From Kribbella soli (GTDB lineage Bacteria; Actinomycetota; Actinomycetes; Propionibacteriales; Kribbellaceae): DNA of 64,000 bases. Position numbers and translations under genes: made by a program. This document shows positions 1-64,000 of the stretch, in pieces. Within the stretch, counting starts at the first letter, position 1; each line of letters begins with the position of its first letter. The notes beneath the pieces are model-generated. The model searched no databases. It was not told the origin of the DNA and saw only the letters and a list, made by a program, of their open reading frames with translations. The DNA lies in the NCBI RefSeq assembly GCF_004331345.1, contig NZ_SJJZ01000004.1, positions 310,001 to 374,000 on the forward strand, written 5' to 3'.

Positions 1-534
1 CTCGTCGGCCTGTGCCGGCTTCCCCACCGCCTGCCCGACGGTCCGCGCCACGACTTGCCAGGACACGCCGTAGTCCGGTACGCCGGCCGGCTGCGCGACC
101 GTCGGCGCGATCGCGGTCAGCTTCTGGTAGTCGTCCGCAGTGATCCCGGCGTACAGCCCGATGATCAGATCCGGCTGCAGCGCCGCGATCTTCTCGAACT
201 GCAGGCCGTCCTTGTCGCTCAGCACCTGCGGTACGGCGCCGTCGCCGAGTTTCGCCTTCGCCCACGGGAACAACGCGCCCGGCTTCTCCCCGAACCACTC
301 GGTCGTCGCCACCGGTACGACGCCGAGCGCGAGCAGCGCGTCCTGCTCGACCAGACCGACCGTCACGACCCGCTGAGGGGCCTGCTTGACGACAGTGTCG
401 CCGTACTTGTTCTTGATCGTCACCGGGAAGGCGCCGCCCTGCTCACTCGCTGCCTGGGGGGCTTCGTCGTTCCCGCCTCCGCACCCGGTCAGGGCGAGCA
501 GGAGTACGGCCAGGAACACCAGCAGGCGGCGCAT
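1..534 (-). CDS. Iron-siderophore ABC transporter substrate-binding lipoprotein (partial, C-terminus off the window)
   Basis: This is the N-terminal ~178 residues of a FecB/FhuD-type binding protein that captures ferric siderophores outside the membrane. The signal peptide runs MRRLLVFLAVLLLALTGC, with the lipobox Cys at residue 18. After a Gly/Asn/Glu linker come phrases typical of the family, such as 'APQRVVTVGLVEQDALLALGV' split around residues 50-75 and 'ALQPDLIIGLY' further on. The ATG at 534 is preceded by a purine-rich GTGAGG stretch. An iron box lies 22 bp upstream, so expression is probably repressed by IdeR/DmdR when iron is replete. The open frame continues past base 1. Confidence 0.85.
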   Translation of the reverse strand, partial: MRRLLVFLAVLLLALTGCGGGNDEAPQAASEQGGAFPVTIKNKYGDTVVKQAPQRVVTVGLVEQDALLALGVVPVATTEWFGEKPGALFPWAKAKLGDGAVPQVLSDKDGLQFEKIAALQPDLIIGLYAGITADDYQKLTAIAPTVAQPAGVPDYGVSWQVVARTVGQAVGKPAQADE

Positions 535-555
535 GGAGACCTCACAGGGACTAGG

Positions 556-574
556 TTAGGTTGCCCTAACCTAA
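556..574 (-). promoter_or_regulatory. Iron box (IdeR/DmdR-type operator)
   Basis: The 19-bp palindrome TTAGGTTGCCCTAACCTAA matches the actinobacterial iron-regulator consensus TTAGGTTAGGCTAACCTAA at 16 of 19 positions; the three differences are in the centre. It lies just upstream of the siderophore-binding lipoprotein and just downstream of the preceding sugar-binding gene, so it fits iron-dependent repression of the lipoprotein gene. Confidence 0.8.
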
Positions 575-582
575 CCCAGTCC

Positions 583-1929
583 TCAGTCCCGGTGGTACTT
601 CGTGACCGCGTTGTCCTGTTTGAGCTTGTCGGCCGCGGCCTGGATCCGCGCGGTCCACTCGGACTGCTGCAAACCACCGGCCATGAACTGCCCGGTGGCC
701 GCTGCGGCCGCGATCGCGAACTCGGGGTACCAGTCGTCGAAGTACCACGTGATGAGCTGATCGCCGGCCGAGGCGAGCAGGTCGCGGGCCGAGCTGAGCG
801 CAGTACTCATCTCCAGCCCATCGGCCGCCCCGCGGACGATGGTGAGCTGACTCGACTCCGACGTGACCTGCGCCGCGACGTCCGCCGACAGCATCGCCCG
901 CAGGTACTCGAGCCCGCCGGCCTTGTTCTTCGCCTTGTCCGGCACGAGGACCGGCGCGGTCGCCGCGACATGGAGCCCACTGGCGAGCGCGGGCGACGTG
1001 TCCAGCGGCGGTACGGCGAACATCGTCAGCGCGAAGTCCTGCGGGACCAGGCCCTTCATCTCGTTCTCGAGCCAGTTGCCGCACGGCAGCATCCCGACCT
1101 TGGCGGCGAGGAGGCGTTTCTGCGACCCGATGTGGTCGTAGTCCGCGGTCCCCGCGGCGAGCAGCCCGCGCTTGGTCAGCTCACCGACCGCGTTGATCGC
1201 CTTGGTGACGCTCTCGTCCTTCCAGGCGCCGTCGTCGAGGTTGTCGATCCGCTTCACCACGTCCGGGCCGCCGGTCTTGGCGGCGAGCGTCAGCACCAGT
1301 TCCAGCAGGTAGTACGGATGCGTGCCGGCGTACATGAACGGGCCGAGACCGGCCGCCTTCATATCGGTGCCGAGGGCAAGCAGATCGGTCCAGGTGCGCG
1401 GCACCTCCCAGCCGTTGCGCTGGAACAGGCTGGCCGAGTACCAGATCCCGTAGACGCTCGCGATGTAGTTGACGGTGCGCTGCGCCCCGTCGTACCGGCC
1501 GAAGTTCAGCATGTCGGGCAGGAGCTGGTCCTTGACCGTCGCGGACTGGTTGTCCCAGGACGGTGCGTCCAGCAACTGCTGCAGGTCGGTCAGCTGATCT
1601 TCCTTGACCAGCCGGCCGAGCTTCAGCGCGTCGTCGCCGGTGCTGAGCACCAGGTCGGGCGGGTTGCCCGCGGCGAACCGGGGCAGCAACTGGTCGGACA
1701 GTTGCGGTGTCACCTTCGGCGTGACGACGGCGGCCGCATACTTCTTCCGGTACGCCGCCGCCGCGAATCCGCCGTACTCGTCACTGATGACCAGGTCGAC
1801 CGGAGCGGTCCCGTCCACGGTGAACGGGTTCTCCTTCGACACCGGCGGGGCGACCGGGTCGCCGGTGCAGCCACTCAGGACCGCACCGGCCAACGCGCCC
1901 TGCAACAAAGTCCGCCGTCTCAGCATCAC
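583..1929 (-). CDS. Carbohydrate ABC transporter substrate-binding lipoprotein (second SBP of the aminosugar operon)
   Basis: This is an extracellular solute-binding protein of family 1 (448 aa). It opens with an RRRT twin-arginine-like signal and a lipobox LSGC with Cys 21. It is clearly paralogous to the NgcE-like protein encoded upstream at 3827-5245: both keep 'YGIWYS/YGLWYS', 'NGWE.P.T', 'G.WLENEMK/G.WIENEMK' and the 'GGLEYLRAMLS/GGKELLRAMLS' block in the same order. It follows the MalG-type permease by 9 bp and is the last gene of the operon. The start is GTG 1929 or ATG 1926 (adjacent codons); no strong ribosome-binding site is visible. The ligand is unknown but is probably an aminosugar or its oligomer, from context. 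Confidence 0.85.
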   Translation of the reverse strand: MMLRRRTLLQGALAGAVLSGCTGDPVAPPVSKENPFTVDGTAPVDLVISDEYGGFAAAAYRKKYAAAVVTPKVTPQLSDQLLPRFAAGNPPDLVLSTGDDALKLGRLVKEDQLTDLQQLLDAPSWDNQSATVKDQLLPDMLNFGRYDGAQRTVNYIASVYGIWYSASLFQRNGWEVPRTWTDLLALGTDMKAAGLGPFMYAGTHPYYLLELVLTLAAKTGGPDVVKRIDNLDDGAWKDESVTKAINAVGELTKRGLLAAGTADYDHIGSQKRLLAAKVGMLPCGNWLENEMKGLVPQDFALTMFAVPPLDTSPALASGLHVAATAPVLVPDKAKNKAGGLEYLRAMLSADVAAQVTSESSQLTIVRGAADGLEMSTALSSARDLLASAGDQLITWYFDDWYPEFAIAAAAATGQFMAGGLQQSEWTARIQAAADKLKQDNAVTKYHRD

Positions 1930-1938
1930 CGCAGGCTA

Positions 1939-2832
1939 TTACTTCACGCCTCCGGCGGTCACGGAGACCTGCAGCTGACGCTGGAAGATGATGTAGACGA
2001 CCAGAACCGGTGCCACAGTGATCACCACGGCCGCGAACAGGGCGCCGAAGTCCACCGCATAACCGGCTTGCGATGCGAACGAGGCCATGCCCTGCGAGAG
2101 CACGTAGTTCTTCGAGTCGGTGTTCAGGGCAACGGGAAGCAGGAACTGGTTCCACAACCCCAGGAAGTTGAAGATGGCGACCGACGCCATCCCCGGCCGC
2201 GCCATCGGCAACATCACCGCGAAGAACGTGCGCCACTCCCCGGCCCCGTCGATCTGCGCCGCCTCGTAGATCTCGCCCGGCAGCGCCTTGAAGAAGCTGT
2301 GCAGGAAGAAGACGGTGAACGGCAGCGCGAACGCGACGTAGGTGATGATCAACCCAGGCAGGGTGTTGAGCAACGAGAGGTTCTTCAGCACGAAGAACAG
2401 CGGCACGATCGCCAGGAACACCGGGAACGTCAGCCCGGCCAGCATGGAGTAGTAGATCAGCCGGTTGCCCGGGAACGTGAACCTCGCCAGCACGTACGCG
2501 CACATCGCGCCGAGGATCATCACCAGCACCAGCGCGCAGCCGACGACGACCACCGTGTTCACGAAGTAGCGGCCGATGCCGGCCGTCGTCCAGGCGTTGG
2601 CGTAGTTCTCGAACCGCAGCTTGCCGGGCAGCGAGAGTGGGTTGCCCAGGACCTCCTGGGTCGACTTGAACGACGACAGCAGCGTCCACACCAGCGGCAG
2701 GATCACCAGCAGCGACCACAGGATCAGCGCGACGTGGGCGGTCGTGGCCACGCCCCTGCCCTCCGGGGCCCGCTGGCGGGGCGCGCGGGACGCGGCCACG
2801 GGCTCGGCCCGGTCGGCGGTGGTTGTCGTCAT
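1939..2832 (-). CDS. ngcG: Carbohydrate ABC transporter permease, MalG type (NgcG-like)
   Basis: This inner-membrane permease (297 aa) has about six transmembrane segments, the first near residues 29-50. The cytoplasmic EAA loop 'EIYEAAQIDGAGEWRTFF' contacts the ATPase. It would form the sugar channel with the MalF-type partner encoded immediately upstream. The ATG at 2832 overlaps the partner's stop by 4 bp (ATGA) and has the ribosome-binding site GAAGGAA. No ATPase gene is present in the operon; actinobacterial sugar importers of this class commonly share the housekeeping MsiK ATPase. The NgcG name rests on the operon context. Confidence 0.85.
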   Translation of the reverse strand: MTTTTADRAEPVAASRAPRQRAPEGRGVATTAHVALILWSLLVILPLVWTLLSSFKSTQEVLGNPLSLPGKLRFENYANAWTTAGIGRYFVNTVVVVGCALVLVMILGAMCAYVLARFTFPGNRLIYYSMLAGLTFPVFLAIVPLFFVLKNLSLLNTLPGLIITYVAFALPFTVFFLHSFFKALPGEIYEAAQIDGAGEWRTFFAVMLPMARPGMASVAIFNFLGLWNQFLLPVALNTDSKNYVLSQGMASFASQAGYAVDFGALFAAVVITVAPVLVVYIIFQRQLQVSVTAGGVK

Positions 2833-3830
2833 CGGCGTTCCTTCACTTTCCGCTCACGTCCGCCGGTCAGGGCGTTCACCGTGAAGACCACGAGCGCGAA
2901 CAGCATCGTCACCGCGGCCAGGACCACGCCCATCGCCGTCGAGTAACCGAACTGGCCCTTGGTGAAGGCCGTGGTGAACAGCTGCTGGGGCATGACCAGG
3001 GTCGAGTTCTGCGGCCCGCCGCCGGGGTTCAGCGCCTGCATGTAGACGAAGGCGTCGAGGGCCGCGATGCCGAGATAGATGTACGCCGTCTGCACGTTGT
3101 CCCGGATCAGCGGCACCGTGATGGACACCGCGCTCCGGAACCGGCCGGCGCCGTCGATCCGGGCCGCCTCGAACACCTCGGGCTCGATGCCCCGGATGGC
3201 GGCGATGAACAGCACCATGTAGAAGCCGACGAAGCCCCAGATCATCACGAACATCGACGCCGGCATCGCGGTCCGCGCGTCACCGAGCCACGCGTAGTTC
3301 TCGAACTGGTGCAGCCCGATCTTCGACAGCACCGCGTCCAGCACACCCGAGCCCGGCGTGAACACCTGGGCCCAGATCAGGCCGATCACGATCGCGGGGA
3401 TCACGTACGGGAAGAACGAGACGATCCGGTAGAAGCCGGCGTACTTCAGTCCGCGGACGGTGCCGGTGCCCGAGCCGCCGATCGTCACCAGCGTGGCAAG
3501 GGTCAGCGCCAGCACGATCGTCACGATCGGCACGACGATCGCGAGCAGGATGTTGTTGCGTACGGCCTTCAGGAAGATGTCGTCGTGGAACAGCTTGACG
3601 TAGTTGTCGAAGCCGACGAAGTTCATTCCCGAGGTGAACCCGGACCAGTCGGTCAGCGAGTACCACAGGGCCTGCACGAACGGCGAGACCACGAAGATCA
3701 CGAAGACCGCCAGCGGCAGGCCGAGGAACACGACCATGAAGCTGGCCCGGTCGAAGGTCAGCGGCCGGCGCCGCCGGGTGACGGACCGCTTGGGTCCGCC
3801 TCCCGGCTCTGCCTCTTGCGTCATGGTCAC
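2829..3830 (-). CDS. ngcF: Carbohydrate ABC transporter permease, MalF type (NgcF-like)
   Basis: This 333-residue permease has a short charged N-terminus, a first membrane span near residues 30-55 and an EAA loop 'EVFEAARIDGAGRFRSAV'. It pairs with the downstream MalG-type permease. The likely GTG start at 3830 overlaps the NgcE-like stop by 4 bp (GTGA); an ATG two codons later (3824) is the alternative. The tight coupling of binding protein and two permeases is the standard order in actinobacterial sugar importers. Confidence 0.85.
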   Translation of the reverse strand: MTMTQEAEPGGGPKRSVTRRRRPLTFDRASFMVVFLGLPLAVFVIFVVSPFVQALWYSLTDWSGFTSGMNFVGFDNYVKLFHDDIFLKAVRNNILLAIVVPIVTIVLALTLATLVTIGGSGTGTVRGLKYAGFYRIVSFFPYVIPAIVIGLIWAQVFTPGSGVLDAVLSKIGLHQFENYAWLGDARTAMPASMFVMIWGFVGFYMVLFIAAIRGIEPEVFEAARIDGAGRFRSAVSITVPLIRDNVQTAYIYLGIAALDAFVYMQALNPGGGPQNSTLVMPQQLFTTAFTKGQFGYSTAMGVVLAAVTMLFALVVFTVNALTGGRERKVKERR

Positions 3831-5245
3831 TTGGTGACCGGGATCTTCTTGACGGAGCTGTCGTTGCGCACCTTGTCCGTGATCTGCTGCAGACCCTTCG
3901 TCAGACCCGCCGCGTCGAGCTGGCCGGACAGGAACGAGTTCCAGACCACGAGGTTGTCGGTGTTCATGCCGTACAGGCCGACGAACTGGTAGTCGAAGAT
4001 GTTGGTGCCGGCCGCGTCCAGCATCGCGGTCTGCGACTGCAGCGCGGTCGAACCGAACCCGTCAGCGGGAACGAGTCCCTTGACGATCGTCGGCGCCAGC
4101 CGCGTCTTGGCGAAGTTGGTCGCCGCCTCCTTGGACAGCATGGCCCGCAGGAGCTCCTTGCCGCCGGCAACGTTCTTGCCCTTCGACGGGACGATGAACG
4201 GCTCGCCGGCCGCGCTGCGCAGCGCCTCGTACGGCAGCTTCGGGCTGTCGGTGAGCGTGGGCTCGGGGACGCCCTTCATCTGGAACCCGCTCTTGGTGGC
4301 CTTCTTCATCTCGTTCTCGATCCACGAGCCCGAGGGGTAGAGGATGGCCTGCTGGTCGTTGCTCCACTTCGCCTGCGCGGCGGTGAACTGGGTACCGGCG
4401 CCACCGGGGACGAAGTAGCCGTTCTTGACCATGGTCTCCATGGCCTTGAACACGCTCTGGAGCTGCGGCTTCGACCAGCAGTTCGCCTCGAGGTTCTCCA
4501 GCGCCAGGCGGACCTCGTCGCCACCCTCCTTGATCGCGGAGTCGACGGCCAGGGTGTGGTAGTAGGTCGCGGCTTCCTTGCCCCAGACGAACAGGTACTT
4601 GCCCTTCGCCTTGGCCTTGGCGCCGAGGTCGAGCAGCGCGTCGTAGGTCTTCGGCGGCTCCCAGCCGTTCTCCTTGAACAGGCTGTCGGAGTACCACAGG
4701 CCGTAGAGCGTGAGCACGTAGTTCATCGCGACGAACTTGCCGTCGTAGGTACCGGGGAGCTTGGCGCCCGGGTACAGGGTGTCGGCGATCTTCGTGCCCT
4801 CGTAGTTGTTGGCCTCGAAGACGTCGTCCAGCGTCGCCAGCGAGTCCAGGATCGTGTTGAAGCCGATCTGGTTCGCGCCGGAGTTGTCGATCAGGTCCGG
4901 CGGGTTGCCGCCGACGAAGCGCGGCTGCAACTGCTGGGCGATCTGGGTCGACGGGGCGACCTTGAACGTCGAGCCCGCGAACTTCTTCTGCGCGATGCTG
5001 GCCGCGAACGTCACGTAGTCGTAGCCGTATCCACCGTTGAAGATCACCGCGTCGACGGTCGCCTTGTCCGCCATGCCGAACGGGTTGTCCGCGGTCTTGT
5101 CGGCACCGCCACTGCCGGAGCCGCTGTCATCGCTGCCGCTGCCGGCACAGGCGGCCAGCAGCGTGCTGCCGCCGGTCGCCAGCAAGGTGCCGACCGCTGC
5201 GCGCTGCAGGAACAGGCGCCGCGACAGGTTGTTGGGAGTGGTCAT
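3827..5245 (-). CDS. ngcE: N-acetylglucosamine/chitobiose-type ABC transporter substrate-binding lipoprotein (NgcE-like)
   Basis: This is a family-1 binding lipoprotein (472 aa) with a twin-arginine signal (SRRLFLQRAAVG) and a lipobox LAAC near residue 33, followed by a Gly/Ser/Asp linker. Sequence style and context (SIS-domain aminosugar protein upstream, GlcNAc-type kinase divergent) match NgcE, the GlcNAc/N,N'-diacetylchitobiose receptor of Streptomyces. The ATG at 5245 has the ribosome-binding site GGAAGG. The gene lies 24 bp after the SIS-domain gene. The substrate is inferred from family and neighbours, not from seen binding residues. Confidence 0.8.
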   Translation of the reverse strand: MTTPNNLSRRLFLQRAAVGTLLATGGSTLLAACAGSGSDDSGSGSGGADKTADNPFGMADKATVDAVIFNGGYGYDYVTFAASIAQKKFAGSTFKVAPSTQIAQQLQPRFVGGNPPDLIDNSGANQIGFNTILDSLATLDDVFEANNYEGTKIADTLYPGAKLPGTYDGKFVAMNYVLTLYGLWYSDSLFKENGWEPPKTYDALLDLGAKAKAKGKYLFVWGKEAATYYHTLAVDSAIKEGGDEVRLALENLEANCWSKPQLQSVFKAMETMVKNGYFVPGGAGTQFTAAQAKWSNDQQAILYPSGSWIENEMKKATKSGFQMKGVPEPTLTDSPKLPYEALRSAAGEPFIVPSKGKNVAGGKELLRAMLSKEAATNFAKTRLAPTIVKGLVPADGFGSTALQSQTAMLDAAGTNIFDYQFVGLYGMNTDNLVVWNSFLSGQLDAAGLTKGLQQITDKVRNDSSVKKIPVTK

Positions 5246-5269
5246 TGGTCCCGCCTTCCAAGGAGTGTT

Positions 5270-6049
5270 TCACGCAGTACGCCGGATACGACCGGCGTAC
5301 CGTGCTTCAAGGGCGTGGTTGTGTTCGTCGCCGCCGGGAATGTTCGCGGACAGGTAGACCGGCGGTGTCTCGCCGGCCTCCGTCAGCCGGCGCAGCACCT
5401 CAGCCACCAGCATCTGCGCAATCAGGGCCGCGGTGATGGAGGACACGGCGCAGACCTTGCCACCGTCGGGCAGGTCGAGCACGGAGTCGCCGTACGGCGC
5501 CTGGTTGTCGAGCACCACGTCCGCGAAGTCGATCAGCTTCTTGCCGGACGGGTGCCGCGAGTCCATGCCGCCGGTGTGCTGCAGCGAGGTGATCGCGATC
5601 AGCGGGTGACCGTTCTCCTTGACCACACTCGCCAGCTCGACGATCGAGCCGTTCACACCTGAGTTGGAGGCGATGATGAACAGGTCGCCCTCGCGGGCTG
5701 CGGACAGCTCGTAGAGCTTCCGGGAGTACGCCGGGTCGCGCTCGAGCTCCGCGCTGCGCAGCAGCTCGGGCGGCTCGCCACCGAGCAGCACCAGGTCGCG
5801 CAGCGCGATCCGGTTGGAGGCGATCAGCCCACCGGCCCGGCCGGCGATCTCCATCGCGAGGGCCTCGGAGTGCCCGGAGCCGAAGGCCTGGATGACGCCG
5901 TTCGCACGCAGCGAGGTGGCCATCAGATCGGCGGCCTGCTGGATCGGGCCGTCGATCTGGGTGGTCACGGCGGCCAGGATCGGCATCAGCGTTTGAACAT
6001 ACGCCTGCGCGCTCACGCCAGTGGATTCCCCCGTGTTACTGCTGGCCAT
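5270..6049 (-). CDS. SIS-domain aminosugar protein (UPF0309/SCO4393-like)
   Basis: This is a 259-residue phosphosugar-binding SIS protein. The phosphate loop appears as 'FGSGHSEAL', and the middle carries the UPF0309 block 'SRHPSGKKLIDFADVVLDN' with 'YGDSVL' after it; 'SANIPGGDEHN' lies near the C-terminus. The Streptomyces homologue SCO4393 has been linked to GlcNAc-6-phosphate metabolism, and here the gene heads an aminosugar uptake operon divergent from a GlcNAc-type kinase, so a GlcNAc-6-P substrate is likely. The chosen start is ATG 6049, preceded by GAGGGGTGGG; a TTG codon sits directly before it. Isomerase, etherase or dehydratase activity cannot be decided from sequence alone. Confidence 0.8.
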   Translation of the reverse strand: MASSNTGESTGVSAQAYVQTLMPILAAVTTQIDGPIQQAADLMATSLRANGVIQAFGSGHSEALAMEIAGRAGGLIASNRIALRDLVLLGGEPPELLRSAELERDPAYSRKLYELSAAREGDLFIIASNSGVNGSIVELASVVKENGHPLIAITSLQHTGGMDSRHPSGKKLIDFADVVLDNQAPYGDSVLDLPDGGKVCAVSSITAALIAQMLVAEVLRRLTEAGETPPVYLSANIPGGDEHNHALEARYAGRIRRTA

Positions 6050-6258
6050 CAACGGCCCACCCCTCGACTAATCTGCTCGCCAGCGACACTCCAAGTGCCG
6101 ACAAATGCGCAAGTTTGCTGTTTGCTGGACAGAACTTTTCTCAACTCGTAGCTAAAGTCAAGGCTCATCCGTGTGATCTCCCCAGATCGGGACCGTTGCG
6201 TAACCTTGTGTACTTGTGCTTATTAATAGGCTCTTTCGAGCAGTTTGGAGCATCGCGT
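6050..6258. promoter_or_regulatory. Divergent control region between the aminosugar operon and the sugar kinase
   Basis: This 209-bp intergenic region is notably richer in A and T than its surroundings and must hold the promoters for the minus-strand SIS-ngc operon and the plus-strand kinase. A possible kinase promoter is TTGCGT (6196-6201) with TATTAA (6221-6226), spacer 19. I saw no convincing copy of the DasR operator (dre) in it. Confidence 0.4.
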
Positions 6259-7299
6259 ATGTCGGTCGAACGCTCGCTTCCGGACGCTGACGCCGCACCT
6301 GTCGACCAGGTGGTCCTGATACCTGCCGGACCACTGGTCCTCGGCGGCGACCTCGGCGGAACTTCCACCCGGATCGTGATCGCGGACTCTGAGGGCAACG
6401 TAGTCGGTCGCGGCGCCGCAGCGGGAGGGAATCCGACCAGTCATCCGGCAAGTGCGGCGGCCAACTTCGGGCAGGCCCTTCACGCCGCACTGTCCGGCCT
6501 GGACCCGACGGCCGTCAAGGCCGGGGTCGTAGGTATGGCCGGCGGCGTGGCACTCGCACGCCCGGACGTGGCCGCTCAGTTCGAAGCCGCCTGGACCGGC
6601 GCCGGCCTGATCGTTGCCCCCGACTACATCGGCGATCTCGAGGTCGCCTTCGCCTCAGGTACGCCGGAACCGGACGGGACCGTGCTGATCGCCGGCACCG
6701 GAAGCAACGCCGGCCTGGTGCGCAACCACCAACTGCTGCGCACCGCGGGCGGGCACGGCTGGCTACTGGGCGACGACGGCTCCGGTTTCTGGCTCGGCCG
6801 GGAAGCAGTGCGCAGCGTGCTGCAGGCGCTGGATCTCCGCGAGCCGCTCGGGCTGCTCGGGCAGGCCGTCGTACAAGCAATCCTGCCCGATCGGGAAGAG
6901 CACGCCACTGCGCGGCGTGAAGGGTACGACGCGCTGCGTGATGACCTGGTGAGGACGGTGAACAGCCGTCCACCCGTGCTGCTCGCGGAACTGGCGCCGG
7001 CGGTGATGGCGGCGTACGCGCAGGACGACGAGACCGCGCGGTCGCTGGTGAAACGCGCAGCCGAGTTGCTCACAGAAACCGCCGCGCGACTGAAGACAAC
7101 GTCGGACAAGGGCCCGATGGTGCTCGCGGGCAGTGTCGCGGGTGAATCCTCACCTGTCGGACAACTCATTCGGCAGCACTTTGCGGGCGACGTACTGACC
7201 GCCCGGGACGGGGTCGGAGGCGCCACCTGGCTGGCCCTGGGCGCCCTCGACCCCGCTCTCGCAACTACCGAGAACCACCAACGACTAGTCGAACACTGA
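6259..7299 (+). CDS. BadF/BadG-family ATPase, N-acetylglucosamine-type sugar kinase
   Basis: This is a 346-residue cytoplasmic kinase of the ASKHA fold. The phosphate-binding motif 'LGGDLGGTSTRIVIAD' begins near residue 31, and 'GTGSNAG' and 'GDDGSGFWLGREAV' follow; these are marks of eukaryote-type and bacterial GlcNAc kinases in the BadF/BadG/BcrA/BcrD family. It would phosphorylate the sugar imported by the divergent operon. The start is ATG 6259 with GGAG eight bases upstream; the open frame extends further upstream but without signals. Its 3' end overlaps the convergent YCII gene by 15 bp. Confidence 0.8.
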   Translation: MSVERSLPDADAAPVDQVVLIPAGPLVLGGDLGGTSTRIVIADSEGNVVGRGAAAGGNPTSHPASAAANFGQALHAALSGLDPTAVKAGVVGMAGGVALARPDVAAQFEAAWTGAGLIVAPDYIGDLEVAFASGTPEPDGTVLIAGTGSNAGLVRNHQLLRTAGGHGWLLGDDGSGFWLGREAVRSVLQALDLREPLGLLGQAVVQAILPDREEHATARREGYDALRDDLVRTVNSRPPVLLAELAPAVMAAYAQDDETARSLVKRAAELLTETAARLKTTSDKGPMVLAGSVAGESSPVGQLIRQHFAGDVLTARDGVGGATWLALGALDPALATTENHQRLVEH

Positions 7300-7668
7300 G
7301 ACCGGGCGGACTTCGACGGCGTAGAAGCCGGCCTCCGGGATGGTGGCGGCGACCTCTTCGGCGCGTTCCTGGCTGGCGACGTCGATGAGGAAGACGCCGG
7401 CGAGTTGTTCCTTCGCCTCGGAGTACGGGCCGTCGGTCGTCGCCCGGACGCCTTCGCGGACCCGGACCACCCGGGTCTTCGACGGCGGATCGAGCGGGAC
7501 GGCGTTGATCAGCTCACCGCTGGCGTCGAGTTCGTTCAGCAGGTTGTCGAGCTGCGCGGCGAGCGCCTCCCGCGCCTTCTTCGGCAGGGCCTTGCCCTCC
7601 TCGGTGTGCAGGAACGACGGGTGACCCCAGGTGATCGGGTTGCTGTGAATCATCAGCAGGTACTTCAT
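7285..7668 (-). CDS. YCII-related (DGPF-type) protein
   Basis: This small cytoplasmic protein (127 aa) has a dimeric ferredoxin-like YCII fold. It starts 'MKYLLMIHSNP' and contains 'TTDGPYSEAKEQLAGVFLIDV', typical of the 'DGPFxExKE' group often found beside ECF sigma factors; no sigma factor is present here. The start ATG 7668 has the ribosome-binding site AAAGGA eight bases upstream. The biochemical function of this group is largely unknown. It is convergent with the sugar kinase, with overlapping ends. Confidence 0.85.
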   Translation of the reverse strand: MKYLLMIHSNPITWGHPSFLHTEEGKALPKKAREALAAQLDNLLNELDASGELINAVPLDPPSKTRVVRVREGVRATTDGPYSEAKEQLAGVFLIDVASQERAEEVAATIPEAGFYAVEVRPVSVFD

Positions 7669-8004
7669 GTCCGGTGTCCTTTCGGGCAGGTACTGGATCT
7701 TCGCAGCAGAGGTCGGACACAACCGCCACCACTCGACATTTCGCCGTTTTACGCCGCCGGGCCGCACCAGCTGACCGCACCGAAGAACGGGTAGTGGTAG
7801 CCCGGGATGTGCGCTAACGACAGGTAGAGCACCCCGAGACGCTGTACGCACCCAACGCCGCCACGCTCAGGTGCACTACCCAGCCGCCTGACACCTCCTG
7901 TCCCAACGCACATCGCCGACCGACCTCCGCCCGTTCTTCGGTACGGCGTCGCATATTCCAAGCAATGGCTTGACATCGGATTTGGGCTGCTGCATATTCC
8001 AAGC
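7669..8004. other. Intergenic region between the YCII gene and the arsR-type gene
   Basis: This 336-bp stretch has no supported gene. Its right end holds the arsR promoter and paired direct repeats (separate entries). The rest is GC-rich, must contain the YCII promoter on the minus strand, and shows no other recognisable element. Confidence 0.5.
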
Positions 8005-8005
8005 A
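7951..8005 (+). promoter_or_regulatory. arsR-type promoter with two 14-bp direct repeats and no leader
   Basis: The repeat GCATATTCCAAGCA occurs exactly at 7951-7964 and 7992-8005. Between them is a consensus -35 TTGACA (7970-7975); CATATT (7993-7998), 17 bp further on, lies inside the second repeat and serves as the -10. The predicted transcription start is the A of the ATG at 8005, so the mRNA is probably leaderless. CAAGC/GCTTG (7959-7972) also forms an inverted repeat. The layout suggests autorepression by the downstream ArsR-family protein. Confidence 0.7.
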
Positions 8006-8601
8006 TGTCTTTGGAAAAGGATCCGCGGCGGTCGCGGTTGCTGGACGATCCGCTGGCCATTCGGGCGATGGCACACCCGGTGCGGCTGGACCTGCAGTCG
8101 CTGCTGGGCCGGGAGGGGCCGCTGACCGCGGCCGATGCGGCGCGGCGGCTCGGGATCAGCCAGGCGCTGGCGTCGCACCACCTGCGGCAGTTGGCGAAGT
8201 ACGACTTCGTCGAGCCGGCGCCGGGCAAGGACAACCGGGAGCGGCCGTGGCGCCTGGTGTCCACGTCGCAGTCCTGGCAGGACGCGATCAAGACGCCCGA
8301 AGGCGCGGCCGCTGCCGACGTACTCGAGCAGCTGATGGCCGAGCGGGCGCTGGACGCGCTGGCCAAATGGCAGCAGCAGCGCCCGCAGGCGGACCCGGCC
8401 TGGCGGGACAACTCCGGCATCGGGCAGACCGGCCTCTACCTGACCGGCGAGGAGCTGGCGGAGATCGTCGGCCAGATCAACGAGCTCCTGCAGCGCTGGG
8501 TCGACGAGCGGCCCATCGACGACAAGTCCACCCGGCCGGCGGGGAGCCGGCATGTCTCGTTCACCCAGATCGTCACGATCTCGCCGGAGCCGGAGGAGTA
8601 G
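8005..8601 (+). CDS. ArsR-family winged-helix transcriptional regulator
   Basis: This is a 198-residue regulator with an N-terminal winged helix ('IRAMAHPVRLDLQSLLGREGPLTAADAARRLGISQALASHHLRQLAKYDFVE', residues ~14-70, read in pieces), the usual HTH_20/ArsR form. The C-terminal ~110 residues are a ligand or dimer domain without the metal-binding Cys pairs of classical ArsR/SmtB. It lies 3 bp upstream of an MFS exporter and probably controls it. It has no ribosome-binding site; the ATG lies 6 nt after a -10 hexamer. Confidence 0.85.
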   Translation: MSLEKDPRRSRLLDDPLAIRAMAHPVRLDLQSLLGREGPLTAADAARRLGISQALASHHLRQLAKYDFVEPAPGKDNRERPWRLVSTSQSWQDAIKTPEGAAAADVLEQLMAERALDALAKWQQQRPQADPAWRDNSGIGQTGLYLTGEELAEIVGQINELLQRWVDERPIDDKSTRPAGSRHVSFTQIVTISPEPEE

Positions 8602-8604
8602 CAA

Positions 8605-9867
8605 ATGAAGGACTTGTGGGGCGTCCTCGCGCGACAGCGTGACTATCGGCTGATGCTCGGCGCCGGGCTGATCTCGCTCACCGGCGACTGGCTGCTGCGC
8701 ACCGGGCTCGCGTTCCAGGTGTACGTACTGACCGGCTCGACGCTCGCCTCCGGCGGACTGCTGCTCGCGTCGTTCCTCCCCGCCGTACTGCTCGGCTCGC
8801 TGGCCGGCGTCTTCGTCGACCGGTGGAACCAGCGCACCACGATGATCGTGACGAACGTGCTGAACGCCGTCGTCCTGATCCCGCTGATCGCCGTCCACGA
8901 CGCGAGCACGATCTGGATTGTGTACGGCGTCGTACTGGCGCAGAGCTGTCTACAGCAGTTCTTCACGCCGGCCGAGCAGTCGCTGGTCCCGCTCCTGGTG
9001 AACTCCGAGCAACTGGTGACCGCGAACGCGCTGAACAGTCAGATCCGCGACCTCGCCCGGCTGGTCGGCGCCGCGCTCGGCGGTGTGCTCGCGGCCGCCG
9101 GCGGACTCACCCTGCTCGCCGTCGGCGATGCCGTGACCTTCCTGGTCGCGGTCGTACTGGTCGCCGCGATGCGACACCGTCAGGAACGACCCGAGTCCAA
9201 GGAAGAGACGGCAGGCGGCGCGATCAAGCGCCTGAAGGAAGAGTGGACCGAGGGACTGCGGCTGTGCGTCGCGGGCCCGGCGATGCGGCTGTTCTTCGTG
9301 TTCTGCCTCGTCACCGGCGTCGGTGAAGGGATTATGAGCACGCTGTTCGCGCCCTTCGTCAGCGCCGAGGTCGGCGGCGACGGAAAGGTGTACGGCCTGA
9401 TCGTGTCGTCGCAGGCGATCGGCGGGATCGTCGGCGGCCTGGTCGCCGCCGCGATCGGCTCGCGCTGGCCGGCCGCGACCCTGTGGGGAATCGGCGCCTT
9501 CGCGTTCGGCCTGATCGACATCGCCTTGTTCCTCTACCCGTTGGTGTCGGCCAGTGTGATCCCGGCGTTCGTCTGCATGATCGTCGTCGGTCTGCCCGGC
9601 GCGCTCACCGTCGCGGGGATGATGACGGTGTTCCAGAACCTCACCGTCGACGGCACCCGCGGCCGCATCTACGGCGCGGTCGGCGCCGCCGAAAGCGTCG
9701 CGGTCCTGCTCGGCATCGCCGCGGGCGGTCTGCTCGGCGACGCCGTCGGCATCATCCCGATCCTCGTCTTCCAGGGCCTCGGGTACGTCGTCGGCGGGCT
9801 CGTCGTACTCAGTCGGCGGCGGGTTCTGGTTCCTCAGCCAGCAACTGCTCCCCCGCTTCCGGTGTGA
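8605..9867 (+). CDS. MFS transporter (MFS_3/EntS-like exporter)
   Basis: This is a 420-residue, ~12-span major facilitator. It starts 'MKDLWGVLARQRDYRLM', shows the loop 'AGVFVDRWNQRTTMI' (motif A variant D-R-W-x-x-R) after span 2, and has a long central cytoplasmic loop near residues 195-220. The group covers drug and siderophore exporters; the substrate cannot be told. The ATG is preceded by GGAGGAG and follows the ArsR gene by 3 bp, so the two are one operon. The last 59 bp overlap the convergent CBS-domain gene. Confidence 0.85.
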   Translation: MKDLWGVLARQRDYRLMLGAGLISLTGDWLLRTGLAFQVYVLTGSTLASGGLLLASFLPAVLLGSLAGVFVDRWNQRTTMIVTNVLNAVVLIPLIAVHDASTIWIVYGVVLAQSCLQQFFTPAEQSLVPLLVNSEQLVTANALNSQIRDLARLVGAALGGVLAAAGGLTLLAVGDAVTFLVAVVLVAAMRHRQERPESKEETAGGAIKRLKEEWTEGLRLCVAGPAMRLFFVFCLVTGVGEGIMSTLFAPFVSAEVGGDGKVYGLIVSSQAIGGIVGGLVAAAIGSRWPAATLWGIGAFAFGLIDIALFLYPLVSASVIPAFVCMIVVGLPGALTVAGMMTVFQNLTVDGTRGRIYGAVGAAESVAVLLGIAAGGLLGDAVGIIPILVFQGLGYVVGGLVVLSRRRVLVPQPATAPPLPV

Positions 9868-11137
9868 CCCGGTGCAGGCGGACGCGGGCGACCCGGCGGC
9901 CGTCCATCTCGGTGACGGTCAGGGTGTGGGCGTCGAACGGGACCTCGTCACCGGTCGACGGGACCTTCCCGAGCCGGGCGGCGAGGAACCCGCCGACGGT
10001 CTCGTAGGGCCCGTCGGGGAGCTCGATCATGGTCTCGTCGGCGAAGTCGTCCAGGTTCAGCAGCCCGTCGACCTCGATGTCGCCGCTGCGGAGCCGGGTC
10101 GTCTCGGCCGGCTCCTCGTCGTACTCGTCCTTGATGTCGCCGATCAGTTCCTCGACCAGGTCCTCGAGCGTGACGATGCCGGCGGTGCCGCCGTACTCGT
10201 CGAGGACGATCGCGAGGTGCGTGCTGCGGCGGCGCATCTCGGTCAGCGTCGGCAGCAGCTTCGCGGTGTCCGGCAGCATCAGGACCTCGCGCGCCAGGTC
10301 GCCGACCCGCACCGAGCGGGTCGCGACCGCCGGGTCGAACAGGTCCCGGACGTGCACGAAGCCGACGATGTCGTCGGCCGAGCCGTTCATCACCGGGTAC
10401 CGCGAGTGCGGCCGCTCGGCGGCGAACTTGACCGCCTTGTACGCCGGCATCTCGGCGTCGACGAAATCCACCTCGGTACGCGGCAGCATCAGCTCGCGCA
10501 ACTGCCGGCTACCGGCCTCGAAGACGTCGTCGACGATCTTGCGCTCTTCCACACCGAGCGACTCGTGGGCGGAGATGACGTCGCGCAGCTCCTCGTCGGA
10601 CATCACCTCGCGGTTCGCGTTCGGGTCGCCGCCGAGCGCGCGCACCACCAGGTCGGTGGACCTCGACAGCAGCCAGATCACCGGCCGCGCGCCGGACGCG
10701 ATCCGGTCCACGAGCGGCCCGAGCGCGAGCGCGAAACCCTCGGCCCGCTGCAGGGCCAGGCGTTTCGCGGCCAGCTCGCCGAGCACGATCGAGACGTACG
10801 AGATCAGGATCGTGATCAGCACCAGCGCGACCGTCCCGGCGACCGACTCGGGCAGGCCGAGCTTCTGCAGGTGCGGCGAGAGGCCGTCGGCGAGCGTCGC
10901 GCCACCGAAGGCGGCGGACAGGAAGCCCATCAGGGTCACGCCGATCTGCACGGCGGACAGGAACCGGTTCGGGTTGGCGGCCACCTTGGCGACGATCTCG
11001 CCGCGGCGACCGCGGTGCGAGAGTGCCTTGAGCTGACTCTCCCGGAGCGAGACGAGGGCCATCTCGGCCGCGGCGAAGACCCCGCCGATCAGCACGAAGA
11101 CCAGAATCAGGACGATGTTGAGCAGGGTGTCGTTCAT
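9809..11137 (-). CDS. CNNM/hemolysin-C family membrane protein (DUF21-CBS-CorC)
   Basis: This 442-residue protein has an N-terminal DUF21 membrane domain with four spans (~1-200), a pair of CBS domains (~205-330, including 'ELMLPRTEVDFVD' and 'LAIVLDEYGGTAGIVTLEDLVEELIGDI'), and a CorC_HlyC transporter-associated domain (~345-435). Such proteins are implicated in magnesium or cobalt efflux. The ATG 11137 has AGGAAA upstream. It is monocistronic, divergent from galT, and overlaps the MFS gene tail-to-tail. Confidence 0.88.
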   Translation of the reverse strand: MNDTLLNIVLILVFVLIGGVFAAAEMALVSLRESQLKALSHRGRRGEIVAKVAANPNRFLSAVQIGVTLMGFLSAAFGGATLADGLSPHLQKLGLPESVAGTVALVLITILISYVSIVLGELAAKRLALQRAEGFALALGPLVDRIASGARPVIWLLSRSTDLVVRALGGDPNANREVMSDEELRDVISAHESLGVEERKIVDDVFEAGSRQLRELMLPRTEVDFVDAEMPAYKAVKFAAERPHSRYPVMNGSADDIVGFVHVRDLFDPAVATRSVRVGDLAREVLMLPDTAKLLPTLTEMRRRSTHLAIVLDEYGGTAGIVTLEDLVEELIGDIKDEYDEEPAETTRLRSGDIEVDGLLNLDDFADETMIELPDGPYETVGGFLAARLGKVPSTGDEVPFDAHTLTVTEMDGRRVARVRLHRVTPEAGEQLLAEEPEPAAD

Positions 11138-11233
11138 GGGTGGGGTTTCCTAGCGCCCTCTCGTCGACGACCGAGAGGGCGGGCGTTGGGCGTAGTCGTC
11201 CATCTACCAACTCTAGCGGTGGGCGGTCCAACA

Positions 11234-11269
11234 GTGCATGTTCGAGTTTGTCGGTTTATGATGATTCCT
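11234..11269 (+). promoter_or_regulatory. Probable galT-galK promoter
   Basis: A -10 hexamer TATGAT (11257-11262) lies ~43 bp before the galT start; the hexamer at -35 (GTGCAT, 11234-11239) is poor, as expected for a regulated promoter. The spacer contains T-rich half-sites (TGTTCGAGTTTGTCGG) reminiscent of DeoR-type operators, which would suit the DeoR-family gene at the end of this locus. Confidence 0.4.
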
Positions 11270-11304
11270 GGCCGGACGCGTCGTACGGCCGGGAGGGTCA
11301 CACC

Positions 11305-12351
11305 ATGAACACACCGCGCGGTGTACGCCGTACCGACACCAGACTGTCGGACGGCCGCGAGCTGATCTACTACGACCCGGCCGACGCGCCGGCCCGGGCG
11401 CCGCTCGAGGACACCCGCGGCCTGCCCGCGCCGCAGCCGCAGGTCGAGCTGCGCACCGATCCGCTCACCGGCGACGTGATCACCTACGCGACCCACCGCA
11501 ACACCCGGACGTACCTGCCGCCGGCGGACCAGTGCCCGCTGTGCGCGAGCAAGCCGGGCAACCCGACCGAGATCCCGGACCTCGACTACAACGTCGCCGT
11601 CTTCGAGAACCGGTTCCCGTCCTTCGCCGGCCCGGGCCGGACCGAGGTGGTGTGTTTCACCAGCGACCACAACCGCTCGTTCACCGATCTGTCCCAGGGT
11701 CAGGCCCGGCTGGTCGTCGACACCTGGGCCGACCGGACCGCCGAGCTCGGCGCCCGCGACGACGTCGAGCTGGTGTTCCCGTTCGAGAACCGCGGCCGCG
11801 AGATCGGCGTGACGCTCAGCCACCCGCACGGCCAGATCTACGCCTACCCGTTCATCCCGCCGCGGATGCAGAACCTGCTGCGGCAGGCCCGCAAGCACCA
11901 GGAAGTTGCCGGTAGCAACCTGTTCGCCGACGTCCTGGCCGCGGAGCGCAAGGAGGGCACCCGGGTCGTCGCGGAGAACGGCAACTGGACCGCGTTCGTC
12001 CCGGAGGCCGCCCGCTGGCCGGTCGAGGTGCACCTGTACCCGCACCGCCAGGTCGGCGGCATCGACGAGCTGTCGGTCGGCGAGCGCGACGACTTCGCCG
12101 AGCTGTACCTCGACGTCCTCAGCCGCTTCGACGGTCTGTACGGCGAACCGCTGCCGTACATCGCCGCCTGGCACCAGGCCCCGGTCCGGATCGATCGCGA
12201 GCTCGGCTACCTGCACCTGGAGCTGTTGTCGATCCGGCGGGCCAAGGACAAGATCAAGTACCTGGCCGGCTCGGAGTCCGGCATGGGCGCGTTCATCAGC
12301 GACACCCGGCCCGAGGATGTGGCCGACACCCTGCGAAAGGCCGGTCAGTGA
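11305..12351 (+). CDS. galT: Galactose-1-phosphate uridylyltransferase
   Basis: This Leloir-pathway enzyme (348 aa) transfers UMP from UDP-glucose to galactose-1-phosphate. It has the zinc pair CPLC near residue 75, the nucleotide site 'YNVAVFENRFPSF' and the active motif HPHGQ at residues 173-177 (His 175 is the nucleophile). The start ATG 11305 has GGGAGGG nearby; the frame is open further upstream without support. The stop overlaps the galK GTG by 4 bp, so the two are co-translated. Confidence 0.95.
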   Translation: MNTPRGVRRTDTRLSDGRELIYYDPADAPARAPLEDTRGLPAPQPQVELRTDPLTGDVITYATHRNTRTYLPPADQCPLCASKPGNPTEIPDLDYNVAVFENRFPSFAGPGRTEVVCFTSDHNRSFTDLSQGQARLVVDTWADRTAELGARDDVELVFPFENRGREIGVTLSHPHGQIYAYPFIPPRMQNLLRQARKHQEVAGSNLFADVLAAERKEGTRVVAENGNWTAFVPEAARWPVEVHLYPHRQVGGIDELSVGERDDFAELYLDVLSRFDGLYGEPLPYIAAWHQAPVRIDRELGYLHLELLSIRRAKDKIKYLAGSESGMGAFISDTRPEDVADTLRKAGQ

Positions 12352-13475
12352 GCTTCCAGAAGGTTTTCGGTACGTCGCCCGACGGCAGCTGGCGCGCCCC
12401 CGGCAGGGTCAATCTGATCGGAGAGCACACCGACTACAACGACGGCCTGGTGCTCCCGATCGCGCTGCCGAACCGCATCCTGGTCAGCGCGTCGAAGCGG
12501 GACGACGGCCGGATCGCCGTCGCGTCGAGCGGGCACCGGGGTGTCATCGAGTTCGCGATCGACGACCTGGCGCCGGGTTCGGTCGGCGACTGGGCGGCGT
12601 ACCCGGCCGGTGCGGCCTGGATCCTGCGGGAGTCCGGCTACCCGATCTGCGGCGCGAACCTGCTGGTCGACTCGAACCTCCCGTCCGGCGCCGGCCTGTC
12701 GTCGTCGGCCGCTCTGCTCTGCGCGACGTTCGTGGCGCTGCTGGGTCTGCGCGACGTCGAGGTCGACCCGGCCGAGATCGCGCGGCTGGCACAGAAGGCC
12801 GAGAACCAGTACGTCGGCGCGCCGGTCGGACTGATGGACCAGATGGCCTCGATGTGCTGCACCGAGGGCCACGCGCTGTTCTTCGACATCCGCGCGATGT
12901 CCATCGACCAGATCCCGTTCAACCCGCCGGCCGACGATCTCGCACTGCTGGTCGTCGACGTGAAGGCGCCGCACCGGCACGTCGACGGCGAGTACGCCGC
13001 GCGCCGGAAGAGCTGCGAGCAGGCGGCGGCCGAGCTCGGCGTACCGGCGCTGCGTTCGATCGCGTTCGAGGACCTCGACGACGCGCTCACTCGGTTGTCG
13101 GACGACGTCGTACGGCGGCGTGTGCGGCATGTGGTCACCGAGATCCGCCGGGTCGAGGACGCGGTCGCGTTGATGCGGGCCGGCAAGCTGCGCGAGGTGG
13201 GTCCGCTGTTCACCGCGTCGCATGCCTCGCTGCGCGACGACTTCGAGATCACCGTGCCGGAGCTCGACGTCGCCGTCGACACCGCACTGGAGGCAGGTGC
13301 GCTCGGCGCGCGGATGACCGGCGGCGGTTTCGGCGGTTGCATCATCGCGCTGGTGGAGGCCCCGGCTGCCGACGCCGTACTGTCCGCGATCGAGAAAGCC
13401 TTTGCGGAACACGGTTTCTCGGCCCCGAGCTCGCTCGCCGCGACCCCGTCAGCAGGTGCTTCCAGGGTTAGCTAG
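12348..13475 (+). CDS. galK: Galactokinase
   Basis: This is a GHMP-family kinase of 375 aa that phosphorylates galactose at C1. The galactokinase signature 'GRVNLIGEHTDYNDG' lies at residues 19-33, the ATP loop 'LPSGAGLSSSAAL' near 108-120, and the C-terminal motif 'GARMTGGGFGGC' near 322-333. The start is GTG in a GTGA overlap with galT. Its TAG stop sits in a CTAG shared with the stop of the convergent regulator. Confidence 0.95.
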   Translation: MSFQKVFGTSPDGSWRAPGRVNLIGEHTDYNDGLVLPIALPNRILVSASKRDDGRIAVASSGHRGVIEFAIDDLAPGSVGDWAAYPAGAAWILRESGYPICGANLLVDSNLPSGAGLSSSAALLCATFVALLGLRDVEVDPAEIARLAQKAENQYVGAPVGLMDQMASMCCTEGHALFFDIRAMSIDQIPFNPPADDLALLVVDVKAPHRHVDGEYAARRKSCEQAAAELGVPALRSIAFEDLDDALTRLSDDVVRRRVRHVVTEIRRVEDAVALMRAGKLREVGPLFTASHASLRDDFEITVPELDVAVDTALEAGALGARMTGGGFGGCIIALVEAPAADAVLSAIEKAFAEHGFSAPSSLAATPSAGASRVS

Positions 13476-14284
13476 GAAGCGATGACGAGGTCGCATCCGG
13501 TGTCGCGCATGGCCTTGCGGGCGGCGGTCGTCAGGCCGTTGTCGGTGACGATCACGTCCAGGTCGGACCAGGTCGCGAACGTACTCAGGCCGACGGTCCC
13601 CCACTTGGTGTGGTCCGCGACCACGACCACCTCACGACTCGCGGCGATGAACGACCGGTTGGTCTCGGCCTCCATCAGGTTCGGCGTGCTCAACCCGTGC
13701 TCGGCGTCGACACCGTGCGCGCCGAGGAACAACAGGTCCAGGTGCAGCGATGCCAGCGCCGCGGTCGCGATCGGGCCGACGAGCGCGTCCGACGGCGTCC
13801 GGATGCCGCCGATCAGTACGACGGTGCGGTCCGAGCGCCCGTTGCCGTGGAACACGTCGGCGATCCGCGCCGAGTTCGTGACGACCGTCAAGTTTTCCAC
13901 CCGCAACAGCTGACGAGCCAGCGCGTACGTCGTCGTACCGGCGCCGATGCCGATCGCGCTGTCCGGCTGCACGCGGGTGGCGGCCTCGGCCGCGATCGCC
14001 TGCTTGGCCGCGGACTCCTGGGTCAGCTTGGCGTCGAAGCCCGGCTCGTGCGCGCTGCGCAGGCCGACCGACGTCGCGCCGCCGTGCACCTTGTGCAGCA
14101 GGCCGCTGGAGTCCAGGGCGTCCAGATCGCGCCGGATCGTCATGTCCGAGACCCCGAACCGGTCGACCAGTTCGGCCACCGTGATCGCGCCCCGGCTGTT
14201 GACCTCGGCAACGATCGTGGCCTGGCGCTGGGCGGCGAGCTGGCCGCCGCGGCCGCGTGGCGGTTCTGCTCCGGCTGCGTTCAC
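13472..14284 (-). CDS. DeoR/GlpR-family transcriptional repressor (probable galactose regulator)
   Basis: This is a 270-residue regulator with an N-terminal DeoR winged helix ('RQATIVAEVNSRGAITVAELVDRFGVSDMTIRRDLDAL', residues ~18-55 in pieces) and a C-terminal sugar-phosphate sensor domain of the DeoRC type with 'GIGAGTTTYALARQL' and 'FLGAHGVDAEHGLSTPN'. Its location directly behind galTK suggests control by a galactose-pathway phosphosugar. The chosen start is GTG 14284: TATTCT lies exactly 6 nt upstream and there is no ribosome-binding site, so it may be leaderless. The open frame begins at 14344. Confidence 0.85.
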   Translation of the reverse strand: MNAAGAEPPRGRGGQLAAQRQATIVAEVNSRGAITVAELVDRFGVSDMTIRRDLDALDSSGLLHKVHGGATSVGLRSAHEPGFDAKLTQESAAKQAIAAEAATRVQPDSAIGIGAGTTTYALARQLLRVENLTVVTNSARIADVFHGNGRSDRTVVLIGGIRTPSDALVGPIATAALASLHLDLLFLGAHGVDAEHGLSTPNLMEAETNRSFIAASREVVVVADHTKWGTVGLSTFATWSDLDVIVTDNGLTTAARKAMRDTGCDLVIAS

Positions 14285-14352
14285 GTGCACAGAATAGTCC
14301 CGCCGGCAGGGAAATGTGTTGCCCGGCCGGTGGCAGCGCGTCACCCTGAAGC

Positions 14353-15483
14353 ATGCGATTTCCCGAGGACGTCCCGGTGCTGACCGACGGCGTGGTGACC
14401 CTACGTGCGCACACCGCCGCCGACGTAGAGCCGGCGTACCGGATGTGCCAGGACCCGGTGATGCAGGAATGGACCACGATCCCGGTCCCGTACCTGCACG
14501 AGCACGCAGTGAACTTCCTCACCGAGGTGGTCCCGGCCGGCTGGCGCGACAACACCGCCTGGGCCTGGGCGATCGAGTACGACGGGAACTACGTCGGCAC
14601 CATCGACCTGCGCGACGGCGAGGGCGGTGTCGGCGAGGTCGGGTTCGCGGTGTCGGCGGAGGTCCGCGGCAACGGGGTGATGACGCGCGCGCTGAAGCTG
14701 GTGGTGCGGTACGCGTTCGACGGCCTCGACTGGAAGCGCGTGATCTGGCGTGCGTACGTCGGCAACTACGCGAGCCGCCGGGTTGCGTGGAAGACCGGAT
14801 TCCGTGGCCTGGTGACGATTCCGGGCGGCGGGCGGTCGCGCGGCGTACGGAAGGACGAGTGGGTCGCGACCATCGGCCGCGACGACGAGCTCGAGCCGAA
14901 GGGCAACTGGTGGGCGGTGCCCGTGCTCGACAGTGGCGCGATCCGGCTGCGGGAGCTGCGCGAATCGGACGCGCAACGGGTGATGGAGGCATGCGCCGAC
15001 GAGCGGACGCAGCAGTGGTTGACGGGTATGCCGTCGCCGTACGGACTCGAGGACGCCAAGGGATTCATCGCGAGCCGGCCGGACGCGGCGGCGAGCGGTG
15101 ACGCGGTCGCCTGGGCGATCGTCGACGCGGTCACCGACGAGTTGCTCGGCAACGTCAGCATCTTCGGCCTGAACAACCGGATCGACAACACGATCGGCGA
15201 GATCGGGTACTGGATGCACCCGGACGCGCGCGGCCGCAAGGTGATGTCGACCGCGGTCCAGCTGGTGATCGACCACGCGTTCCGTCCGGTCGAGGACGGC
15301 GGTCTGGGCCGGCGGCGACTGGTGCTGAGGTGTGCCGATGTGAACACCGCGTCCGCGCACGTTGCCGAGGCCAACGGATTCACGCAGGTCGCCGACGAAC
15401 GCCTCGCCGACCCCCGCCGCGACGGCACCTACGACAACCTCCTCACCTACGACCTCCTCGCCACTGAGCACCCCGGCCACTGA
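14353..15483 (+). CDS. Tandem GNAT acetyltransferase (two RimJ/RimL-like domains)
   Basis: This 376-residue protein holds two GNAT folds. Domain 1 (~5-175) has 'VGFAVSAEVRGNGVMTRALKLV' as its acetyl-CoA loop, and domain 2 (~195-370) has 'IGYWMHPDARGRKVMSTAVQLV'. Both halves are of the RimJ/RimL protein-N-acetyltransferase type and look like an internal duplication. The acceptor is unknown. The start ATG 14353 lacks a clear ribosome-binding site. Confidence 0.85.
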   Translation: MRFPEDVPVLTDGVVTLRAHTAADVEPAYRMCQDPVMQEWTTIPVPYLHEHAVNFLTEVVPAGWRDNTAWAWAIEYDGNYVGTIDLRDGEGGVGEVGFAVSAEVRGNGVMTRALKLVVRYAFDGLDWKRVIWRAYVGNYASRRVAWKTGFRGLVTIPGGGRSRGVRKDEWVATIGRDDELEPKGNWWAVPVLDSGAIRLRELRESDAQRVMEACADERTQQWLTGMPSPYGLEDAKGFIASRPDAAASGDAVAWAIVDAVTDELLGNVSIFGLNNRIDNTIGEIGYWMHPDARGRKVMSTAVQLVIDHAFRPVEDGGLGRRRLVLRCADVNTASAHVAEANGFTQVADERLADPRRDGTYDNLLTYDLLATEHPGH

Positions 15484-15581
15484 CCTCCCAGAGAGCCGTG
15501 GTGACCGGCTGCAGGCAGTGGTTTACGGCGAGTTGGTGACAAACGACACCGGTTCCCCTCGCCGTCGCGCTGCCGGGCTGC

Positions 15582-16256
15582 TTGAATCGACGGGTGAGAG
15601 ATCGTGAGGAACTCGTCCGCCGTTGGCAGGCCGGGTGGTCCGTCTCGCGGGGCTGGACCACGGTTGAGGAGGACAACGACGGAATCCTGATCGTCCGGGC
15701 AGGTGAGGAGAGCCGGCCGACGGAGTACGTCGTACTGGATGCCGACGACAAACCGGAACGGGTGGAACGCGCCGCCCAGCTGGCACTCGCCGACGGCGGT
15801 GGGCGTGGCTCGGGCTGGATCACGCTGGCCACCGACGACAAGGAAGCCAGGATCGAGCAACTGGAGGAGCTCGGCCTCGAGGTCCAGCAGGACCAGGACT
15901 GGCTGATGACGATCCAGCTCTCGGAGCAGCCGGCGCTGAAGCTGCACGAGCGCTATACGTTGCACACCGAGCTCGAGGACGACCTGATCATCACCCGCGC
16001 CACGATGCACGGCGGAGTGGTGTCGAGCGGCCGGATGGCGGTCGTCGGCGAGGACGCGGTCGCGGACCGGATCGAGACCGACCCGGCACACCGCCGGCGC
16101 GGCCTCGGCAGCGCCGTGATGGCGTCGCTGGTCGAGGCGGCCGCGGCGAAGGGTGCGAAACGCGGCATCCTGATCGCGTCGATCGACGGCCTGCGGCTGT
16201 ACCGGAGCCTGGGCTGGAAGGTGATCGCCGATATCGTCATCGCCCGTTCACGGTGA
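15582..16256 (+). CDS. GNAT-family N-acetyltransferase
   Basis: This is a ~224-residue protein with a degenerate N-terminal half and a C-terminal GNAT core; the acetyl-CoA loop is 'IETDPAHRRRGLGSAVMASLV' near residues 165-185, ending with 'LYRSLGWKVIAD'. The substrate is unknown. Start choice is uncertain: TTG 15582 gives the full frame and GTG 15594 is an equally plausible alternative; neither has a good ribosome-binding site. Confidence 0.75.
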   Translation: MNRRVRDREELVRRWQAGWSVSRGWTTVEEDNDGILIVRAGEESRPTEYVVLDADDKPERVERAAQLALADGGGRGSGWITLATDDKEARIEQLEELGLEVQQDQDWLMTIQLSEQPALKLHERYTLHTELEDDLIITRATMHGGVVSSGRMAVVGEDAVADRIETDPAHRRRGLGSAVMASLVEAAAAKGAKRGILIASIDGLRLYRSLGWKVIADIVIARSR

Positions 16257-16355
16257 TTCGCGCGGACGTTTGAAACGCTTGCGATAGTCAAAGGTTCGTG
16301 AAGTGCTGCAGCCTGCGCGCGTGGGCGGGCGCTGCCCTGGGCAAGGCTGCAGACC

Positions 16356-17165
16356 ATGACGAACCACAGACGGTCCCCCGGTAACGGTGTGGCCGGTCCC
16401 CTCATCGCGTCACTGTCGGCTCTCGTGTTGCTGGCCGGCATCGGGTGGTTCGTACTGCGTCAGTCGGACAGCAGCAAGGTGACGAGCCAGGCGGACCCGA
16501 TCACGTCGATGGCTACCGCGAGCGACGACGCGTCGTCGGCCACACCGGTCCGTCCGACGAGTCCGACGTACACGCCTCGCCGTACTCCCTCCACGACCCC
16601 CTCGACGGCCAAGAGCGTGACGCCGAAGCCCACGCGGACGACGTCGGCGCCGAGCCGGGGCAGCACGCGGACGCCCGAGCCCACCAGGTCGACGACGTCG
16701 CCGAAGCCGACCCGTTCCACGACCACGACCCCGACGCCGACCAGGACGACGAAGACCGCGAAGCCGACCTCCGGGCCGGCCGAGGCGCAGGTACTGGACC
16801 TGACCAACCAGGAGCGTGCGAAGGCCGGCTGCGGACCGCTGCGGACCAACAAGTCGCTGACCCAGGCCGCCGAGGCGCACGCCGCCGACATGGTGGCCAA
16901 GCACTACTTCGCGCACGACAGCCTGGACGGCCGCAGCCCGTTCGACCGGATGAAGGCGGCCGGGTTCCGGGGCGGCGCGATGGCTGAGAACATTGCCGTC
17001 GGCTACACGAGCGCGGCCTCGGTCGTGAAGGGCTGGATGAACAGCCCCGGACACCGCGCGAACATCCTCAACTGCAGCTACACGATGATCGGCATCGGCT
17101 ACGACAGCGGCCAGGTGAAGCCGGACTGGGGCAACGGCAGCTGGGTGCAGGACTTCGGCGGCTGA
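16356..17165 (+). CDS. CAP (SCP/PR-1/allergen V5)-domain surface protein, intact catalytic pocket
   Basis: This 269-residue protein has one N-terminal membrane span (~14-35), a Thr/Pro/Ser/Lys-rich stalk (~60-140) and a C-terminal CAP domain (~142-268). The CAP cavity residues are present: His 187 in 'YFAHD', Glu 211 in 'MAENIA' and His 233 in 'SPGHRANILNC'. Such proteins are anchored or secreted; their bacterial role is poorly defined. It is the first of three tandem CAP genes. The start ATG 16356 has AAGG upstream. Confidence 0.88.
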   Translation: MTNHRRSPGNGVAGPLIASLSALVLLAGIGWFVLRQSDSSKVTSQADPITSMATASDDASSATPVRPTSPTYTPRRTPSTTPSTAKSVTPKPTRTTSAPSRGSTRTPEPTRSTTSPKPTRSTTTTPTPTRTTKTAKPTSGPAEAQVLDLTNQERAKAGCGPLRTNKSLTQAAEAHAADMVAKHYFAHDSLDGRSPFDRMKAAGFRGGAMAENIAVGYTSAASVVKGWMNSPGHRANILNCSYTMIGIGYDSGQVKPDWGNGSWVQDFGG

Positions 17166-17352
17166 CCGGGTTACCACGGCGTTCAGTCAATCGTTTTCTT
17201 CAGGATTCGTTAAGAGGGCATTCGCCTCCGTAACGATGACCTTGCACGTCGGTTAAGGTCGCTGTTCGGTGAGACCAGGGGGGACCTGGCTGGACCACGG
17301 GGAACGACGCGCAACTCGGTACGACGAAAAACGAAGAGGATTCGCCCATCCC
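17166..17352 (+). other. Leader region before the second CAP gene
   Basis: This 187-bp region begins rather AT-rich for this genome and then becomes GC-rich with runs of G. It probably holds a promoter and a long leader. It shares the 9-mer CGGTGAGAC with the leader of the third CAP gene. No known riboswitch core was recognised. Confidence 0.3.
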
Positions 17353-18333
17353 ATGACGGATTCGCCTACCCCCCGGCGGCACCGCGGCAGCAGAAGAGCG
17401 CCCCGGCGGAGCCGTGGCCTCGTCGCCCCGGTCGTCAGCGCGCTCTCGGTCCTGGTCGCGATCGGACCGGTGGTCTGGTTGATGTCTCGCGACACCACGC
17501 AGGCCGACGCCACCGACGTCCAGTACGTCTCCGAGGACACCCGCGTCGACGGCCGATCGGCGGTCGAAGGTACGACGGCCGGCACGCCGCTGATCACCGT
17601 CACGAAGACCTTGCCGAACGGCCGCACGACGACAGCAGTTCTCGGTACGCCGGCGTTCGGCGCGGCCGCGTCCTCTTCCACCCCGGCCAGCCCAGGTGCG
17701 TCGAGCGATACGCCGAGCAACGTGCTCACCACGCCGACTGCGACCGTCGGCGTGACCACGGTGACCGTGTCGCCGACCGCGCCACGCCGTACACCGACCC
17801 AGACCGGCAGGCCGAAGCCGACGAAGACCGCGAGTACGACGCCTACCCGGACACCGACTCGTACGCCGACCAAGACGCGGTCGACCGACCCGACGCCGAG
17901 TGAAACCACGCAGCCGCCGACCGGCGGTGGCGGGACGAACACTCAGGAGCGGCAGGTCCTCGAGTACACCAACCAGATCCGTGAACAGCAGGGCTGCGGC
18001 CCGCTCCGGCTGGACAGTGCACTCGTCGAAGCGGCCGGCAAGCACGCGTCGGACATGGTCCGCCGGCACTACATGGACCACACGAACCCTGATGGACAGG
18101 ACCCGGGCGATCGGATGGCGGCCGCCGGGTACCGCGGGTCGGGCTGGGGCGAAAACATCGCGGCCGGCTACGACAGCGCACAGAAGGTGGTCGCGGCCTG
18201 GATGCAGAGCGACGGGCACCGCAAGAACATCCTGAACTGCCGGTTCACCACGATCGGCGTCGGGTACGACCCGGGCCAGGTGCGGTCGGACTGGGGACCG
18301 GGCAGCTGGGTCCAGGACTTCGGCAGAAGCTGA
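17353..18333 (+). CDS. CAP-domain surface protein, intact catalytic pocket (second copy)
   Basis: This is a 326-residue paralogue of the preceding gene. An Arg-rich cytoplasmic N-terminus is followed by a membrane span (~23-44), a Thr/Pro-rich stalk to ~198, and a CAP domain (~199-324) with 'YMDHTN', 'WGENIAAGY' and 'DGHRKNILNC' supplying the cavity His/Glu/His. The last ~50 residues are close to those of the first copy ('GSWVQDFG' in both). The start ATG 17353 is preferred because translation then begins just before the charged anchor; GTG 17269 would add 28 residues. Confidence 0.85.
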   Translation: MTDSPTPRRHRGSRRAPRRSRGLVAPVVSALSVLVAIGPVVWLMSRDTTQADATDVQYVSEDTRVDGRSAVEGTTAGTPLITVTKTLPNGRTTTAVLGTPAFGAAASSSTPASPGASSDTPSNVLTTPTATVGVTTVTVSPTAPRRTPTQTGRPKPTKTASTTPTRTPTRTPTKTRSTDPTPSETTQPPTGGGGTNTQERQVLEYTNQIREQQGCGPLRLDSALVEAAGKHASDMVRRHYMDHTNPDGQDPGDRMAAAGYRGSGWGENIAAGYDSAQKVVAAWMQSDGHRKNILNCRFTTIGVGYDPGQVRSDWGPGSWVQDFGRS

Positions 18334-18560
18334 GACCGGGTAGCCATCGTGGTTGTCATCGTGTCTAGAACACCGAGAGTGGCCAGAACGTTGTTCCAGG
18401 GCCACAATGTCCGGCCGATTCACGGTCGGTCGCGGCGGGTAGATCCGTCCTTGTCATGTTGCCGGACGTTCCTGGGGGGCTCCGGTGAGACGGCGTGTGA
18501 GGCGTCTCGATCAGGTGAGGCACGTCTTGGGGGCGCGACTTTGAAGGGAACAACGAAATA
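18334..18560 (+). other. Leader region before the third CAP gene
   Basis: This 227-bp non-coding stretch is rich in G runs and contains CGGTGAGAC in common with the preceding leader. The ribosome-binding site AAGGGAA sits close to the ATG at 18561. I see no terminator or recognised riboswitch in it. Confidence 0.3.
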
Positions 18561-20378
18561 ATGTCCGAGTCCGGCAACGGCCGGTACAAACCACGCAGGA
18601 AAGCGACGCGAGCGGCCTCCCGTTCGTCGCGGTCCGGCAACCGGCCCACTCCGCCTGCGGAAACCACCCCGCCCGCACCACCCGAACCGCCGCGGTACGC
18701 GCCGCGGACCAGCGACGAGTCACCGTTCTGGGCGAGCGCGCCGAAGGGCGCCACGTCCAGCGAGTCCCCGTTCTGGGCCGGCGGCAACCAGTCACGCCCC
18801 GCCACGCCGCAGTACGCCCCGCGCGGCGCGCTGCCCAGCTACACCGCTCCCGACACCGACTCCGGTCTGCCCACTCGACCGGCCGAGGAACCGGCTGCGG
18901 GTCTGGGGAACCGGCGGCCTGCTGGTGGTACGCCGTCGTGGGTCGACCAGTCGATCGCGGGTGCCGACCCCGAGCCGCCGACCCGAGCACGCCGCGCAGC
19001 CGCCCGTACGGAGAGCCCCGCGGAGACCGCTGCCCCGGCCCCGCTCGGCGAAACCGCCGGCACCTGGTCCTCCCGCCGAGCAGCCGACGACTGGGCCTCC
19101 CTAGGCGGCGCCCCCTCCACCCCGACCTCGGACCGCACCGACAGCACCCCGCGCACCGCCGGGCTGACTGGTGCTGCGGGCGTGGACAGCGCGGCAGCTG
19201 CCTCGAGTCGCGCGGGTACAAGCAGCTCAGCCGCCGACGACCTGGCCGCAGCCGCCACCCGCCGCTCAACCGCACGCCCCGAACCAAGCTCCGAGAGCAC
19301 CTTCGGCACCGGAGCAACTGCGAGCGCGTTCGGCGCCGGAGCAGCGGGCACCGGAGCAGCCGCAAGCACATTCGGCCTCGGCGAACCCGGCGCGGACGCG
19401 GCTGGTGGGTCTGAGCTCGGTGGGAACGACGCTGGGACCGAGCACGTTGCTGCCGCAGGTGCCGGCGGGCGTGGGTCCTCTGGGCCGGGTAGGCCTGGCG
19501 GTCCTGGCGGCAGTGGTCCGGGACGGCGTACAGCAGCTCGGTCGGCGGCGGCTGGGCGATCGGCCCGCGGCCGGCGGACGGTGATTGCGATCGCCTCTGT
19601 CCTGCTGGTGATCACGCCGATCTCGTGGATCCTGCTGCACCAGCCGCAGAACGACGAGGCGGACGCATCCATCCCGATCGTCACCCGCACCGACGACACC
19701 TACATCACCCCCACCACCAAGGCAGCCGTCGCAACCCCCTCGGCCCGAGTCACCGTCCCGCCAACGGCGACCCCCACGGCCACCCCCACCAGCACCCCGT
19801 CGGAAACCCCCTCGAAGACCCCGACCAACACTCCGACAAACACGCCGACGGACACCCCCACAACCAAGTCCTCCAAGTCCCCCACCACCGCCCCAACCTC
19901 GGCCCCGACCAGCAACCCCACCACGGCGCCGACTTCCCCGGGCCGCACAGTCCCCACCCCCACGCCGACCGAGACCACCACAACGCCGACCACGCCGCCC
20001 ACGCCTGCGGACAACGGTTCGATGGAGTCGATCGAGCTGCAGGTGTTCAACATGATCGACAGTGCGCGCGCAAGCAACGGCTGCGCTCCGCTGAAGCGTG
20101 ACACCGACATGACCAAGAGTGCACGGTCCGATGCCGTTAGCCGGTCCAAGTCCACAAGCCGTCTCAACGCGAGCGGCGGATCGATGAGCGCGGCAGGCGG
20201 CGATGACTGGAAGGCCAAGCAGGCGTTCGATCAGATGATGACCCAGAGCCGGAGCACGATCCTCAACTGTGGATTGACGACCGGGGCGGTGGGCTTCGGA
20301 TATACCGAGCACTGCAAGATCTTGCTGTGCCTGACCGGCACGGCCGACCGCAACGTGTGGGTGGCGAACTTCTCGTAA
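18561..20378 (+). CDS. Large CAP-like surface protein with a degenerate CAP domain (third copy)
   Basis: This 605-residue protein has a ~335-residue Pro/Ser/Thr/Ala/Gly-rich cytoplasmic part with basic start, a single span (~341-360, 'VIAIASVLLVITPISWILL'), a long Thr/Pro stalk (~370-485) and a short C-terminal CAP remnant. The remnant keeps 'VFNMIDSARASNGCAPL' and 'STILNCG..TGAVGFGY' but lacks the cavity His of 'HYFAH', the Glu of 'AEN' and the His of 'GHR'. It may act as a scaffold or binding domain instead of an enzyme. The low-complexity stalk is probably wall-spanning. Confidence 0.8.
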   Translation: MSESGNGRYKPRRKATRAASRSSRSGNRPTPPAETTPPAPPEPPRYAPRTSDESPFWASAPKGATSSESPFWAGGNQSRPATPQYAPRGALPSYTAPDTDSGLPTRPAEEPAAGLGNRRPAGGTPSWVDQSIAGADPEPPTRARRAAARTESPAETAAPAPLGETAGTWSSRRAADDWASLGGAPSTPTSDRTDSTPRTAGLTGAAGVDSAAAASSRAGTSSSAADDLAAAATRRSTARPEPSSESTFGTGATASAFGAGAAGTGAAASTFGLGEPGADAAGGSELGGNDAGTEHVAAAGAGGRGSSGPGRPGGPGGSGPGRRTAARSAAAGRSARGRRTVIAIASVLLVITPISWILLHQPQNDEADASIPIVTRTDDTYITPTTKAAVATPSARVTVPPTATPTATPTSTPSETPSKTPTNTPTNTPTDTPTTKSSKSPTTAPTSAPTSNPTTAPTSPGRTVPTPTPTETTTTPTTPPTPADNGSMESIELQVFNMIDSARASNGCAPLKRDTDMTKSARSDAVSRSKSTSRLNASGGSMSAAGGDDWKAKQAFDQMMTQSRSTILNCGLTTGAVGFGYTEHCKILLCLTGTADRNVWVANFS

Positions 20379-20514
20379 GTGCGGAGCTGCACGCAGGCAT
20401 AACCCCCTCGGGCGGGCCTTGGAGGCGCTCGAAATGGGGTTTGTGCCTGCGTGGCGGTGCGAGCAGTGGGACCATGGGGGTGATGAGCTGGTTCACCGGC
20501 CTGCGGGAGGTTGG

Positions 20515-20769
20515 ATGTTCGAGCGGGATGATGTGGATCGGGCGGAGCCGGCGCATTTCGGGATTCATCCGGATGCGTTCGCCGAGGAGCGCCCGGATCC
20601 GCGGCCCGAGGAGGCCCGGCGGATGGGGTTGAGCCGGCACACCGAGGAAGGCGCCGTGCTCTACTTCGCGTCGTCGCTCGACCGCGGGAAGCCCGCGCAC
20701 CGGATGATGGCCTGGATCCTGCTGATCACGTTCGCCGCGCCGGTGATCTACATCCTGCTCGTGCTGTAG
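20515..20769 (+). CDS. Small single-span membrane protein
   Basis: This is an 84-residue protein I do not recognise. The first ~60 residues are hydrophilic ('MFERDDVDRAEPAHFGIHPDA', then many charged residues) and the C-terminus is one hydrophobic span ('MMAWILLITFAAPVIYILLVL' without the first residues, ~63-84), giving a tail-anchor-like topology. GGGAGG lies 4 nt before ATG 20515. A longer reading from 20419 in the same frame is possible. The last 22 bp overlap the convergent regulator. Confidence 0.6.
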   Translation: MFERDDVDRAEPAHFGIHPDAFAEERPDPRPEEARRMGLSRHTEEGAVLYFASSLDRGKPAHRMMAWILLITFAAPVIYILLVL

Positions 20770-21698
20770 AACTCCTGCCGATGCCGCTGCGGCGTCGTCC
20801 CCAGCAACCCGTGGAAGTGGTGCCGGAGCGCGTCGCTGCTCCCGAACCCGCTCTCCGTCGCCACCCGCTCGACCGACAGGTCCGTTGTCTCCAGCAACAA
20901 CCGCGCCCGGTCCAGCCGCTGCTGCAACAACCACGCCTGCCCCGAGCTCCCGGTCCGCGCCCGGAACTGCCGGGTGAACGTACGCCGTGACATCGCCACC
21001 GCGCCCGCCCACTCGTCCAGCGACACCGGCTGGTCGAGCCGCGCCCGCGCCCACACCATCGCCTTCTCGATCACGTCGTCGGCGGGGTCCGGCGGCACCG
21101 GCACCGGGATGTACTGCGCCTGCGATCCGCTCCGATGCGGCGCCACCACGATGTCCCGGGCGACCTTCTCCGCCACCTCGACCCCGTGATGCGTGCGCAC
21201 CAGATGCAGGCAGCAGTCCAGCGAGGCCGCCGTACCGGCAGAAGTGACGACATCCCCCTGATCCGACCACAGCACGTCGGCGCGCACCTTGAGGTCCGGA
21301 TACCGCGCCCGCAGTGCGTCGGCGAACCGCCAGTGCGTCACCACCTCGCGCCCTTCGGCGAGCCCACTCTCCGCCACCAGGAACGCCCCGATGCACAGCC
21401 CGACCACGGTGGCGCCCCGCGCATGTGCCCGCCGGATCGCTTCCAGCAGTACGTCGGAGGCCACCAGACCGGGCTCCCAGCTCGGCAGCACCACGACATC
21501 GGCCCGCTCCATCGCCTCGAGCCCGTGCTCCACCGTGATCCCGAAGCCGGCGCTGGTGGGGAACGATCCCGGTTCCTCCGCACAGACGAGTACGTCGTAC
21601 CGGCTCGGTAGCCCGCGGCGTTCGCCGAGCACCAGGCACGGCACGGACAGGTGGAACGGGCTCATCCCGGGATACGCGAGGACCGCGACAGTACGCAT
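20748..21698 (-). CDS. GlxA-type transcriptional regulator (DJ-1/PfpI-like domain plus AraC helix-turn-helix)
   Basis: This is a 316-residue regulator. Residues ~1-185 form a class-I amidotransferase-like domain with 'VVGLCIGAFLVAESG' holding the elbow Cys; residues ~215-310 form the AraC double HTH with 'SLDEWAGAVAMSRRTFTRQF' and 'ESGFGSSDALRHHFHGLLG'. The effector is unknown. The ATG 21698 has no ribosome-binding site; CATACT ends 6 nt upstream, with GTCACA 17 bp before that, so a leaderless transcript is likely. Confidence 0.88.
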   Translation of the reverse strand: MRTVAVLAYPGMSPFHLSVPCLVLGERRGLPSRYDVLVCAEEPGSFPTSAGFGITVEHGLEAMERADVVVLPSWEPGLVASDVLLEAIRRAHARGATVVGLCIGAFLVAESGLAEGREVVTHWRFADALRARYPDLKVRADVLWSDQGDVVTSAGTAASLDCCLHLVRTHHGVEVAEKVARDIVVAPHRSGSQAQYIPVPVPPDPADDVIEKAMVWARARLDQPVSLDEWAGAVAMSRRTFTRQFRARTGSSGQAWLLQQRLDRARLLLETTDLSVERVATESGFGSSDALRHHFHGLLGTTPQRHRQEFYSTSRM

Positions 21699-21780
21699 GA
21701 AGACAGTATGGCCCGATCTTCGGGAACTGTGACTCGCGGGCCAATGGTGAGACCGACCGCGAGGCCGGAGGATCGTGGTC

Positions 21781-22542
21781 ATGAAGATCACGCACATCGG
21801 CGGCCCGACCGCCGTCCTGAATCTCGGCGGCCTCACGTTCCTGATCGACCCGGCGTTCGACGAGCCCCGCGACTACCAACTCCCGGGCCGGGTGATGACC
21901 AAGCTGACCGGCCCGGCGATCCCGGCCACGCAGCTCGGCCCGATCGACGTCGCGCTGGTCTCGCACGACGAGCACAAGGACAACCTCGACGACGCCGGCC
22001 GCGCACTGCTGCCGTCCATCCCGACCGTCCTCTCCACCCCCGGCGCTGCCGTCCGCATCCCCGGCGTCCGTGGGCTGAAGAACTGGGAGTCGATCGACCT
22101 GCCCCGGCCGGACGGCGGCGTGATCACGGTGACCGGCGTACCAGCGCTGCACGGCCCGGAAGGCGCCGAGGCGGTCGTCGGTTTCGTCACCGGATTCGTC
22201 CTGCAGGGCGAAGGCCTCCCGACCGTCTACGTCTCCGGTGACAACGCGTCACTCGGCCTGGTGAAGGAGATCGCCGACCGGTTCGCGCCGATCGACATCG
22301 CGGTCCTCTTCGCCGGAGCAGCGCGGACAGGTCTGCTCGACAACGCCAACCTCACCCTCACGTCGACGGACGCGGTCGAGGCCGCGCGAATCCTCGGCCA
22401 GGCGACGATCATCCCCGTCCACACGGAGGGCTGGACCCACTTCAGCGAGGGCCCGGAGCGGTTCATCGCTGCGTTCCGTGACGCCGGACTGGAGGACCGC
22501 GTCAGGTTGCTGGAGCACGGCGTCGCGACCAGCCTTGGTTGA
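21781..22542 (+). CDS. MBL-fold metallo-hydrolase (UlaG-like)
   Basis: This is a 253-residue beta-lactamase-fold hydrolase. It begins 'MKITHIGGPTAVLNLGG', has the metal motif 'SHDEHKDNLD' (an H-x-x-H-x-[DN] variant of the usual HxHxDH), and later 'ALHGPEG', 'VYVSGDNAS' and 'IIPVHTEGWTHF', a pattern of the UlaG/lactonase-like group. The substrate is unknown. The start ATG 21781 has GGAGG nine bases upstream; GTG 21775 is in frame but too close to the site. It is divergent from the GlxA-type regulator, which may control it. Confidence 0.85.
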   Translation: MKITHIGGPTAVLNLGGLTFLIDPAFDEPRDYQLPGRVMTKLTGPAIPATQLGPIDVALVSHDEHKDNLDDAGRALLPSIPTVLSTPGAAVRIPGVRGLKNWESIDLPRPDGGVITVTGVPALHGPEGAEAVVGFVTGFVLQGEGLPTVYVSGDNASLGLVKEIADRFAPIDIAVLFAGAARTGLLDNANLTLTSTDAVEAARILGQATIIPVHTEGWTHFSEGPERFIAAFRDAGLEDRVRLLEHGVATSLG

Positions 22543-22653
22543 GGGCTTGACGAGCACGGAGCGTGACGGATGGCGTGCGTGCGCCGGGGGGAACCGGCAG
22601 TTGCATTCATCGGGCCGGGGGGAATTCGGCCCACTGCCAAGGGGGACATTCCT

Positions 22654-23124
22654 TTGTTCGCACGACGCTTCCGCACGCTCTTTTCCGCTGCCACGGCCGC
22701 CGTGGTGCTGGCCGGTACGGCGGCGCTCGCGCCACTGCCGGCCGACGCGGCGATCACCGTCGTCCTGAGCGGCATCCAGTACGACCCGCCGGGCGCGGAT
22801 GTCCGCACCAACGCTCAGCTGAACAACGAGTTCTTCACCGTGCGCAACATCAGTTCGCGGCCGATCAACCTGTCCGGCTTCCGTGTCCTGGACGCGGCCA
22901 ACCACCTGTTCGTGTTCCCGCGCGGCTACGTGCTCCCGGGCCGGTCGACCGTCATCGTCCGCACCGGCAAGAACCGGAACCGCGCACTCACGCTCTACTG
23001 GAACCAGAGCTGGTACATCTGGAACAACACCGGCGACACCGCCCGCTTCCAGACCCCGGCCGGCAAGACGTTCGACACCTGCACCTACAAGGCAGTCACC
23101 GGCCGCTACCGAGTCGGCTGCTAG
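22654..23124 (+). CDS. Secreted lamin-tail-domain (LTD) protein
   Basis: This is a 156-residue exported protein with a signal peptide (basic start, hydrophobic core, cleavage near 'LPADAA' around residue 30) and one immunoglobulin-like lamin-tail domain containing 'NNEFFTVRNISSRPINLSGFR', read in two parts. A lone LTD is common in actinobacterial secreted proteins; the function is unknown. The start is TTG 22654 because AAGGGGGA lies 7 nt upstream; the frame is open from 22570. Its stop lies in a 13-bp tandem duplication shared with the convergent gene. Confidence 0.8.
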   Translation: MFARRFRTLFSAATAAVVLAGTAALAPLPADAAITVVLSGIQYDPPGADVRTNAQLNNEFFTVRNISSRPINLSGFRVLDAANHLFVFPRGYVLPGRSTVIVRTGKNRNRALTLYWNQSWYIWNNTGDTARFQTPAGKTFDTCTYKAVTGRYRVGC

Positions 23125-23140
23125 CGGCGGCTGCTAGCGG
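23115..23140. repeat. 13-bp perfect tandem duplication holding two convergent stop codons
   Basis: CGGCTGCTAGCGG occurs twice in a row (23115-23127, 23128-23140). The TAG of the LTD gene lies in the first copy and the (reverse-strand) TAG of the MOSC gene in the second. Confidence 0.85.
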
Positions 23141-23991
23141 CGGTCCGGCGCGGGGTCGGCGCCGTCCGGGATCCATTCCTGGACGGTGATCTCGTCCCCC
23201 ACCCGGATGTTGCCGGGGGCAAGTACTGCGCCCTTGACGCCGAAGCTCACCCCGCCGCCGTAGGCGGGTTCACGGCGGTACGTCGCCAGCGTCCGGGTCG
23301 GTTCCGGCCCGGACTTGGCGCCGGTCGCCTGATCCACGGTCGGCACCGCGCACCGGATCCCGCGCGCGGAGTACCCGATCTCGACCGCGCCGGCGGTCAT
23401 CCGGAGCACCTTGTCCTCGGTGTGCGGCTCGGCCCACCCGGAGACGACCAGGTTCGGCCGGAAGCGGTTCATCGGGATCGCGTTGCCGCCGCGTTCGAGG
23501 ATGCGGGCGTTGAGTCCGTCGAGTGACGCCTGCGACGTGATCATCAGCGCGTGCGCGTCGCCGTACCCGGTCAGCCCGCGATGCACGCCCCAGCCCGGCC
23601 GCTCATGCTCGGGCGTTACACGGACCAAGGCTGTCGGTGCACCGAGCCGCGCGGTGAACCACTCGTCCGCGGCCGGATCCTGCACGATGCCCTGCCCGAA
23701 CCATTTCTCGAACAGGCTGACGTCACGCCGCTTCCCGTCGTACCGGATCTCGATCTCGAGGTCCGGGGCGCCGGGCGCCGACAGCCGGAGCGCGTCGCCG
23801 ACGGGTTCGGCGCGCAGCGTGGCCATGGCGGGCAGCTTGCGCTGACTGAGGAACGACCCGTCCGGCTGGACCAGCATGAACAGCCGGTCGTGCAGCAGAC
23901 CGGTCGGTCCGACCTCGGCGGACTCGACGGAGACCCCGGCGAGACCTTTCACCGGGTAGTAGGCCAGGGCGGCAACCTTTGCGACAGACAC
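23134..23991 (-). CDS. MOSC-domain protein with MOSC N-terminal barrel
   Basis: This 285-residue protein consists of an N-terminal MOSC_N beta-barrel (~4-110, 'YYPVKGLAGVSVESAEVGPTG' read in pieces) and a C-terminal MOSC domain (~125-270) with 'RFRPNLVVSG' and 'IRCAVPTVDQATG'. The conserved Cys in 'IRCAVPT' is the putative sulfur-relay or molybdenum-cofactor-handling residue of the family. It resembles YcbX and amidoxime-reductase-type proteins. The start is GTG 23991; TAGGCT lies 6 nt upstream with no ribosome-binding site. Confidence 0.85.
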   Translation of the reverse strand: MSVAKVAALAYYPVKGLAGVSVESAEVGPTGLLHDRLFMLVQPDGSFLSQRKLPAMATLRAEPVGDALRLSAPGAPDLEIEIRYDGKRRDVSLFEKWFGQGIVQDPAADEWFTARLGAPTALVRVTPEHERPGWGVHRGLTGYGDAHALMITSQASLDGLNARILERGGNAIPMNRFRPNLVVSGWAEPHTEDKVLRMTAGAVEIGYSARGIRCAVPTVDQATGAKSGPEPTRTLATYRREPAYGGGVSFGVKGAVLAPGNIRVGDEITVQEWIPDGADPAPDRR

Positions 23992-24018
23992 AGGCCCAGC
24001 CTAACCGGCCTTGCTCTG

Positions 24019-24044
24019 TTGAAACATGTTGAGTTATGTTTGAA
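24019..24044 (+). promoter_or_regulatory. Inverted repeat over the start codon of the double-HTH regulator gene
   Basis: TTGAAACAT (24019-24027) and ATGTTTGAA (24036-24044) form an 8-of-9-bp inverted repeat with an 8-bp spacer. The right arm starts with the regulator's ATG, so it is a plausible autoregulatory operator in the 44-bp divergent gap before the MOSC gene. Confidence 0.45.
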
Positions 24045-24566
24045 CACGTGGAGGATGTCGCAGCTTTCGCCGCCGCCTTGCAACGGGTACGTCGTCAGGC
24101 GGGTCTGAGCTACCGCCAATTGGCGGACCGCGCGCACTACTCGCATCCGCACCTGATCCGTGCGACCAGCGGTAAGCACCTCCCGACCTGGGAGGTGGCG
24201 GCCGCCTACCTCACCGGCTGTGGCGTCCCGGCGGATCTGCTGCCGGTCTGGCACCGGCGATGGCAGCAGGCGAGTCGCGACCCGCGCGACATCGTCGGCC
24301 TGCTGGAGAACGCGGACAGCCTCGAGGACCTGGGCACCGCCGTCGCGGCGCTCGCCCGGCCGCGATCCTTGCGAGCGCTGGAGCAGCAGACCGGGATCCC
24401 GCGAGCGACGATCCAGGCGTGGTTGCGCGGCACCCGGCTCCCCAGTGGCGATCGCCTCGACCACCTCGTCCGCACGATCGGTGCAACACCGGCCGAGCGC
24501 TCCGCGGTCGCCGAAGCCGTAGAACGCCTCAGCTCCGGAAGGCTGAGGCCGGCGCCCGCGGCGTGA
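24036..24566 (+). CDS. XRE-type regulator with two helix-turn-helix segments
   Basis: This is a 176-residue protein. An N-terminal XRE-like HTH (~8-60) contains 'AGLSYRQLADRAHYSHPHLIRA', read in two parts; a second HTH-like segment (~110-150) contains 'ALEQQTGIPRATIQAWLRG'. Such double-HTH XRE proteins are frequent in actinobacteria, often in front of signalling or cytochrome genes; the target here is unknown. The ATG lies within a palindrome and has no clear ribosome-binding site. The final 38 bp overlap the convergent methyltransferase-like gene. Confidence 0.8.
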   Translation: MFEHVEDVAAFAAALQRVRRQAGLSYRQLADRAHYSHPHLIRATSGKHLPTWEVAAAYLTGCGVPADLLPVWHRRWQQASRDPRDIVGLLENADSLEDLGTAVAALARPRSLRALEQQTGIPRATIQAWLRGTRLPSGDRLDHLVRTIGATPAERSAVAEAVERLSSGRLRPAPAA

Positions 24567-25335
24567 CATAGCCTTCCGCGTCGGTCAGCGGCGCCGCTTT
24601 CCCGGCGAGCTCCTGCAACGGCATCACGTCGTACGGCGGTTGCGCCCGCCTGCCCGCGTCCGTCAGGTCGGGTACGGGTTGCGGTGACGCCACCATGATG
24701 ACGTTCCCGAATCCCTTGCCCCGCAGGATCTTCCGCTCCGCGAGGACGACGCCCGCGCCGACCACGTCTCGTACCGTCGCCGCCGTACGCCGGATGAACG
24801 GCAGGCCGGCCTTCCCGTCGATGAGGTTCGCGATCAGTACGCCGGTCGGTCGCAGCACGCGAGCGCACTCCGCGAAGAACTCGGCCGTCACCAGGTTCGC
24901 CGGCACCGCCTCGTGCTCGAAGGCGTCCAGGATCACCAGGTCCATCGAGTCGTCGTACAGCTCGGTGATGCCCGCGCGGCCGGTGACCGGGCGGACCTTG
25001 ATCCCGGACCGCTTCGGCAACGGCAGCGCCTCGCGGACGAACTCGGTCAGGTCCTCGTCGGGTTCGAGCACGATCTGCCGCGACCGCGGTCGCGTCACGG
25101 CGACGTACCGCGGCAGGCTCAGCGCGGCGCCGCCGACGTGCGCCACCGCGACCGGCTGACGCCGTGGCGCGATCGCGTCCACGACGTCACCGATCCGGCG
25201 CATGTACTCGAACGACAGGTTCCCCGGGTCCGCCAGATCCACCTGCGACTGCGGCGATCCGTCGACCCGCAGCACGAACGTCCCGTCCGCCTGCGCCTCG
25301 ACACTCGCCATCCCCGACCCGGTCCGCCGCTCCAC
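24529..25335 (-). CDS. Spermidine-synthase-like SAM-binding protein
   Basis: This is a 268-residue Rossmann-fold protein of the spermidine synthase superfamily. The SAM/dcSAM region reads 'VAVAHVGGAALSLPRYVA' followed by an acidic strand 'QIVLEPDEDL', and 'MDLVILDAFEHEAVPANLVTAEFF' marks the catalytic loop. The motif 'LDAF' resembles the polyamine-transferase 'DAYD' region, but key residues differ, so polyamine synthesis is unproven. The start is GTG 25335 or ATG 25311. It begins 21 bp after the stop of the GDPD gene and probably shares its transcript. Confidence 0.75.
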   Translation of the reverse strand: MERRTGSGMASVEAQADGTFVLRVDGSPQSQVDLADPGNLSFEYMRRIGDVVDAIAPRRQPVAVAHVGGAALSLPRYVAVTRPRSRQIVLEPDEDLTEFVREALPLPKRSGIKVRPVTGRAGITELYDDSMDLVILDAFEHEAVPANLVTAEFFAECARVLRPTGVLIANLIDGKAGLPFIRRTAATVRDVVGAGVVLAERKILRGKGFGNVIMVASPQPVPDLTDAGRRAQPPYDVMPLQELAGKAAPLTDAEGYVTPRAPASAFRS

Positions 25336-25356
25336 TCGGTCATCTTTTCAGACGGC

Positions 25357-26487
25357 CTACCGCGCCTCGCGCTCCTCGGCCACCGCGACGTCGGTGTTGT
25401 CGGTGAACAGCCCGTCGATCCCGGCCTTGCGGTACGCCGCGATCTCGCCGAACAGGTTGCCCGAGTCCGCCGGCACCGCCGAGCTGTCGAACTCGGCCGG
25501 GAGGAAGGTGTTCTCCACCCGGAACGTGTACGGGTGCACAACGAGGCCGGCCCGGTGCGCGTCGGCGACCAGTGCGGTCGGCTTGCCGAGCTTGCCGGTC
25601 GCGTCGAGCGGGATCACCTGGTCCTTGCTCGGCCCGACACCATCGGCGTACGTCGCGACCTCGCGCAGCCCCTGAGCGCTCACGATGTCGGCGTACGTGC
25701 GCTTGTCACCCGAGACCACGAAGTCGTACGGCGCACCGCTCGAGCTGGTCAGCTGCACCAGCGGGACGCGGAGCTCCTTGTGCAGCGCCTTCAGGTTCGA
25801 GACCTCGAAGGACTGCACGAACACCTTGGCGCCCGGGCGGTTCAGGCCGTTGCGGTTCAGGGTCCGCACGAGCTCCGGCTCGAGCGCGAGACCCTGCTGG
25901 GCGAAGTACGTCGGGTGCTTGGTCTCCGGGTAGATCCCGATCGGCCGGCTGAGCTCCTTGGACAGGCGCTTGCTGAGGTCGATGACTTCCTGAAAGGTCG
26001 GGATCTGGTAGTGCCCGTTGAACACCGTGTTGTGCTGCCGGACCGCCGGGATCCGCTCGACCGCACGCAGCGTCTTCAGCTCGGCCAGCGTGAAGTCCTC
26101 GGTGAACCAGCCCGTCACCGCGACCCCGTCGAGCAGCTTGGTCTTCTTCCGGCCCGCGAACTCGGGGTGGTTCGCGACGTCCGTCGTACCGCCGATCTCC
26201 GGCTCGTGCCGAGCGACCAGCACCCGGTCCTTGGTGGAGACCAGGTCCGGCTCGATGAAGTCGGCGCCCATCCGGGCGGCCAGCTCGTACGACGCCAGCG
26301 TGTGCTCGGGCCGGTACCCGGACGCGCCACGGTGCCCGACGATCACGAAGTCGTCGTACGTGCTCGCCTGCCCGGACTGCACCGACTGCCCGGTCTGCAC
26401 TGACGGCACGGTCTGCGGGACGAGCACCGACGCGGTCACGGCGAGCGCCGAGACGGCGACCGGCACCAGCCGGGCGGACAGCTTCAT
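25357..26487 (-). CDS. glpQ: Secreted glycerophosphodiester phosphodiesterase
   Basis: This is a 376-residue exported enzyme that would hydrolyse deacylated phospholipids to glycerol-3-phosphate. The signal peptide covers ~1-30. The GDPD TIM barrel starts at 'IVGHRGASGYRPEHTLASYE' (~49-68) with the catalytic His of 'HRG' and the metal-binding Glu of 'RPEHT'; 'ADFIEPDLVSTKD' and 'LVARHEPEI' carry the other active residues. It resembles periplasmic GlpQ in length. The ATG has GGAGAA upstream. It is divergent from mdh. Confidence 0.9.
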   Translation of the reverse strand: MKLSARLVPVAVSALAVTASVLVPQTVPSVQTGQSVQSGQASTYDDFVIVGHRGASGYRPEHTLASYELAARMGADFIEPDLVSTKDRVLVARHEPEIGGTTDVANHPEFAGRKKTKLLDGVAVTGWFTEDFTLAELKTLRAVERIPAVRQHNTVFNGHYQIPTFQEVIDLSKRLSKELSRPIGIYPETKHPTYFAQQGLALEPELVRTLNRNGLNRPGAKVFVQSFEVSNLKALHKELRVPLVQLTSSSGAPYDFVVSGDKRTYADIVSAQGLREVATYADGVGPSKDQVIPLDATGKLGKPTALVADAHRAGLVVHPYTFRVENTFLPAEFDSSAVPADSGNLFGEIAAYRKAGIDGLFTDNTDVAVAEEREAR

Positions 26488-26599
26488 GAGGGTTCTCCTT
26501 ACGGGTCAGGAACTGGAAGCAACCCTCGGGCACCGCTGCGGCGGACCGACGTACGCCGGATGACCGGTCGGTGAATGATCCATCGAGATGTGAGGTATT

Positions 26600-26765
26600 A
26601 GAGGGTGTCTGAGGGCCCTGCGCCGTAGCGAGGAGGTGCTCGGTGCGGTGCATCGGCGTGCGGGGGCGAAGGTCTCGATGCGGGAGCATCGTGGCCTTTG
26701 CACCCGTGCGGTGAGGTGCCGTGCCGAGTGCCCCGCAGTAGGCGCAGGGCCCTCAGACACCCTCT
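26600..26765. repeat. Hairpin-bordered intergenic element, copy 1 (166 bp)
   Basis: Perfect 25-bp inverted arms (26600-26624 and 26741-26765) enclose a 116-bp core. The core starts GTAGCG, then has 80 bp not found in copy 2, then a 30-bp block (26711-26740) that matches copy 2 (37452-37481) at 27 of 30 positions. Within the extra 80 bp, CGATGC/GCATCG forms a small hairpin. It has no open reading frame and lies upstream of the mdh promoter. Confidence 0.8.
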
Positions 26766-26782
26766 TACGTACTGCCCCAGCG

Positions 26783-26811
26783 TTGGGCTGAGACACCTGG
26801 CTTGCTAGCGT
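26783..26811 (+). promoter_or_regulatory. Probable mdh promoter
   Basis: TTGGGC (26783-26788) and TAGCGT (26806-26811) are 17 bp apart, with a predicted start near 26818. The pair lies 18 bp from the end of the hairpin element and 35 bp before the mdh GTG. Confidence 0.45.
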
Positions 26812-26846
26812 CCCAAGCACACAATCGGATGAGCTAGGAGCATGTC

Positions 26847-27839
26847 GTGAGCACTACACCGGTGAAGGTGGCCGTTACCGGGGCCGCAGGGAATATCGGT
26901 TACAGCCTGCTGTTCCGGATCGCGAGCGGGGCGCTGCTCGGGCCGGACACGCCGGTGGAGCTGCGGCTGCTGGAGATCACCCCGGCGCTGAAGGCGCTCG
27001 AGGGCGTCGTGATGGAGCTCGACGACAGCGCGTTCCCGACGCTCGCCGGGATCGAGATCGGCGACGACCCGAACGTCGTCTTCGACGGGGTCAACGTCGC
27101 GCTGCTGGTGGGCGCGCGGCCGCGGACCAAGGGGATGGAGCGCGGCGACCTGCTGGAGGCGAACGGCGCGATCTTCACCGTCCAGGGCAAGGCGCTGAAC
27201 GACCACGCCGCCGACGACATCCGGATCACCGTCACCGGCAACCCGGCGAACACCAACGCGCTGATCGCGAAGAGCAACGCGCCGGACATCCCGGCCGAGC
27301 GGTTCTCGGCGCTGACCCGGCTGGACCACAACCGGGCGCTGGCGCAGCTGGCGAAGAAGACCGGCAGCCACGTCACCGACATCAAGAAGCTGACGATCTG
27401 GGGCAACCACTCCTCGACGCAGTACCCGGACATCTTCCACGCGGAGGTCGCCGGGAAGAACGCGGCCGAGCTCGTGAACGACCAGGCCTGGCTGGAGAAC
27501 GACTTCCTCCCGACCACGCAGAAGCGCGGCGCCGCGATCATCGAGGCCCGCGGCACGTCGTCGGCGGCCTCCGCCGCGGCCGCCACCATCGACCACACCC
27601 GCGACTGGCTGAAGGGCACGGCCGAGGGTGACTGGGCCTCGATGGCGGTCGTCTCCGACGGTTCGTACGACGTCCCGGAGGGTCTGATCTCGTCGTTCCC
27701 GGTGACCACCAAGGACGGCAACTGGGAGATCGTCCAGGGCCTGGAGATCAACGAGTTCTCCCGGGGCAAGATCGACGCCTCGACCGCCGAGCTGGGCGAG
27801 GAGCGCGCCGCCGTCAAGGACCTCGGCCTGATCGGCTGA
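26847..27839 (+). CDS. mdh: Malate dehydrogenase
   Basis: This is an NAD-dependent TCA-cycle enzyme, 330 aa, of the long (cytosolic-type) MDH group. The nucleotide-binding loop is '[19 protein letters not shown]' (~9-27), substrate arginines sit in '[15 protein letters not shown]', and '[10 protein letters not shown]' and '[12 protein letters not shown]' (catalytic His) follow. The GTG start has AGGAG seven bases upstream; the nearby ATG (26841) is followed in frame by a stop. A strong terminator follows. Confidence 0.95.
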
Positions 27840-27850
27840 CAACACCTGAC

Positions 27851-27886
27851 AGAACGGCCCCCGGGATGTACTCCGGGGGCCGTTCT
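27851..27886. terminator. Bidirectional terminator between mdh and the first subtilase gene
   Basis: A 14-bp perfect stem (AGAACGGCCCCCGG at 27851-27864 with 27873-27886) and an 8-nt loop lie between the convergent mdh and peptidase genes. Confidence 0.8.
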
Positions 27887-27893
27887 GCTGCTC

Positions 27894-30800
27894 TCACCGC
27901 AGGTTGTAGGCGGCGATCACGGTTTGCGTGGTGCTGTTCCCGGCCGCGTCCGTCGCGGTGGAGCGCAGCGACACGCTCTTACCGGCCGGCGTCGGGAAGA
28001 TCGCCTTGCCGCCGGTGACCGGTGCCTGGCGCCAGGTCGCCCCGCCGTCGCCGGAGTACTCGATCTTCACCTTCGCCACCGCACCGCCCTTGACCTCGTA
28101 CGGCACGACGGTGACCGGCTTGCGTTCCATCGTGTTGTTCCCGTCCAGCTCCGGCCGGAACGCGACGGTGTGGATCGGAACGCTCGTCTGGTCCGCCGAC
28201 GACGTGAACGTCGCCTCCAGATCGACACGGGTCGAGAACGGCCACAGCGCCTGTGTGCCGGTCGTGACCAGCTTGTACGACGCCTTGCCGGCGGGCAGAT
28301 CCGCGACGTCGACGTTGCCGAAGTACGGCGTGGACCCGAGCTCGGTCCCGTCGCGGTAGAGCTTCGTACTCGCCGACGTCCGGGTGATGGAGCCGACGTG
28401 CCCGTCCGCGTCGGTGAGGCCGTACAGCGCGATGTTCAGCGCATTCCCCGATCGGGTCGCGGCGTACACCGACGGCACGAACGTGGCCGCGTTCCACCGC
28501 TCCTGGTAGGACCGGCCGGCCTTGTACAGCACCGGCTTCCCCTCCAGGCTCCACTTCGGGAACGGGAAGTCCGCGCCGTCCGTGTCCTCCTCGGTCCGGC
28601 CGGACCAGCCGTACTGCGTGTCGTCGAGGTAGTACCGGATCGTCCGCGGTACGTCGACGCGGATGACGCGAGCCCAACCGCCACCACCGTCGGGCATCAC
28701 CGGGTGCAGCATCTTGAACACCCGGGCATCCGCGGTCGCGTTGACCGTGCTGTCCACGGTCGCGAGGTCGGACTGCTTCACCTTCCGGTCGAATCCGGTG
28801 GGGAACTCGCCCGGGAAGTAGTTCGCGATCCCGTACAGGTACGGCGTGTTCGTGAACAACCCGTCCGCGCCCGGCACACCCCACTGCGACGTGACGTGCC
28901 CGGTCAGCTCGGCCGCGGACAGCCGCGGCCCGGCGCTGTACGTGTACATCGTCCCGGACAGGAACCCGCCCGCCGAGTACATGTACGTGCCGTCCTTGAT
29001 CTTGCGATCGAAGCCGATGTCCGAGTTGGCCTGCTTCGCGTCGGCCTTGGGCACCGACGTGGTGACCGGCTTCGCCTTCCGCGCATCGAGGACAACGGTC
29101 TGGTCCGAGGTGAGCTTCACACTGGGCGCGGTCAGGATGAAGAAGATCCAGTCCTCCGGTCCGCGCTCGAACTCCTGGAACTGGTCGAGCATGTACTCGC
29201 CCTGCGGCAGCCGCAGCGTCACCGTCCCGGTCGCGTCCGGCGAGTACAGGTCGTGCTGATTGTTGTCGATGCCGGTCAGCGACATCGGGTAGTCCGGGTC
29301 CGGTGCACCGTCGGGCCGGATCAGCTTGACGGTCAGGTTGTACGTCGGACCTTCCTTGTCCACACCCACCGGTACGACGACCGTCTGGCCGCCCCCAGTC
29401 GCCGTGATCCGCCCGCTGTAAAGCCCGTCTGCGCCGCCGAGTGCGGTGTCCGACGTCGCCTGCACAGACGCCGTACCACCGGCCGGAACGGTCACCGAGT
29501 CGGCGCTCAGCTTCAGGGCGCCGGTCGGAGCCGCCGCACCGTCGGGACCGTTCAGCACCGACGTCAACGACAGCGTGACAGCCGCGTCACCCAGGTTGCG
29601 GAACGCCACGTCGCGCGTGACCGGCTGGTCGTCGGAGTGCGGGTACGTCGCCTTTCCGAACGACACGTTGCCGGACTCGGTGACCACGGTCTGCTTGATC
29701 GCCGTGGTCAGGTCGATCCGCCCGGCGCCCTGCTGGAACGACGTCTGGTCGGCCGCGACCTTCGCCGAACCCATCAACGCCGCCTTCACCTCGGCCGGCG
29801 TCCAGGACGGGTGCTCCTGCAGCAGGATCGCGGCAGCGCCGGCGGTATGCGGCGTCGCCATCGACGTACCGGAAAGCCGCAGGTACTTGTCGCCGACCGG
29901 TTCACCGATCGAGGAGTCCTTCGACTTCGCCGCCACGATGTCCGTGCCCGGCGCGGTCACGTCCGGCTTCAGCGCGCTGTCGCCGACCCGCGGCCCGCGG
30001 CTCGACGTCACGTTGAGCTGGTCCTGCTTGGTCACGTTGCCGACCGTCAGCGCCGCGTCCGCGCTGCCGGGCGAGCTGATCGTCCCGTCGCCCGGACCTT
30101 CGTTGCCGGCAGCAATGACAAACAAGACGCCGGACTGCGCGGTCAGCCGGTTCACGGCCTCCTCGATCGGGTCGAGTTCCGGTGTGTCCTGGCCGCCGAT
30201 GCTGAGGTTGACGATCTTCGCCTTGACCTCGTTCGCGGCCCACTCCATCCCGGCCAGGATCGCGGACTCGTCGCAACCCCAGACCTCACAGATCTTGCCG
30301 TCGTAGATGCGCGCGTCCGGCGCCACGCCCTTGTAGCGCCCGTCCGACGCGGCACCGGTGCCGGCGATCGTCGACGCGACGTGCGTACCGTGGCCGACCA
30401 GGTCGTCCGCCGACTCCGTGGTGAAGTTCTTCTCCCCCGCGATCTGCGTCGCGAGGTCCGGATGGGTCGCGTCGACACCGGAGTCGAGCACCGCGACCGA
30501 CACGCCCTTGCCGGTGTACCCGGCCTGCCATGCAACCGGTCCGCCGATCTGCGGCACCGACTGGTCCAGCAGCAACTTCCGCTTGCCGTCCAACCACAGC
30601 TTGCTGAACCCCGCCGAACTCATGAACGCCTTGGCATTGCTCTTGCTGACCTTCATCGCCGCGCCGCTGATCGACGGCAACTGCCGCGTGACCCGCGTTC
30701 CGGCCGGTACGGCGCGCTTCGCAGTGCCGGCGTACGTCGTCAGCACCGGGATGGTGCTCGTCGACGCGTCGTCGTACCCGTCCTTGACCAGCTCGGCGAC

Positions 30801-31136
30801 GTCGAAGAGCCGACGGTCGATCCGTCCTTCTCCGACTGCCTTGTAGACGTCGGCCGGGATCACGTACGCGTGGTCCCGGATCCGGTAGGTGTTGAAGCCG
30901 ACGTGCTCCCGGCCTGCGCCGGGCTCGACCGTCGCCTTGGTGACGTCGCCGCCGGCCAGCCGCACCCGGTCGCCGGTGATCAGCGTGACGCTGACGTCCT
31001 TGCCACCGGTCGCCGCTTTGGTTGCCGGCTCGGCGGACGGTGCCGCATCGGCCGGTGTCATCACCCCGACGGCAAGGCCCGCGACCGCCAGGACGGCGAT
31101 CGCGGGCATTCCTCTGCGCGTAGATCTCGAGCTCAC
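27894..31136 (-). CDS. Large secreted S8 (subtilisin-like) serine peptidase
   Basis: This is a 1080-residue exported protease. The signal peptide ends near 'PADAA' (~32), with a propeptide-like region to ~190. The catalytic triad is Asp 218 ('VAVLDSGVD'), His 249 ('GHGTHVAS') and Ser 425 ('GTSMATPH'), with the oxyanion Asn 345 in 'AAGNEG'. A long C-terminal part (~500-1080) contains beta-rich repeats and ends with a bacterial-Ig-like segment ('YSGDGGATWRQ', 'SLRSTATDAAGNS'). The start is GTG 31136, with GGGGTGAGG upstream. It is paralogous to the next peptidase. Confidence 0.9.
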   Translation of the reverse strand: MSSRSTRRGMPAIAVLAVAGLAVGVMTPADAAPSAEPATKAATGGKDVSVTLITGDRVRLAGGDVTKATVEPGAGREHVGFNTYRIRDHAYVIPADVYKAVGEGRIDRRLFDVAELVKDGYDDASTSTIPVLTTYAGTAKRAVPAGTRVTRQLPSISGAAMKVSKSNAKAFMSSAGFSKLWLDGKRKLLLDQSVPQIGGPVAWQAGYTGKGVSVAVLDSGVDATHPDLATQIAGEKNFTTESADDLVGHGTHVASTIAGTGAASDGRYKGVAPDARIYDGKICEVWGCDESAILAGMEWAANEVKAKIVNLSIGGQDTPELDPIEEAVNRLTAQSGVLFVIAAGNEGPGDGTISSPGSADAALTVGNVTKQDQLNVTSSRGPRVGDSALKPDVTAPGTDIVAAKSKDSSIGEPVGDKYLRLSGTSMATPHTAGAAAILLQEHPSWTPAEVKAALMGSAKVAADQTSFQQGAGRIDLTTAIKQTVVTESGNVSFGKATYPHSDDQPVTRDVAFRNLGDAAVTLSLTSVLNGPDGAAAPTGALKLSADSVTVPAGGTASVQATSDTALGGADGLYSGRITATGGGQTVVVPVGVDKEGPTYNLTVKLIRPDGAPDPDYPMSLTGIDNNQHDLYSPDATGTVTLRLPQGEYMLDQFQEFERGPEDWIFFILTAPSVKLTSDQTVVLDARKAKPVTTSVPKADAKQANSDIGFDRKIKDGTYMYSAGGFLSGTMYTYSAGPRLSAAELTGHVTSQWGVPGADGLFTNTPYLYGIANYFPGEFPTGFDRKVKQSDLATVDSTVNATADARVFKMLHPVMPDGGGGWARVIRVDVPRTIRYYLDDTQYGWSGRTEEDTDGADFPFPKWSLEGKPVLYKAGRSYQERWNAATFVPSVYAATRSGNALNIALYGLTDADGHVGSITRTSASTKLYRDGTELGSTPYFGNVDVADLPAGKASYKLVTTGTQALWPFSTRVDLEATFTSSADQTSVPIHTVAFRPELDGNNTMERKPVTVVPYEVKGGAVAKVKIEYSGDGGATWRQAPVTGGKAIFPTPAGKSVSLRSTATDAAGNSTTQTVIAAYNLR

Positions 31137-31206
31137 TGCCTCACCCCAAAAGTCGGTTGTCTGCGCACCACCTAGAACGCGGCAACCGGTCTCCGGGGTT
31201 GCGTCG

Positions 31207-34200
31207 TCAGCGCATCGCGTACGACCCGATGACAGTCAGGTCCGTGACGTTGCCGGCGCCGTCGACCAGGTGCGACCGCAGCGAGACGGACTTCCCGGCC
31301 GGCGTCTGGAAGATCGCCTTGTACCGGCCGTGCCCGATCGGCGCGACCGCGGCGTTCTTCCAGGTCTTACCGTCGTCGCCGGACACCTGGACCTTCAGCT
31401 TGCGGATCACCGGCAACTCCTGCCCGGCCTGCGGGGCCACCACAACCGGCAGCACAGTGACCGGCTTGCGCTCGGCCACGTTGTGAACGTCCACCGTGGG
31501 CTGGTAGCGGATACCCAGCAGCGGCAGCCTGGTCTCCTCGGACGTGGCCGCCGAACTGAAAGTCCACCGCAGATCGGTCCGGGTGGCGAACGGGCTCTTC
31601 GACTGCGCCTGCGTCGACTCCAGCGTGTACGTCGTCTTCGCCGCAGGCAGATCGGACGCCTCGACGTACCCGAAGAACGGCGACTCGGCCACGACCTTCC
31701 CGTCCTGGATCAGCTTGCTGGACTCCGAGTCAGTGGCGATGAACCCGCCGTTCCCGTCCGCGTCACCGAGGCCGTAGGCCGACAGGAGCAGGTTGTTCTC
31801 TACCCGGATCGCCGCGTCCGGCGCAATCGTGAACGCCGCCGCGTTGAACCGCTCGCCGTACGACTTGCCGGCCCGGTACTCCTTGTACGGCGAGATGAGC
31901 CGGCTGATCGTCTGCGGGAACGGGTCCTCCGGATCCGTGCTCGGGATGATCTCGTCGACCTCGGTCTGCCAGGTGGCCGGCTTGCCGTCGACGTACGCCG
32001 TCGTGGTGAGCGGCGCCTTGCCGTACATCAGCCCGACCGCCCAGCCGCCGTTCATCCCCGGCCCGTTGCCGAACACGACCCGTTCGTGCTCGCGGTCGCT
32101 GGTGGCGTTGACGGACTGCTGGAGTGTGGCCTGCTCCTTCGCCTTGACGGCCCGCACGAACCCGGTCGGGAACACGCCCGGGAACGTGTCGAGCTGACCG
32201 ACGATGTACGGCGAGTTGTTGAACGACCCGTCGGCGTCCGGCTTCGCCCACTGCGACGAGACATGGCTGGTCAACTGCTCCGGCGGCAACACCGACGATC
32301 CCACCTGCGCGGAGTACATCGCCCCGAATCCGAACGACAGTTTGGAGTAGCTCAGACCGTACTGACCGTCCGGGGACGTCCGGTCGAACCCGACATCGGC
32401 GAGTGCGGCCTCCGCGCCGGCCTGCGGCACGGTCACCTTGACCGGCTTCGTCGTCCGCGCGTCGAACACCACCGTGGTGTCCTCGGTGAGCTTCACCGAT
32501 GGCTGCAGCAGCCCGTAGCTGGCGAGGTCGCCGTTCGGCAACTCGACGTACTGGCTGCTCTGCACCAGGTACTCGCCCTTCAGCAGGCGCACCTTGAGCG
32601 TGTCAGTGCCGTCGCCCAGGAACTGGAAGAGGTTCCGGTCCAGCGCGCTCAGGGCGCCGTCGAACGGAGCCGGCTTGCCGTCCGCACCGATCGCCTTCAG
32701 GGTGAGGTTGTAGCTCTCCTTCTCCTTGTCCACGCCGATCGCCGACGTGACGCTGACGTCGCCCGCGGTCGCGGTGAGGCGGCCGGAGTACATGCCGTCC
32801 GGGCCGTCGTGCTTGGTGTTCGAGGTCGCCTGGACCGTGGCGGTGCCGCCGGCGGGAACGGTGACAGTGGTTGCGCTCAGCTTGAGCGCGTCAGCCGGAG
32901 CGGGGCTGCCGTCCGGGCCGTTCAACGACGCGGCCAGGTTGAGCGTGACGGGCTGGTCGCCGAGGTTGCGGTACGTCACGGTCTTGCTGACCGGGGCATC
33001 GTCGTCGTGCGGCCAGACCGCCGTACCGAACGAGACGTTGCCGGGCTCGGCGATCACTGTCTGTTTGATGCCCTTGGCAACATCCACCCGGCCGGCGCCC
33101 TGCTCGAACGCGGTCTGGTCCGCGGCCGGCTTGGCCGAACCCATCAGCGCGCCCTTGAGCTCGGCAGCCTTCCAGTTCGGGTGTTCCTGCGCAAGGATCG
33201 CGACCGATCCCACCACGTGCGGCGTCGCCATCGACGTACCGTCCAGGCGTAGGTAGTCGTCGCCGACCGGTTCGCCGATGATCGAGTCCTTCGCCTTCGC
33301 GGCGACGATCGACACACCCGGCGCGCTGATGTCAGGCTTCACGGCGCCGTCGCCGACGCGCGGACCGCGGCTGGAGAAGTCGGCCAGCTGGTTCTGCTTG
33401 TCGACCGCGCCGACGGTGAGCGCGGCGTCCGCGCTGCCCGGCGAGCCGATCGTCTGCTCACCCGGACCTTCGTTGCCGGCGGCAATCACGAACAGGGTGC
33501 CGGTCTGCGCGGTCAGCCGGTTCACTGCCTCCTCGAGCGGGTCGATCCCCGGGGTGTCGGTGCCGCCGAGACTCAGGTTGACGACCTTGGCCTTGACCTC
33601 GGTCGCGGCCCATTCCATCCCGGCCAGGATCGCGGAGTCCGGGCAGCTGCCGAAGTCGTCACAGACCTTGCCGTCGTACAGCCTGGCGTCCGGGGCCACG
33701 CCCTTGTACTTGCCGCTCGAGGCTGCCGCCGTACCGGCGATCGTCGAGGCGACGTGCGTGCCGTGACCGAAGTGGTCGCCGTCCGGGGCGTCGGTGAAGT
33801 TCTTGCCGCCGACCACCTGCGTGGCGAGGTCGGGGTGCGACTTGTCGATGCCGGTGTCGAGCACCGCGACCGGGATGCCCTTGCCGGTGTAGCCCGCCTG
33901 CCAGGCGGTCGGCGCGCCAATCTGCGGGACCGACTGGTCCAGCGTGACCTTGCGCTTGCCGTCGAGCCAGATCTTGTCGATACCGGCCCCGTCCAGGACC
34001 TTGGAGTCCTTCGTGACCTTCAGCGCTGCGCCGTTGATGACGGGCAGTTGGCGCGAGACGGTCGCTCCCGGTATCGCGGCGCGTTTCTGGGCTTTGCCGC
34101 TGTAGGTGACGATCAGCGGCAGCGTTTCGTCGTACCCGTCCTTGATGAGGGCGGTCACGTCGAACAGGCGGCTGTCGAGCTTCCCGCCCGCCAGGCGGGC

Positions 34201-34494
34201 GCTGACGTCGGACGGTACGACGTACAGGTGATCCTTCACGCGATACGAGCTGAACGCGACGTCGGTCCGGCCGTTGCCGGGCCGGATCGTGGCGCGGGCG
34301 GGGTCGCCGCCCCGCAGGGTGACCCGGTCGCCGGTGATCAGCGTGACGCTCTGGTCTTTCCCCTTCACGGAGGCTGGGCGGTCGGTTGGTGTTTGGGGGC
34401 CGGCTATTGCTTGGCCCGGGGCAGCGAGCCCGAAGGCAGCGATCAAGGCGACGGCGGCAACGCCGAGGCGCCTCGATCGTGGTGTGGATACCAC
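31207..34494 (-). CDS. Large secreted S8 (subtilisin-like) serine peptidase, paralogue
   Basis: This is a 1095-residue paralogue of the adjacent subtilase, alike over its whole length. The signal peptide ends near residue 31 and the triad is Asp 213 ('VAVLDTGID'), His 244 ('GHGTHVAS') and Ser 421 ('GTSMATPH'); Asn 341 lies in 'AAGNEG'. The C-terminus carries the same 'VSGDDGKTWKNA' and 'SLRSHLVDGAGN' Ig-like ending. The start is GTG 34494 because GGGAGGG lies nine bases upstream; the longer open frame to 34569 lacks signals. Only 70 bp separate it from its downstream copy. Confidence 0.9.
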   Translation of the reverse strand: MVSTPRSRRLGVAAVALIAAFGLAAPGQAIAGPQTPTDRPASVKGKDQSVTLITGDRVTLRGGDPARATIRPGNGRTDVAFSSYRVKDHLYVVPSDVSARLAGGKLDSRLFDVTALIKDGYDETLPLIVTYSGKAQKRAAIPGATVSRQLPVINGAALKVTKDSKVLDGAGIDKIWLDGKRKVTLDQSVPQIGAPTAWQAGYTGKGIPVAVLDTGIDKSHPDLATQVVGGKNFTDAPDGDHFGHGTHVASTIAGTAAASSGKYKGVAPDARLYDGKVCDDFGSCPDSAILAGMEWAATEVKAKVVNLSLGGTDTPGIDPLEEAVNRLTAQTGTLFVIAAGNEGPGEQTIGSPGSADAALTVGAVDKQNQLADFSSRGPRVGDGAVKPDISAPGVSIVAAKAKDSIIGEPVGDDYLRLDGTSMATPHVVGSVAILAQEHPNWKAAELKGALMGSAKPAADQTAFEQGAGRVDVAKGIKQTVIAEPGNVSFGTAVWPHDDDAPVSKTVTYRNLGDQPVTLNLAASLNGPDGSPAPADALKLSATTVTVPAGGTATVQATSNTKHDGPDGMYSGRLTATAGDVSVTSAIGVDKEKESYNLTLKAIGADGKPAPFDGALSALDRNLFQFLGDGTDTLKVRLLKGEYLVQSSQYVELPNGDLASYGLLQPSVKLTEDTTVVFDARTTKPVKVTVPQAGAEAALADVGFDRTSPDGQYGLSYSKLSFGFGAMYSAQVGSSVLPPEQLTSHVSSQWAKPDADGSFNNSPYIVGQLDTFPGVFPTGFVRAVKAKEQATLQQSVNATSDREHERVVFGNGPGMNGGWAVGLMYGKAPLTTTAYVDGKPATWQTEVDEIIPSTDPEDPFPQTISRLISPYKEYRAGKSYGERFNAAAFTIAPDAAIRVENNLLLSAYGLGDADGNGGFIATDSESSKLIQDGKVVAESPFFGYVEASDLPAAKTTYTLESTQAQSKSPFATRTDLRWTFSSAATSEETRLPLLGIRYQPTVDVHNVAERKPVTVLPVVVAPQAGQELPVIRKLKVQVSGDDGKTWKNAAVAPIGHGRYKAIFQTPAGKSVSLRSHLVDGAGNVTDLTVIGSYAMR

Positions 34495-34663
34495 GATGAG
34501 TCCCTCCCGATCGGTTGTCCTCACAGCGGGCCGCACTAGACCACTCACAGAGCGGAGTCGTACGGCCACTCACCGATAGATGTCCGGACTCTATCGAATG
34601 GTTGCCAGAACCACCTGCCACGGCAGGTTGTTGCCTCGTCACTACCCGTAAGGGCAGGTGGGA

Positions 34664-35374
34664 TCAGGCGGGCGGTGCAACCGTGGCGTCGGCCTGACCG
34701 GAGGCGGCCAGCGACGCGGCGATGAAGCCCGAGGACTTCAGGTCCTCGATCAGGTCGTGCAGGTAGGCGACCGTGTCCGGGTGCTTCGACTTCGCGGTGC
34801 CGACGGCCTGCTGGATCTGCATGAACCGCTCGTCGATCAGACGCAGCTCCGGGTGCTCGGCGACGTACCGGGTGATCGGCTGACGGATGCCGGCCGCTAC
34901 CTCGAGACCCTCGTCGCGGAACACGTCGACGCCCTCCGCCCCGCGGACAACCGTTGCCTGCTGCAACGTCCTGGTCAGGTAGAGGTCGTACGCCGACCCC
35001 TGCTTCACCCCGATCCGCACACCCGGCGCATCCACCTCGGCGACCGTCGTCAGCCCGGAATCCCGCGGTACGGCGAACACGCCCTCGATCACGACGTACG
35101 GCGCTGTGAACGCCACCTCGGTCGCCCGCGCCGGGTCGATCGCGAGAAAACACAGATCCGCCTGCCCGGTCGTCATCGCCTCGAACGACTTCCGCGCCGC
35201 ATCGAAACACACCAACTCCAACTCCACCCCCAACCGCCGCGCCAGCTCCCGCGCAATATCAACAGTTACCCCACCCGGCGCCTCCACGGTCCCCTGCGCC
35301 AACACCGGATTCCCCAGATTGATCGAGGCCCGCAAAACCCCACCCGACGCAAGCTCCGCACCAACAGTCGTCAT
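34664..35374 (-). CDS. Family-3 solute-binding protein without a signal peptide
   Basis: This is a 236-residue SBP_bac_3 domain protein (amino-acid or polar-ligand binding fold), with 'GVTVDIARELARRLGVELELV' and 'GQADLCFLAIDPARATEVAFTAPYV', both read in parts. Unlike transporter receptors it has no signal peptide or lipobox, and no permease or ATPase gene is nearby, so it probably acts in the cytoplasm as a stand-alone binding protein or was recruited for another role. The start ATG 35374 (alternative 35413) has only a weak GGTCGGTGG upstream. Confidence 0.75.
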   Translation of the reverse strand: MTTVGAELASGGVLRASINLGNPVLAQGTVEAPGGVTVDIARELARRLGVELELVCFDAARKSFEAMTTGQADLCFLAIDPARATEVAFTAPYVVIEGVFAVPRDSGLTTVAEVDAPGVRIGVKQGSAYDLYLTRTLQQATVVRGAEGVDVFRDEGLEVAAGIRQPITRYVAEHPELRLIDERFMQIQQAVGTAKSKHPDTVAYLHDLIEDLKSSGFIAASLAASGQADATVAPPA

Positions 35375-35526
35375 ACCACCGACCCTATCCACGCCCTCCG
35401 CCGCGACCAGCAAACGATTGACGAATCCCGTCAGTCGGATCGTGGTGATTGTAGTTTTTGCAGAGACATTGCGTAAGTCGGGCGGTGGTCCTACTGTGTG
35501 CGCAGGAACCGTCCGATGGGGGTGTT

Positions 35527-36789
35527 ATGAGGCGTCGGAGTGTGGGGCTGCTGATGGCGGCTGCGATGGTCGTGCCAACGACTGCCGCCGTACCTGCCGA
35601 AGCGCACGGCAGCACCAAACGAGTGGTGGGGTACTACACCAACTGGAGTGGGTACGGCCGGAACTTTCTGGTCAGCGATCTGGTGAAGAACGGGTCCGCG
35701 GCCCGGCTGACCCAGATCAACTACGCGTTCGGCTTCGTCGACGCCCAGGGGAACTGCCTGAGCAGCGACCCGTGGGCCGACTACCAGCGACCGTTCACCG
35801 CCGAGCAGAGCGTCAACGGCAAGGCCGACGAGCCCGGACAGGTGCTCAACGGCAATCTCAATCAGCTCAAGCAACTGAAGCAGAAGTACCCGAAGCTCCG
35901 GATCAGCATCTCGCTCGGCGGCTGGACCGGCTCGGCGCACTTCTCCGACGCGGCGCTCTCGCCGGCCTCGCGGGCCGCGCACGTGAAGTCGTGCCTGGAC
36001 CTCTGGCTCAAGGGCAACCTGCCCGGCCTTCCCGCCGGCGCCGCGAAAGGCATCTTCACCGGCATCGACCTGGACTGGGAATGGCCTGCCAGCGAAGGCA
36101 ATCCGGGCAACGTGATCCGGCCGGAGGACAAGCAGAACTTCACCGCGCTGGTGCACGAGTACCGCAAGCAACTCGACCGGTTGCCGGGCAGGCACGACCT
36201 GACTGCGTTCCTGCCTGCGAACCCGGCGATGATCGACCGCGGCTTCGAGGTCCGTCAACTGTTCAAGGACCTGACGTTCGGTACGACGCAGGGGTACGAC
36301 TACCACGGTCCGTGGGAGACACTCACCAACCAGCAGTCCGCGATCGACGGACCGGCAGGCGATCCGACGACACCGGAGTTCAGCTCACAGGTGACGATCG
36401 ACGCCTACCTGGCCCGTGGCGCACCGCGGAGCAAGCTGGTGATGGGCGTGCCGTTCTACTCGCACGGCTGGACCGGCGTGACGAACCAGAACCACGGCCT
36501 CTTCCAGCCGTCGACCGGTCCGGCGCCCTCGACGTTCGACGCCGGCACCGAGGACTACCGCTATCTGAAGGCACAGTTGGCGAACTACACGGTCTACCGC
36601 GACAACCGCGCCGGGTTCGCGTGGCTCTTCGACGGTACGACGTTCTGGACCTGGGACGACCCGGTCGAGATGAAACGCAAAGCGCAGTACATCTCGCACC
36701 GCGATCTGGGCGGCGCGATGATCTGGTCGCTCGACGGTGACACGACAAATGGGGAGCTGATCTCGGCACTGCACCGTAACCTTCGGTGA
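35527..36789 (+). CDS. Secreted GH18 chitinase
   Basis: This is a 420-residue exported glycoside hydrolase of family 18. The signal peptide ends near 'AEAHG' (~27). Strand 1 is 'VVGYYTNWSGYG', strand 3 is 'RISISLGGWTGS', and the catalytic motif D-x-D-x-E is 'GIDLDWEWP' with Glu 185 as the proton donor. 'MGVPFYSHGWTGV' and 'GAMIWSLDGD' complete the barrel. No carbohydrate-binding module is visible. It would supply chito-oligomers to the NgcE-type importer at the other end of the window. The start ATG 35527 has GGGGGTG upstream. Confidence 0.92.
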   Translation: MRRRSVGLLMAAAMVVPTTAAVPAEAHGSTKRVVGYYTNWSGYGRNFLVSDLVKNGSAARLTQINYAFGFVDAQGNCLSSDPWADYQRPFTAEQSVNGKADEPGQVLNGNLNQLKQLKQKYPKLRISISLGGWTGSAHFSDAALSPASRAAHVKSCLDLWLKGNLPGLPAGAAKGIFTGIDLDWEWPASEGNPGNVIRPEDKQNFTALVHEYRKQLDRLPGRHDLTAFLPANPAMIDRGFEVRQLFKDLTFGTTQGYDYHGPWETLTNQQSAIDGPAGDPTTPEFSSQVTIDAYLARGAPRSKLVMGVPFYSHGWTGVTNQNHGLFQPSTGPAPSTFDAGTEDYRYLKAQLANYTVYRDNRAGFAWLFDGTTFWTWDDPVEMKRKAQYISHRDLGGAMIWSLDGDTTNGELISALHRNLR

Positions 36790-37422
36790 GTGGATCTGAA
36801 TCTTCTCCAGGATCGGTTCGGCGCTGACGGCGCCGAACCGATCTCGGTCGGCCACTCCGACGCGACCGTGGTCCGGCTCGACCGCGGCCCGGAACGCCTG
36901 TACTACAAGGCAGGTCAAGGCGTCGGCGTCGAAGCCGAGCGACTGGCGTGGCTGTCCGGCACCGGTTTCCCCTGCCCGCGCATCGTTGACCAGGGCAACA
37001 ACTGGCTGCTGACCACGGAGCTGTCCGGCCGCGACGCGTCCCAACCATGGCCGGCGCGCGACCGTCCCGCCGTACTCGCGGCGATCGCCGCAGGTCTGCG
37101 GGCGCTCGACGAGCTCACCGACTGCCCGTTCGTCTCACCCTTCCCGGGAGCCGGCACCGCCGTGACACACGGGGACTACGCAGCACCCAATGTCTTCATC
37201 GATCCGACGGCACTGCGTTTCACCGGCGTCCTGGATCTCAGCCGACTCGGGACCGGCGACCGGTACGTCGACCTCTCGTTGATGTTCAAGAGCCTGCGCG
37301 GCACACTCAACCCGCAGTACGGCGGACCGCCCGCGGCGCGACGCTTCGTCGAGCTGTACGGCGGGGATCCGGACGACCCGCGTATCGAGCACTACATCAC
37401 GCTCGACGACACCGGCGACTAG
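36790..37422 (+). CDS. APH(3')-like phosphotransferase with a shortened centre
   Basis: This is a 210-residue protein of the aminoglycoside-phosphotransferase/kinase fold. It has 'GHSDATVVRLDRG' and 'LYYKAGQGVGVEAERLAWL' in the N-lobe, the catalytic 'THGDYAAPNVFID' and the metal-binding 'VLDLSRLGTGDRYVDLSL'. Compared with APH(3')-II from memory, the segment between 'CPF' and 'THGD' is about 10 residues instead of about 50, so part of the substrate lobe is missing. The GTG start directly abuts the chitinase stop. Resistance activity should not be assumed. Confidence 0.75.
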   Translation: MDLNLLQDRFGADGAEPISVGHSDATVVRLDRGPERLYYKAGQGVGVEAERLAWLSGTGFPCPRIVDQGNNWLLTTELSGRDASQPWPARDRPAVLAAIAAGLRALDELTDCPFVSPFPGAGTAVTHGDYAAPNVFIDPTALRFTGVLDLSRLGTGDRYVDLSLMFKSLRGTLNPQYGGPPAARRFVELYGGDPDDPRIEHYITLDDTGD

Positions 37423-37506
37423 GTCCTGTCTGGTGATCCAGCGCCGTAGCGGCGAGGTGCCGTGCCGAGTGCCGCACAGTAGGCGATGGATCACCAGACA
37501 GGGCCT
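37421..37506. repeat. Hairpin-bordered intergenic element, copy 2 (86 bp)
   Basis: Arms 37421-37445 and 37482-37506 can pair over 25 columns (one mismatch and one G-T pair) around a 36-bp core that starts GTAGCG and carries the block shared with copy 1. Its left end is in the APH-like stop codon and its right end reaches the stop of the convergent regulator, so it fills the gap and could also act as a two-way terminator. Confidence 0.8.
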
Positions 37507-38434
37507 ACCTGCCCTGATACGCGCGGCGGTAGGCGCTCGGGGTGGTGTGGAGTGCGGCGCGGAACCTTCTGCGCAGATTGGTCGCGGACGAGAGGCCGAC
37601 CCGGGTGGCGATCGCGTCGACGGAAAGTTCCGTTTCCTCCAGCAGAACACGTGTTCTGGCGATCCGCTGGGCCAGCAACCACTGCCCCGGCGCAGCACCC
37701 AACTGCTGCTCGAAGCGCCGCGCCAGCGTCCGCGGCGAGAGGTTCACCCGCCGAGCGAGGTCGTCGACCGTGATCGGCTCGCCCAGGCGTTCAACAGCCC
37801 AGTCGAGCAAGCCTCCCAGCGACTCACCGCCGTCCTTCGGCCCTGGCTCCTTCGAGCGGTACTGCGCCTGACCACCTTCACGATGCGGCGGCATCACCAT
37901 CCGCCCGGCAACCCAGGCGGCGTACGACGCCCCGTGATCGCGGCGCACCAGATGCAGACACAGATCGATCCCGGTCCCCGACCCGCCACTCGTCGCCACA
38001 TCGCCGTGGTCGACGTACAGCACGTCCGGATCCACCTGGACCGCGGGGAATCGGCGCTGCAGTTCGTCGGCGTACCGCCAATGCGTCGCGACCCGGCGCC
38101 CGTCGAGTAGCCCGGTCGCGGCCAGCAGGTACGCACCCGAGCAGATGCTGACGAGCCGCGCTCCGCGTCGATGGGCTCGAGTCAGCGCGCGCAGGACCGC
38201 AGAGGTCGGCTCGCGGTTGATCGGCAGCCAACCCGGTACGACGATCGTGCCGGCGCTGTCGAGCGCGCGCAGACCGGACGTCACCACCATGTCGAAACCC
38301 TCGGTGGTGCGGAGGTTTCCGGGGTGTTCGGTGCAGACGCTGAAGCGGTACGGCGGATCGCGGAAGACCGCCGCCGCACACCCGAGCTCGAAGCTCGCCT
38401 GCGGCGCGGCCACCAGTGCGACGACGCGATGCAT
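37505..38434 (-). CDS. GlxA-type transcriptional regulator (DJ-1/PfpI-like domain plus AraC helix-turn-helix), second
   Basis: This is a 309-residue regulator of the same architecture as the one at 20748-21698: an amidotransferase-like N-terminal domain (~1-175, 'LVSICSGAYLLAATG' with the elbow Cys) and a C-terminal AraC domain (~205-305, 'TVDDLARRVNLSPRTLARRFEQQLG' in parts). The start ATG 38434 has no ribosome-binding site and TACTTT ends 6 nt upstream, pointing to a leaderless mRNA. It is divergent from the small cupin gene. Confidence 0.88.
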   Translation of the reverse strand: MHRVVALVAAPQASFELGCAAAVFRDPPYRFSVCTEHPGNLRTTEGFDMVVTSGLRALDSAGTIVVPGWLPINREPTSAVLRALTRAHRRGARLVSICSGAYLLAATGLLDGRRVATHWRYADELQRRFPAVQVDPDVLYVDHGDVATSGGSGTGIDLCLHLVRRDHGASYAAWVAGRMVMPPHREGGQAQYRSKEPGPKDGGESLGGLLDWAVERLGEPITVDDLARRVNLSPRTLARRFEQQLGAAPGQWLLAQRIARTRVLLEETELSVDAIATRVGLSSATNLRRRFRAALHTTPSAYRRAYQGR

Positions 38435-38506
38435 GGCAGAAAAGTACCGGATCGGGACTTTCCTGACACTGGGTCTCGGTCCGTGGACGGCGCGAGGATC
38501 GGACGT

Positions 38507-38818
38507 ATGGAGAACTACGAATGGGCGTCGGTCGACGACGCACCGGTCCGCGAACTGTTTCCCGGCATCAGATTGCGGCCCCTGTGGTCCGGAGCAGTCG
38601 CCAAGGCGTTCGTGCTGCAGATGGATCCGGGATCGAGCTGGAAAGGCATCGACGTCCACGATCCGGGGCCTGAGGAGGTGTTCGTCGTGGACGGGGTGTT
38701 CAACGACGGTGAACGCGACTACCCGGCCGGATCATTCATCCACGCTCCGGCCGGGTCGTCCCACGTTCCACAGTCCACCCAGGGCTGCACGCTGTTCTTG
38801 TTCTACCCCGAGGGCTAG
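38507..38818 (+). CDS. Small cupin-domain protein (ChrR-like cupin)
   Basis: This is a 103-residue single-domain cupin with 'PGSSWKGIDVHDPGPEEVFVVDG' (read in parts; metal ligands His and Glu) and 'PAGSSHVPQS' (second His). It resembles the ChrR/anti-sigma cupin type. Ligand and role are unknown; a neighbouring pirin suggests a shared theme of cupin oxygen chemistry. The start ATG 38507 has GAGGA eight bases upstream. Confidence 0.8.
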   Translation: MENYEWASVDDAPVRELFPGIRLRPLWSGAVAKAFVLQMDPGSSWKGIDVHDPGPEEVFVVDGVFNDGERDYPAGSFIHAPAGSSHVPQSTQGCTLFLFYPEG

Positions 38819-38846
38819 TCGGTCCTGCGGTTAGTCGGTACTGCGC
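38816..38846. repeat. Imperfect tandem duplication at convergent stop codons
   Basis: TAGTCGGTCCTGCGG (38816-38830) is followed at a 16-bp period by TAGTCGGTACTGCGC (38832-38846). The cupin stop is in the first copy, and the pirin stop (TTA on the plus strand, 38831-38833) begins the second. Confidence 0.7.
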
Positions 38847-39811
38847 AGCTCGGTCGGGGCGCCGTGGACCGCGGGGATGCTGCCGAGCTTGCCGGCCTGG
38901 AAGTCCTCGAAGGCCTGGATGACCTCGGCGCGGGTGTTCATCACGAACGGACCGGCCATCGCGATCGGTTCACGGATCGGGCGGCCGCCGATCACGAGGA
39001 CGTCGAGGTTCGGCTCCGCCTGCGGCTGCGTCGTGCTCGCCGCCGTACGGATCGTGTCGCCGGGACCGAAGACGGCCAGCTGCCCCTTGCGGATCGGGCG
39101 CCGCTCGGAGCCGACGGTGCCCTGACCGGCCAGCACGTACACGAGGGCGTTGTAGTCCGGCTGCCACGGGAGCACCATCTCCGCGCCGGGGCTGACCGTC
39201 GCGTGGACCAGCGTGATCGGGGTGTGGGTGGAACCGGGGCCGTTGTGGCCGTCGACCGAGCCGGCGATCACGCGGATCAGTGAACCGCCGTCCGGCGTCG
39301 AGAGCAGGGCGGCGTCGCCGCCGCGGATGTCCTGGTAGCGCGGCGGCGCCCACTTGAGCGTCTTGGGCAGGTTCACCCAGAGCTGGATGCCGTGGAACAG
39401 GCCGCCGCTCATCACCAGGTGCTCCGGCGGGGTCTCGATGTGCAGCAGCCCGCTGCCCGCGGTCATCCACTGGGTGTCGCCGTTGGAGATCACGCCGCCG
39501 CCACCGTTGGAGTCCTGGTGCTCCATGATCCCGTCGAGCATGTAAGTGACGGTCTCGAAACCGCGGTGCGGGTGCCACGGGGTGCCCTTCGGCTCGCCCG
39601 GCGCGTACTCGACCTCACCCATCTGGTCCATGTGGATGAACGGGTCCAGGTCGCGGAGGTCGACGCCCGCGAAGGCCCGCCGTACCGGAAAGCCCTCGCC
39701 CTCGTAGCCGCTCGGCGCGGACGTCACCGACTTCACCGAACGCTCATTGGCCGAGTCCTGCGGGCTGACGCGGGGCAGGACGGTGATGTCGCTGACTGTC
39801 ACGGCGGGCAT
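38831..39811 (-). CDS. Pirin-family protein
   Basis: This is a 326-residue double cupin. The N-terminal cupin carries the metal ligands in 'HPHRGFETVTYML' (two His), 'DTQWMTAGSGLLHIE' and a further Glu, as in iron-binding pirins with quercetinase-like activity. The C-terminal cupin starts near residue 190 with 'DYNALVYVLAGQG'. The start ATG 39811 has GAGGAG upstream. A short palindrome over its promoter suggests control by a MarR-like repressor that is not in the window. Confidence 0.88.
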   Translation of the reverse strand: MPAVTVSDITVLPRVSPQDSANERSVKSVTSAPSGYEGEGFPVRRAFAGVDLRDLDPFIHMDQMGEVEYAPGEPKGTPWHPHRGFETVTYMLDGIMEHQDSNGGGGVISNGDTQWMTAGSGLLHIETPPEHLVMSGGLFHGIQLWVNLPKTLKWAPPRYQDIRGGDAALLSTPDGGSLIRVIAGSVDGHNGPGSTHTPITLVHATVSPGAEMVLPWQPDYNALVYVLAGQGTVGSERRPIRKGQLAVFGPGDTIRTAASTTQPQAEPNLDVLVIGGRPIREPIAMAGPFVMNTRAEVIQAFEDFQAGKLGSIPAVHGAPTELRSTD

Positions 39812-39832
39812 GGCATGCTCCTCGCTGATTGA

Positions 39833-39850
39833 TAGTTCAAGAATAAACTA
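39833..39850 (-). promoter_or_regulatory. Possible operator upstream of the pirin gene
   Basis: TAGTT (39833-39837) and AACTA (39846-39850) form an 18-bp AT-rich palindrome in otherwise GC-rich DNA, 22 bp before the pirin ATG. Size and composition suit a MarR-type site. Confidence 0.4.
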
Positions 39851-39979
39851 CCCCTTCGAACCATGGCAAGAGCGAACGCATTCCCGGCTCACAGGAACCT
39901 TCCAGGCAACGTCCAGGGTGGCCGGAGGCCCGGTTGGCACCGTCGTCAGTGGAAGCCGTACGCCGAACTGGAGACGATC

Positions 39980-42019
39980 ATGACGACGCTGCTCGACCGA
40001 CCTGTTGTGCAGGAACCGCCTGCCGAACCCCCGGTCCGACCACCCGGGAGACTGCGCCGGCTTGCGCGTGGGCCCGCTGAGCAGGCGGCGTACGTCCGGC
40101 CGGCGGCGCTGGCGATGCTGGTGGGTACGGCGTTCCTGTACCTGTGGAACCTGACCGCCTCGGGGTACGGGAACAGTTTCTACGCCGCCGCGGAGCTGGC
40201 CGGGACGCAGAGCTGGAAGGCGTGGCTGTTCGGGTCGCTCGACGCGGGGAACGCGATCACGGTGGACAAGCCGCCGGGCGCGCTGTGGGTGGCGACCGCG
40301 TTCGCGCGGCTGTTCGGGTTCAACAGCTTCACTGTGCTGGCACCGCAGGCGTTCATGGGGATCGCGGCGGTCGGGGTGCTGTACCTGACCGTGAAGCGCG
40401 TCGTCGGTCCGGTCGCGGGGCTGATCGCGGGTAGTGCGCTGGCGTTGACGCCGGTCGCCGTACTGATGTTCCGGTTCAACAACCCGGATGCGTTCCTCGT
40501 GCTGCTGATGGTGGCTGCGGCGTACTTCGTCGTACGGTCGCTGGAGAAGGCGTCGGCGCGGTGGCTCGCGCTGGCCGGGGTGGCGATCGGGTTCGCGTTC
40601 CTGACCAAGATGGGGCAGGCGTTGCTGGTGCTGCCGGCCTTCACGCTGGTGTACCTGATCGCGGCGCCGACGCCGTTCCGCCGGCGGCTGCTGCATCTGA
40701 TCGGCGCGCTCGGTGCGCTGATCGTGAGTGCCGGCTGGTACGTCGCGCTGGTCGAACTGTGGCCCGCGTCGAGCCGTCCCTACATCGGTGGGTCGACCAA
40801 CAACTCGCTGCTCGAACTTGCCCTTGGCTACAACGGGCTCGGGCGGCTGCTGGGCGGTTCGGGCAACGGCGGCGGTGGCGGTGGCGGTGGCGGCAGCACG
40901 AACACCGGGTTCGGCGGAAGCACCGGGATCACCCGGATGTTCGGTTCCGCGTTCGGCACCGAGATCTCCTGGTTGTTGCCTGCGGCATTGATCGCGCTGG
41001 TCGGTGGGTTGTGGCTGACGCGGCGCGCACCGCGGACCGACCTGGTCCGGGCCGGGCTGGTGTTGTGGGGCGGTTGGCTGCTCGTGACCGCGGGCGTCTT
41101 CAGCTTCATGAGCGGGACGATCCACCCGTACTACGCCGTCGCGCTCGCCCCGGCCATCGGCGGGCTGGTGGGAATGGGCATCTCCATCGCCTGGAAGCAG
41201 CGGGCTGCGCTGACGGCGCGGATCACGCTGGCCGCGATGGTGCTGGCGACGAGCGTTTGGGACTACGTGCTGCTTGGTCGTACGTCGGACTTCGTGCCGT
41301 GGGCGAAGTACGTCGTACTCGCGGCCGGTGCAATCGCCGCCCTCCTGCTGCTGGCCGGGCGTCGACTCCGGCGGGCACTGCCTGCTGTTGTCCTGGCGGT
41401 TGTGGTTTCGCTCGGGCTGGGAAGCACGGCGTACGCGGCGGCCACGGCGTCGCAGACGCACAACGGTTCGATCCCGACGTCGGGTCCGAGCAGCAGCGCG
41501 ATGGGCGGCGGCGGAGGTGGCGGCGGCGGCACCCGCGGAGCCGGCGGCCCCGGCGGCACAGGCGCCCCCACCGGCACTCCCCCAAGCGGGATCACCGGAT
41601 CGACCAGCTCGACTGGCGCTGGGGCGGGCGGGGCGTCGGAGTCGGGTGGGAGTTCAGGGGATGGTGGGATGGGCGGCGACGCCTCCGCCAGTAGTGAACT
41701 GACGGCTCTGCTGTCGAAGACCACCACGACCTGGGCCGCCGCAACCAGCGGCTCCCAGTCGGCGGCCTCGCTCGAGCTCGCGACCGGCAAGTCCGTCATC
41801 GCCATCGGCGGCTTCAGCGGCACCGACGACGCACCCACGCTCGCCCAGTTCAAGCAATGGGTGGCCGAAGGCAAGATCTCGTACTACATCGCCGGCGGCC
41901 AGGGCGGTGGCGGCGGTGGCCAGAGCACCTCCGCCGCCAGCGAGATCCAGTCCTGGGTCGAGTCGAACTACACGGCGACCACCGTCGGCAGCACCACCGT
42001 CTACAAACTGACGAGCTGA
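39980..42019 (+). CDS. GT39-family membrane glycosyltransferase (ArnT/YkcB-like)
   Basis: This is a 679-residue polytopic enzyme that would transfer a sugar from a lipid-phosphate donor outside the membrane. The conserved acidic region is near the first extracellular loop ('SFYAAAELAGTQSWKAWLFGSLDAGNAITVDKPPG', in parts), followed by ~11 more spans. Two poly-Gly stretches stand out: one in the loop at ~298-306 and another in the C-terminal soluble tail (~514-522). The tail (~510-679) ends with a YkcA/B-type domain. The start ATG 39980 has GGAG upstream; the acceptor is unknown. Confidence 0.85.
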   Translation: MTTLLDRPVVQEPPAEPPVRPPGRLRRLARGPAEQAAYVRPAALAMLVGTAFLYLWNLTASGYGNSFYAAAELAGTQSWKAWLFGSLDAGNAITVDKPPGALWVATAFARLFGFNSFTVLAPQAFMGIAAVGVLYLTVKRVVGPVAGLIAGSALALTPVAVLMFRFNNPDAFLVLLMVAAAYFVVRSLEKASARWLALAGVAIGFAFLTKMGQALLVLPAFTLVYLIAAPTPFRRRLLHLIGALGALIVSAGWYVALVELWPASSRPYIGGSTNNSLLELALGYNGLGRLLGGSGNGGGGGGGGGSTNTGFGGSTGITRMFGSAFGTEISWLLPAALIALVGGLWLTRRAPRTDLVRAGLVLWGGWLLVTAGVFSFMSGTIHPYYAVALAPAIGGLVGMGISIAWKQRAALTARITLAAMVLATSVWDYVLLGRTSDFVPWAKYVVLAAGAIAALLLLAGRRLRRALPAVVLAVVVSLGLGSTAYAAATASQTHNGSIPTSGPSSSAMGGGGGGGGGTRGAGGPGGTGAPTGTPPSGITGSTSSTGAGAGGASESGGSSGDGGMGGDASASSELTALLSKTTTTWAAATSGSQSAASLELATGKSVIAIGGFSGTDDAPTLAQFKQWVAEGKISYYIAGGQGGGGGGQSTSAASEIQSWVESNYTATTVGSTTVYKLTS

Positions 42020-42022
42020 CCC

Positions 42023-42110
42023 GATCGCCCAGCCCATCACAATTGCCCGCCTCGGCCGGGCGGCCCGCGTGGCCGCCCGGCCGACCACCATTTGTGATGG
42101 CCTGGCGATC
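42023..42110. repeat. 88-bp palindrome A before folD
   Basis: Outer arms GATCGCC (42023-42029) and GGCGATC (42104-42110), middle arms around CCATCACAA/TTGTGATGG, and a perfect 13-bp inner stem CGGCCGGGCGGCC (42053-42065 with 42071-42083, loop 42066-42070) give a long, interrupted stem. It may include the terminator of the GT39 gene. Confidence 0.75.
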
Positions 42111-42111
42111 C

Positions 42112-42211
42112 GGACCCCAGCCACTCACCAACCCACCCCGACCCGCCTCGCTCGGCCGGCTCCCCGCGTCGGGGCGCTCGACGGGGCGTGGTTGGTGAGT
42201 GGGGGCGGTCC
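42112..42211. repeat. 100-bp palindrome B before folD
   Basis: Outer GGACC (42112-42116) with GGTCC (42207-42211), then a perfect 13-bp pair CCACTCACCAACC (42121-42133) with 42190-42202, and an inner CCCCG/CGGGG hairpin near 42162-42174. It starts 2 bp after palindrome A and ends 41 bp before the folD start. Confidence 0.75.
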
Positions 42212-42252
42212 GGGTAGGGGTCCGGGGTCGGTGCGTGGCAGACTCTGGGGTC

Positions 42253-43110
42253 GTGACGGCGCAGATTCTGGATGGCAAGGCGACGGCGGCGGCGATCAAG
42301 GACGAGTTGAAGGTCCGGGTCGCGAAGCTCGCCGAGCAGGGCGTGGTGCCCGGGCTCGGCACGATCCTGGTGGGTGACGACCCGGGCAGCCGGGCGTACG
42401 TGGCGGGCAAGCACCGCGACTGCGCGGCGGTCGGGATCTCCTCGATCCAGGTCGAGCTGCCGGCCACCGCGACCCAGGACGAGATCGCCGCGAAGGTGCA
42501 GGAGCTCAACGACAACCCGGAATGCACCGGCTTCATCGTCCAGCTCCCGCTCCCCAAGCACGTCGACACGAACACGATCCTCGGCCTGATCGACCCCGCC
42601 AAGGACGCCGACGGCCTGCACCCGGTCAGCCTCGGCAAGCTCGTCCTCGGCCAGGACGGCCCGCTGCCGTGCACCCCGAAGGGCTGCGTGGAGCTCCTCC
42701 GGCGGTACGACGTACCGATCGCCGGCGCGCACGTGGTCGTCGTCGGCCGCGGGGTGACCGCGGGACGGCCGATGGGCCTGCTGTTCACCCGGCGCAGCGA
42801 GAACGCGACCGTGACGCAGTGCCACACCGGCACGAAGGACCTGGCCGCCGTCGTGCGTACCGGCGACATCGTGATCGCCGCCGCGGGGTCGGCCGGCCTG
42901 ATCACCGCGGACATGGTGAAGCCCGGCGCCGTACTCCTCGACGTCGGCACCAGCCGCAGCGCCGAAGGCAAGATCGTCGGCGACATCGAGGCCGCGGCCC
43001 GCGAGCAGGCCGCCTGGATCGCGCCGATGCCCGGCGGTATCGGTCCGATGACCCGCGCGATGCTCCTCACGAACGTGGTCGAAGCCGCCGAATCGAGCCT
43101 CCCCCAGTGA
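42253..43110 (+). CDS. folD: Bifunctional methylenetetrahydrofolate dehydrogenase/cyclohydrolase
   Basis: This is a 285-residue one-carbon enzyme (NADP-dependent oxidation of methylene-THF and hydrolysis of methenyl-THF). The folate region has '[17 protein letters not shown]' (the catalytic Lys of Y-V-x-x-K) and '[13 protein letters not shown]'; the Rossmann part has '[18 protein letters not shown]'. The end '[14 protein letters not shown]' is the family signature. The start is GTG 42253; an earlier GTG (42199) would fall inside palindrome B. It works with purH and purN on the purine side. Confidence 0.95.
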
Positions 43111-43156
43111 TCCCCGGCAGTACGGCGTACGCGGCCGAGCTGGGTGTGGCGTGCTG

Positions 43157-43426
43157 ATGGCGGGTGAGGCCCAGCGCCGGAGCCAATGGCCCCTGGCGTT
43201 GACGCTCCTGGTCGCGCTCGCCGGCCTGGTCGTGCTCTGGTTCTACAACTGGCGCAACGGCGTCTTCGTCTTCGCCGGCGCGGTAGGCCTCGCCGGCCTC
43301 CTCCGAGCCACCCTCTCCGACACAGCCGCGGGCCTCCTCCACGTCCGCAGCCGTATGTTCGACATCATCTTCCTCCTCCTGACCGCGACCGCCATCGCAG
43401 TACTCGCCATCATCGTCCCCAACTGA
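43157..43426 (+). CDS. DUF3017 membrane protein
   Basis: This is an 89-residue protein with three predicted membrane segments (~10-30, 33-50 and 68-88). DUF3017 proteins commonly follow folD in actinobacteria, matching the position here. The function is unknown. The start ATG 43157 is two codons after a GTG in the same frame (43151). Confidence 0.8.
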   Translation: MAGEAQRRSQWPLALTLLVALAGLVVLWFYNWRNGVFVFAGAVGLAGLLRATLSDTAAGLLHVRSRMFDIIFLLLTATAIAVLAIIVPN

Positions 43427-43470
43427 CAAGTCAGCTGCGGGAGACTGCCGGCATTGGAATAATCAGGCGG

Positions 43471-43938
43471 ATGGTCACCCTTCGCCCTGCCACTGCTGAC
43501 GACGGGCCGACGGTTGCCCGGATCTACGTCGACTCATGGAACGACGGTTTCCAAACGCTGATGCCGACCGCGGTGCTGGACGCCGGGCGGATCGCCCGCT
43601 GGTCGGAAACCCTTGCTGGCGGCAACTGGTGGGTTGCCGAGGTCGACGGCGTCACCGCGGGCTTCGTCGGGATCGGACCGAGCCGGGACCCGATCGACCC
43701 CGACCTGGGTGAACTCGACACGATCGCCGTCGACCCGCCGTACTGGCGCCACGGAGTCGGCACCGCCCTCATGCAGAAGGCCCTCGACGAACTAGCCGCG
43801 CAGTACGACGAAGCAATCCTCTGGACCCTCGCCAACTACCCGCAGGGCCAAACCTTCTACACCAAGACCGGCTGGACCCAAGCCCCCGAATCCCGCGACA
43901 ACGGTCACCAGGTCTCGTACCGCCGCCGCTTCAGATAG
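43471..43938 (+). CDS. GNAT-family N-acetyltransferase
   Basis: This is a 155-residue acetyltransferase with the acetyl-CoA motif 'IAVDPPYWRHGVGTALMQKAL' (read in parts, ~88-108) and the late 'GQTFYTKTGWTQ' motif. The substrate is not predictable. The start ATG 43471 is preferred because the protein then begins with the usual 'VTLRPATADDG'; the ribosome-binding site is weak and AATAAT lies 7 nt upstream. Confidence 0.85.
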   Translation: MVTLRPATADDGPTVARIYVDSWNDGFQTLMPTAVLDAGRIARWSETLAGGNWWVAEVDGVTAGFVGIGPSRDPIDPDLGELDTIAVDPPYWRHGVGTALMQKALDELAAQYDEAILWTLANYPQGQTFYTKTGWTQAPESRDNGHQVSYRRRFR

Positions 43939-43946
43939 TCCGGAGA

Positions 43947-45502
<1,556 letters not shown>

Positions 45503-45506
<4 letters not shown>

Positions 45507-46126
45507 TTCAGTCGAACCTTTCGTCCAGTGATAGTCCAGCCCTGCCGGACCAGGCGGCCGACCCACTCCACCAACTGGCGGCGTTCGACGTCCTTGATCC
45601 GTTCGGTCAGGGCTTCTTCGGTGTCGTCGTCCTCAACCGGTACGACGACCTGCGCGATGATCGGCCCGGTGTCGACGCCGCCGTCCACGAAGAACAGCGT
45701 CGCCCCGGCGACCTTCACGCCGTACTCCAGCGCGTCCCGGGGCCCGTGGATCCCGGGGAACGCCGGCAGCAGCGCGTTGTGGGTGTTGATGTAGCGGTCG
45801 CCGAACGACTCCAGGAAGTCGTCGCCGACCAGCTTCAGGAAGCCCGCCGACACGACCAGATCAGGCTTGTACTGCGTGACGGACGCAGTCAGCGCACGAT
45901 CCCAGTCAGGGCGTGACGGGTACTCCTTCACCTTGTGCACGAAGGTCGGCACCCCGGCGGCCGCGGCCCGGTCCAGGCCGGCGATCCCGTCGCGGTCGGC
46001 GCCGACGGCGACGACCTGAGCGCCGTACGTCGGGTCGGCACAGGCGTCCAGCAAGGCCTGCAGGTTCGACCCCGAGCCCGACACGAGCACGACAAGGCGC
46101 GCAGAACCCGGGTCAGAAGCAGTCAC
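45503..46126 (-). CDS. purN: Phosphoribosylglycinamide formyltransferase
   Basis: This is a 207-residue GAR transformylase that uses 10-formyl-THF in purine synthesis. It has '[16 protein letters not shown]' (phosphate site), '[13 protein letters not shown]' (catalytic Asn/His; the usual form is 'NIHPSLLPAFPG') and '[17 protein letters not shown]' (catalytic Asp). The start is GTG 46126, ten bases after the stop of the PerM-like gene; it is coupled downstream to purH. Confidence 0.93.
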
Positions 46127-46136
46127 GGCGGGAAGC

Positions 46137-47387
46137 CTATCGCCCGCTGTCGGCCTCTCCGTCAGCCGGTCGCCGCGCGGAGACCACCGCGGCCGTGATC
46201 GCGGCCCCGATCGCCATGCCTGCCGCCAGTACGCCGGCCGCCGGCAGCGCCCCCGGAACGCCGACCGCGGACATCCGCCCGGGCCCCGCCGATCCGCCCG
46301 ACAGCGCCATCAGCGCGAACACGATGACGCCGGCGACGAGCGCCGCCATCGCACCGCGCAGCGCGAACGCGTCCCATCCCAGCGCGTCAGCGTCCCGCTC
46401 CGCGAGCCCCCGCCGTACGACGACCAGACCCGCGACCGCACCCGCGACCAGCGGCACCACGGCCGTCAGCACCAGCAGGTACGACGGCGTGGCGCCGTCG
46501 GCAGGTACTGCGGCCAGCAGCGGGAGCGCCGGCAGGTTCCCCACGTCCACGCCGGTCGGCGCGATCGTCGTACCGACCCCCAGCTGGAACCCGGGCCCGG
46601 CGAGGAACGCGACGACGTACAGCACCATGTTCGGCACCAGCATCAGGCAGATCGCGAACAGCACGACCGACCCGATCGCGCCGGCGTCCAGAAGTTCGAG
46701 CATCCCGGTGATCCGGGAGAAGTGGATCGCGAGCAGTACGCCGTACAGCAGCGAGGCGATCGCGATCACGGTCAGGACGGCGGCCATCGCGCCGGTTACG
46801 GCGTCCCGCAGACCGGCCGGTGTGGCGTCCGCGAGGTCCTCGGCCGCTCCGGACTCGACCGCGATACCCGCGAGCCCGGCCACCAGCGCCAGCGAGAACG
46901 TGCCCAGGAACGCGGACAGCGGCGACACCTTGAGCGAGCCCTCCGCCGTGAGCAACGCCACGACGAGCCCGCCGAGGCCGTAGACGAACGCGAACGCCCC
47001 GGCCAGCGCGATCAGGTCCCTGGTCCGGTCGGCGGCGCTGGACCGGGCCGCCGACTTGCCGCCGCGGTACAGGCACCAGGCGAAGAACAGTGTCAGGCCG
47101 AGCGGCGCGATGCTGATCCGGCCGGTGCCGATCGACACCCCGGCCTTGTGCGCGATCAGCCAGGCCGACGCTCCGGCCCGGACCGCGCCGGACGCACCGC
47201 CGAACGTCGCGCCCAGCCAGCCGATGACGGCGACCGCGGCGCAGGTGAGCAGACCCGTCAGCAGACACGCTCCGGCTGAGATCACGGCCGACACGACCAA
47301 GGGCTTGGTCTGGGCCGCGATCTCCGACGTGGGCGGAACGCTCGTCTCGCCGTCCCGGGCGCCGGGGCGGCTCAGCATGTCGGTCAT
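46137..47387 (-). CDS. PerM-like/DUF6350 multispan membrane protein
   Basis: This 416-residue protein has about ten hydrophobic spans and no catalytic motif. Proteins of this kind lie directly upstream of purN in many actinobacteria and the mycobacterial one (PerM) is linked to cell division and persistence; the assignment rests mostly on that position and on the topology. The start ATG 47387 has GGGAG close by; the frame is open to 47468. Confidence 0.75.
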   Translation of the reverse strand: MTDMLSRPGARDGETSVPPTSEIAAQTKPLVVSAVISAGACLLTGLLTCAAVAVIGWLGATFGGASGAVRAGASAWLIAHKAGVSIGTGRISIAPLGLTLFFAWCLYRGGKSAARSSAADRTRDLIALAGAFAFVYGLGGLVVALLTAEGSLKVSPLSAFLGTFSLALVAGLAGIAVESGAAEDLADATPAGLRDAVTGAMAAVLTVIAIASLLYGVLLAIHFSRITGMLELLDAGAIGSVVLFAICLMLVPNMVLYVVAFLAGPGFQLGVGTTIAPTGVDVGNLPALPLLAAVPADGATPSYLLVLTAVVPLVAGAVAGLVVVRRGLAERDADALGWDAFALRGAMAALVAGVIVFALMALSGGSAGPGRMSAVGVPGALPAAGVLAAGMAIGAAITAAVVSARRPADGEADSGR

Positions 47388-47562
47388 CTGACTCCCATCG
47401 TCTCCCCGGTCACGGACGCCACTCGTCCTGACACGCCGGATGTGGGAGACTTCAGCCCGCTTGCTCACGCTCAGTTCACAGGTGTTCGCCTGTTGGTAGC
47501 TGAGTGGGAGCGGGGTGGGTTCACCCGGTACTGTCGGGTGGAATCAGTCAGGAGGACGAGCT

Positions 47563-48894
47563 TTGGCCGGTTCCCACCGTGCATCACGCGGCGGCGGTCG
47601 CGCCGCTGCCCGGGAGGCACGCCGTCAGAAGGCGCGCAAGCGGAACCAGACGATCGCAGCAGGCGTCGCGGTCGTGGTGCTGGTCGGCGGCGGCGGTGTC
47701 GCCGCGCTGAACGCGTTCGGCGGCGACGAGGAGCCGGGTGCGAAGGCCGGCAACGGCCCCTCGGACGACAAGCCGACCAATTCCGACGTACTCGCCGACG
47801 ACAAGGCGCTGCTGGACGCCGCGGGCGCGAAGACGCTCGGCGCCACCGGCACCTGGGCGGTCACCAAGACCGCGGACGGAGACTCGGCCCCGGACAGCGC
47901 GTTCGCCTGCCAGTCGCAGCGGTTCGCCGACCCGTCCGGCCTGCGGACCTGGGTCCGCACCCTGCAGAACTCGGCCACCAAGGACACCGCCGTCCAGTAC
48001 GTCGACGTGTCGAACGACAAGGCTACCGCTGCCAAGACCTACAACACGGTCGTCCACTGGCTCAGCCAGTGCACGACGCCGCAGACCCGGCTGTCGGCCG
48101 GTTACGTGACCACCGGCGTCGGTGAGCGCGGCGTGATCGCCGTCTTCGGGCAGGTCCCCGGCGCGAAGACGAAGTACAAGACCGTCGCGGTCACGCTCGC
48201 CGGGCAGGCGACGATGGTCATCGAGCACGACACGATGGCCGCCACGCCGCCCCGGCCGGACGTCGTGCTGGCCACCGCGAGCGCGGCGGCGAAGAAGATC
48301 TGCGCCCAGACCGGCGGCTGCGCGACCGGCGCACCGATGGTGAAACCGGCCCTGCTGCCGAACACCGACACCCCGGGCTTCATGGCGTCGGTCGACCTGC
48401 CGCTGCTGGACGAGATCGACAAGCCGTGGGTAAGCGCCGTCGCGACGACCGGTAAGGGCACCGGATGCGAGAGGTTCGACCTCAAGAAGGCGAAGGCGGC
48501 GAAGTACGGCACGGTCACGTATGTGACTCCAGAGGCGAAGGTGCCGACCGAGTTCGGGTTCGACGACACGGTCGCCAAGTTCGCCACCGCAGCCGCGGCG
48601 TCGAGCTTCGTGAGTCAGGTCAAGAAGAACGTCGACGCCTGCGAGAAGGACGTCTCGAACGCGAAGGTCGAGTCGACCGGCACGGTGAAGACCAACACGA
48701 TGTCTGGCAAGAGCTGGAAGGCGACGTACGACACCGGCGACGGGAAGAAGTTCGTCTACCGGATCGGGATCGCCGAGTCCGGGAACCGGGCGGTCTACCT
48801 GCTCTTCCCGGTGCTGAAGGAGCTGGACCTCACCGACGCGGCGTTCAACGAGACGCTCGCCCGCGCGGTCGACCGCTCCGCCGCCTACAAGTAG
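47563..48894 (+). CDS. Membrane-anchored or secreted protein of unknown function
   Basis: This 443-residue protein is not recognised. A very basic N-terminus (~1-30) is followed by one hydrophobic span (~33-52, 'IAAGVAVVVLVGGGGVAAL') and an extracellular part with two similar halves (~75-235 and ~265-440), each resembling a PknH-sensor-like or lipoprotein fold ('TVVHWLSQCTTPQTRL' and 'SFVSQVKKNVDACEKDV'), with several Cys. The start is TTG 47563 with AGGAGG seven bases upstream. A terminator follows. Confidence 0.7.
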   Translation: MAGSHRASRGGGRAAAREARRQKARKRNQTIAAGVAVVVLVGGGGVAALNAFGGDEEPGAKAGNGPSDDKPTNSDVLADDKALLDAAGAKTLGATGTWAVTKTADGDSAPDSAFACQSQRFADPSGLRTWVRTLQNSATKDTAVQYVDVSNDKATAAKTYNTVVHWLSQCTTPQTRLSAGYVTTGVGERGVIAVFGQVPGAKTKYKTVAVTLAGQATMVIEHDTMAATPPRPDVVLATASAAAKKICAQTGGCATGAPMVKPALLPNTDTPGFMASVDLPLLDEIDKPWVSAVATTGKGTGCERFDLKKAKAAKYGTVTYVTPEAKVPTEFGFDDTVAKFATAAAASSFVSQVKKNVDACEKDVSNAKVESTGTVKTNTMSGKSWKATYDTGDGKKFVYRIGIAESGNRAVYLLFPVLKELDLTDAAFNETLARAVDRSAAYK

Positions 48895-48931
48895 AAACGG
48901 GACCCACCCCCGAAGGGGCAGGTCCCGTTTC
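48894..48931. terminator. Bidirectional terminator before sucD
   Basis: GAAACGGGACC (48894-48904) pairs with 48921-48931, with an inner CCCC/GGGG helix. It lies between convergent ends of the unknown protein gene and sucD. Confidence 0.8.
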
Positions 48932-48940
48932 GGCAACGAC

Positions 48941-49831
48941 CTACTTGCTCAGGCCCTGCATGATCTCGCGCATCAGGTTGGCGGTCTCGGACGGCGTCTT
49001 GCCGACCTTCACGCCGACGGCCTCGAGGGCCTCCTGCTTCGCGGCCGCCGTACCGGACGAGCCGGAGACGATCGCGCCGGCGTGGCCCATCGTCTTGCCC
49101 TCCGGCGCGGTGAAGCCGGCGACGTACCCGACGACCGGCTTGGTCACGTTCTCCTTGATGAACGCGGCCGCCCGCTCCTCGGCGTCACCACCGATCTCAC
49201 CGATCATCACGATCGCGTCGGTGTCCGGGTCGTCCTGGAACGCCCGCAGCGCGTCGATGTGCGTGGTCCCGATGATCGGGTCGCCACCGATCCCGATCGC
49301 GGTCGAGAACCCGAAGTCCCGCAGCTCGTACATCATCTGGTAGGTCAGCGTGCCGGACTTCGACACCAGACCGATCCGGCCCTGGCCGGCGATGTCGGCC
49401 GGGATGATGCCGGCGTTCGACTCGCCCGGCGTGATGATGCCGGGGCAGTTCGGGCCGATGATCCGGGTCTTGCCGGACGCCTGCGCGGCGGCGAAGAACG
49501 CGGCGGTGTCGTGCACCGGCACGCCCTCGGTGATCACCACGACCAGCGGCACCTCGGCCTCGACGGCCTCCAGTACGGCGTCCTTGGTGAACTTCGGCGG
49601 GACGAAGATGACCGACACGTTCGCGCCGGTCTCCTTGACCGCGTCGGCGACGGTGCCGAACACCGCGACCGCCTTGCCGTCGAAGTCCTGGCTCTGGCCC
49701 GCCTTACGCGGGTTCACGCCGCCGACGATGTTGGTGCCCGAGGCGAGCATCCGGGTGGTGTGCTTGGTGCCCTCGGAGCCGGTCATGCCCTGGACGATGA
49801 CCTTGCTGTCCTTGGTCAGGAAGATAGACAT
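48941..49831 (-). CDS. sucD: Succinyl-CoA synthetase alpha subunit
   Basis: This is a 296-residue subunit that binds CoA and carries the phosphohistidine. Features: '[13 protein letters not shown]' (CoA loop), '[14 protein letters not shown]' and '[11 protein letters not shown]' with the active His 250. It forms the TCA-cycle enzyme with the SucC encoded 14 bp upstream. Confidence 0.96.
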
Positions 49832-49845
49832 TGTTCGGCGATCCC

Positions 49846-51018
49846 TTACTTCGCAGCCAGCTCGGCGGCGCGCTTGGCGGCGCCGTCCATCGTGTCGACC
49901 CGCTCCAGACCGGCCAGGCCTGCCTCGTCGAGGATCCGGCGGCCCTCCTCGGCGTTGTTGCCGTCCAGCCGGACGACCAGCGGCTTGGCGACGTGCTCGC
50001 CGCGGCTCGCCAGCAGCTCGAACGCCTGCACGATGCCGTTCGCGACCGCGTCACAGGCGGTGATGCCGCCGAAGACGTTCACGAACACGCTCTCCACCTG
50101 CGGGTCGGAGATGATGATCTCCAGGCCGTTCGCCATCACCTCGGCGCTCGCGCCGCCGCCGATGTCGAGGAAGTTCGCCGGCTTCTGCCCACCGAACTCC
50201 TCACCGGCGTACGCGACGACGTCCAGAGTCGACATGACCAGACCCGCGCCGTTGCCGATGATGCCGACCGAGCCGTCCAGCTTCACGTAGTTCAGGCCCT
50301 TGGCCTTGGCCGCCGCCTCCAGCGGGTCGGCCGCCGAGACGTCCTCGAACTCGGCGTGGTCCGGGTGCCGGAAGTCCGCGTTCTCGTCCAGCGTGACCTT
50401 GCCGTCCAGCGCCTCGACGTTGCCGTCCTCGAGCTTGACCAGCGGGTTCACCTCGACCAGCGAGGCGTCCTCGGCGATGAACACGTCGTACAGCTTGACG
50501 ATCTCCGGTACGACGGCGTCGATCACGTCGGCCGGGTACTTCGCGGCGACCGCGATCTCCCGCGCCTTCGCCTCGTCCACACCGGTCGCCGGGTCGATCG
50601 AGATCTTCGCGACCGCGTCCGGGTTCGTGTGCGCGACCTCCTCGATCTCCATGCCGCCGGCGGCGGAGGCGATGCAGAGGTAGTTGCGGTTGGCCCGGTC
50701 GATCAGGAACGAGAAGTAGTACTCCTCGGCGATCGCCGCGGCCGGGACGATGTTCAGGATCTTGACGACGTGACCCTTGATGTCCAGCCCGAGGATCTCG
50801 CGGGCCTTCTCCTCGGCCTCGTCCGGGCTGCTCGCCAGCTTGACGCCGCCGGCCTTGCCGCGCCCACCGGTCTTGACCTGGGCCTTCACGACCACCCGGC
50901 CGCCGATCTTCTCGGCCGCCGCGCGGGCTTCCTCCGGAGTCGTGACGACCGCACCCACGGTCGTCCGCACTCCGTGCTTGGCGAAGACCGTCTTCGCCTG
51001 GAATTCCATCAGATCCAC
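49846..51018 (-). CDS. sucC: Succinyl-CoA synthetase beta subunit
   Basis: This is a 390-residue ATP-grasp subunit. It begins '[17 protein letters not shown]', has '[20 protein letters not shown]' and '[18 protein letters not shown]', with '[17 protein letters not shown]' near the end. The start is GTG 51018 with GAGGGACC upstream; the frame is open to 51132. It is divergent from the alpha-glucosidase gene. Confidence 0.96.
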
Positions 51019-51147
51019 GAGTGTGGTCCCTCTCTCGCCTGTACGGGGCTTCTGACAGTAGCCACCCTCGTGCCGGGAGCAACAGGCGGGGTCCCGGCTG
51101 AGACGACCGTCACAGCCTCCCTCAGGCCCCATGTCAGGCTAGATCAC

Positions 51148-52818
51148 ATGACCGATCCTGAGATCAGACCAGCTGACGACTGGTGGCGTAGCGCCGTCGT
51201 CTACCAGGTGTACCCGCGCTCGTTCGCCGACGCCGACGGTGACGGAACCGGCGACGTGAACGGGATCCGCGCCCGGCTGCGGTACCTCGCCGAGCTCGGC
51301 GTCGACGCGATCTGGATCAGCCCGTGGTACCCGTCCCCGCTGCTCGACGGCGGGTACGACGTCGCCGACTACCGCGACATCAACCCGGAGTTCGGCACCC
51401 TCGCGGACGCGGACGCGCTGATCGCCGAGGCGCACGCGCTGGGGCTGCGGATCCTGATCGACCTGGTGCCGAACCACTGCTCCTGGGAACACCCGTGGTT
51501 CAAGGCCGCGCTGGCGGCGGACAAGGGTTCTCCGGAACGGGACCTGTTCTGGTTCCGGGACTCCGAGGACGGCCTGCCGCCGACCAACTGGCCGGCCGCG
51601 TTCGGTGGCGGCGCCTGGCAGCAGATCGACGACGGGCAGTGGTACCTGCACCTGTTCGACATCTCCCAGCCGGACTGGAACTGGGACAACCCGAAGGTGA
51701 TCGAGGAGTTCGACGCGATCCTGCGGTTCTGGTTCGACCGCGGCGTCGACGGGTTCCGGATCGACGTCGCCGACTCGATGGCGAAGGACCCGGCGTTGCC
51801 CGACGTACCGCTGCACAACGGGGAGCCGACGCGGGAGAAGTACGTCGGGAACCCGTTCTACGACCAGCCCGGGGTGCACACCATCCATCAGCGCTGGCGC
51901 GCGATCGCCGACGAGTACGCCGATACGCCGCAGGGGCCCCGGGTCTTCGTGGCGGAGGCGTGGCTGTCGCCGGCCGAGCGGCTGGCGCAGTACGTGCGGC
52001 CGCACGAACTGCACTCGGCCTTCAACTTCGACGCCCTGCGCGCTGCGTGGGACGCGAAAGAGCTGCGTGAGGTCATCGACCACACCACCGACAACCTGTG
52101 GGCGGTCGGAGCGCCGGCGACGTGGGTGCTGAGCAACCACGACACGATCCGGCACCGCACGCGGTACGGCCGGGACCATCGGGACGCGTTGGAGGGTGCG
52201 GGCGTCGTACCGACCGATCTGGAGCTCGGGCTGCGCCGGGCGCGAGCCGCCGCGCTGCTGGAACTGGCGCTGCCCGGTGGCGCGTACATCTACCAGGGTG
52301 ACGAGCTCGGGCTGCCCGAGGTCGAGGACCTGCCCGAGGACGTGCTCGACGACCCCACGTGGGAGCGTTCCGGGCACACCGTCCGCGGGCGCGACGGCTG
52401 CCGGGTCCCGATCCCGTGGTCCGGCTCCGAGCCGCCGTACGGCTTCAGTGCTATTCGCAAACCCGCCCCACCACCCAATAGGCCGGGCACGGCTCAGCCG
52501 TGGCTTCCGCAGCCGTCCGATTGGGCGGGTCTGACCGCCGAGGCCCAGGCCGGAGACCCCGGCAGTCACCTCAGTCTCTACAAGGCGGCTCTCAAGATCC
52601 GTCACGAACACCCGGCCCTCGGCGAAGGCCGCCTCGCCTGGGACCCGGACGCCGCCGAGGGCATCCTGTCCTTCACCCGCGATCCCGGCTTCCGTTGCGT
52701 CGTGAACGCCAGCGACAGCGCGATCGCCCTGCCCGCCCACGAGAAGGTCCTGCTGAGCAGCGAGCCGCTGCCGAACGGCGAACTCCCGGTGGACACCACC
52801 GTCTGGCTCCAGGTCTGA
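51148..52818 (+). CDS. GH13 alpha-glucosidase
   Basis: This is a 556-residue cytoplasmic alpha-amylase-family enzyme that hydrolyses alpha-glucosides to glucose. Conserved regions are 'DLVPNHCS' (~105-112), 'GFRIDVAD' with nucleophile Asp 206, acid/base Glu 270 in 'VFVAEAWLS', and 'LSNHDTIRH' with Asp 332. An insertion of ~11 residues rich in Pro ('KPAPPPNRPG') precedes 'WLPQPSDWAG'. The ATG has no strong ribosome-binding site. It is convergent with the alpha-glucoside ABC transporter operon, which probably feeds it. Confidence 0.92.
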   Translation: MTDPEIRPADDWWRSAVVYQVYPRSFADADGDGTGDVNGIRARLRYLAELGVDAIWISPWYPSPLLDGGYDVADYRDINPEFGTLADADALIAEAHALGLRILIDLVPNHCSWEHPWFKAALAADKGSPERDLFWFRDSEDGLPPTNWPAAFGGGAWQQIDDGQWYLHLFDISQPDWNWDNPKVIEEFDAILRFWFDRGVDGFRIDVADSMAKDPALPDVPLHNGEPTREKYVGNPFYDQPGVHTIHQRWRAIADEYADTPQGPRVFVAEAWLSPAERLAQYVRPHELHSAFNFDALRAAWDAKELREVIDHTTDNLWAVGAPATWVLSNHDTIRHRTRYGRDHRDALEGAGVVPTDLELGLRRARAAALLELALPGGAYIYQGDELGLPEVEDLPEDVLDDPTWERSGHTVRGRDGCRVPIPWSGSEPPYGFSAIRKPAPPPNRPGTAQPWLPQPSDWAGLTAEAQAGDPGSHLSLYKAALKIRHEHPALGEGRLAWDPDAAEGILSFTRDPGFRCVVNASDSAIALPAHEKVLLSSEPLPNGELPVDTTVWLQV

Positions 52819-52825
52819 CCCAAAG

Positions 52826-52857
52826 GAAACGGCCGGAGCGTTGGCTCCGGCCGTTTC
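52826..52857. terminator. Bidirectional terminator after the alpha-glucosidase
   Basis: GAAACGGCCGGAGC (52826-52839) pairs perfectly with 52844-52857 around a 4-nt loop, followed by CTTT. It separates the alpha-glucosidase from the convergent transporter operon. Confidence 0.85.
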
Positions 52858-52863
52858 TTTGTG

Positions 52864-53007
52864 TCAGCGGTTCCGCAGGCGATCGCGGGCTTCGCGGTCC
52901 CGGCGGTCCCGGTCCTCGCGATCGCGGCGGTCCCGGTCCTCGCGGTCCCGCCGGTCCCGGTCTTCCCGGTCGCGGCGGTCCCGATCGGCCCGATCCCGCC
53001 AGCTCAC
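52864..53007 (-). CDS. Arg/Asp/Glu octapeptide-repeat micro-protein
   Basis: This 47-residue reading frame starts at a GTG overlapping the permease stop (GTGA) and is mostly four copies of R-D-R-R-D-R-E-D (the last with A in place of final D), flanked by 'MSWRDRAD' and 'RDRLRNR'. About 90% of residues are R, D or E. The DNA repeat unit is 24 bp. It lies between the permease and the operon terminator. It may be a real coupled peptide or slippage-born repeat DNA; alternating-charge peptides of this kind are prone to condensate or RNA interactions in other systems, which is inference only here. Confidence 0.5.
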   Translation of the reverse strand: MSWRDRADRDRRDREDRDRRDREDRDRRDREDRDRRDREARDRLRNR

Positions 53008-53864
53008 TTCACGCCACCTGCCGTGAGGCCGGCGACGATACGGCGCTGGAACAGCAGTACGGCGATCACGAGCGGGATCGTGACCACCACACCGGCGGCC
53101 ATCTGGCTGCCGAACGGTTGGTCGCGGCCCGTCGTACCGGTGAACTGCGAGACGATCACGTTCGCCGTCTGGATCGACTTCTTGTTGGTCATGCTCAGCG
53201 CGATCAGGAACTCGTTCCAGGCCGCGATGAACGTGATGATGGCGGTGGTGAACACACCGGGCGCCGCCAACGGGATGATGACCTTGCGGAACGCCTGGGC
53301 CGGCGTACAGCCGTCCACCATCGCCGCCTGCTCGAGCTCCTGCGGCATCTGCCGGAAGAACGACGTCAGGTTCCACACCGCCAGTGGCAGCGCGAACGAC
53401 AGGCTCGGCACGATCATCGCCTGGTAGGTGTTGATCCACTTGATGTCGACGAACAGCTTCAGCAGCGGCACCACCAGCGAGATGCCCGGGAACATCGACG
53501 TGGTGATGATGATCGCCAGTACGACGTTCTTGAACTTGAAGTCCAGCCGCGCCAGGGTGTACGCCGCGATCATGCCGATGACCAGCGTCAGGATCGTCAC
53601 CGTTCCGGCCACGATCAGGCTGTTCAGCAGCCCTCGGCCGAAGCCGTTGGGCCCGGCGAACACGTCCTTGAAGTTCTGGAGCGAGATCGGCGCCGGGATG
53701 ATGTCGTTCGAGAACTGGTCGGACGGCCGGCGGAACGCCGAAACCACCATCCAGTAGAACGGCGCCAGGCAGTAGAGGACGATGATCAGCACGCCGATCA
53801 GCGGCAGCCACTTCTTGATCCACGCGTGCTCGCCGGCCCGGATCTGGGGGATGTCACTGGCCAT
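53004..53864 (-). CDS. Alpha-glucoside ABC transporter permease, MalG type
   Basis: This is a 286-residue permease with six predicted spans; the EAA loop reads 'ELEQAAMVDGCTPAQAFRKVI' in parts. It ends 'AGLTAGGVK' like the MalG-type permease at 1939-2832. It is the third transporter gene after the binding protein and MalF-type permease; its ATG overlaps the preceding stop by one base (TGATG). No ATPase gene is nearby. Confidence 0.88.
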   Translation of the reverse strand: MASDIPQIRAGEHAWIKKWLPLIGVLIIVLYCLAPFYWMVVSAFRRPSDQFSNDIIPAPISLQNFKDVFAGPNGFGRGLLNSLIVAGTVTILTLVIGMIAAYTLARLDFKFKNVVLAIIITTSMFPGISLVVPLLKLFVDIKWINTYQAMIVPSLSFALPLAVWNLTSFFRQMPQELEQAAMVDGCTPAQAFRKVIIPLAAPGVFTTAIITFIAAWNEFLIALSMTNKKSIQTANVIVSQFTGTTGRDQPFGSQMAAGVVVTIPLVIAVLLFQRRIVAGLTAGGVK

Positions 53865-54919
53865 CAGATACTCCTCCCGGAACCGGACGCCGCGCTGACG
53901 CCGACCGCCGCCGTCGCTGCCGCGGCACCCGCGCCACCGTTCTTCTTCCGTCGCCCGCCACCGGGCTTCTTCGCTCGGGCCTCACCGATCACGTCGGCAC
54001 CGAGGATCTTCACGAACAGGTAGGCGACCACCGCGACGTAGAGGAACAACAACGTCGCATACGCCGCCGCCGGCCCGAAGCGGACATTGGATGCTTCGTC
54101 GTACGCGAGCATCGAGAGCGTCTCGACCGAGTTCTTGTGCTGGCCGACCAGGACGAACGGCAGGTCGAAGATCCGCAGCGTGTCGAGGATCCGGAACAGC
54201 ACTGCCACCAGCAGCGCCGGCTTCACCAACGGCAGCGTGATCCGGGTGAAGGTCCGCCAGGCGTTCGCTCCGTCCACCTTCGCGGCCTCGTAGACCTCGG
54301 CCGGGATGGTCTGCAGCCCGGCCAGGACCAGGAGGCCGATGAAGGGCGCGGTCTTCCAGGTGTCCGCGATCACCACCGAGAGCTTCGACTGCCAGCCCTC
54401 CGTCGACCACAGCACCTGGGAACCGAGCAGGGTGTTGGCGATGCCGTCGGCCTGGAAGATCCACTTCCAGAGCAGCGCCGAGATGACGGTCGGGATCGCC
54501 CACGGGACCAGGATGCTGGCCCGGACGAGGCCCCGGCCCTTGAAGGCCTTGTGCATGATCAGCGCCATCGCGACGCCGAGGACGGTCTCCAGGACCACAC
54601 ACACCACGGTGAAGAACGTCGTGTTGTAGAACGCGTTCCAGAACCGGTCACCGGTCTCGCCGCGGAAGATGTCCAGGTAGTTGTCGAGCCCGACGAAGGT
54701 CGAGCCCTTGACGATGAAGCCGTTCTCGTCGAGCCGCTGCCCGCTCTGGAACAGCGATTCCTTCAGCGCCGAGATGATCGGGAACAGCACCACCACGGCG
54801 AGCACGAGCAGCGTCGGGGAGAGCAGTATCGCGGCCAGCCGGCCGGTGCCCTCGTTGAACCGCTGCTGGCGCTTCGATGTACTGGCCGGTCCTTCCGGGA
54901 CCGGCGTGCTTGCAGTCAC
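53864..54919 (-). CDS. Alpha-glucoside ABC transporter permease, MalF type
   Basis: This is a 351-residue permease with a hydrophilic N-terminus, a first span near residues 28-50 and the EAA loop 'EVYEAAKVDGANAWRTFTRI'. The C-terminus has a ~40-residue Lys/Arg/Gly/Ala-rich tail ('KKPGGGRRKKNGG' and Ala-rich end) not usual in the family. It is followed directly by the MalG-type gene. A 17-bp hairpin lies between it and the binding-protein gene. Confidence 0.88.
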   Translation of the reverse strand: MTASTPVPEGPASTSKRQQRFNEGTGRLAAILLSPTLLVLAVVVLFPIISALKESLFQSGQRLDENGFIVKGSTFVGLDNYLDIFRGETGDRFWNAFYNTTFFTVVCVVLETVLGVAMALIMHKAFKGRGLVRASILVPWAIPTVISALLWKWIFQADGIANTLLGSQVLWSTEGWQSKLSVVIADTWKTAPFIGLLVLAGLQTIPAEVYEAAKVDGANAWRTFTRITLPLVKPALLVAVLFRILDTLRIFDLPFVLVGQHKNSVETLSMLAYDEASNVRFGPAAAYATLLFLYVAVVAYLFVKILGADVIGEARAKKPGGGRRKKNGGAGAAAATAAVGVSAASGSGRSI

Positions 54920-54962
54920 CTGTGCCTCCTTAGTTTCCCGGGCGACCCCGGGCAGGGACTGG

Positions 54963-55007
54963 CCGGGGCCGGTGTGTGGTCACAACCTCCCCACACACCG
55001 GCCCCGG
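54963..55007 (-). other. 17-bp hairpin between binding-protein and permease genes
   Basis: A perfect 17-bp stem (54963-54979 with 54991-55007, loop 11 nt) lies in the 96-bp gap of the operon. Such intercistronic hairpins can protect the upstream mRNA and so raise the amount of binding protein over permeases. Confidence 0.7.
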
Positions 55008-55015
55008 CACGACGG

Positions 55016-56344
55016 TCAGTTCGTGATCAGCGTCTCTAGCTTGGTCTGCAGGTCGGCGAGCGCCTTGTCCGGCGTCACCGTCGAGCCCGGCTTCAACGTG
55101 TCGTACGCGGCCGCCTGGATCGCGGCCGTCACGTCGCCGTACTTGACCACCCGCGGCCGCGGCTGCGCACCGAGGATCGAGGCCTTCAGCGGCGCCAGGT
55201 ACGGGAACTGCTTGGTCAGCGCCGGGTCGTCGTACAGCGAGGCCCAGCTCGGCGCCTGCGACGTCTTCTCGATGTTCGCCTTCTGGCGCTCTTCGCTCGC
55301 CATGAAGTTGATGAAGTCGAGCGCGGTCGCCTTGTTCTTGGCGAACGAGCTGATCGCGTAGTCGTGACCACCGAGCGACGAGACACCCGGGCCGGTCTTG
55401 CCCGGCAGCGGCGCGACCGCGAACTTACCGGCCACCTTCGACGAGCCGTCGGTCGCCTCGGCCTTCGCGTACACGTACGGCCAGTTGCGCAGGAAGAGCA
55501 GCTTGCCCTCCTGGAACGCGCGCCGGCTCTCTTCCTCCTTGTAGGTGATCGCGGCCTTCGGGATGGCGCCGGTCTTGAACCCGTTCACCAGCTCCTCGAG
55601 ACCGGCCTTGGCCTCCGGGGTGTTGACGTTCGGCTTGCCGTCCTTGTCGACGATCACGCCGCCGGCCGAGTTGACCGCCTCGGCGAAGTTGACGGTCAGG
55701 CCCTCGTACTTCTCGAACTGACCGGAGTAGCAGCTCATGCCCTTGGCCTCGGGCAGCGCGGCCACCTTCTGGCAGGCGGCGAGCATCTCGTCCCAGGTCT
55801 TCGGAGCCTCCGCGATACCGGCCTTGGTCAGCAGGTCCTTGCGGTAGTAGAGCAGGCCGCCGTCGGAGGTCACCGGCACGCCGTACAGCTTGTCGCGGTA
55901 CTTCGCGGTCTCCACCGTCGCCGGGATCAGCTTGCCCAGGTCGGGGACCTTGTCCTCAGGGATCTGGGTGACCCACTGGTTCGCCGCGAACTCCGACGTC
56001 CAGACAACGTCCATCGACAGCACACTGAACGCGTCGGACTGGGCCTGCGCGTTCTGGATCATCTGCTGCCGCTGCGCGTTGGCGTCCTCGGGGAGCTCCT
56101 TGAGCTCCACCTTCTCGTTCGGGTGCGACGCATTCCAGGCATTGAGCTGGTTCTGCAGGTTTCCGGACGTGTCCTTGCCACTGGCAAGGGTGATCGGTCC
56201 CCGGCCTTCGAGCGCTGCGGCCGAGCTGCCCCCGCTACCGCTGCTTCCGTCGTCGCCACCACCACACGCGGTGGCCAGCAGCGCGAAGCTGCTTGCGACG
56301 GCCACGAAAGCCGTCCTGCGTGCGTGTGATCGTTCAAACCTCAT
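55016..56344 (-). CDS. Alpha-glucoside-type ABC transporter substrate-binding lipoprotein
   Basis: This is a 442-residue family-1 binding protein with a signal peptide and lipobox LATAC (Cys 27), then a Gly/Asp/Ser linker. It has 'DVVWTSEFAANQWVTQI' and 'KLYGVPVTSDGGLLYYRKDLL', as in trehalose/maltose receptors of the LpqY/ThuE/AglE type. Context with an alpha-glucosidase suggests maltose, trehalose or a related glucoside. It is the first gene of the operon. Confidence 0.85.
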   Translation of the reverse strand: MRFERSHARRTAFVAVASSFALLATACGGGDDGSSGSGGSSAAALEGRGPITLASGKDTSGNLQNQLNAWNASHPNEKVELKELPEDANAQRQQMIQNAQAQSDAFSVLSMDVVWTSEFAANQWVTQIPEDKVPDLGKLIPATVETAKYRDKLYGVPVTSDGGLLYYRKDLLTKAGIAEAPKTWDEMLAACQKVAALPEAKGMSCYSGQFEKYEGLTVNFAEAVNSAGGVIVDKDGKPNVNTPEAKAGLEELVNGFKTGAIPKAAITYKEEESRRAFQEGKLLFLRNWPYVYAKAEATDGSSKVAGKFAVAPLPGKTGPGVSSLGGHDYAISSFAKNKATALDFINFMASEERQKANIEKTSQAPSWASLYDDPALTKQFPYLAPLKASILGAQPRPRVVKYGDVTAAIQAAAYDTLKPGSTVTPDKALADLQTKLETLITN

Positions 56345-56697
56345 CGTTTACCTGCCCTCTCCCGAGTGGGACATCGCTTGGTCCTGCGGCGGCCGATCGC
56401 ATTCCCCCACCGCGCTGCGATCCGCCATGTCCGGACAGTAACCGAGATCGGGGCCGATGTGTTCTGAGCCACACACATGTTCCGTCTCGGCGGTCTCTGA
56501 ACCGGACAGCCGCATGGCTGTATGCGACCGCGTTTGGGAAGCCCGCACAACCGGGTATTTCTTAACGATTCGGTATTACCGATTAGTAACCTGGCTGAAC
56601 CGGGCAGGACTGTTCAGAACGACTCCGGGCAGTCGTCATCACGCTCCGGAGCGGATGCGCGACTCCGTTACCGCACTGGAATCATGCTGAGCGGGCC
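56345..56697. other. Intergenic region upstream of the alpha-glucoside operon
   Basis: This 353-bp region has no supported gene. It should contain the operon promoter on the minus strand. Its middle is AT-rich for this genome and contains the perfect 13-bp palindrome TCGGTATTACCGA (56570-56582), a possible operator. The short reading frames here have no ribosome-binding site. Confidence 0.5.
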
Positions 56698-57117
56698 TCA
56701 GGCCGGGGAGGCCGACGCGTCGCCGACGTTGCCGCGGACCCACTGGACGATCTCGGTGGTCGTCGCGCCCGGGGTGAAGATCTTGTGCACGCCGAGCTCG
56801 GCCAGCGGCTGCAGGTCGGCGTCCGGGATGATGCCGCCGCCGAACACCACGATGTCCTCGGCGTCCCGCTCGGCCAGCAGCTCGCGGACCCGCTTGAACA
56901 GCGTCATGTGCGCGCCGGACAGCACCGACAGCCCGATCGCGTCGGCGTCCTCGGCGATCGCGGTCTCGACGATCTGCTCCGGGGTCTGGTGCAGCCCGGT
57001 GTAGATGACCTCCATGCCGGCGTCCCGCAGGGCACGGGCGACGACCTTGGCGCCACGGTCATGACCGTCCAGACCGGGCTTGGCGACGACAACGCGCAAC
57101 GGGCTCGTAGCAGACAT
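56698..57117 (-). CDS. Stand-alone cobalamin-binding mutase subunit (IcmB-like)
   Basis: This is a 139-residue B12-binding domain with the base-off motif 'DGHDRG' (His 19 as axial ligand), 'GLSVLSGAH' and '[13 protein letters not shown]'. It is the size of the small subunits of isobutyryl-CoA or related 2-hydroxyacyl-CoA mutases, whose large subunit is encoded elsewhere; no such partner lies in this window. It would take part in adenosylcobalamin-dependent acyl-CoA rearrangement. Confidence 0.88.
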
Positions 57118-57183
57118 GTGGGCAGGCTAACCGCTGCGTTCCTCACGGATAAGACACGGCGGCGTGTGTTCCCCCACACGTGG

Positions 57184-57203
57184 AACGGGAACCGGTTACC
57201 GTT
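57184..57203 (+). promoter_or_regulatory. 20-bp palindrome upstream of the lipase-like gene
   Basis: AACGGGAACCGGTTACCGTT is symmetric except for one base pair. It lies 48 bp before the ATG of the hydrolase gene and 67 bp upstream of the divergent B12-binding gene. It may be an operator; the regulator is unknown. Confidence 0.4.
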
Positions 57204-57250
57204 GAAAGTGATCGGACCACCGGGGGGTCTGGTTTGGTGAGGAGGCGCGC

Positions 57251-58102
57251 ATGGGCTCCTGGCAGGACGACGTCCGCGGCGCACTGGACGGACTCGCGTA
57301 CGGCGCCCGCTCCGCACTCTCGCCCAGCGTGCTGCACGGCGCGGCGGTCGAGCTCGGCTGGCTGACCACGCACCTGGCGATGTACCCGCTCGGCCTGGTC
57401 AGCGGCTCTCCCGCACTTCCCGCGCGACTGAACCTGACCGGCCTCGGTCCGGCCCAGCGCGGCCTGCTGGTCAGCGACATCCGGGCCGCCGGTACGCCGA
57501 TCCTGCTCGCGCACGGGATCATCGACAACCACACGGTCTTCGCGATGATGCGCCGGCACCTGGTGCGGCGCGGGTTCAGCAGCATCCACACGTTCTCGTA
57601 CTCACCGCTGACGCTGGACGTACGCCGTACCGCGGAACGGATGGGCCGCGAGATCGAAGCGCTCTGCGAGGCGTCCGGATCCGACCAGATCCACGTGATC
57701 GGGCACAGCCTCGGCGGGCTGATCGCGCGGTACTACATCCAGCGCCTCGGCGGCGACGCCCGCGTGCACACCTGCGTGACACTGGGGACGCCGCACCAGG
57801 GCACGGCCGCGGCCAAGCTGCTGCCGTGGCCACTGGTGAAGCAGGTCCGGCCGGACAGCGACCTGATGGCGGAACTGGACGAGCCGGCGCCGGACTGCGG
57901 GACCCGGTTCATCGCGTTCTACAGCGACGTCGACCAGTTGATCGTGCCGCAGCGGCGGGCCCGGATCAGGCACCCCGATCTGCTGGCGAGCAATGTCCGC
58001 GTCCACGGCGTGGGCCACCTGTCCTTGCCGTTCCACGGCGAGGTCGTGCACCGCATCACCGGCGTACTGGCCCACCTGGACGAAGCACCCAAAACTGCCT
58101 GA
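57251..58102 (+). CDS. Alpha/beta-hydrolase, lipase-like
   Basis: This is a 283-residue hydrolase. The oxyanion strand is 'PILLAHGIIDNHTVF', the nucleophile elbow is 'GHSLGG' with Ser 153, and the late 'GVGHLSLPFHG' supplies the His. It resembles actinobacterial triacylglycerol lipase or esterase proteins that lack a signal peptide. The start ATG 57251 has GAGGAGG six bases upstream. Confidence 0.85.
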   Translation: MGSWQDDVRGALDGLAYGARSALSPSVLHGAAVELGWLTTHLAMYPLGLVSGSPALPARLNLTGLGPAQRGLLVSDIRAAGTPILLAHGIIDNHTVFAMMRRHLVRRGFSSIHTFSYSPLTLDVRRTAERMGREIEALCEASGSDQIHVIGHSLGGLIARYYIQRLGGDARVHTCVTLGTPHQGTAAAKLLPWPLVKQVRPDSDLMAELDEPAPDCGTRFIAFYSDVDQLIVPQRRARIRHPDLLASNVRVHGVGHLSLPFHGEVVHRITGVLAHLDEAPKTA

Positions 58103-58195
58103 TCGGGAAGCTTTCTGGGCGATTCCGGCCGATGCACGTGCAGCCGCTCATGCAAAGGTTTCGTGAAGGAGCCCCGAAAAAGGGGGTGGCGGGGT

Positions 58196-58263
58196 TTGTC
58201 ACCCTGTGACCCTTCCGTTATGGTCTGTGAGTCCTCCCGGGGAATAAACCCCCCGAGAGGAGG
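58196..58263 (+). promoter_or_regulatory. Promoter and structured leader of the M23 peptidase gene
   Basis: TTGTCA (58196-58201) and TATGGT (58219-58224) have a 17-bp spacer, predicting a start near 58231 and a leader of ~91 nt. The leader begins with a hairpin: CCTCC (58233-58237) and CGGGG (58238-58242) pair with CCCCG (58251-58255) and GGAGG (58259-58263). Confidence 0.55.
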
Positions 58264-58321
58264 AGAGAGCTTCCCCCTCGCTTTCCCCTTAGCCCCTCCC
58301 CTGTGACCGAAAGGCCACGTT

Positions 58322-59215
58322 GTGTCCCAGCACCGTGCCGCGGGAGACCGCGTCACGCCCGGCAACGCTGCGCGCAAACCCGGCGCAGGACGTCACAGTG
58401 CCAAGCATCGCGTCGCCAGGCGTAATACCCCCACCAGCTCCCAGATCGTCGGTTTGACCGCTGCGCTCGCCGCAGCAGCCGGAGCTGTCGGCTTCAGCCA
58501 CAGCTCGCTGGCGTCACCGACCCAGGCGAACTCCGCGGTCAACCTCGCCGCGCTCAGCCTGGACAGTGGGCAGCAGCTCTCCGGTATCACCACGGCACGC
58601 ATCCAGGCGCGCCAGCTCGCCACCCGTGACTCCTCCCGGGTCCAGCTGGCCGACACGACGACCACCAAGAAGCAGTCCGCCGCCGCGAAGCTGGCCCAGG
58701 CCCGCGCCGCGAAGCTGAACGCCACCCAGGCCCTCACCGCGAAGCGCGCGAGCGCGCTGGCCACCGCGAAGGCGAAGCAGGAAGCCGCCGAGCAGAAGGC
58801 CCGCGAGTCGGCCACCCGCTGCGAGATGATGGTCTCCGGCTACCACATCACCGCGACCTTCGGGCAGGGCGGCAGCCGCTGGGCCCGCAACCACACCGGC
58901 ACCGACTTCGCCGCCCCGATGGGCACCCGGATCGGCGCCGTGATGAAGGGCGTCGTGATCTTCGCCGACTGGGCCGGCCCGTACGGCCGGCAGGTCCAGG
59001 TCCGGCACGAGGACGGCACCGTCACCTGGTACAACCACATGTCGAAGTTCAGCGTCGAGGTCGGCGAGACCGTGTACGCCGGTGACCAGGTCGGCGCGGT
59101 CGGGATGACCGGTAACACCACCGGCCCGCACCTGCACTTCGAGGTCCGGCCGGACGGCGGCGAGCCGATCAACCCGATGCCGTGGCTGCGCAACCACTGC
59201 GGTCTGAACCCGTAG
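58322..59215 (+). CDS. Secreted or anchored M23 metallopeptidase
   Basis: This is a 297-residue LytM-type peptidase predicted to cut peptidoglycan cross-links. A basic start, a hydrophobic segment (~43-58) and an Ala/Lys/Gln coiled region (~110-165) lead to the catalytic domain. Zinc ligands are His 191 and Asp 195 ('HTGTD') and His 272 of 'HLHF' (His 270 is catalytic, as is His 239 of 'YNHMS'). The start is GTG 58322 with AAAGG seven bases upstream. Confidence 0.92.
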   Translation: MSQHRAAGDRVTPGNAARKPGAGRHSAKHRVARRNTPTSSQIVGLTAALAAAAGAVGFSHSSLASPTQANSAVNLAALSLDSGQQLSGITTARIQARQLATRDSSRVQLADTTTTKKQSAAAKLAQARAAKLNATQALTAKRASALATAKAKQEAAEQKARESATRCEMMVSGYHITATFGQGGSRWARNHTGTDFAAPMGTRIGAVMKGVVIFADWAGPYGRQVQVRHEDGTVTWYNHMSKFSVEVGETVYAGDQVGAVGMTGNTTGPHLHFEVRPDGGEPINPMPWLRNHCGLNP

Positions 59216-59257
59216 CCCCCGCGCACCGCACCACAACCTCTGACTAAGCTGCCAGGC

Positions 59258-59776
59258 ATGCGTCCGGCTGCCGGCGAGGTTCTGCATTTCTCCGAGGATC
59301 CGACCATCGAGATCTTCCGGCCGCACGTCGCGAAGACGGCGCAGCAGGCCACGGCGTACGTCTGGGCCGTCGGCCACGACCGCGCGCCGGACTACTGGTT
59401 CCCCCGCCAATGCCCGCGAGCGATGGCCTGGGTCGGACCGAACACCACTCCCGAGGACCGCGACCGGATCATCGGCGCCGGCTCCGGCTCCCGCGTCCAC
59501 GCCGTCGAGTACGGCTGGCTGGACGCGATGCGCTCCGTCGAGCTGTACGCGTACCGCCTCCCGGCCGACGCCTTCGTCGAGCACGACGCCGCCGTCATCG
59601 CGACGACCGAGGTACGACCTCTCGGTACGCCGGAGCGGGTCGGCGATCTGTTCGCGCTGCACGAGGAGGCCGGGATCCAGTTGCGTGTCCTGCAGCGGCT
59701 GCACGACTTCTGGGCCGCGGCCACCACCAGCACCCTCGAGTGGAGCGGCATCCGGCTCCGGAACGCCCAGCCATGA
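59258..59776 (+). CDS. DUF6886-like protein
   Basis: This 172-residue protein opens 'VLHFSEDPTIEIFRPHVAKT' after a short lead, a pattern I associate tentatively with DUF6886. It has 'YVWAVGHDRAPDYWFPRQCPR', in parts, and no signal peptide. The function is unknown. Its stop overlaps the ATG of the LanC-like gene by 4 bp (ATGA), so the two are co-translated and may work together. Confidence 0.6.
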   Translation: MRPAAGEVLHFSEDPTIEIFRPHVAKTAQQATAYVWAVGHDRAPDYWFPRQCPRAMAWVGPNTTPEDRDRIIGAGSGSRVHAVEYGWLDAMRSVELYAYRLPADAFVEHDAAVIATTEVRPLGTPERVGDLFALHEEAGIQLRVLQRLHDFWAAATTSTLEWSGIRLRNAQP

Positions 59777-61068
59777 CGTACGGCGAGATCGGCGAAACGG
59801 CCTGGGGTTGGGTCATGGACCAGGTCCGGTGGGATGACGACGGCCCGTGGATCCCCGATTTCGGCGACAGCGACAGACCGGACAAGTACCCCGACGGGAT
59901 GCACAGCGGCGTCGGTGGTCTGGGGCATGTGCTCGCGGAGATCCGGCTGACGCGGCAGTGGACGCCCGCCGAGCAGTCGTTGGCCGTCGGGATCGCCGAT
60001 CGGCTGCGCGCGGGGATCCCGACGGCCACGTGCACCACGTTCTTCGACGGACTGGTCAGCTCGATCGGAGTGCTCACCGCACTCGACCAGCCGGGCACGA
60101 GCGCCGCGCTGGAACGCCTTCAGGCGTTGGCGACCGCGAACGGCTGGTCGGAGAGCTTTCTCGACGAACCGAGATACACCCCAGGTGCCGTCGGCAACGA
60201 CGTGACCCTCGGAACAGGCGCGATCCTGCTCGGTTCCCTGTGGGCGACCCGCCGCGGTGAGGACGCGTCGGCGCTGGCGAACCGGGCCGCGGATCTGCTC
60301 CTCGGCGAACAGGAGAAGCTGCCCACCGGCGTCAACTGGCAGTTCGTGTCTCGCCGGTTCCGCACCGACGAGCCGACCGAGATGCCGAACTTCTCGCACG
60401 GCCTCGCGGGGATCGCGGCGGTGCTCGCGGTGGCCGGCGTGGAGCTCGGGCGACCTGAGCTCGTCGACGTGGCGCGGCGCGGGGCCGAGCACCTGGTGAC
60501 GCTCGGAATCAACGACGACAAAGGCTTTCGGGTACCGCGGGTGATTCCGTGGGCGGAGCGGCACGGCGACGAGTACACGTTCAACTGGTGCCACGGCGGT
60601 GCTGGGACCGCGTCGGCGTTCAGTGCGCTCGAGTACGCCGACGTACCCGAGATCGCCGGTGAGACGCCGCAGACGTGGCGTCACCGATGTCTGGACGGCG
60701 TGCGGTACTCCGGCATCCCCGAGCGCCTCCATCCGGGTTTCTGGGACAACGACGGCCGCTGCTGCGGTACGGCGGGTGTCGGCGACGCGTTCCTCGACGC
60801 GTGGCACCGCGACGGCGACGAGCAGGACCTGGAGTTCGCCGTACGGATGGGTGACACGTTGCTCGAGCACGCCTACCCGGAGGGGTACTGGCGGTTCGTC
60901 GAGTACCGCGACGAGGATCCGTTGCTGCGGCCGGGCGTGGGCTGGATGCAGGGCGTGGCCGGGATCGCGGCGTACCTGTTCAGGCTCCAGCGGGTGCTCG
61001 GCGGCGATCAGCGCGCCGTCGAGCGGATGGAGAACTGGTTCAGCGCTGCCAGACCTCGGCGGTCGTGA
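59773..61068 (+). CDS. Lanthionine-synthetase-C-like protein with a CCG zinc motif
   Basis: This is a 431-residue LanC-like alpha/alpha toroid. It has 'NFSHGLAGIAA' (His 209, the position of the catalytic His of NisC), 'NWCHGGAG' (Cys 273) and 'RCCGTAG' (Cys 330, Cys 331), in which the usual third ligand His of 'CHG' is Cys. The three-Cys zinc site is known from some LanM cyclases. No LanB, LanM or precursor-peptide gene is nearby, so the substrate is unknown; stand-alone LanC-like proteins occur widely. Confidence 0.85.
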   Translation: MTYGEIGETAWGWVMDQVRWDDDGPWIPDFGDSDRPDKYPDGMHSGVGGLGHVLAEIRLTRQWTPAEQSLAVGIADRLRAGIPTATCTTFFDGLVSSIGVLTALDQPGTSAALERLQALATANGWSESFLDEPRYTPGAVGNDVTLGTGAILLGSLWATRRGEDASALANRAADLLLGEQEKLPTGVNWQFVSRRFRTDEPTEMPNFSHGLAGIAAVLAVAGVELGRPELVDVARRGAEHLVTLGINDDKGFRVPRVIPWAERHGDEYTFNWCHGGAGTASAFSALEYADVPEIAGETPQTWRHRCLDGVRYSGIPERLHPGFWDNDGRCCGTAGVGDAFLDAWHRDGDEQDLEFAVRMGDTLLEHAYPEGYWRFVEYRDEDPLLRPGVGWMQGVAGIAAYLFRLQRVLGGDQRAVERMENWFSAARPRRS

Positions 61069-61600
61069 GGAACGCGGACGACCCCGGCCGGTCCGGTGAG
61101 CCGTCGACCTGAACGAAACCGGGCACCGAGGCGCCGCCGATCGAGACCGTCGCGGCGCGGACCGGGGCGATCACCAGGCTGAGGCTGTGGTTGCCGTCGG
61201 CAAGCTGGAAGTTGTCGGTCGCGAACAACCGCCGGTCCAGTACGCCGCTCATCTCGATCTGGATGTCCGCGGCCTTGGCGCTCAACCCGTCGGCCAGGTT
61301 CATCGAGACCTGGACCAGGTCGCGTTCGACGGCCGGCTCGTGCCACGGCAGGCCCTGGACCTCGAGGAACGAGCGGACGAAGTACCGCTCCAGCCAGGAG
61401 GCGAGATCGACGTCCTCGGACACCACGCGGACGATCCCGTCGAACCACAGCACCACCGCCGTACCCGGGCCGCGGATCGACCAGTCGACCATCCAGATCG
61501 ACGCGTACGCCGTCACCTTGCCGTTCTCGTCGAACAGCCGGAGGCCAGGATTCGCTCCCGCCAGGATGATCCGGCGGTTACTGGCCGACGACTTGGACAT
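61040..61600 (-). CDS. Hypothetical protein
   Basis: This is a 186-residue soluble protein that I do not recognise, with no signal peptide or span. It has 'LAGANPGLRLFDENGKVTAYASIWMV' in the N-terminal half (read in parts) and beta-rich composition. The tail overlaps the LanC-like gene by 29 bp on the opposite strand. The start ATG 61600 has GGAAG at ~10 nt. Confidence 0.65.
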   Translation of the reverse strand: MSKSSASNRRIILAGANPGLRLFDENGKVTAYASIWMVDWSIRGPGTAVVLWFDGIVRVVSEDVDLASWLERYFVRSFLEVQGLPWHEPAVERDLVQVSMNLADGLSAKAADIQIEMSGVLDRRLFATDNFQLADGNHSLSLVIAPVRAATVSIGGASVPGFVQVDGSPDRPGSSAFLTTAEVWQR

Positions 61601-61697
61601 GAGCGGGCGCTTCCGGGAGGGGGCCGAAGATCCTTGATTGTCTCAATCTCCGGGTCAGATGCAACGCAAACCCCCACAAAGCTTCACCTGGATCTGT

Positions 61698-62711
61698 TCA
61701 AGGCCGCCACGGATGGGCCTGCTCGGCGGCGGCGACCGGGTCATCCGGCCAGACGATCGGGTGGGTTGCGACGCCTGCGCGGCCCGGTAATGCCCACGCC
61801 GCATCGACTGCGGCCAGCAGGGCCTCGGCGGTCACCGCCGGGGAGTAACGCTCCGTGATCCAATCCCGCGCCGCACCACGGACGGGATCCTCCGCCGGTA
61901 CGTCGACCAGCTCCAGCGCCCGATCCGCGAGCAGATGCGGCCGCGCGTCGTCGATCCGCCACGTGCCAGGCGCGTCGAACAGCTCCTCGCCGCCGCCTGC
62001 GGGGTATCCGACGACCAGGCAACCGGCGGCGAGCGCCTCCGCGACCGGCAGGCCGAAGCCTTCGGAGATCCCCAGTGCGACGAACACGGAGGTCCGGCCG
62101 AGTGCCTCGACCACCTGGCTCTCGCTGAGCTCTGCGAGGACGGCCAGCTGGACTCCGTCGGCTCGCGGGTCGTTCCGCAGCAGCCGCTCCAGCACGGACG
62201 CCTCGAGCGGACGACGACGCGGCATCCAGGCGATCTGGCGGGTGCGCGCCGGCCCGGGCCGAAACAGGTCGGTGTCGATCGGATTGGGGACCAGGCGGAC
62301 CGGGAGTTCCGGATGCAGCCGGCCGAGCACGTCATGGCTCTCCTGCGACACGGCCCAGACCTCAGGCGCCGGGTCCCAACCCGGATACCCGGCAGTGTCG
62401 CGCCACGACCAGAAGGTCAGGAAGTGGTTCTGGTTGAAGATCACCTTCCGCACGCCGGGCGCGGGATCCACCCCCGGCAGCAGGTACAGCTCCGGTACGA
62501 CGAGCAGGTCGTCGGCGCCCAGCTCGAGCTGGTCGTTCCCGAGGATCGGCGCGGTCGTCTCGAACCACGGCAGCCGGTAGCCCGGCGTGCGGAACCACAG
62601 CGCGGCCTCGATCCCCGCGGCGCGCAGCAGCTCGACGTGGCGGGCCTGGACCCTGATCCCACCGCCCGGAGAGTCGGGCTCCTTCACGGCATAGATGACC
62701 CGGGGGCTCAG
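61698..62711 (-). CDS. GT4-type glycosyltransferase, probably starting at CTG
   Basis: This is a ~337-residue retaining glycosyltransferase fold: 'VPNPIDTDLFRPG' (GT4 hinge), 'ALGISEGFGLPVAEALAAGC' (donor-binding E-x7-E-like region) and 'GYPAGGGEELF'. The codon 62711-62709 is CTG, directly after GGAGAAGAT, and overlaps the pcrA stop as CTGA; starting there includes 'RVIYAVKEP', the expected first beta strand. The alternative GTG 62687 would cut the strand and has no ribosome-binding site. The substrate is unknown. Confidence 0.75.
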   Translation of the reverse strand: MSPRVIYAVKEPDSPGGGIRVQARHVELLRAAGIEAALWFRTPGYRLPWFETTAPILGNDQLELGADDLLVVPELYLLPGVDPAPGVRKVIFNQNHFLTFWSWRDTAGYPGWDPAPEVWAVSQESHDVLGRLHPELPVRLVPNPIDTDLFRPGPARTRQIAWMPRRRPLEASVLERLLRNDPRADGVQLAVLAELSESQVVEALGRTSVFVALGISEGFGLPVAEALAAGCLVVGYPAGGGEELFDAPGTWRIDDARPHLLADRALELVDVPAEDPVRGAARDWITERYSPAVTAEALLAAVDAAWALPGRAGVATHPIVWPDDPVAAAEQAHPWRP

Positions 62712-64000
62712 ATCTTCTCCACTGGGGCGTACCGGAGCAGGAGTCGTTTGACACCTTCAGAGCCGAAATCAATGTCGGCCTGGGCCTGCTGGCCCTCGCC
62801 GCGGACCACCACGACGGTGCCCATCCCGAAGCTGTCGTGCACCACCCGGTCGCCCGGGTTCAGGCTGATCACAGGCTTGTCGGACGCCGTCCTGCGGGCC
62901 GGCTCGTAGCGGCTCGGGATCCCGCTGCCACGGGTCGTCCCGGTGCCGGACCAACGGGTGATCGCAGACTCGTCGCGACGCCAGTCGAGTAGCTCGGCTG
63001 GAAGCTCCTCCAGGAACCGCGACGGCGGGTTGTGCTGCGGAGCGCCGTACGCCGAACGCACCGCGGCACGCGATAGTGCGAGCCGCTGCCGGGCCCGGGT
63101 GATGCCGACGTACGCGAGCCGGCGCTCTTCCTCGAGCTCCTTCAGGTCGGTGAGCGACCGCGAGTGCGGGAAGACGCCGTCCTCCATGCCGGTCAGGAAC
63201 ACCACCGGGAACTCCAGGCCCTTCGCGGTGTGCAAGGTCATCAGCGTGACCACGCCGCCGTCGTCTGCCGCGTCCGGGATCTGGTCGGCGTCCGCAACCA
63301 GCGCGACCCGCTCCAGGAACGCCTGCAGGTCGGCGGCCTCGCCGGCGGCGGTCCGCTCCTCGACGAACTCGCGCGCCACCGAGATGAACTCGTCCAGGTT
63401 CTCCAGGCGGGTCTCGTCCTGCGGGTCCGGGGACTTCTGCAGCGTCTCGTAGTACCCGGAGCGGTGCAGGGCGACGTCGAGGATGTCGTCCGGCGGGGCT
63501 CCGGAGTCGACCATCGCGGTCAGCTCGTCGAGGATGTCGACGAAGGCCTGGACCGCGTTCACCGAACGCGAGGCCATCGCCGGGGCGTCCTCGGCCCGGC
63601 GCATCGCCTGCGCGAACGAGATCCGGTCCCGCTGGGCGAGCGCCTCGATCGCGGCCTCGGCGCGGTCGCCGATCCCGCGCTTCGGCTCGTTCATGATCCG
63701 GCGCAGCGAGACGGTGTCCTCCGGGTTCATCAGGACACGCAGGTACGCGAGCGCGTCGCGGACCTCCTTGCGCTCGTAGAACCGGACGCCGCCGACCACC
63801 TTGTACGGATGGCCGGTCCGGATGAAGACTTCCTCGAACACCCGGGACTGCGCGTTGGTCCGGTAGAACACCGCGACGTCGGACGGCTTCACGCTGTCGG
63901 CGTCCGCGAGCCGGTCGATCTCGTCGGCGACGAACTGCGCCTCGTCGTGCTCGTTGTCCGCGACGTACACCGCGATCTGCTCGCCCTGGCCCTGGTCGGA
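62708..64000 (-). CDS. pcrA: ATP-dependent DNA helicase PcrA/UvrD (C-terminal part; start off the window)
   Basis: This is the last ~430 residues of a superfamily-1A helicase. Visible are 'EIDRLADADSVKPSDVAVFYRTNAQSR' in parts, motif IV-V sequences ('FVDILDEL', 'VTLMTLHTAKGLEFPVVFLTGMEDGVFP') and motif VI 'EERRLAYVGITRARQRL'. The C-terminus has the Tudor-like end 'RVVHDSFGMGTVV' and 'GSEGVKRLLLRYAPVEKI'. It acts in DNA repair and replication-fork maintenance. The frame is open to base 64000. Confidence 0.95.
   Translation of the reverse strand, partial: SDQGQGEQIAVYVADNEHDEAQFVADEIDRLADADSVKPSDVAVFYRTNAQSRVFEEVFIRTGHPYKVVGGVRFYERKEVRDALAYLRVLMNPEDTVSLRRIMNEPKRGIGDRAEAAIEALAQRDRISFAQAMRRAEDAPAMASRSVNAVQAFVDILDELTAMVDSGAPPDDILDVALHRSGYYETLQKSPDPQDETRLENLDEFISVAREFVEERTAAGEAADLQAFLERVALVADADQIPDAADDGGVVTLMTLHTAKGLEFPVVFLTGMEDGVFPHSRSLTDLKELEEERRLAYVGITRARQRLALSRAAVRSAYGAPQHNPPSRFLEELPAELLDWRRDESAITRWSGTGTTRGSGIPSRYEPARRTASDKPVISLNPGDRVVHDSFGMGTVVVVRGEGQQAQADIDFGSEGVKRLLLRYAPVEKI

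Follow-up and report, generated by a model that had tools for sequence, protein, structure and literature searches.

The 47-codon open reading frame (here called the micro-ORF) that follows a sugar-transporter permease gene in Kribbella soli is probably a genuine gene for a small protein in the genus Kribbella, maintained by selection at the protein level, with a product that would be a free-standing charged single alpha-helix (SAH). It lies in a window of 64,000 nucleotides (contig NZ_SJJZ01000004.1, positions 310,001 to 374,000), the whole stretch of DNA that was analysed. A first-pass annotation, made from the letters of the window, had described a 47-residue frame whose start overlaps the permease stop in a GTGA; both the frame and the overlap are present, on the minus strand (Table 1). 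Its count of four octapeptide repeats is right to one residue, as three octads are exact copies of RDRRDRED and the fourth has a final A for D; its wording of alternating R and D/E was loose, the actual charge order being + - + + - + - -. At the DNA level, the array has a period of 24 bp, 4.4 copies, 84% matches and a score of 142, the top score among the tandem arrays listed in the window. The similarity between the octads exceeds chance, and every difference falls at a third codon position (10/10 pairwise differences among the three exact octads).

The two best PDB matches of the neighbouring solute-binding protein are named maltose- and trehalose/maltose-binding proteins. With a start that overlaps the upstream stop and a ribosome-binding site in range, the micro-ORF has the sequence traits of translational coupling, and it is putatively coupled to the permease in this way. 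The corresponding sites of the orthologues at congeneric loci are similarly G-rich, with varying letters (AGGTGG, AGGCGG, GGAGGT and others). The frame had also been said to end just before the operon terminator: a perfect hairpin does lie beyond the stop and is presumed to be a terminator common to both convergent genes, but a consensus-based terminator and promoter scan of the micro-ORF region in the window listed none, despite the visible hairpin. No match to the micro-ORF was obtained in Pfam at E 0.001 or among PDB sequences at E 1, searches in which low-complexity corrections can hide matches.

Table 1. Features at the micro-ORF locus (window positions) and the relocated copy in another Kribbella genome
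Feature	Coordinates	Strand	Remarks
Alpha-amylase-family gene	51160..52818 (start approximate)	plus	Pfam PF00128; convergent with the micro-ORF
Perfect 14-bp hairpin	52826..52857		Between the micro-ORF and the alpha-amylase-family gene, by reading
Micro-ORF, 47 aa	52864..53007	minus	VSWRDRADRDRRDREDRDRRDREDRDRRDREDRDRRDREARDRLRNR; GTG start 53007-53005, TGA stop 52866-52864
GTGA start/stop overlap of micro-ORF and permease	53004..53007	minus	Permease stop TGA at 53006-53004
AGGTGG, Shine-Dalgarno-like site	53014..53019	minus	Within the final permease codons, six bases before the micro-ORF start
Second sugar ABC permease (BPD_transp_1)	53004..53864	minus	Pfam PF00528
First sugar ABC permease (BPD_transp_1)	53864..54919	minus	Pfam PF00528
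Solute-binding protein	55016..56344	minus	Pfam PF01547; PDB 6dtq, 1eu8
Relocated micro-ORF, genome G028	L122:5083-5316		Longer C-terminal end; leader stretch kept

To follow the frame through the genus, the permease was searched in 58 genomes, 37 of them congeneric (the 38th congeneric genome, G058, lay outside this search), and the 3' side was read at all 37 congeneric loci for an ORF of at least 25 aa with more than 60% charged residues that starts within 1.5 kb of the permease stop. An intact micro-ORF of 40-62 aa was found beside the permease at 30 of the 37 loci. Its start overlaps the permease stop, at offset -4, at 22 loci, and at the other eight it is a separate gene that starts 46 to 1331 bases past that stop. 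Seven loci gave no micro-ORF by this definition (L017, L018, L020, L024, L025, L027 and L031). At L031 (genome G018), it is frameshifted early, just after the permease stop, with the remaining repeat kept in another frame; the copy was either lost recently or misassembled. G028, the genome of L025, carries an intact micro-ORF elsewhere. Thus, 31 of the 38 congeneric genomes contain an intact micro-ORF, one a frameshifted one, and six (G001, G003, G009, G015, G021 and G058) no convincing copy. This comparison of the permease 3' ends, which the first-pass annotation had proposed as a check, indicates that the frame itself is kept, beyond the repeat alone. The frameshifted or stop-containing relatives that it had named as a refutation were seen once among the 32 genomes with a recognisable copy, and the other 31 copies are intact. 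Kribbella conserves the micro-ORF as a coding gene, apparently a dispensable one in view of the one frameshift and the six genomes that lack a convincing copy.

Searched at E 0.001, a profile (A1) built from 24 of the 29 distinct proteins gave one match in each of 30 of the 38 congeneric genomes; it missed G002 and G033, where an intact ORF was read directly, yet matched the frameshifted G018. In a follow-up search, three of the six genomes without a copy gave nothing and three gave only matches at E 0.29 to 0.6, and weak matches away from the permease had E 0.1 to 0.9. In 391 genomes of the order, drawn from a larger group, no convincing copy was detected outside the genus, and three non-congeneric matches at E 0.004-0.01 were taken as chance. 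In 394 genomes of the class, likewise drawn from a larger group, only the window's genome and G380 were matched; by reading, the G380 match overlaps a longer ORF on the same strand with a repetitive PTETAQPA-type tail, and it was also taken as chance.

The spacing of the charges, which goes beyond what the first-pass annotation had remarked on, carries the structural prediction. The charge order of the octad flips its sign at a shift of four, and in a helix each side chain would therefore face an opposite charge one turn away on both sides. Of the 1040 charged pairs at i,i+4 in the 29 distinct proteins, 990 are opposite (95%; mean 51% and maximum 56% in 1000 shuffles), counts that are not independent because the proteins are related. 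At i,i+3, only 312 of 1034 charged pairs are opposite, most being like-charged. Four positive and four negative charges can be ordered in 70 ways, of which 16 are antiperiodic, and the octad alone could therefore have this property by luck. Weight is placed instead on pairs that persist through sequence divergence: of 424 i,i+4 pairs in places where the pattern is locally unlike the octad, 374 are still opposite, with charges partly kept even without selection, as a change between Arg and Asp/Glu codons takes two base changes. Moreover, Pro and Gly occupy none of the 1215 residues after residue 7, where 16% of single-base changes would create them, and Leu, Trp, Phe and Ile together account for 11. 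Like SAHs, the sequences thus pair opposite charges at i,i+4 and lack both helix breakers and a hydrophobic heptad; SAHs often pair opposite charges at i,i+3 as well. Their composition (R 44.5%, D 28%, E 12% and Lys 0.6% in the 29 distinct proteins) is Asp-rich and departs from the usual SAH composition of Glu with Lys/Arg, a trait more than a definition, and the protein is therefore regarded as SAH-like and not filed as a proven member. The net charge is 0 to +5 in 29 of the 30 proteins and -1 in one. Run without an alignment, AlphaFold predicted the 47-aa protein as one helix over residues 3-45 with a mean pLDDT of 94.1; a charged nonsense-frame control, taken from the window with equal length but unmatched composition, was also given a helix (5-31, mean pLDDT 77.5) despite Pro and Gly, so the prediction is not specific and supports the helix mildly. 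Taken with the absence of Pro and Gly, the i,i+4 charges follow the logic of a single alpha-helix, which is predicted here to be the whole protein.

A translated and conserved product might instead be a disordered polyampholyte, an Arg-rich mixed-charge chain that self-associates or joins condensates. Its composition would suit such a chain, and Asp, a poor helix former, lowers helix propensity; there is also a literature on basic-acidic dipeptide regions, and those of splicing proteins are reported to self-associate or join condensates. However, composition alone needs neither strict i,i+4 complementarity nor the absence of Gly and Pro, both of which are kept, and in a plain alternating R-D chain residues i and i+4 would have the same charge, contrary to the observed pattern. 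We therefore consider a disordered chain unlikely.

The relationship of the micro-ORF to the transporter can be judged from its positions. The idea that the peptide is made together with a sugar transporter holds by position, as in the overlapping copies, and finds no support as functional coupling, given the separate copies and the relocated one. The latter, in G028, is flanked by an AMP-ligase-like gene and an R2-like gene (putative names, by reading), and the stretch upstream of it, from GCGTATGGTC to GGAGGTG, is nearly identical to that of L029 and L019, which lie beside the permease; leader and gene thus appear to have moved together. On the permease tree, with the frameshifted copy coded as present and L025 as absent, 11 changes are required to explain the four states (overlapping, separate, absent and elsewhere) and five to explain presence versus absence; 17 of the 34 inner branches are well supported, and these alone force at least seven changes for the overlapping state.

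Individual loci add to this picture. At L011, a hairpin (by reading) and other open frames separate the permease from the micro-ORF, up to 1.3 kb away. An apparent secreted-protein gene lies in between, and the micro-ORF is preceded by a second permease-tail-like stretch, which looks like a junction duplicated by an insertion. L030 also has a hairpin between the two genes, and L033 has a start of the separate type, MSYGDEQ, in the overlapping position. A short stretch, in its fullest form GGAGGTGTGAAGTGA, occurs at some permease ends and at some separate-gene starts, and the overlapping and separate states may interconvert by deletion between copies of this type. In addition, seven of the eight separate copies (L011, L012, L019, L023, L028, L029 and L037; L030 has its hairpin there instead) and the relocated copy share the stretch GCGTA(A/T/G)(G/C)GTC, some 35 bases ahead of the start. 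It is a possible, TANNNT-like, -10 element; by eye, no convincing -35 element was seen upstream of the separate copies. Since some copies have a ribosome-binding site of their own, and perhaps a promoter too, the transporter is better seen as an expression context than as a necessary partner.

These arrangements bear on the possibility that the peptide serves a maltose/trehalose-type importer as a small subunit for regulation or assembly, made in step with the permease. The start/stop overlap of the 22 intact copies is what such an accessory would show. It is set against the eight copies that are separate genes, of which one lies about 1.3 kb off behind another open frame, against the gene at an unrelated place in G028, and against six of the 37 congeneric loci (G028's included) where the permease stands without such an ORF within 1.5 kb. 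Among the best 80 permease matches in a named collection, six Kribbella entries and Streptomyces sp. SID13031 had 83-91% identity, and the next had at most 75%; five of the seven congeneric loci among them carry the micro-ORF, and none of the 73 loci of other genera does (ORF of 25 aa, more than 55% charged, up to 3 kb downstream where the sequence extends). A transporter accessory is thus quite improbable, and we infer that the micro-ORF is not tied to the transporter.

Whether the frame is translated was addressed by its pattern of substitution. Six orthologue pairs of the same length with less than 25% changed residues were compared without gaps (from 30 sequences, with L023 in two pairs; other same-length pairs fell outside the 25% limit). 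The differences at codon positions 1, 2 and 3 numbered 10, 14 and 87, and 73 of the 98 changed codons (74%) were synonymous and 25 nonsynonymous. Neutral simulation on the same sequences with 60% transitions gave a mean of 24% synonymous and a maximum of 40% in 1000 runs, and NG86 dN/dS ranged from 0 to 0.19 across the six pairs. The 54 exact octads in the 30 genes have 47 DNA spellings. Among 85 octads of the canonical charge order, Asp occupies position 2 in 81 and position 5 in 84, Glu position 7 in 73, and Asp position 8 in 65. These results argue for selection at the protein level, and the earlier suggestion of translation gains strong support from evolution, as reading frame and third-position bias are both kept. 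A neutral GC-rich minisatellite behind the permease, translated to no purpose, might explain a tandem array of variable length, the one frameshifted copy and the six genomes without a convincing copy, and is nevertheless extremely improbable. It is contradicted by the conservation of the frame (30 intact frames beside the permease, with conserved starts) and, unless something other than a protein produced it, by the substitution pattern (third-position bias, dN/dS below 0.2 in six pairs).

We also checked the strand. The antisense of the repeat contains an Arg-Ser octad frame (R-S-R-R-S-R-S-S) on the plus strand at 52841-53026. In a six-frame control, this frame had 82 of 100 changed codons synonymous versus 73 of 98 in the sense frame, owing to the four-fold degeneracy of its Arg and Ser codons; the synonymous fraction alone would therefore not suffice to pick the strand. 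The frame is also open across the window's copy, and the real gene could have been the plus-strand one, with the R-D frame merely its shadow. Such a gene predicts free exchange at the Asp/Glu codons, whereas in the orthologue comparison the third base crosses between purine and pyrimidine in only seven of 38 changes there and in 22 of 38 at Arg codons (Fisher p 0.0008 for pairs that are not fully independent). In 10 of the 30 genes, the antisense frame is cut short by a stop 100 bases or more ahead of the sense stop; in 11 it has one 4-37 bases from that end, and in nine, the window's included, it is fully open. The conserved start, the ribosome-binding site and the MSYGD leader likewise fit the minus-strand frame. 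An antisense Arg-Ser gene is thus excluded by the Asp/Glu constraint and the antisense stops, and we give it practically no credence.

Returning to the predicted charged helix, the closest counterparts are the SAH (ER/K) domains, e.g. that of myosin-6, which are also almost wholly charged, without a hydrophobic core and with opposite charges one turn apart. In published descriptions, these bridge or link domains within larger proteins, whereas the micro-ORF helix would be the whole protein. PMC5347031 describes SAHs as rich in Arg, Glu and Lys and reports that designed Arg-rich SAHs with a seven-residue unit aggregated; here the acid is mostly Asp and the unit is an octad. The DNA-binding KER helix of CAF-1, also a charged SAH, shows that such a helix can bind nucleic acid (PMC10335832); KER, part of a eukaryotic protein, is some 90 residues long and bears a basic stripe, whereas the micro-ORF product is nearly neutral. 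By reasoning, the octad should spread charge around the helix, with no basic stripe. The basic-acidic dipeptide or RD-repeat regions of U1-70K and NELF-E share repeats of Arg with Asp/Glu and a mixed charge. They are roughly alternating dipeptides, which places like charges at i,i+4, and they are eukaryotic and lie inside RNA-binding proteins. Bacterial small ORFs of 15-70 codons, often predicted to form only a single alpha-helix, are described in PMC11188072; that survey covers intergenic ORFs of Enterobacteriaceae, and its main text does not use the words charged, arginine or low complexity. A search of the open-licence literature found no description of the micro-ORF protein and showed nothing on this gene in connection with trehalose or desiccation; the available part of PMC10654065 contains nothing relevant to the protein, and a term search of PMC11132505 gave no match. 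SAHs and small coupled genes are therefore known, and a gene encoding only an Asp-Arg octad helix was not found in that literature.

In its commonest layout, the gene overlaps the tail of a maltose/trehalose-type permease gene. Its product would be a soluble rod, about 6.5 nm long (43 residues x 0.15 nm), with salt bridges one turn apart and without a hydrophobic core. Such a rod might act in the cytoplasm by weak multivalent electrostatic contact, most likely with nucleic acid or ribosomes; alternatively, it might be a hydrophilin-like stabiliser beside the trehalose/maltose-type importer. The fullest version of this proposal, in which an autonomous gene encodes only an SAH rod that serves as a nucleic-acid- or ribosome-binding electrostatic ruler or as a stabiliser, moves between loci with its own promoter and uses the transporter operon as a mere expression host, is possible and, as a whole, doubtful.

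Small genes of this kind can escape family searches: for the micro-ORF, Pfam and PDB were blank, and even its own profile (E 0.001) failed to match two of the 31 genomes in which it is intact. The antisense Arg-Ser frame, which mimics purifying selection, is a trap for frame tests on R/D/E repeats in general. If the preferred reading is true, most sampled species of one genus have a natural protein that consists of a salt-bridged helix only, and about thirty natural variants of it are open to synthesis. Direct tests could then be made of the ability of an Asp-Arg octad to maintain a helix as a monomer, and of the effect that a charged rod on its own has in the cell.
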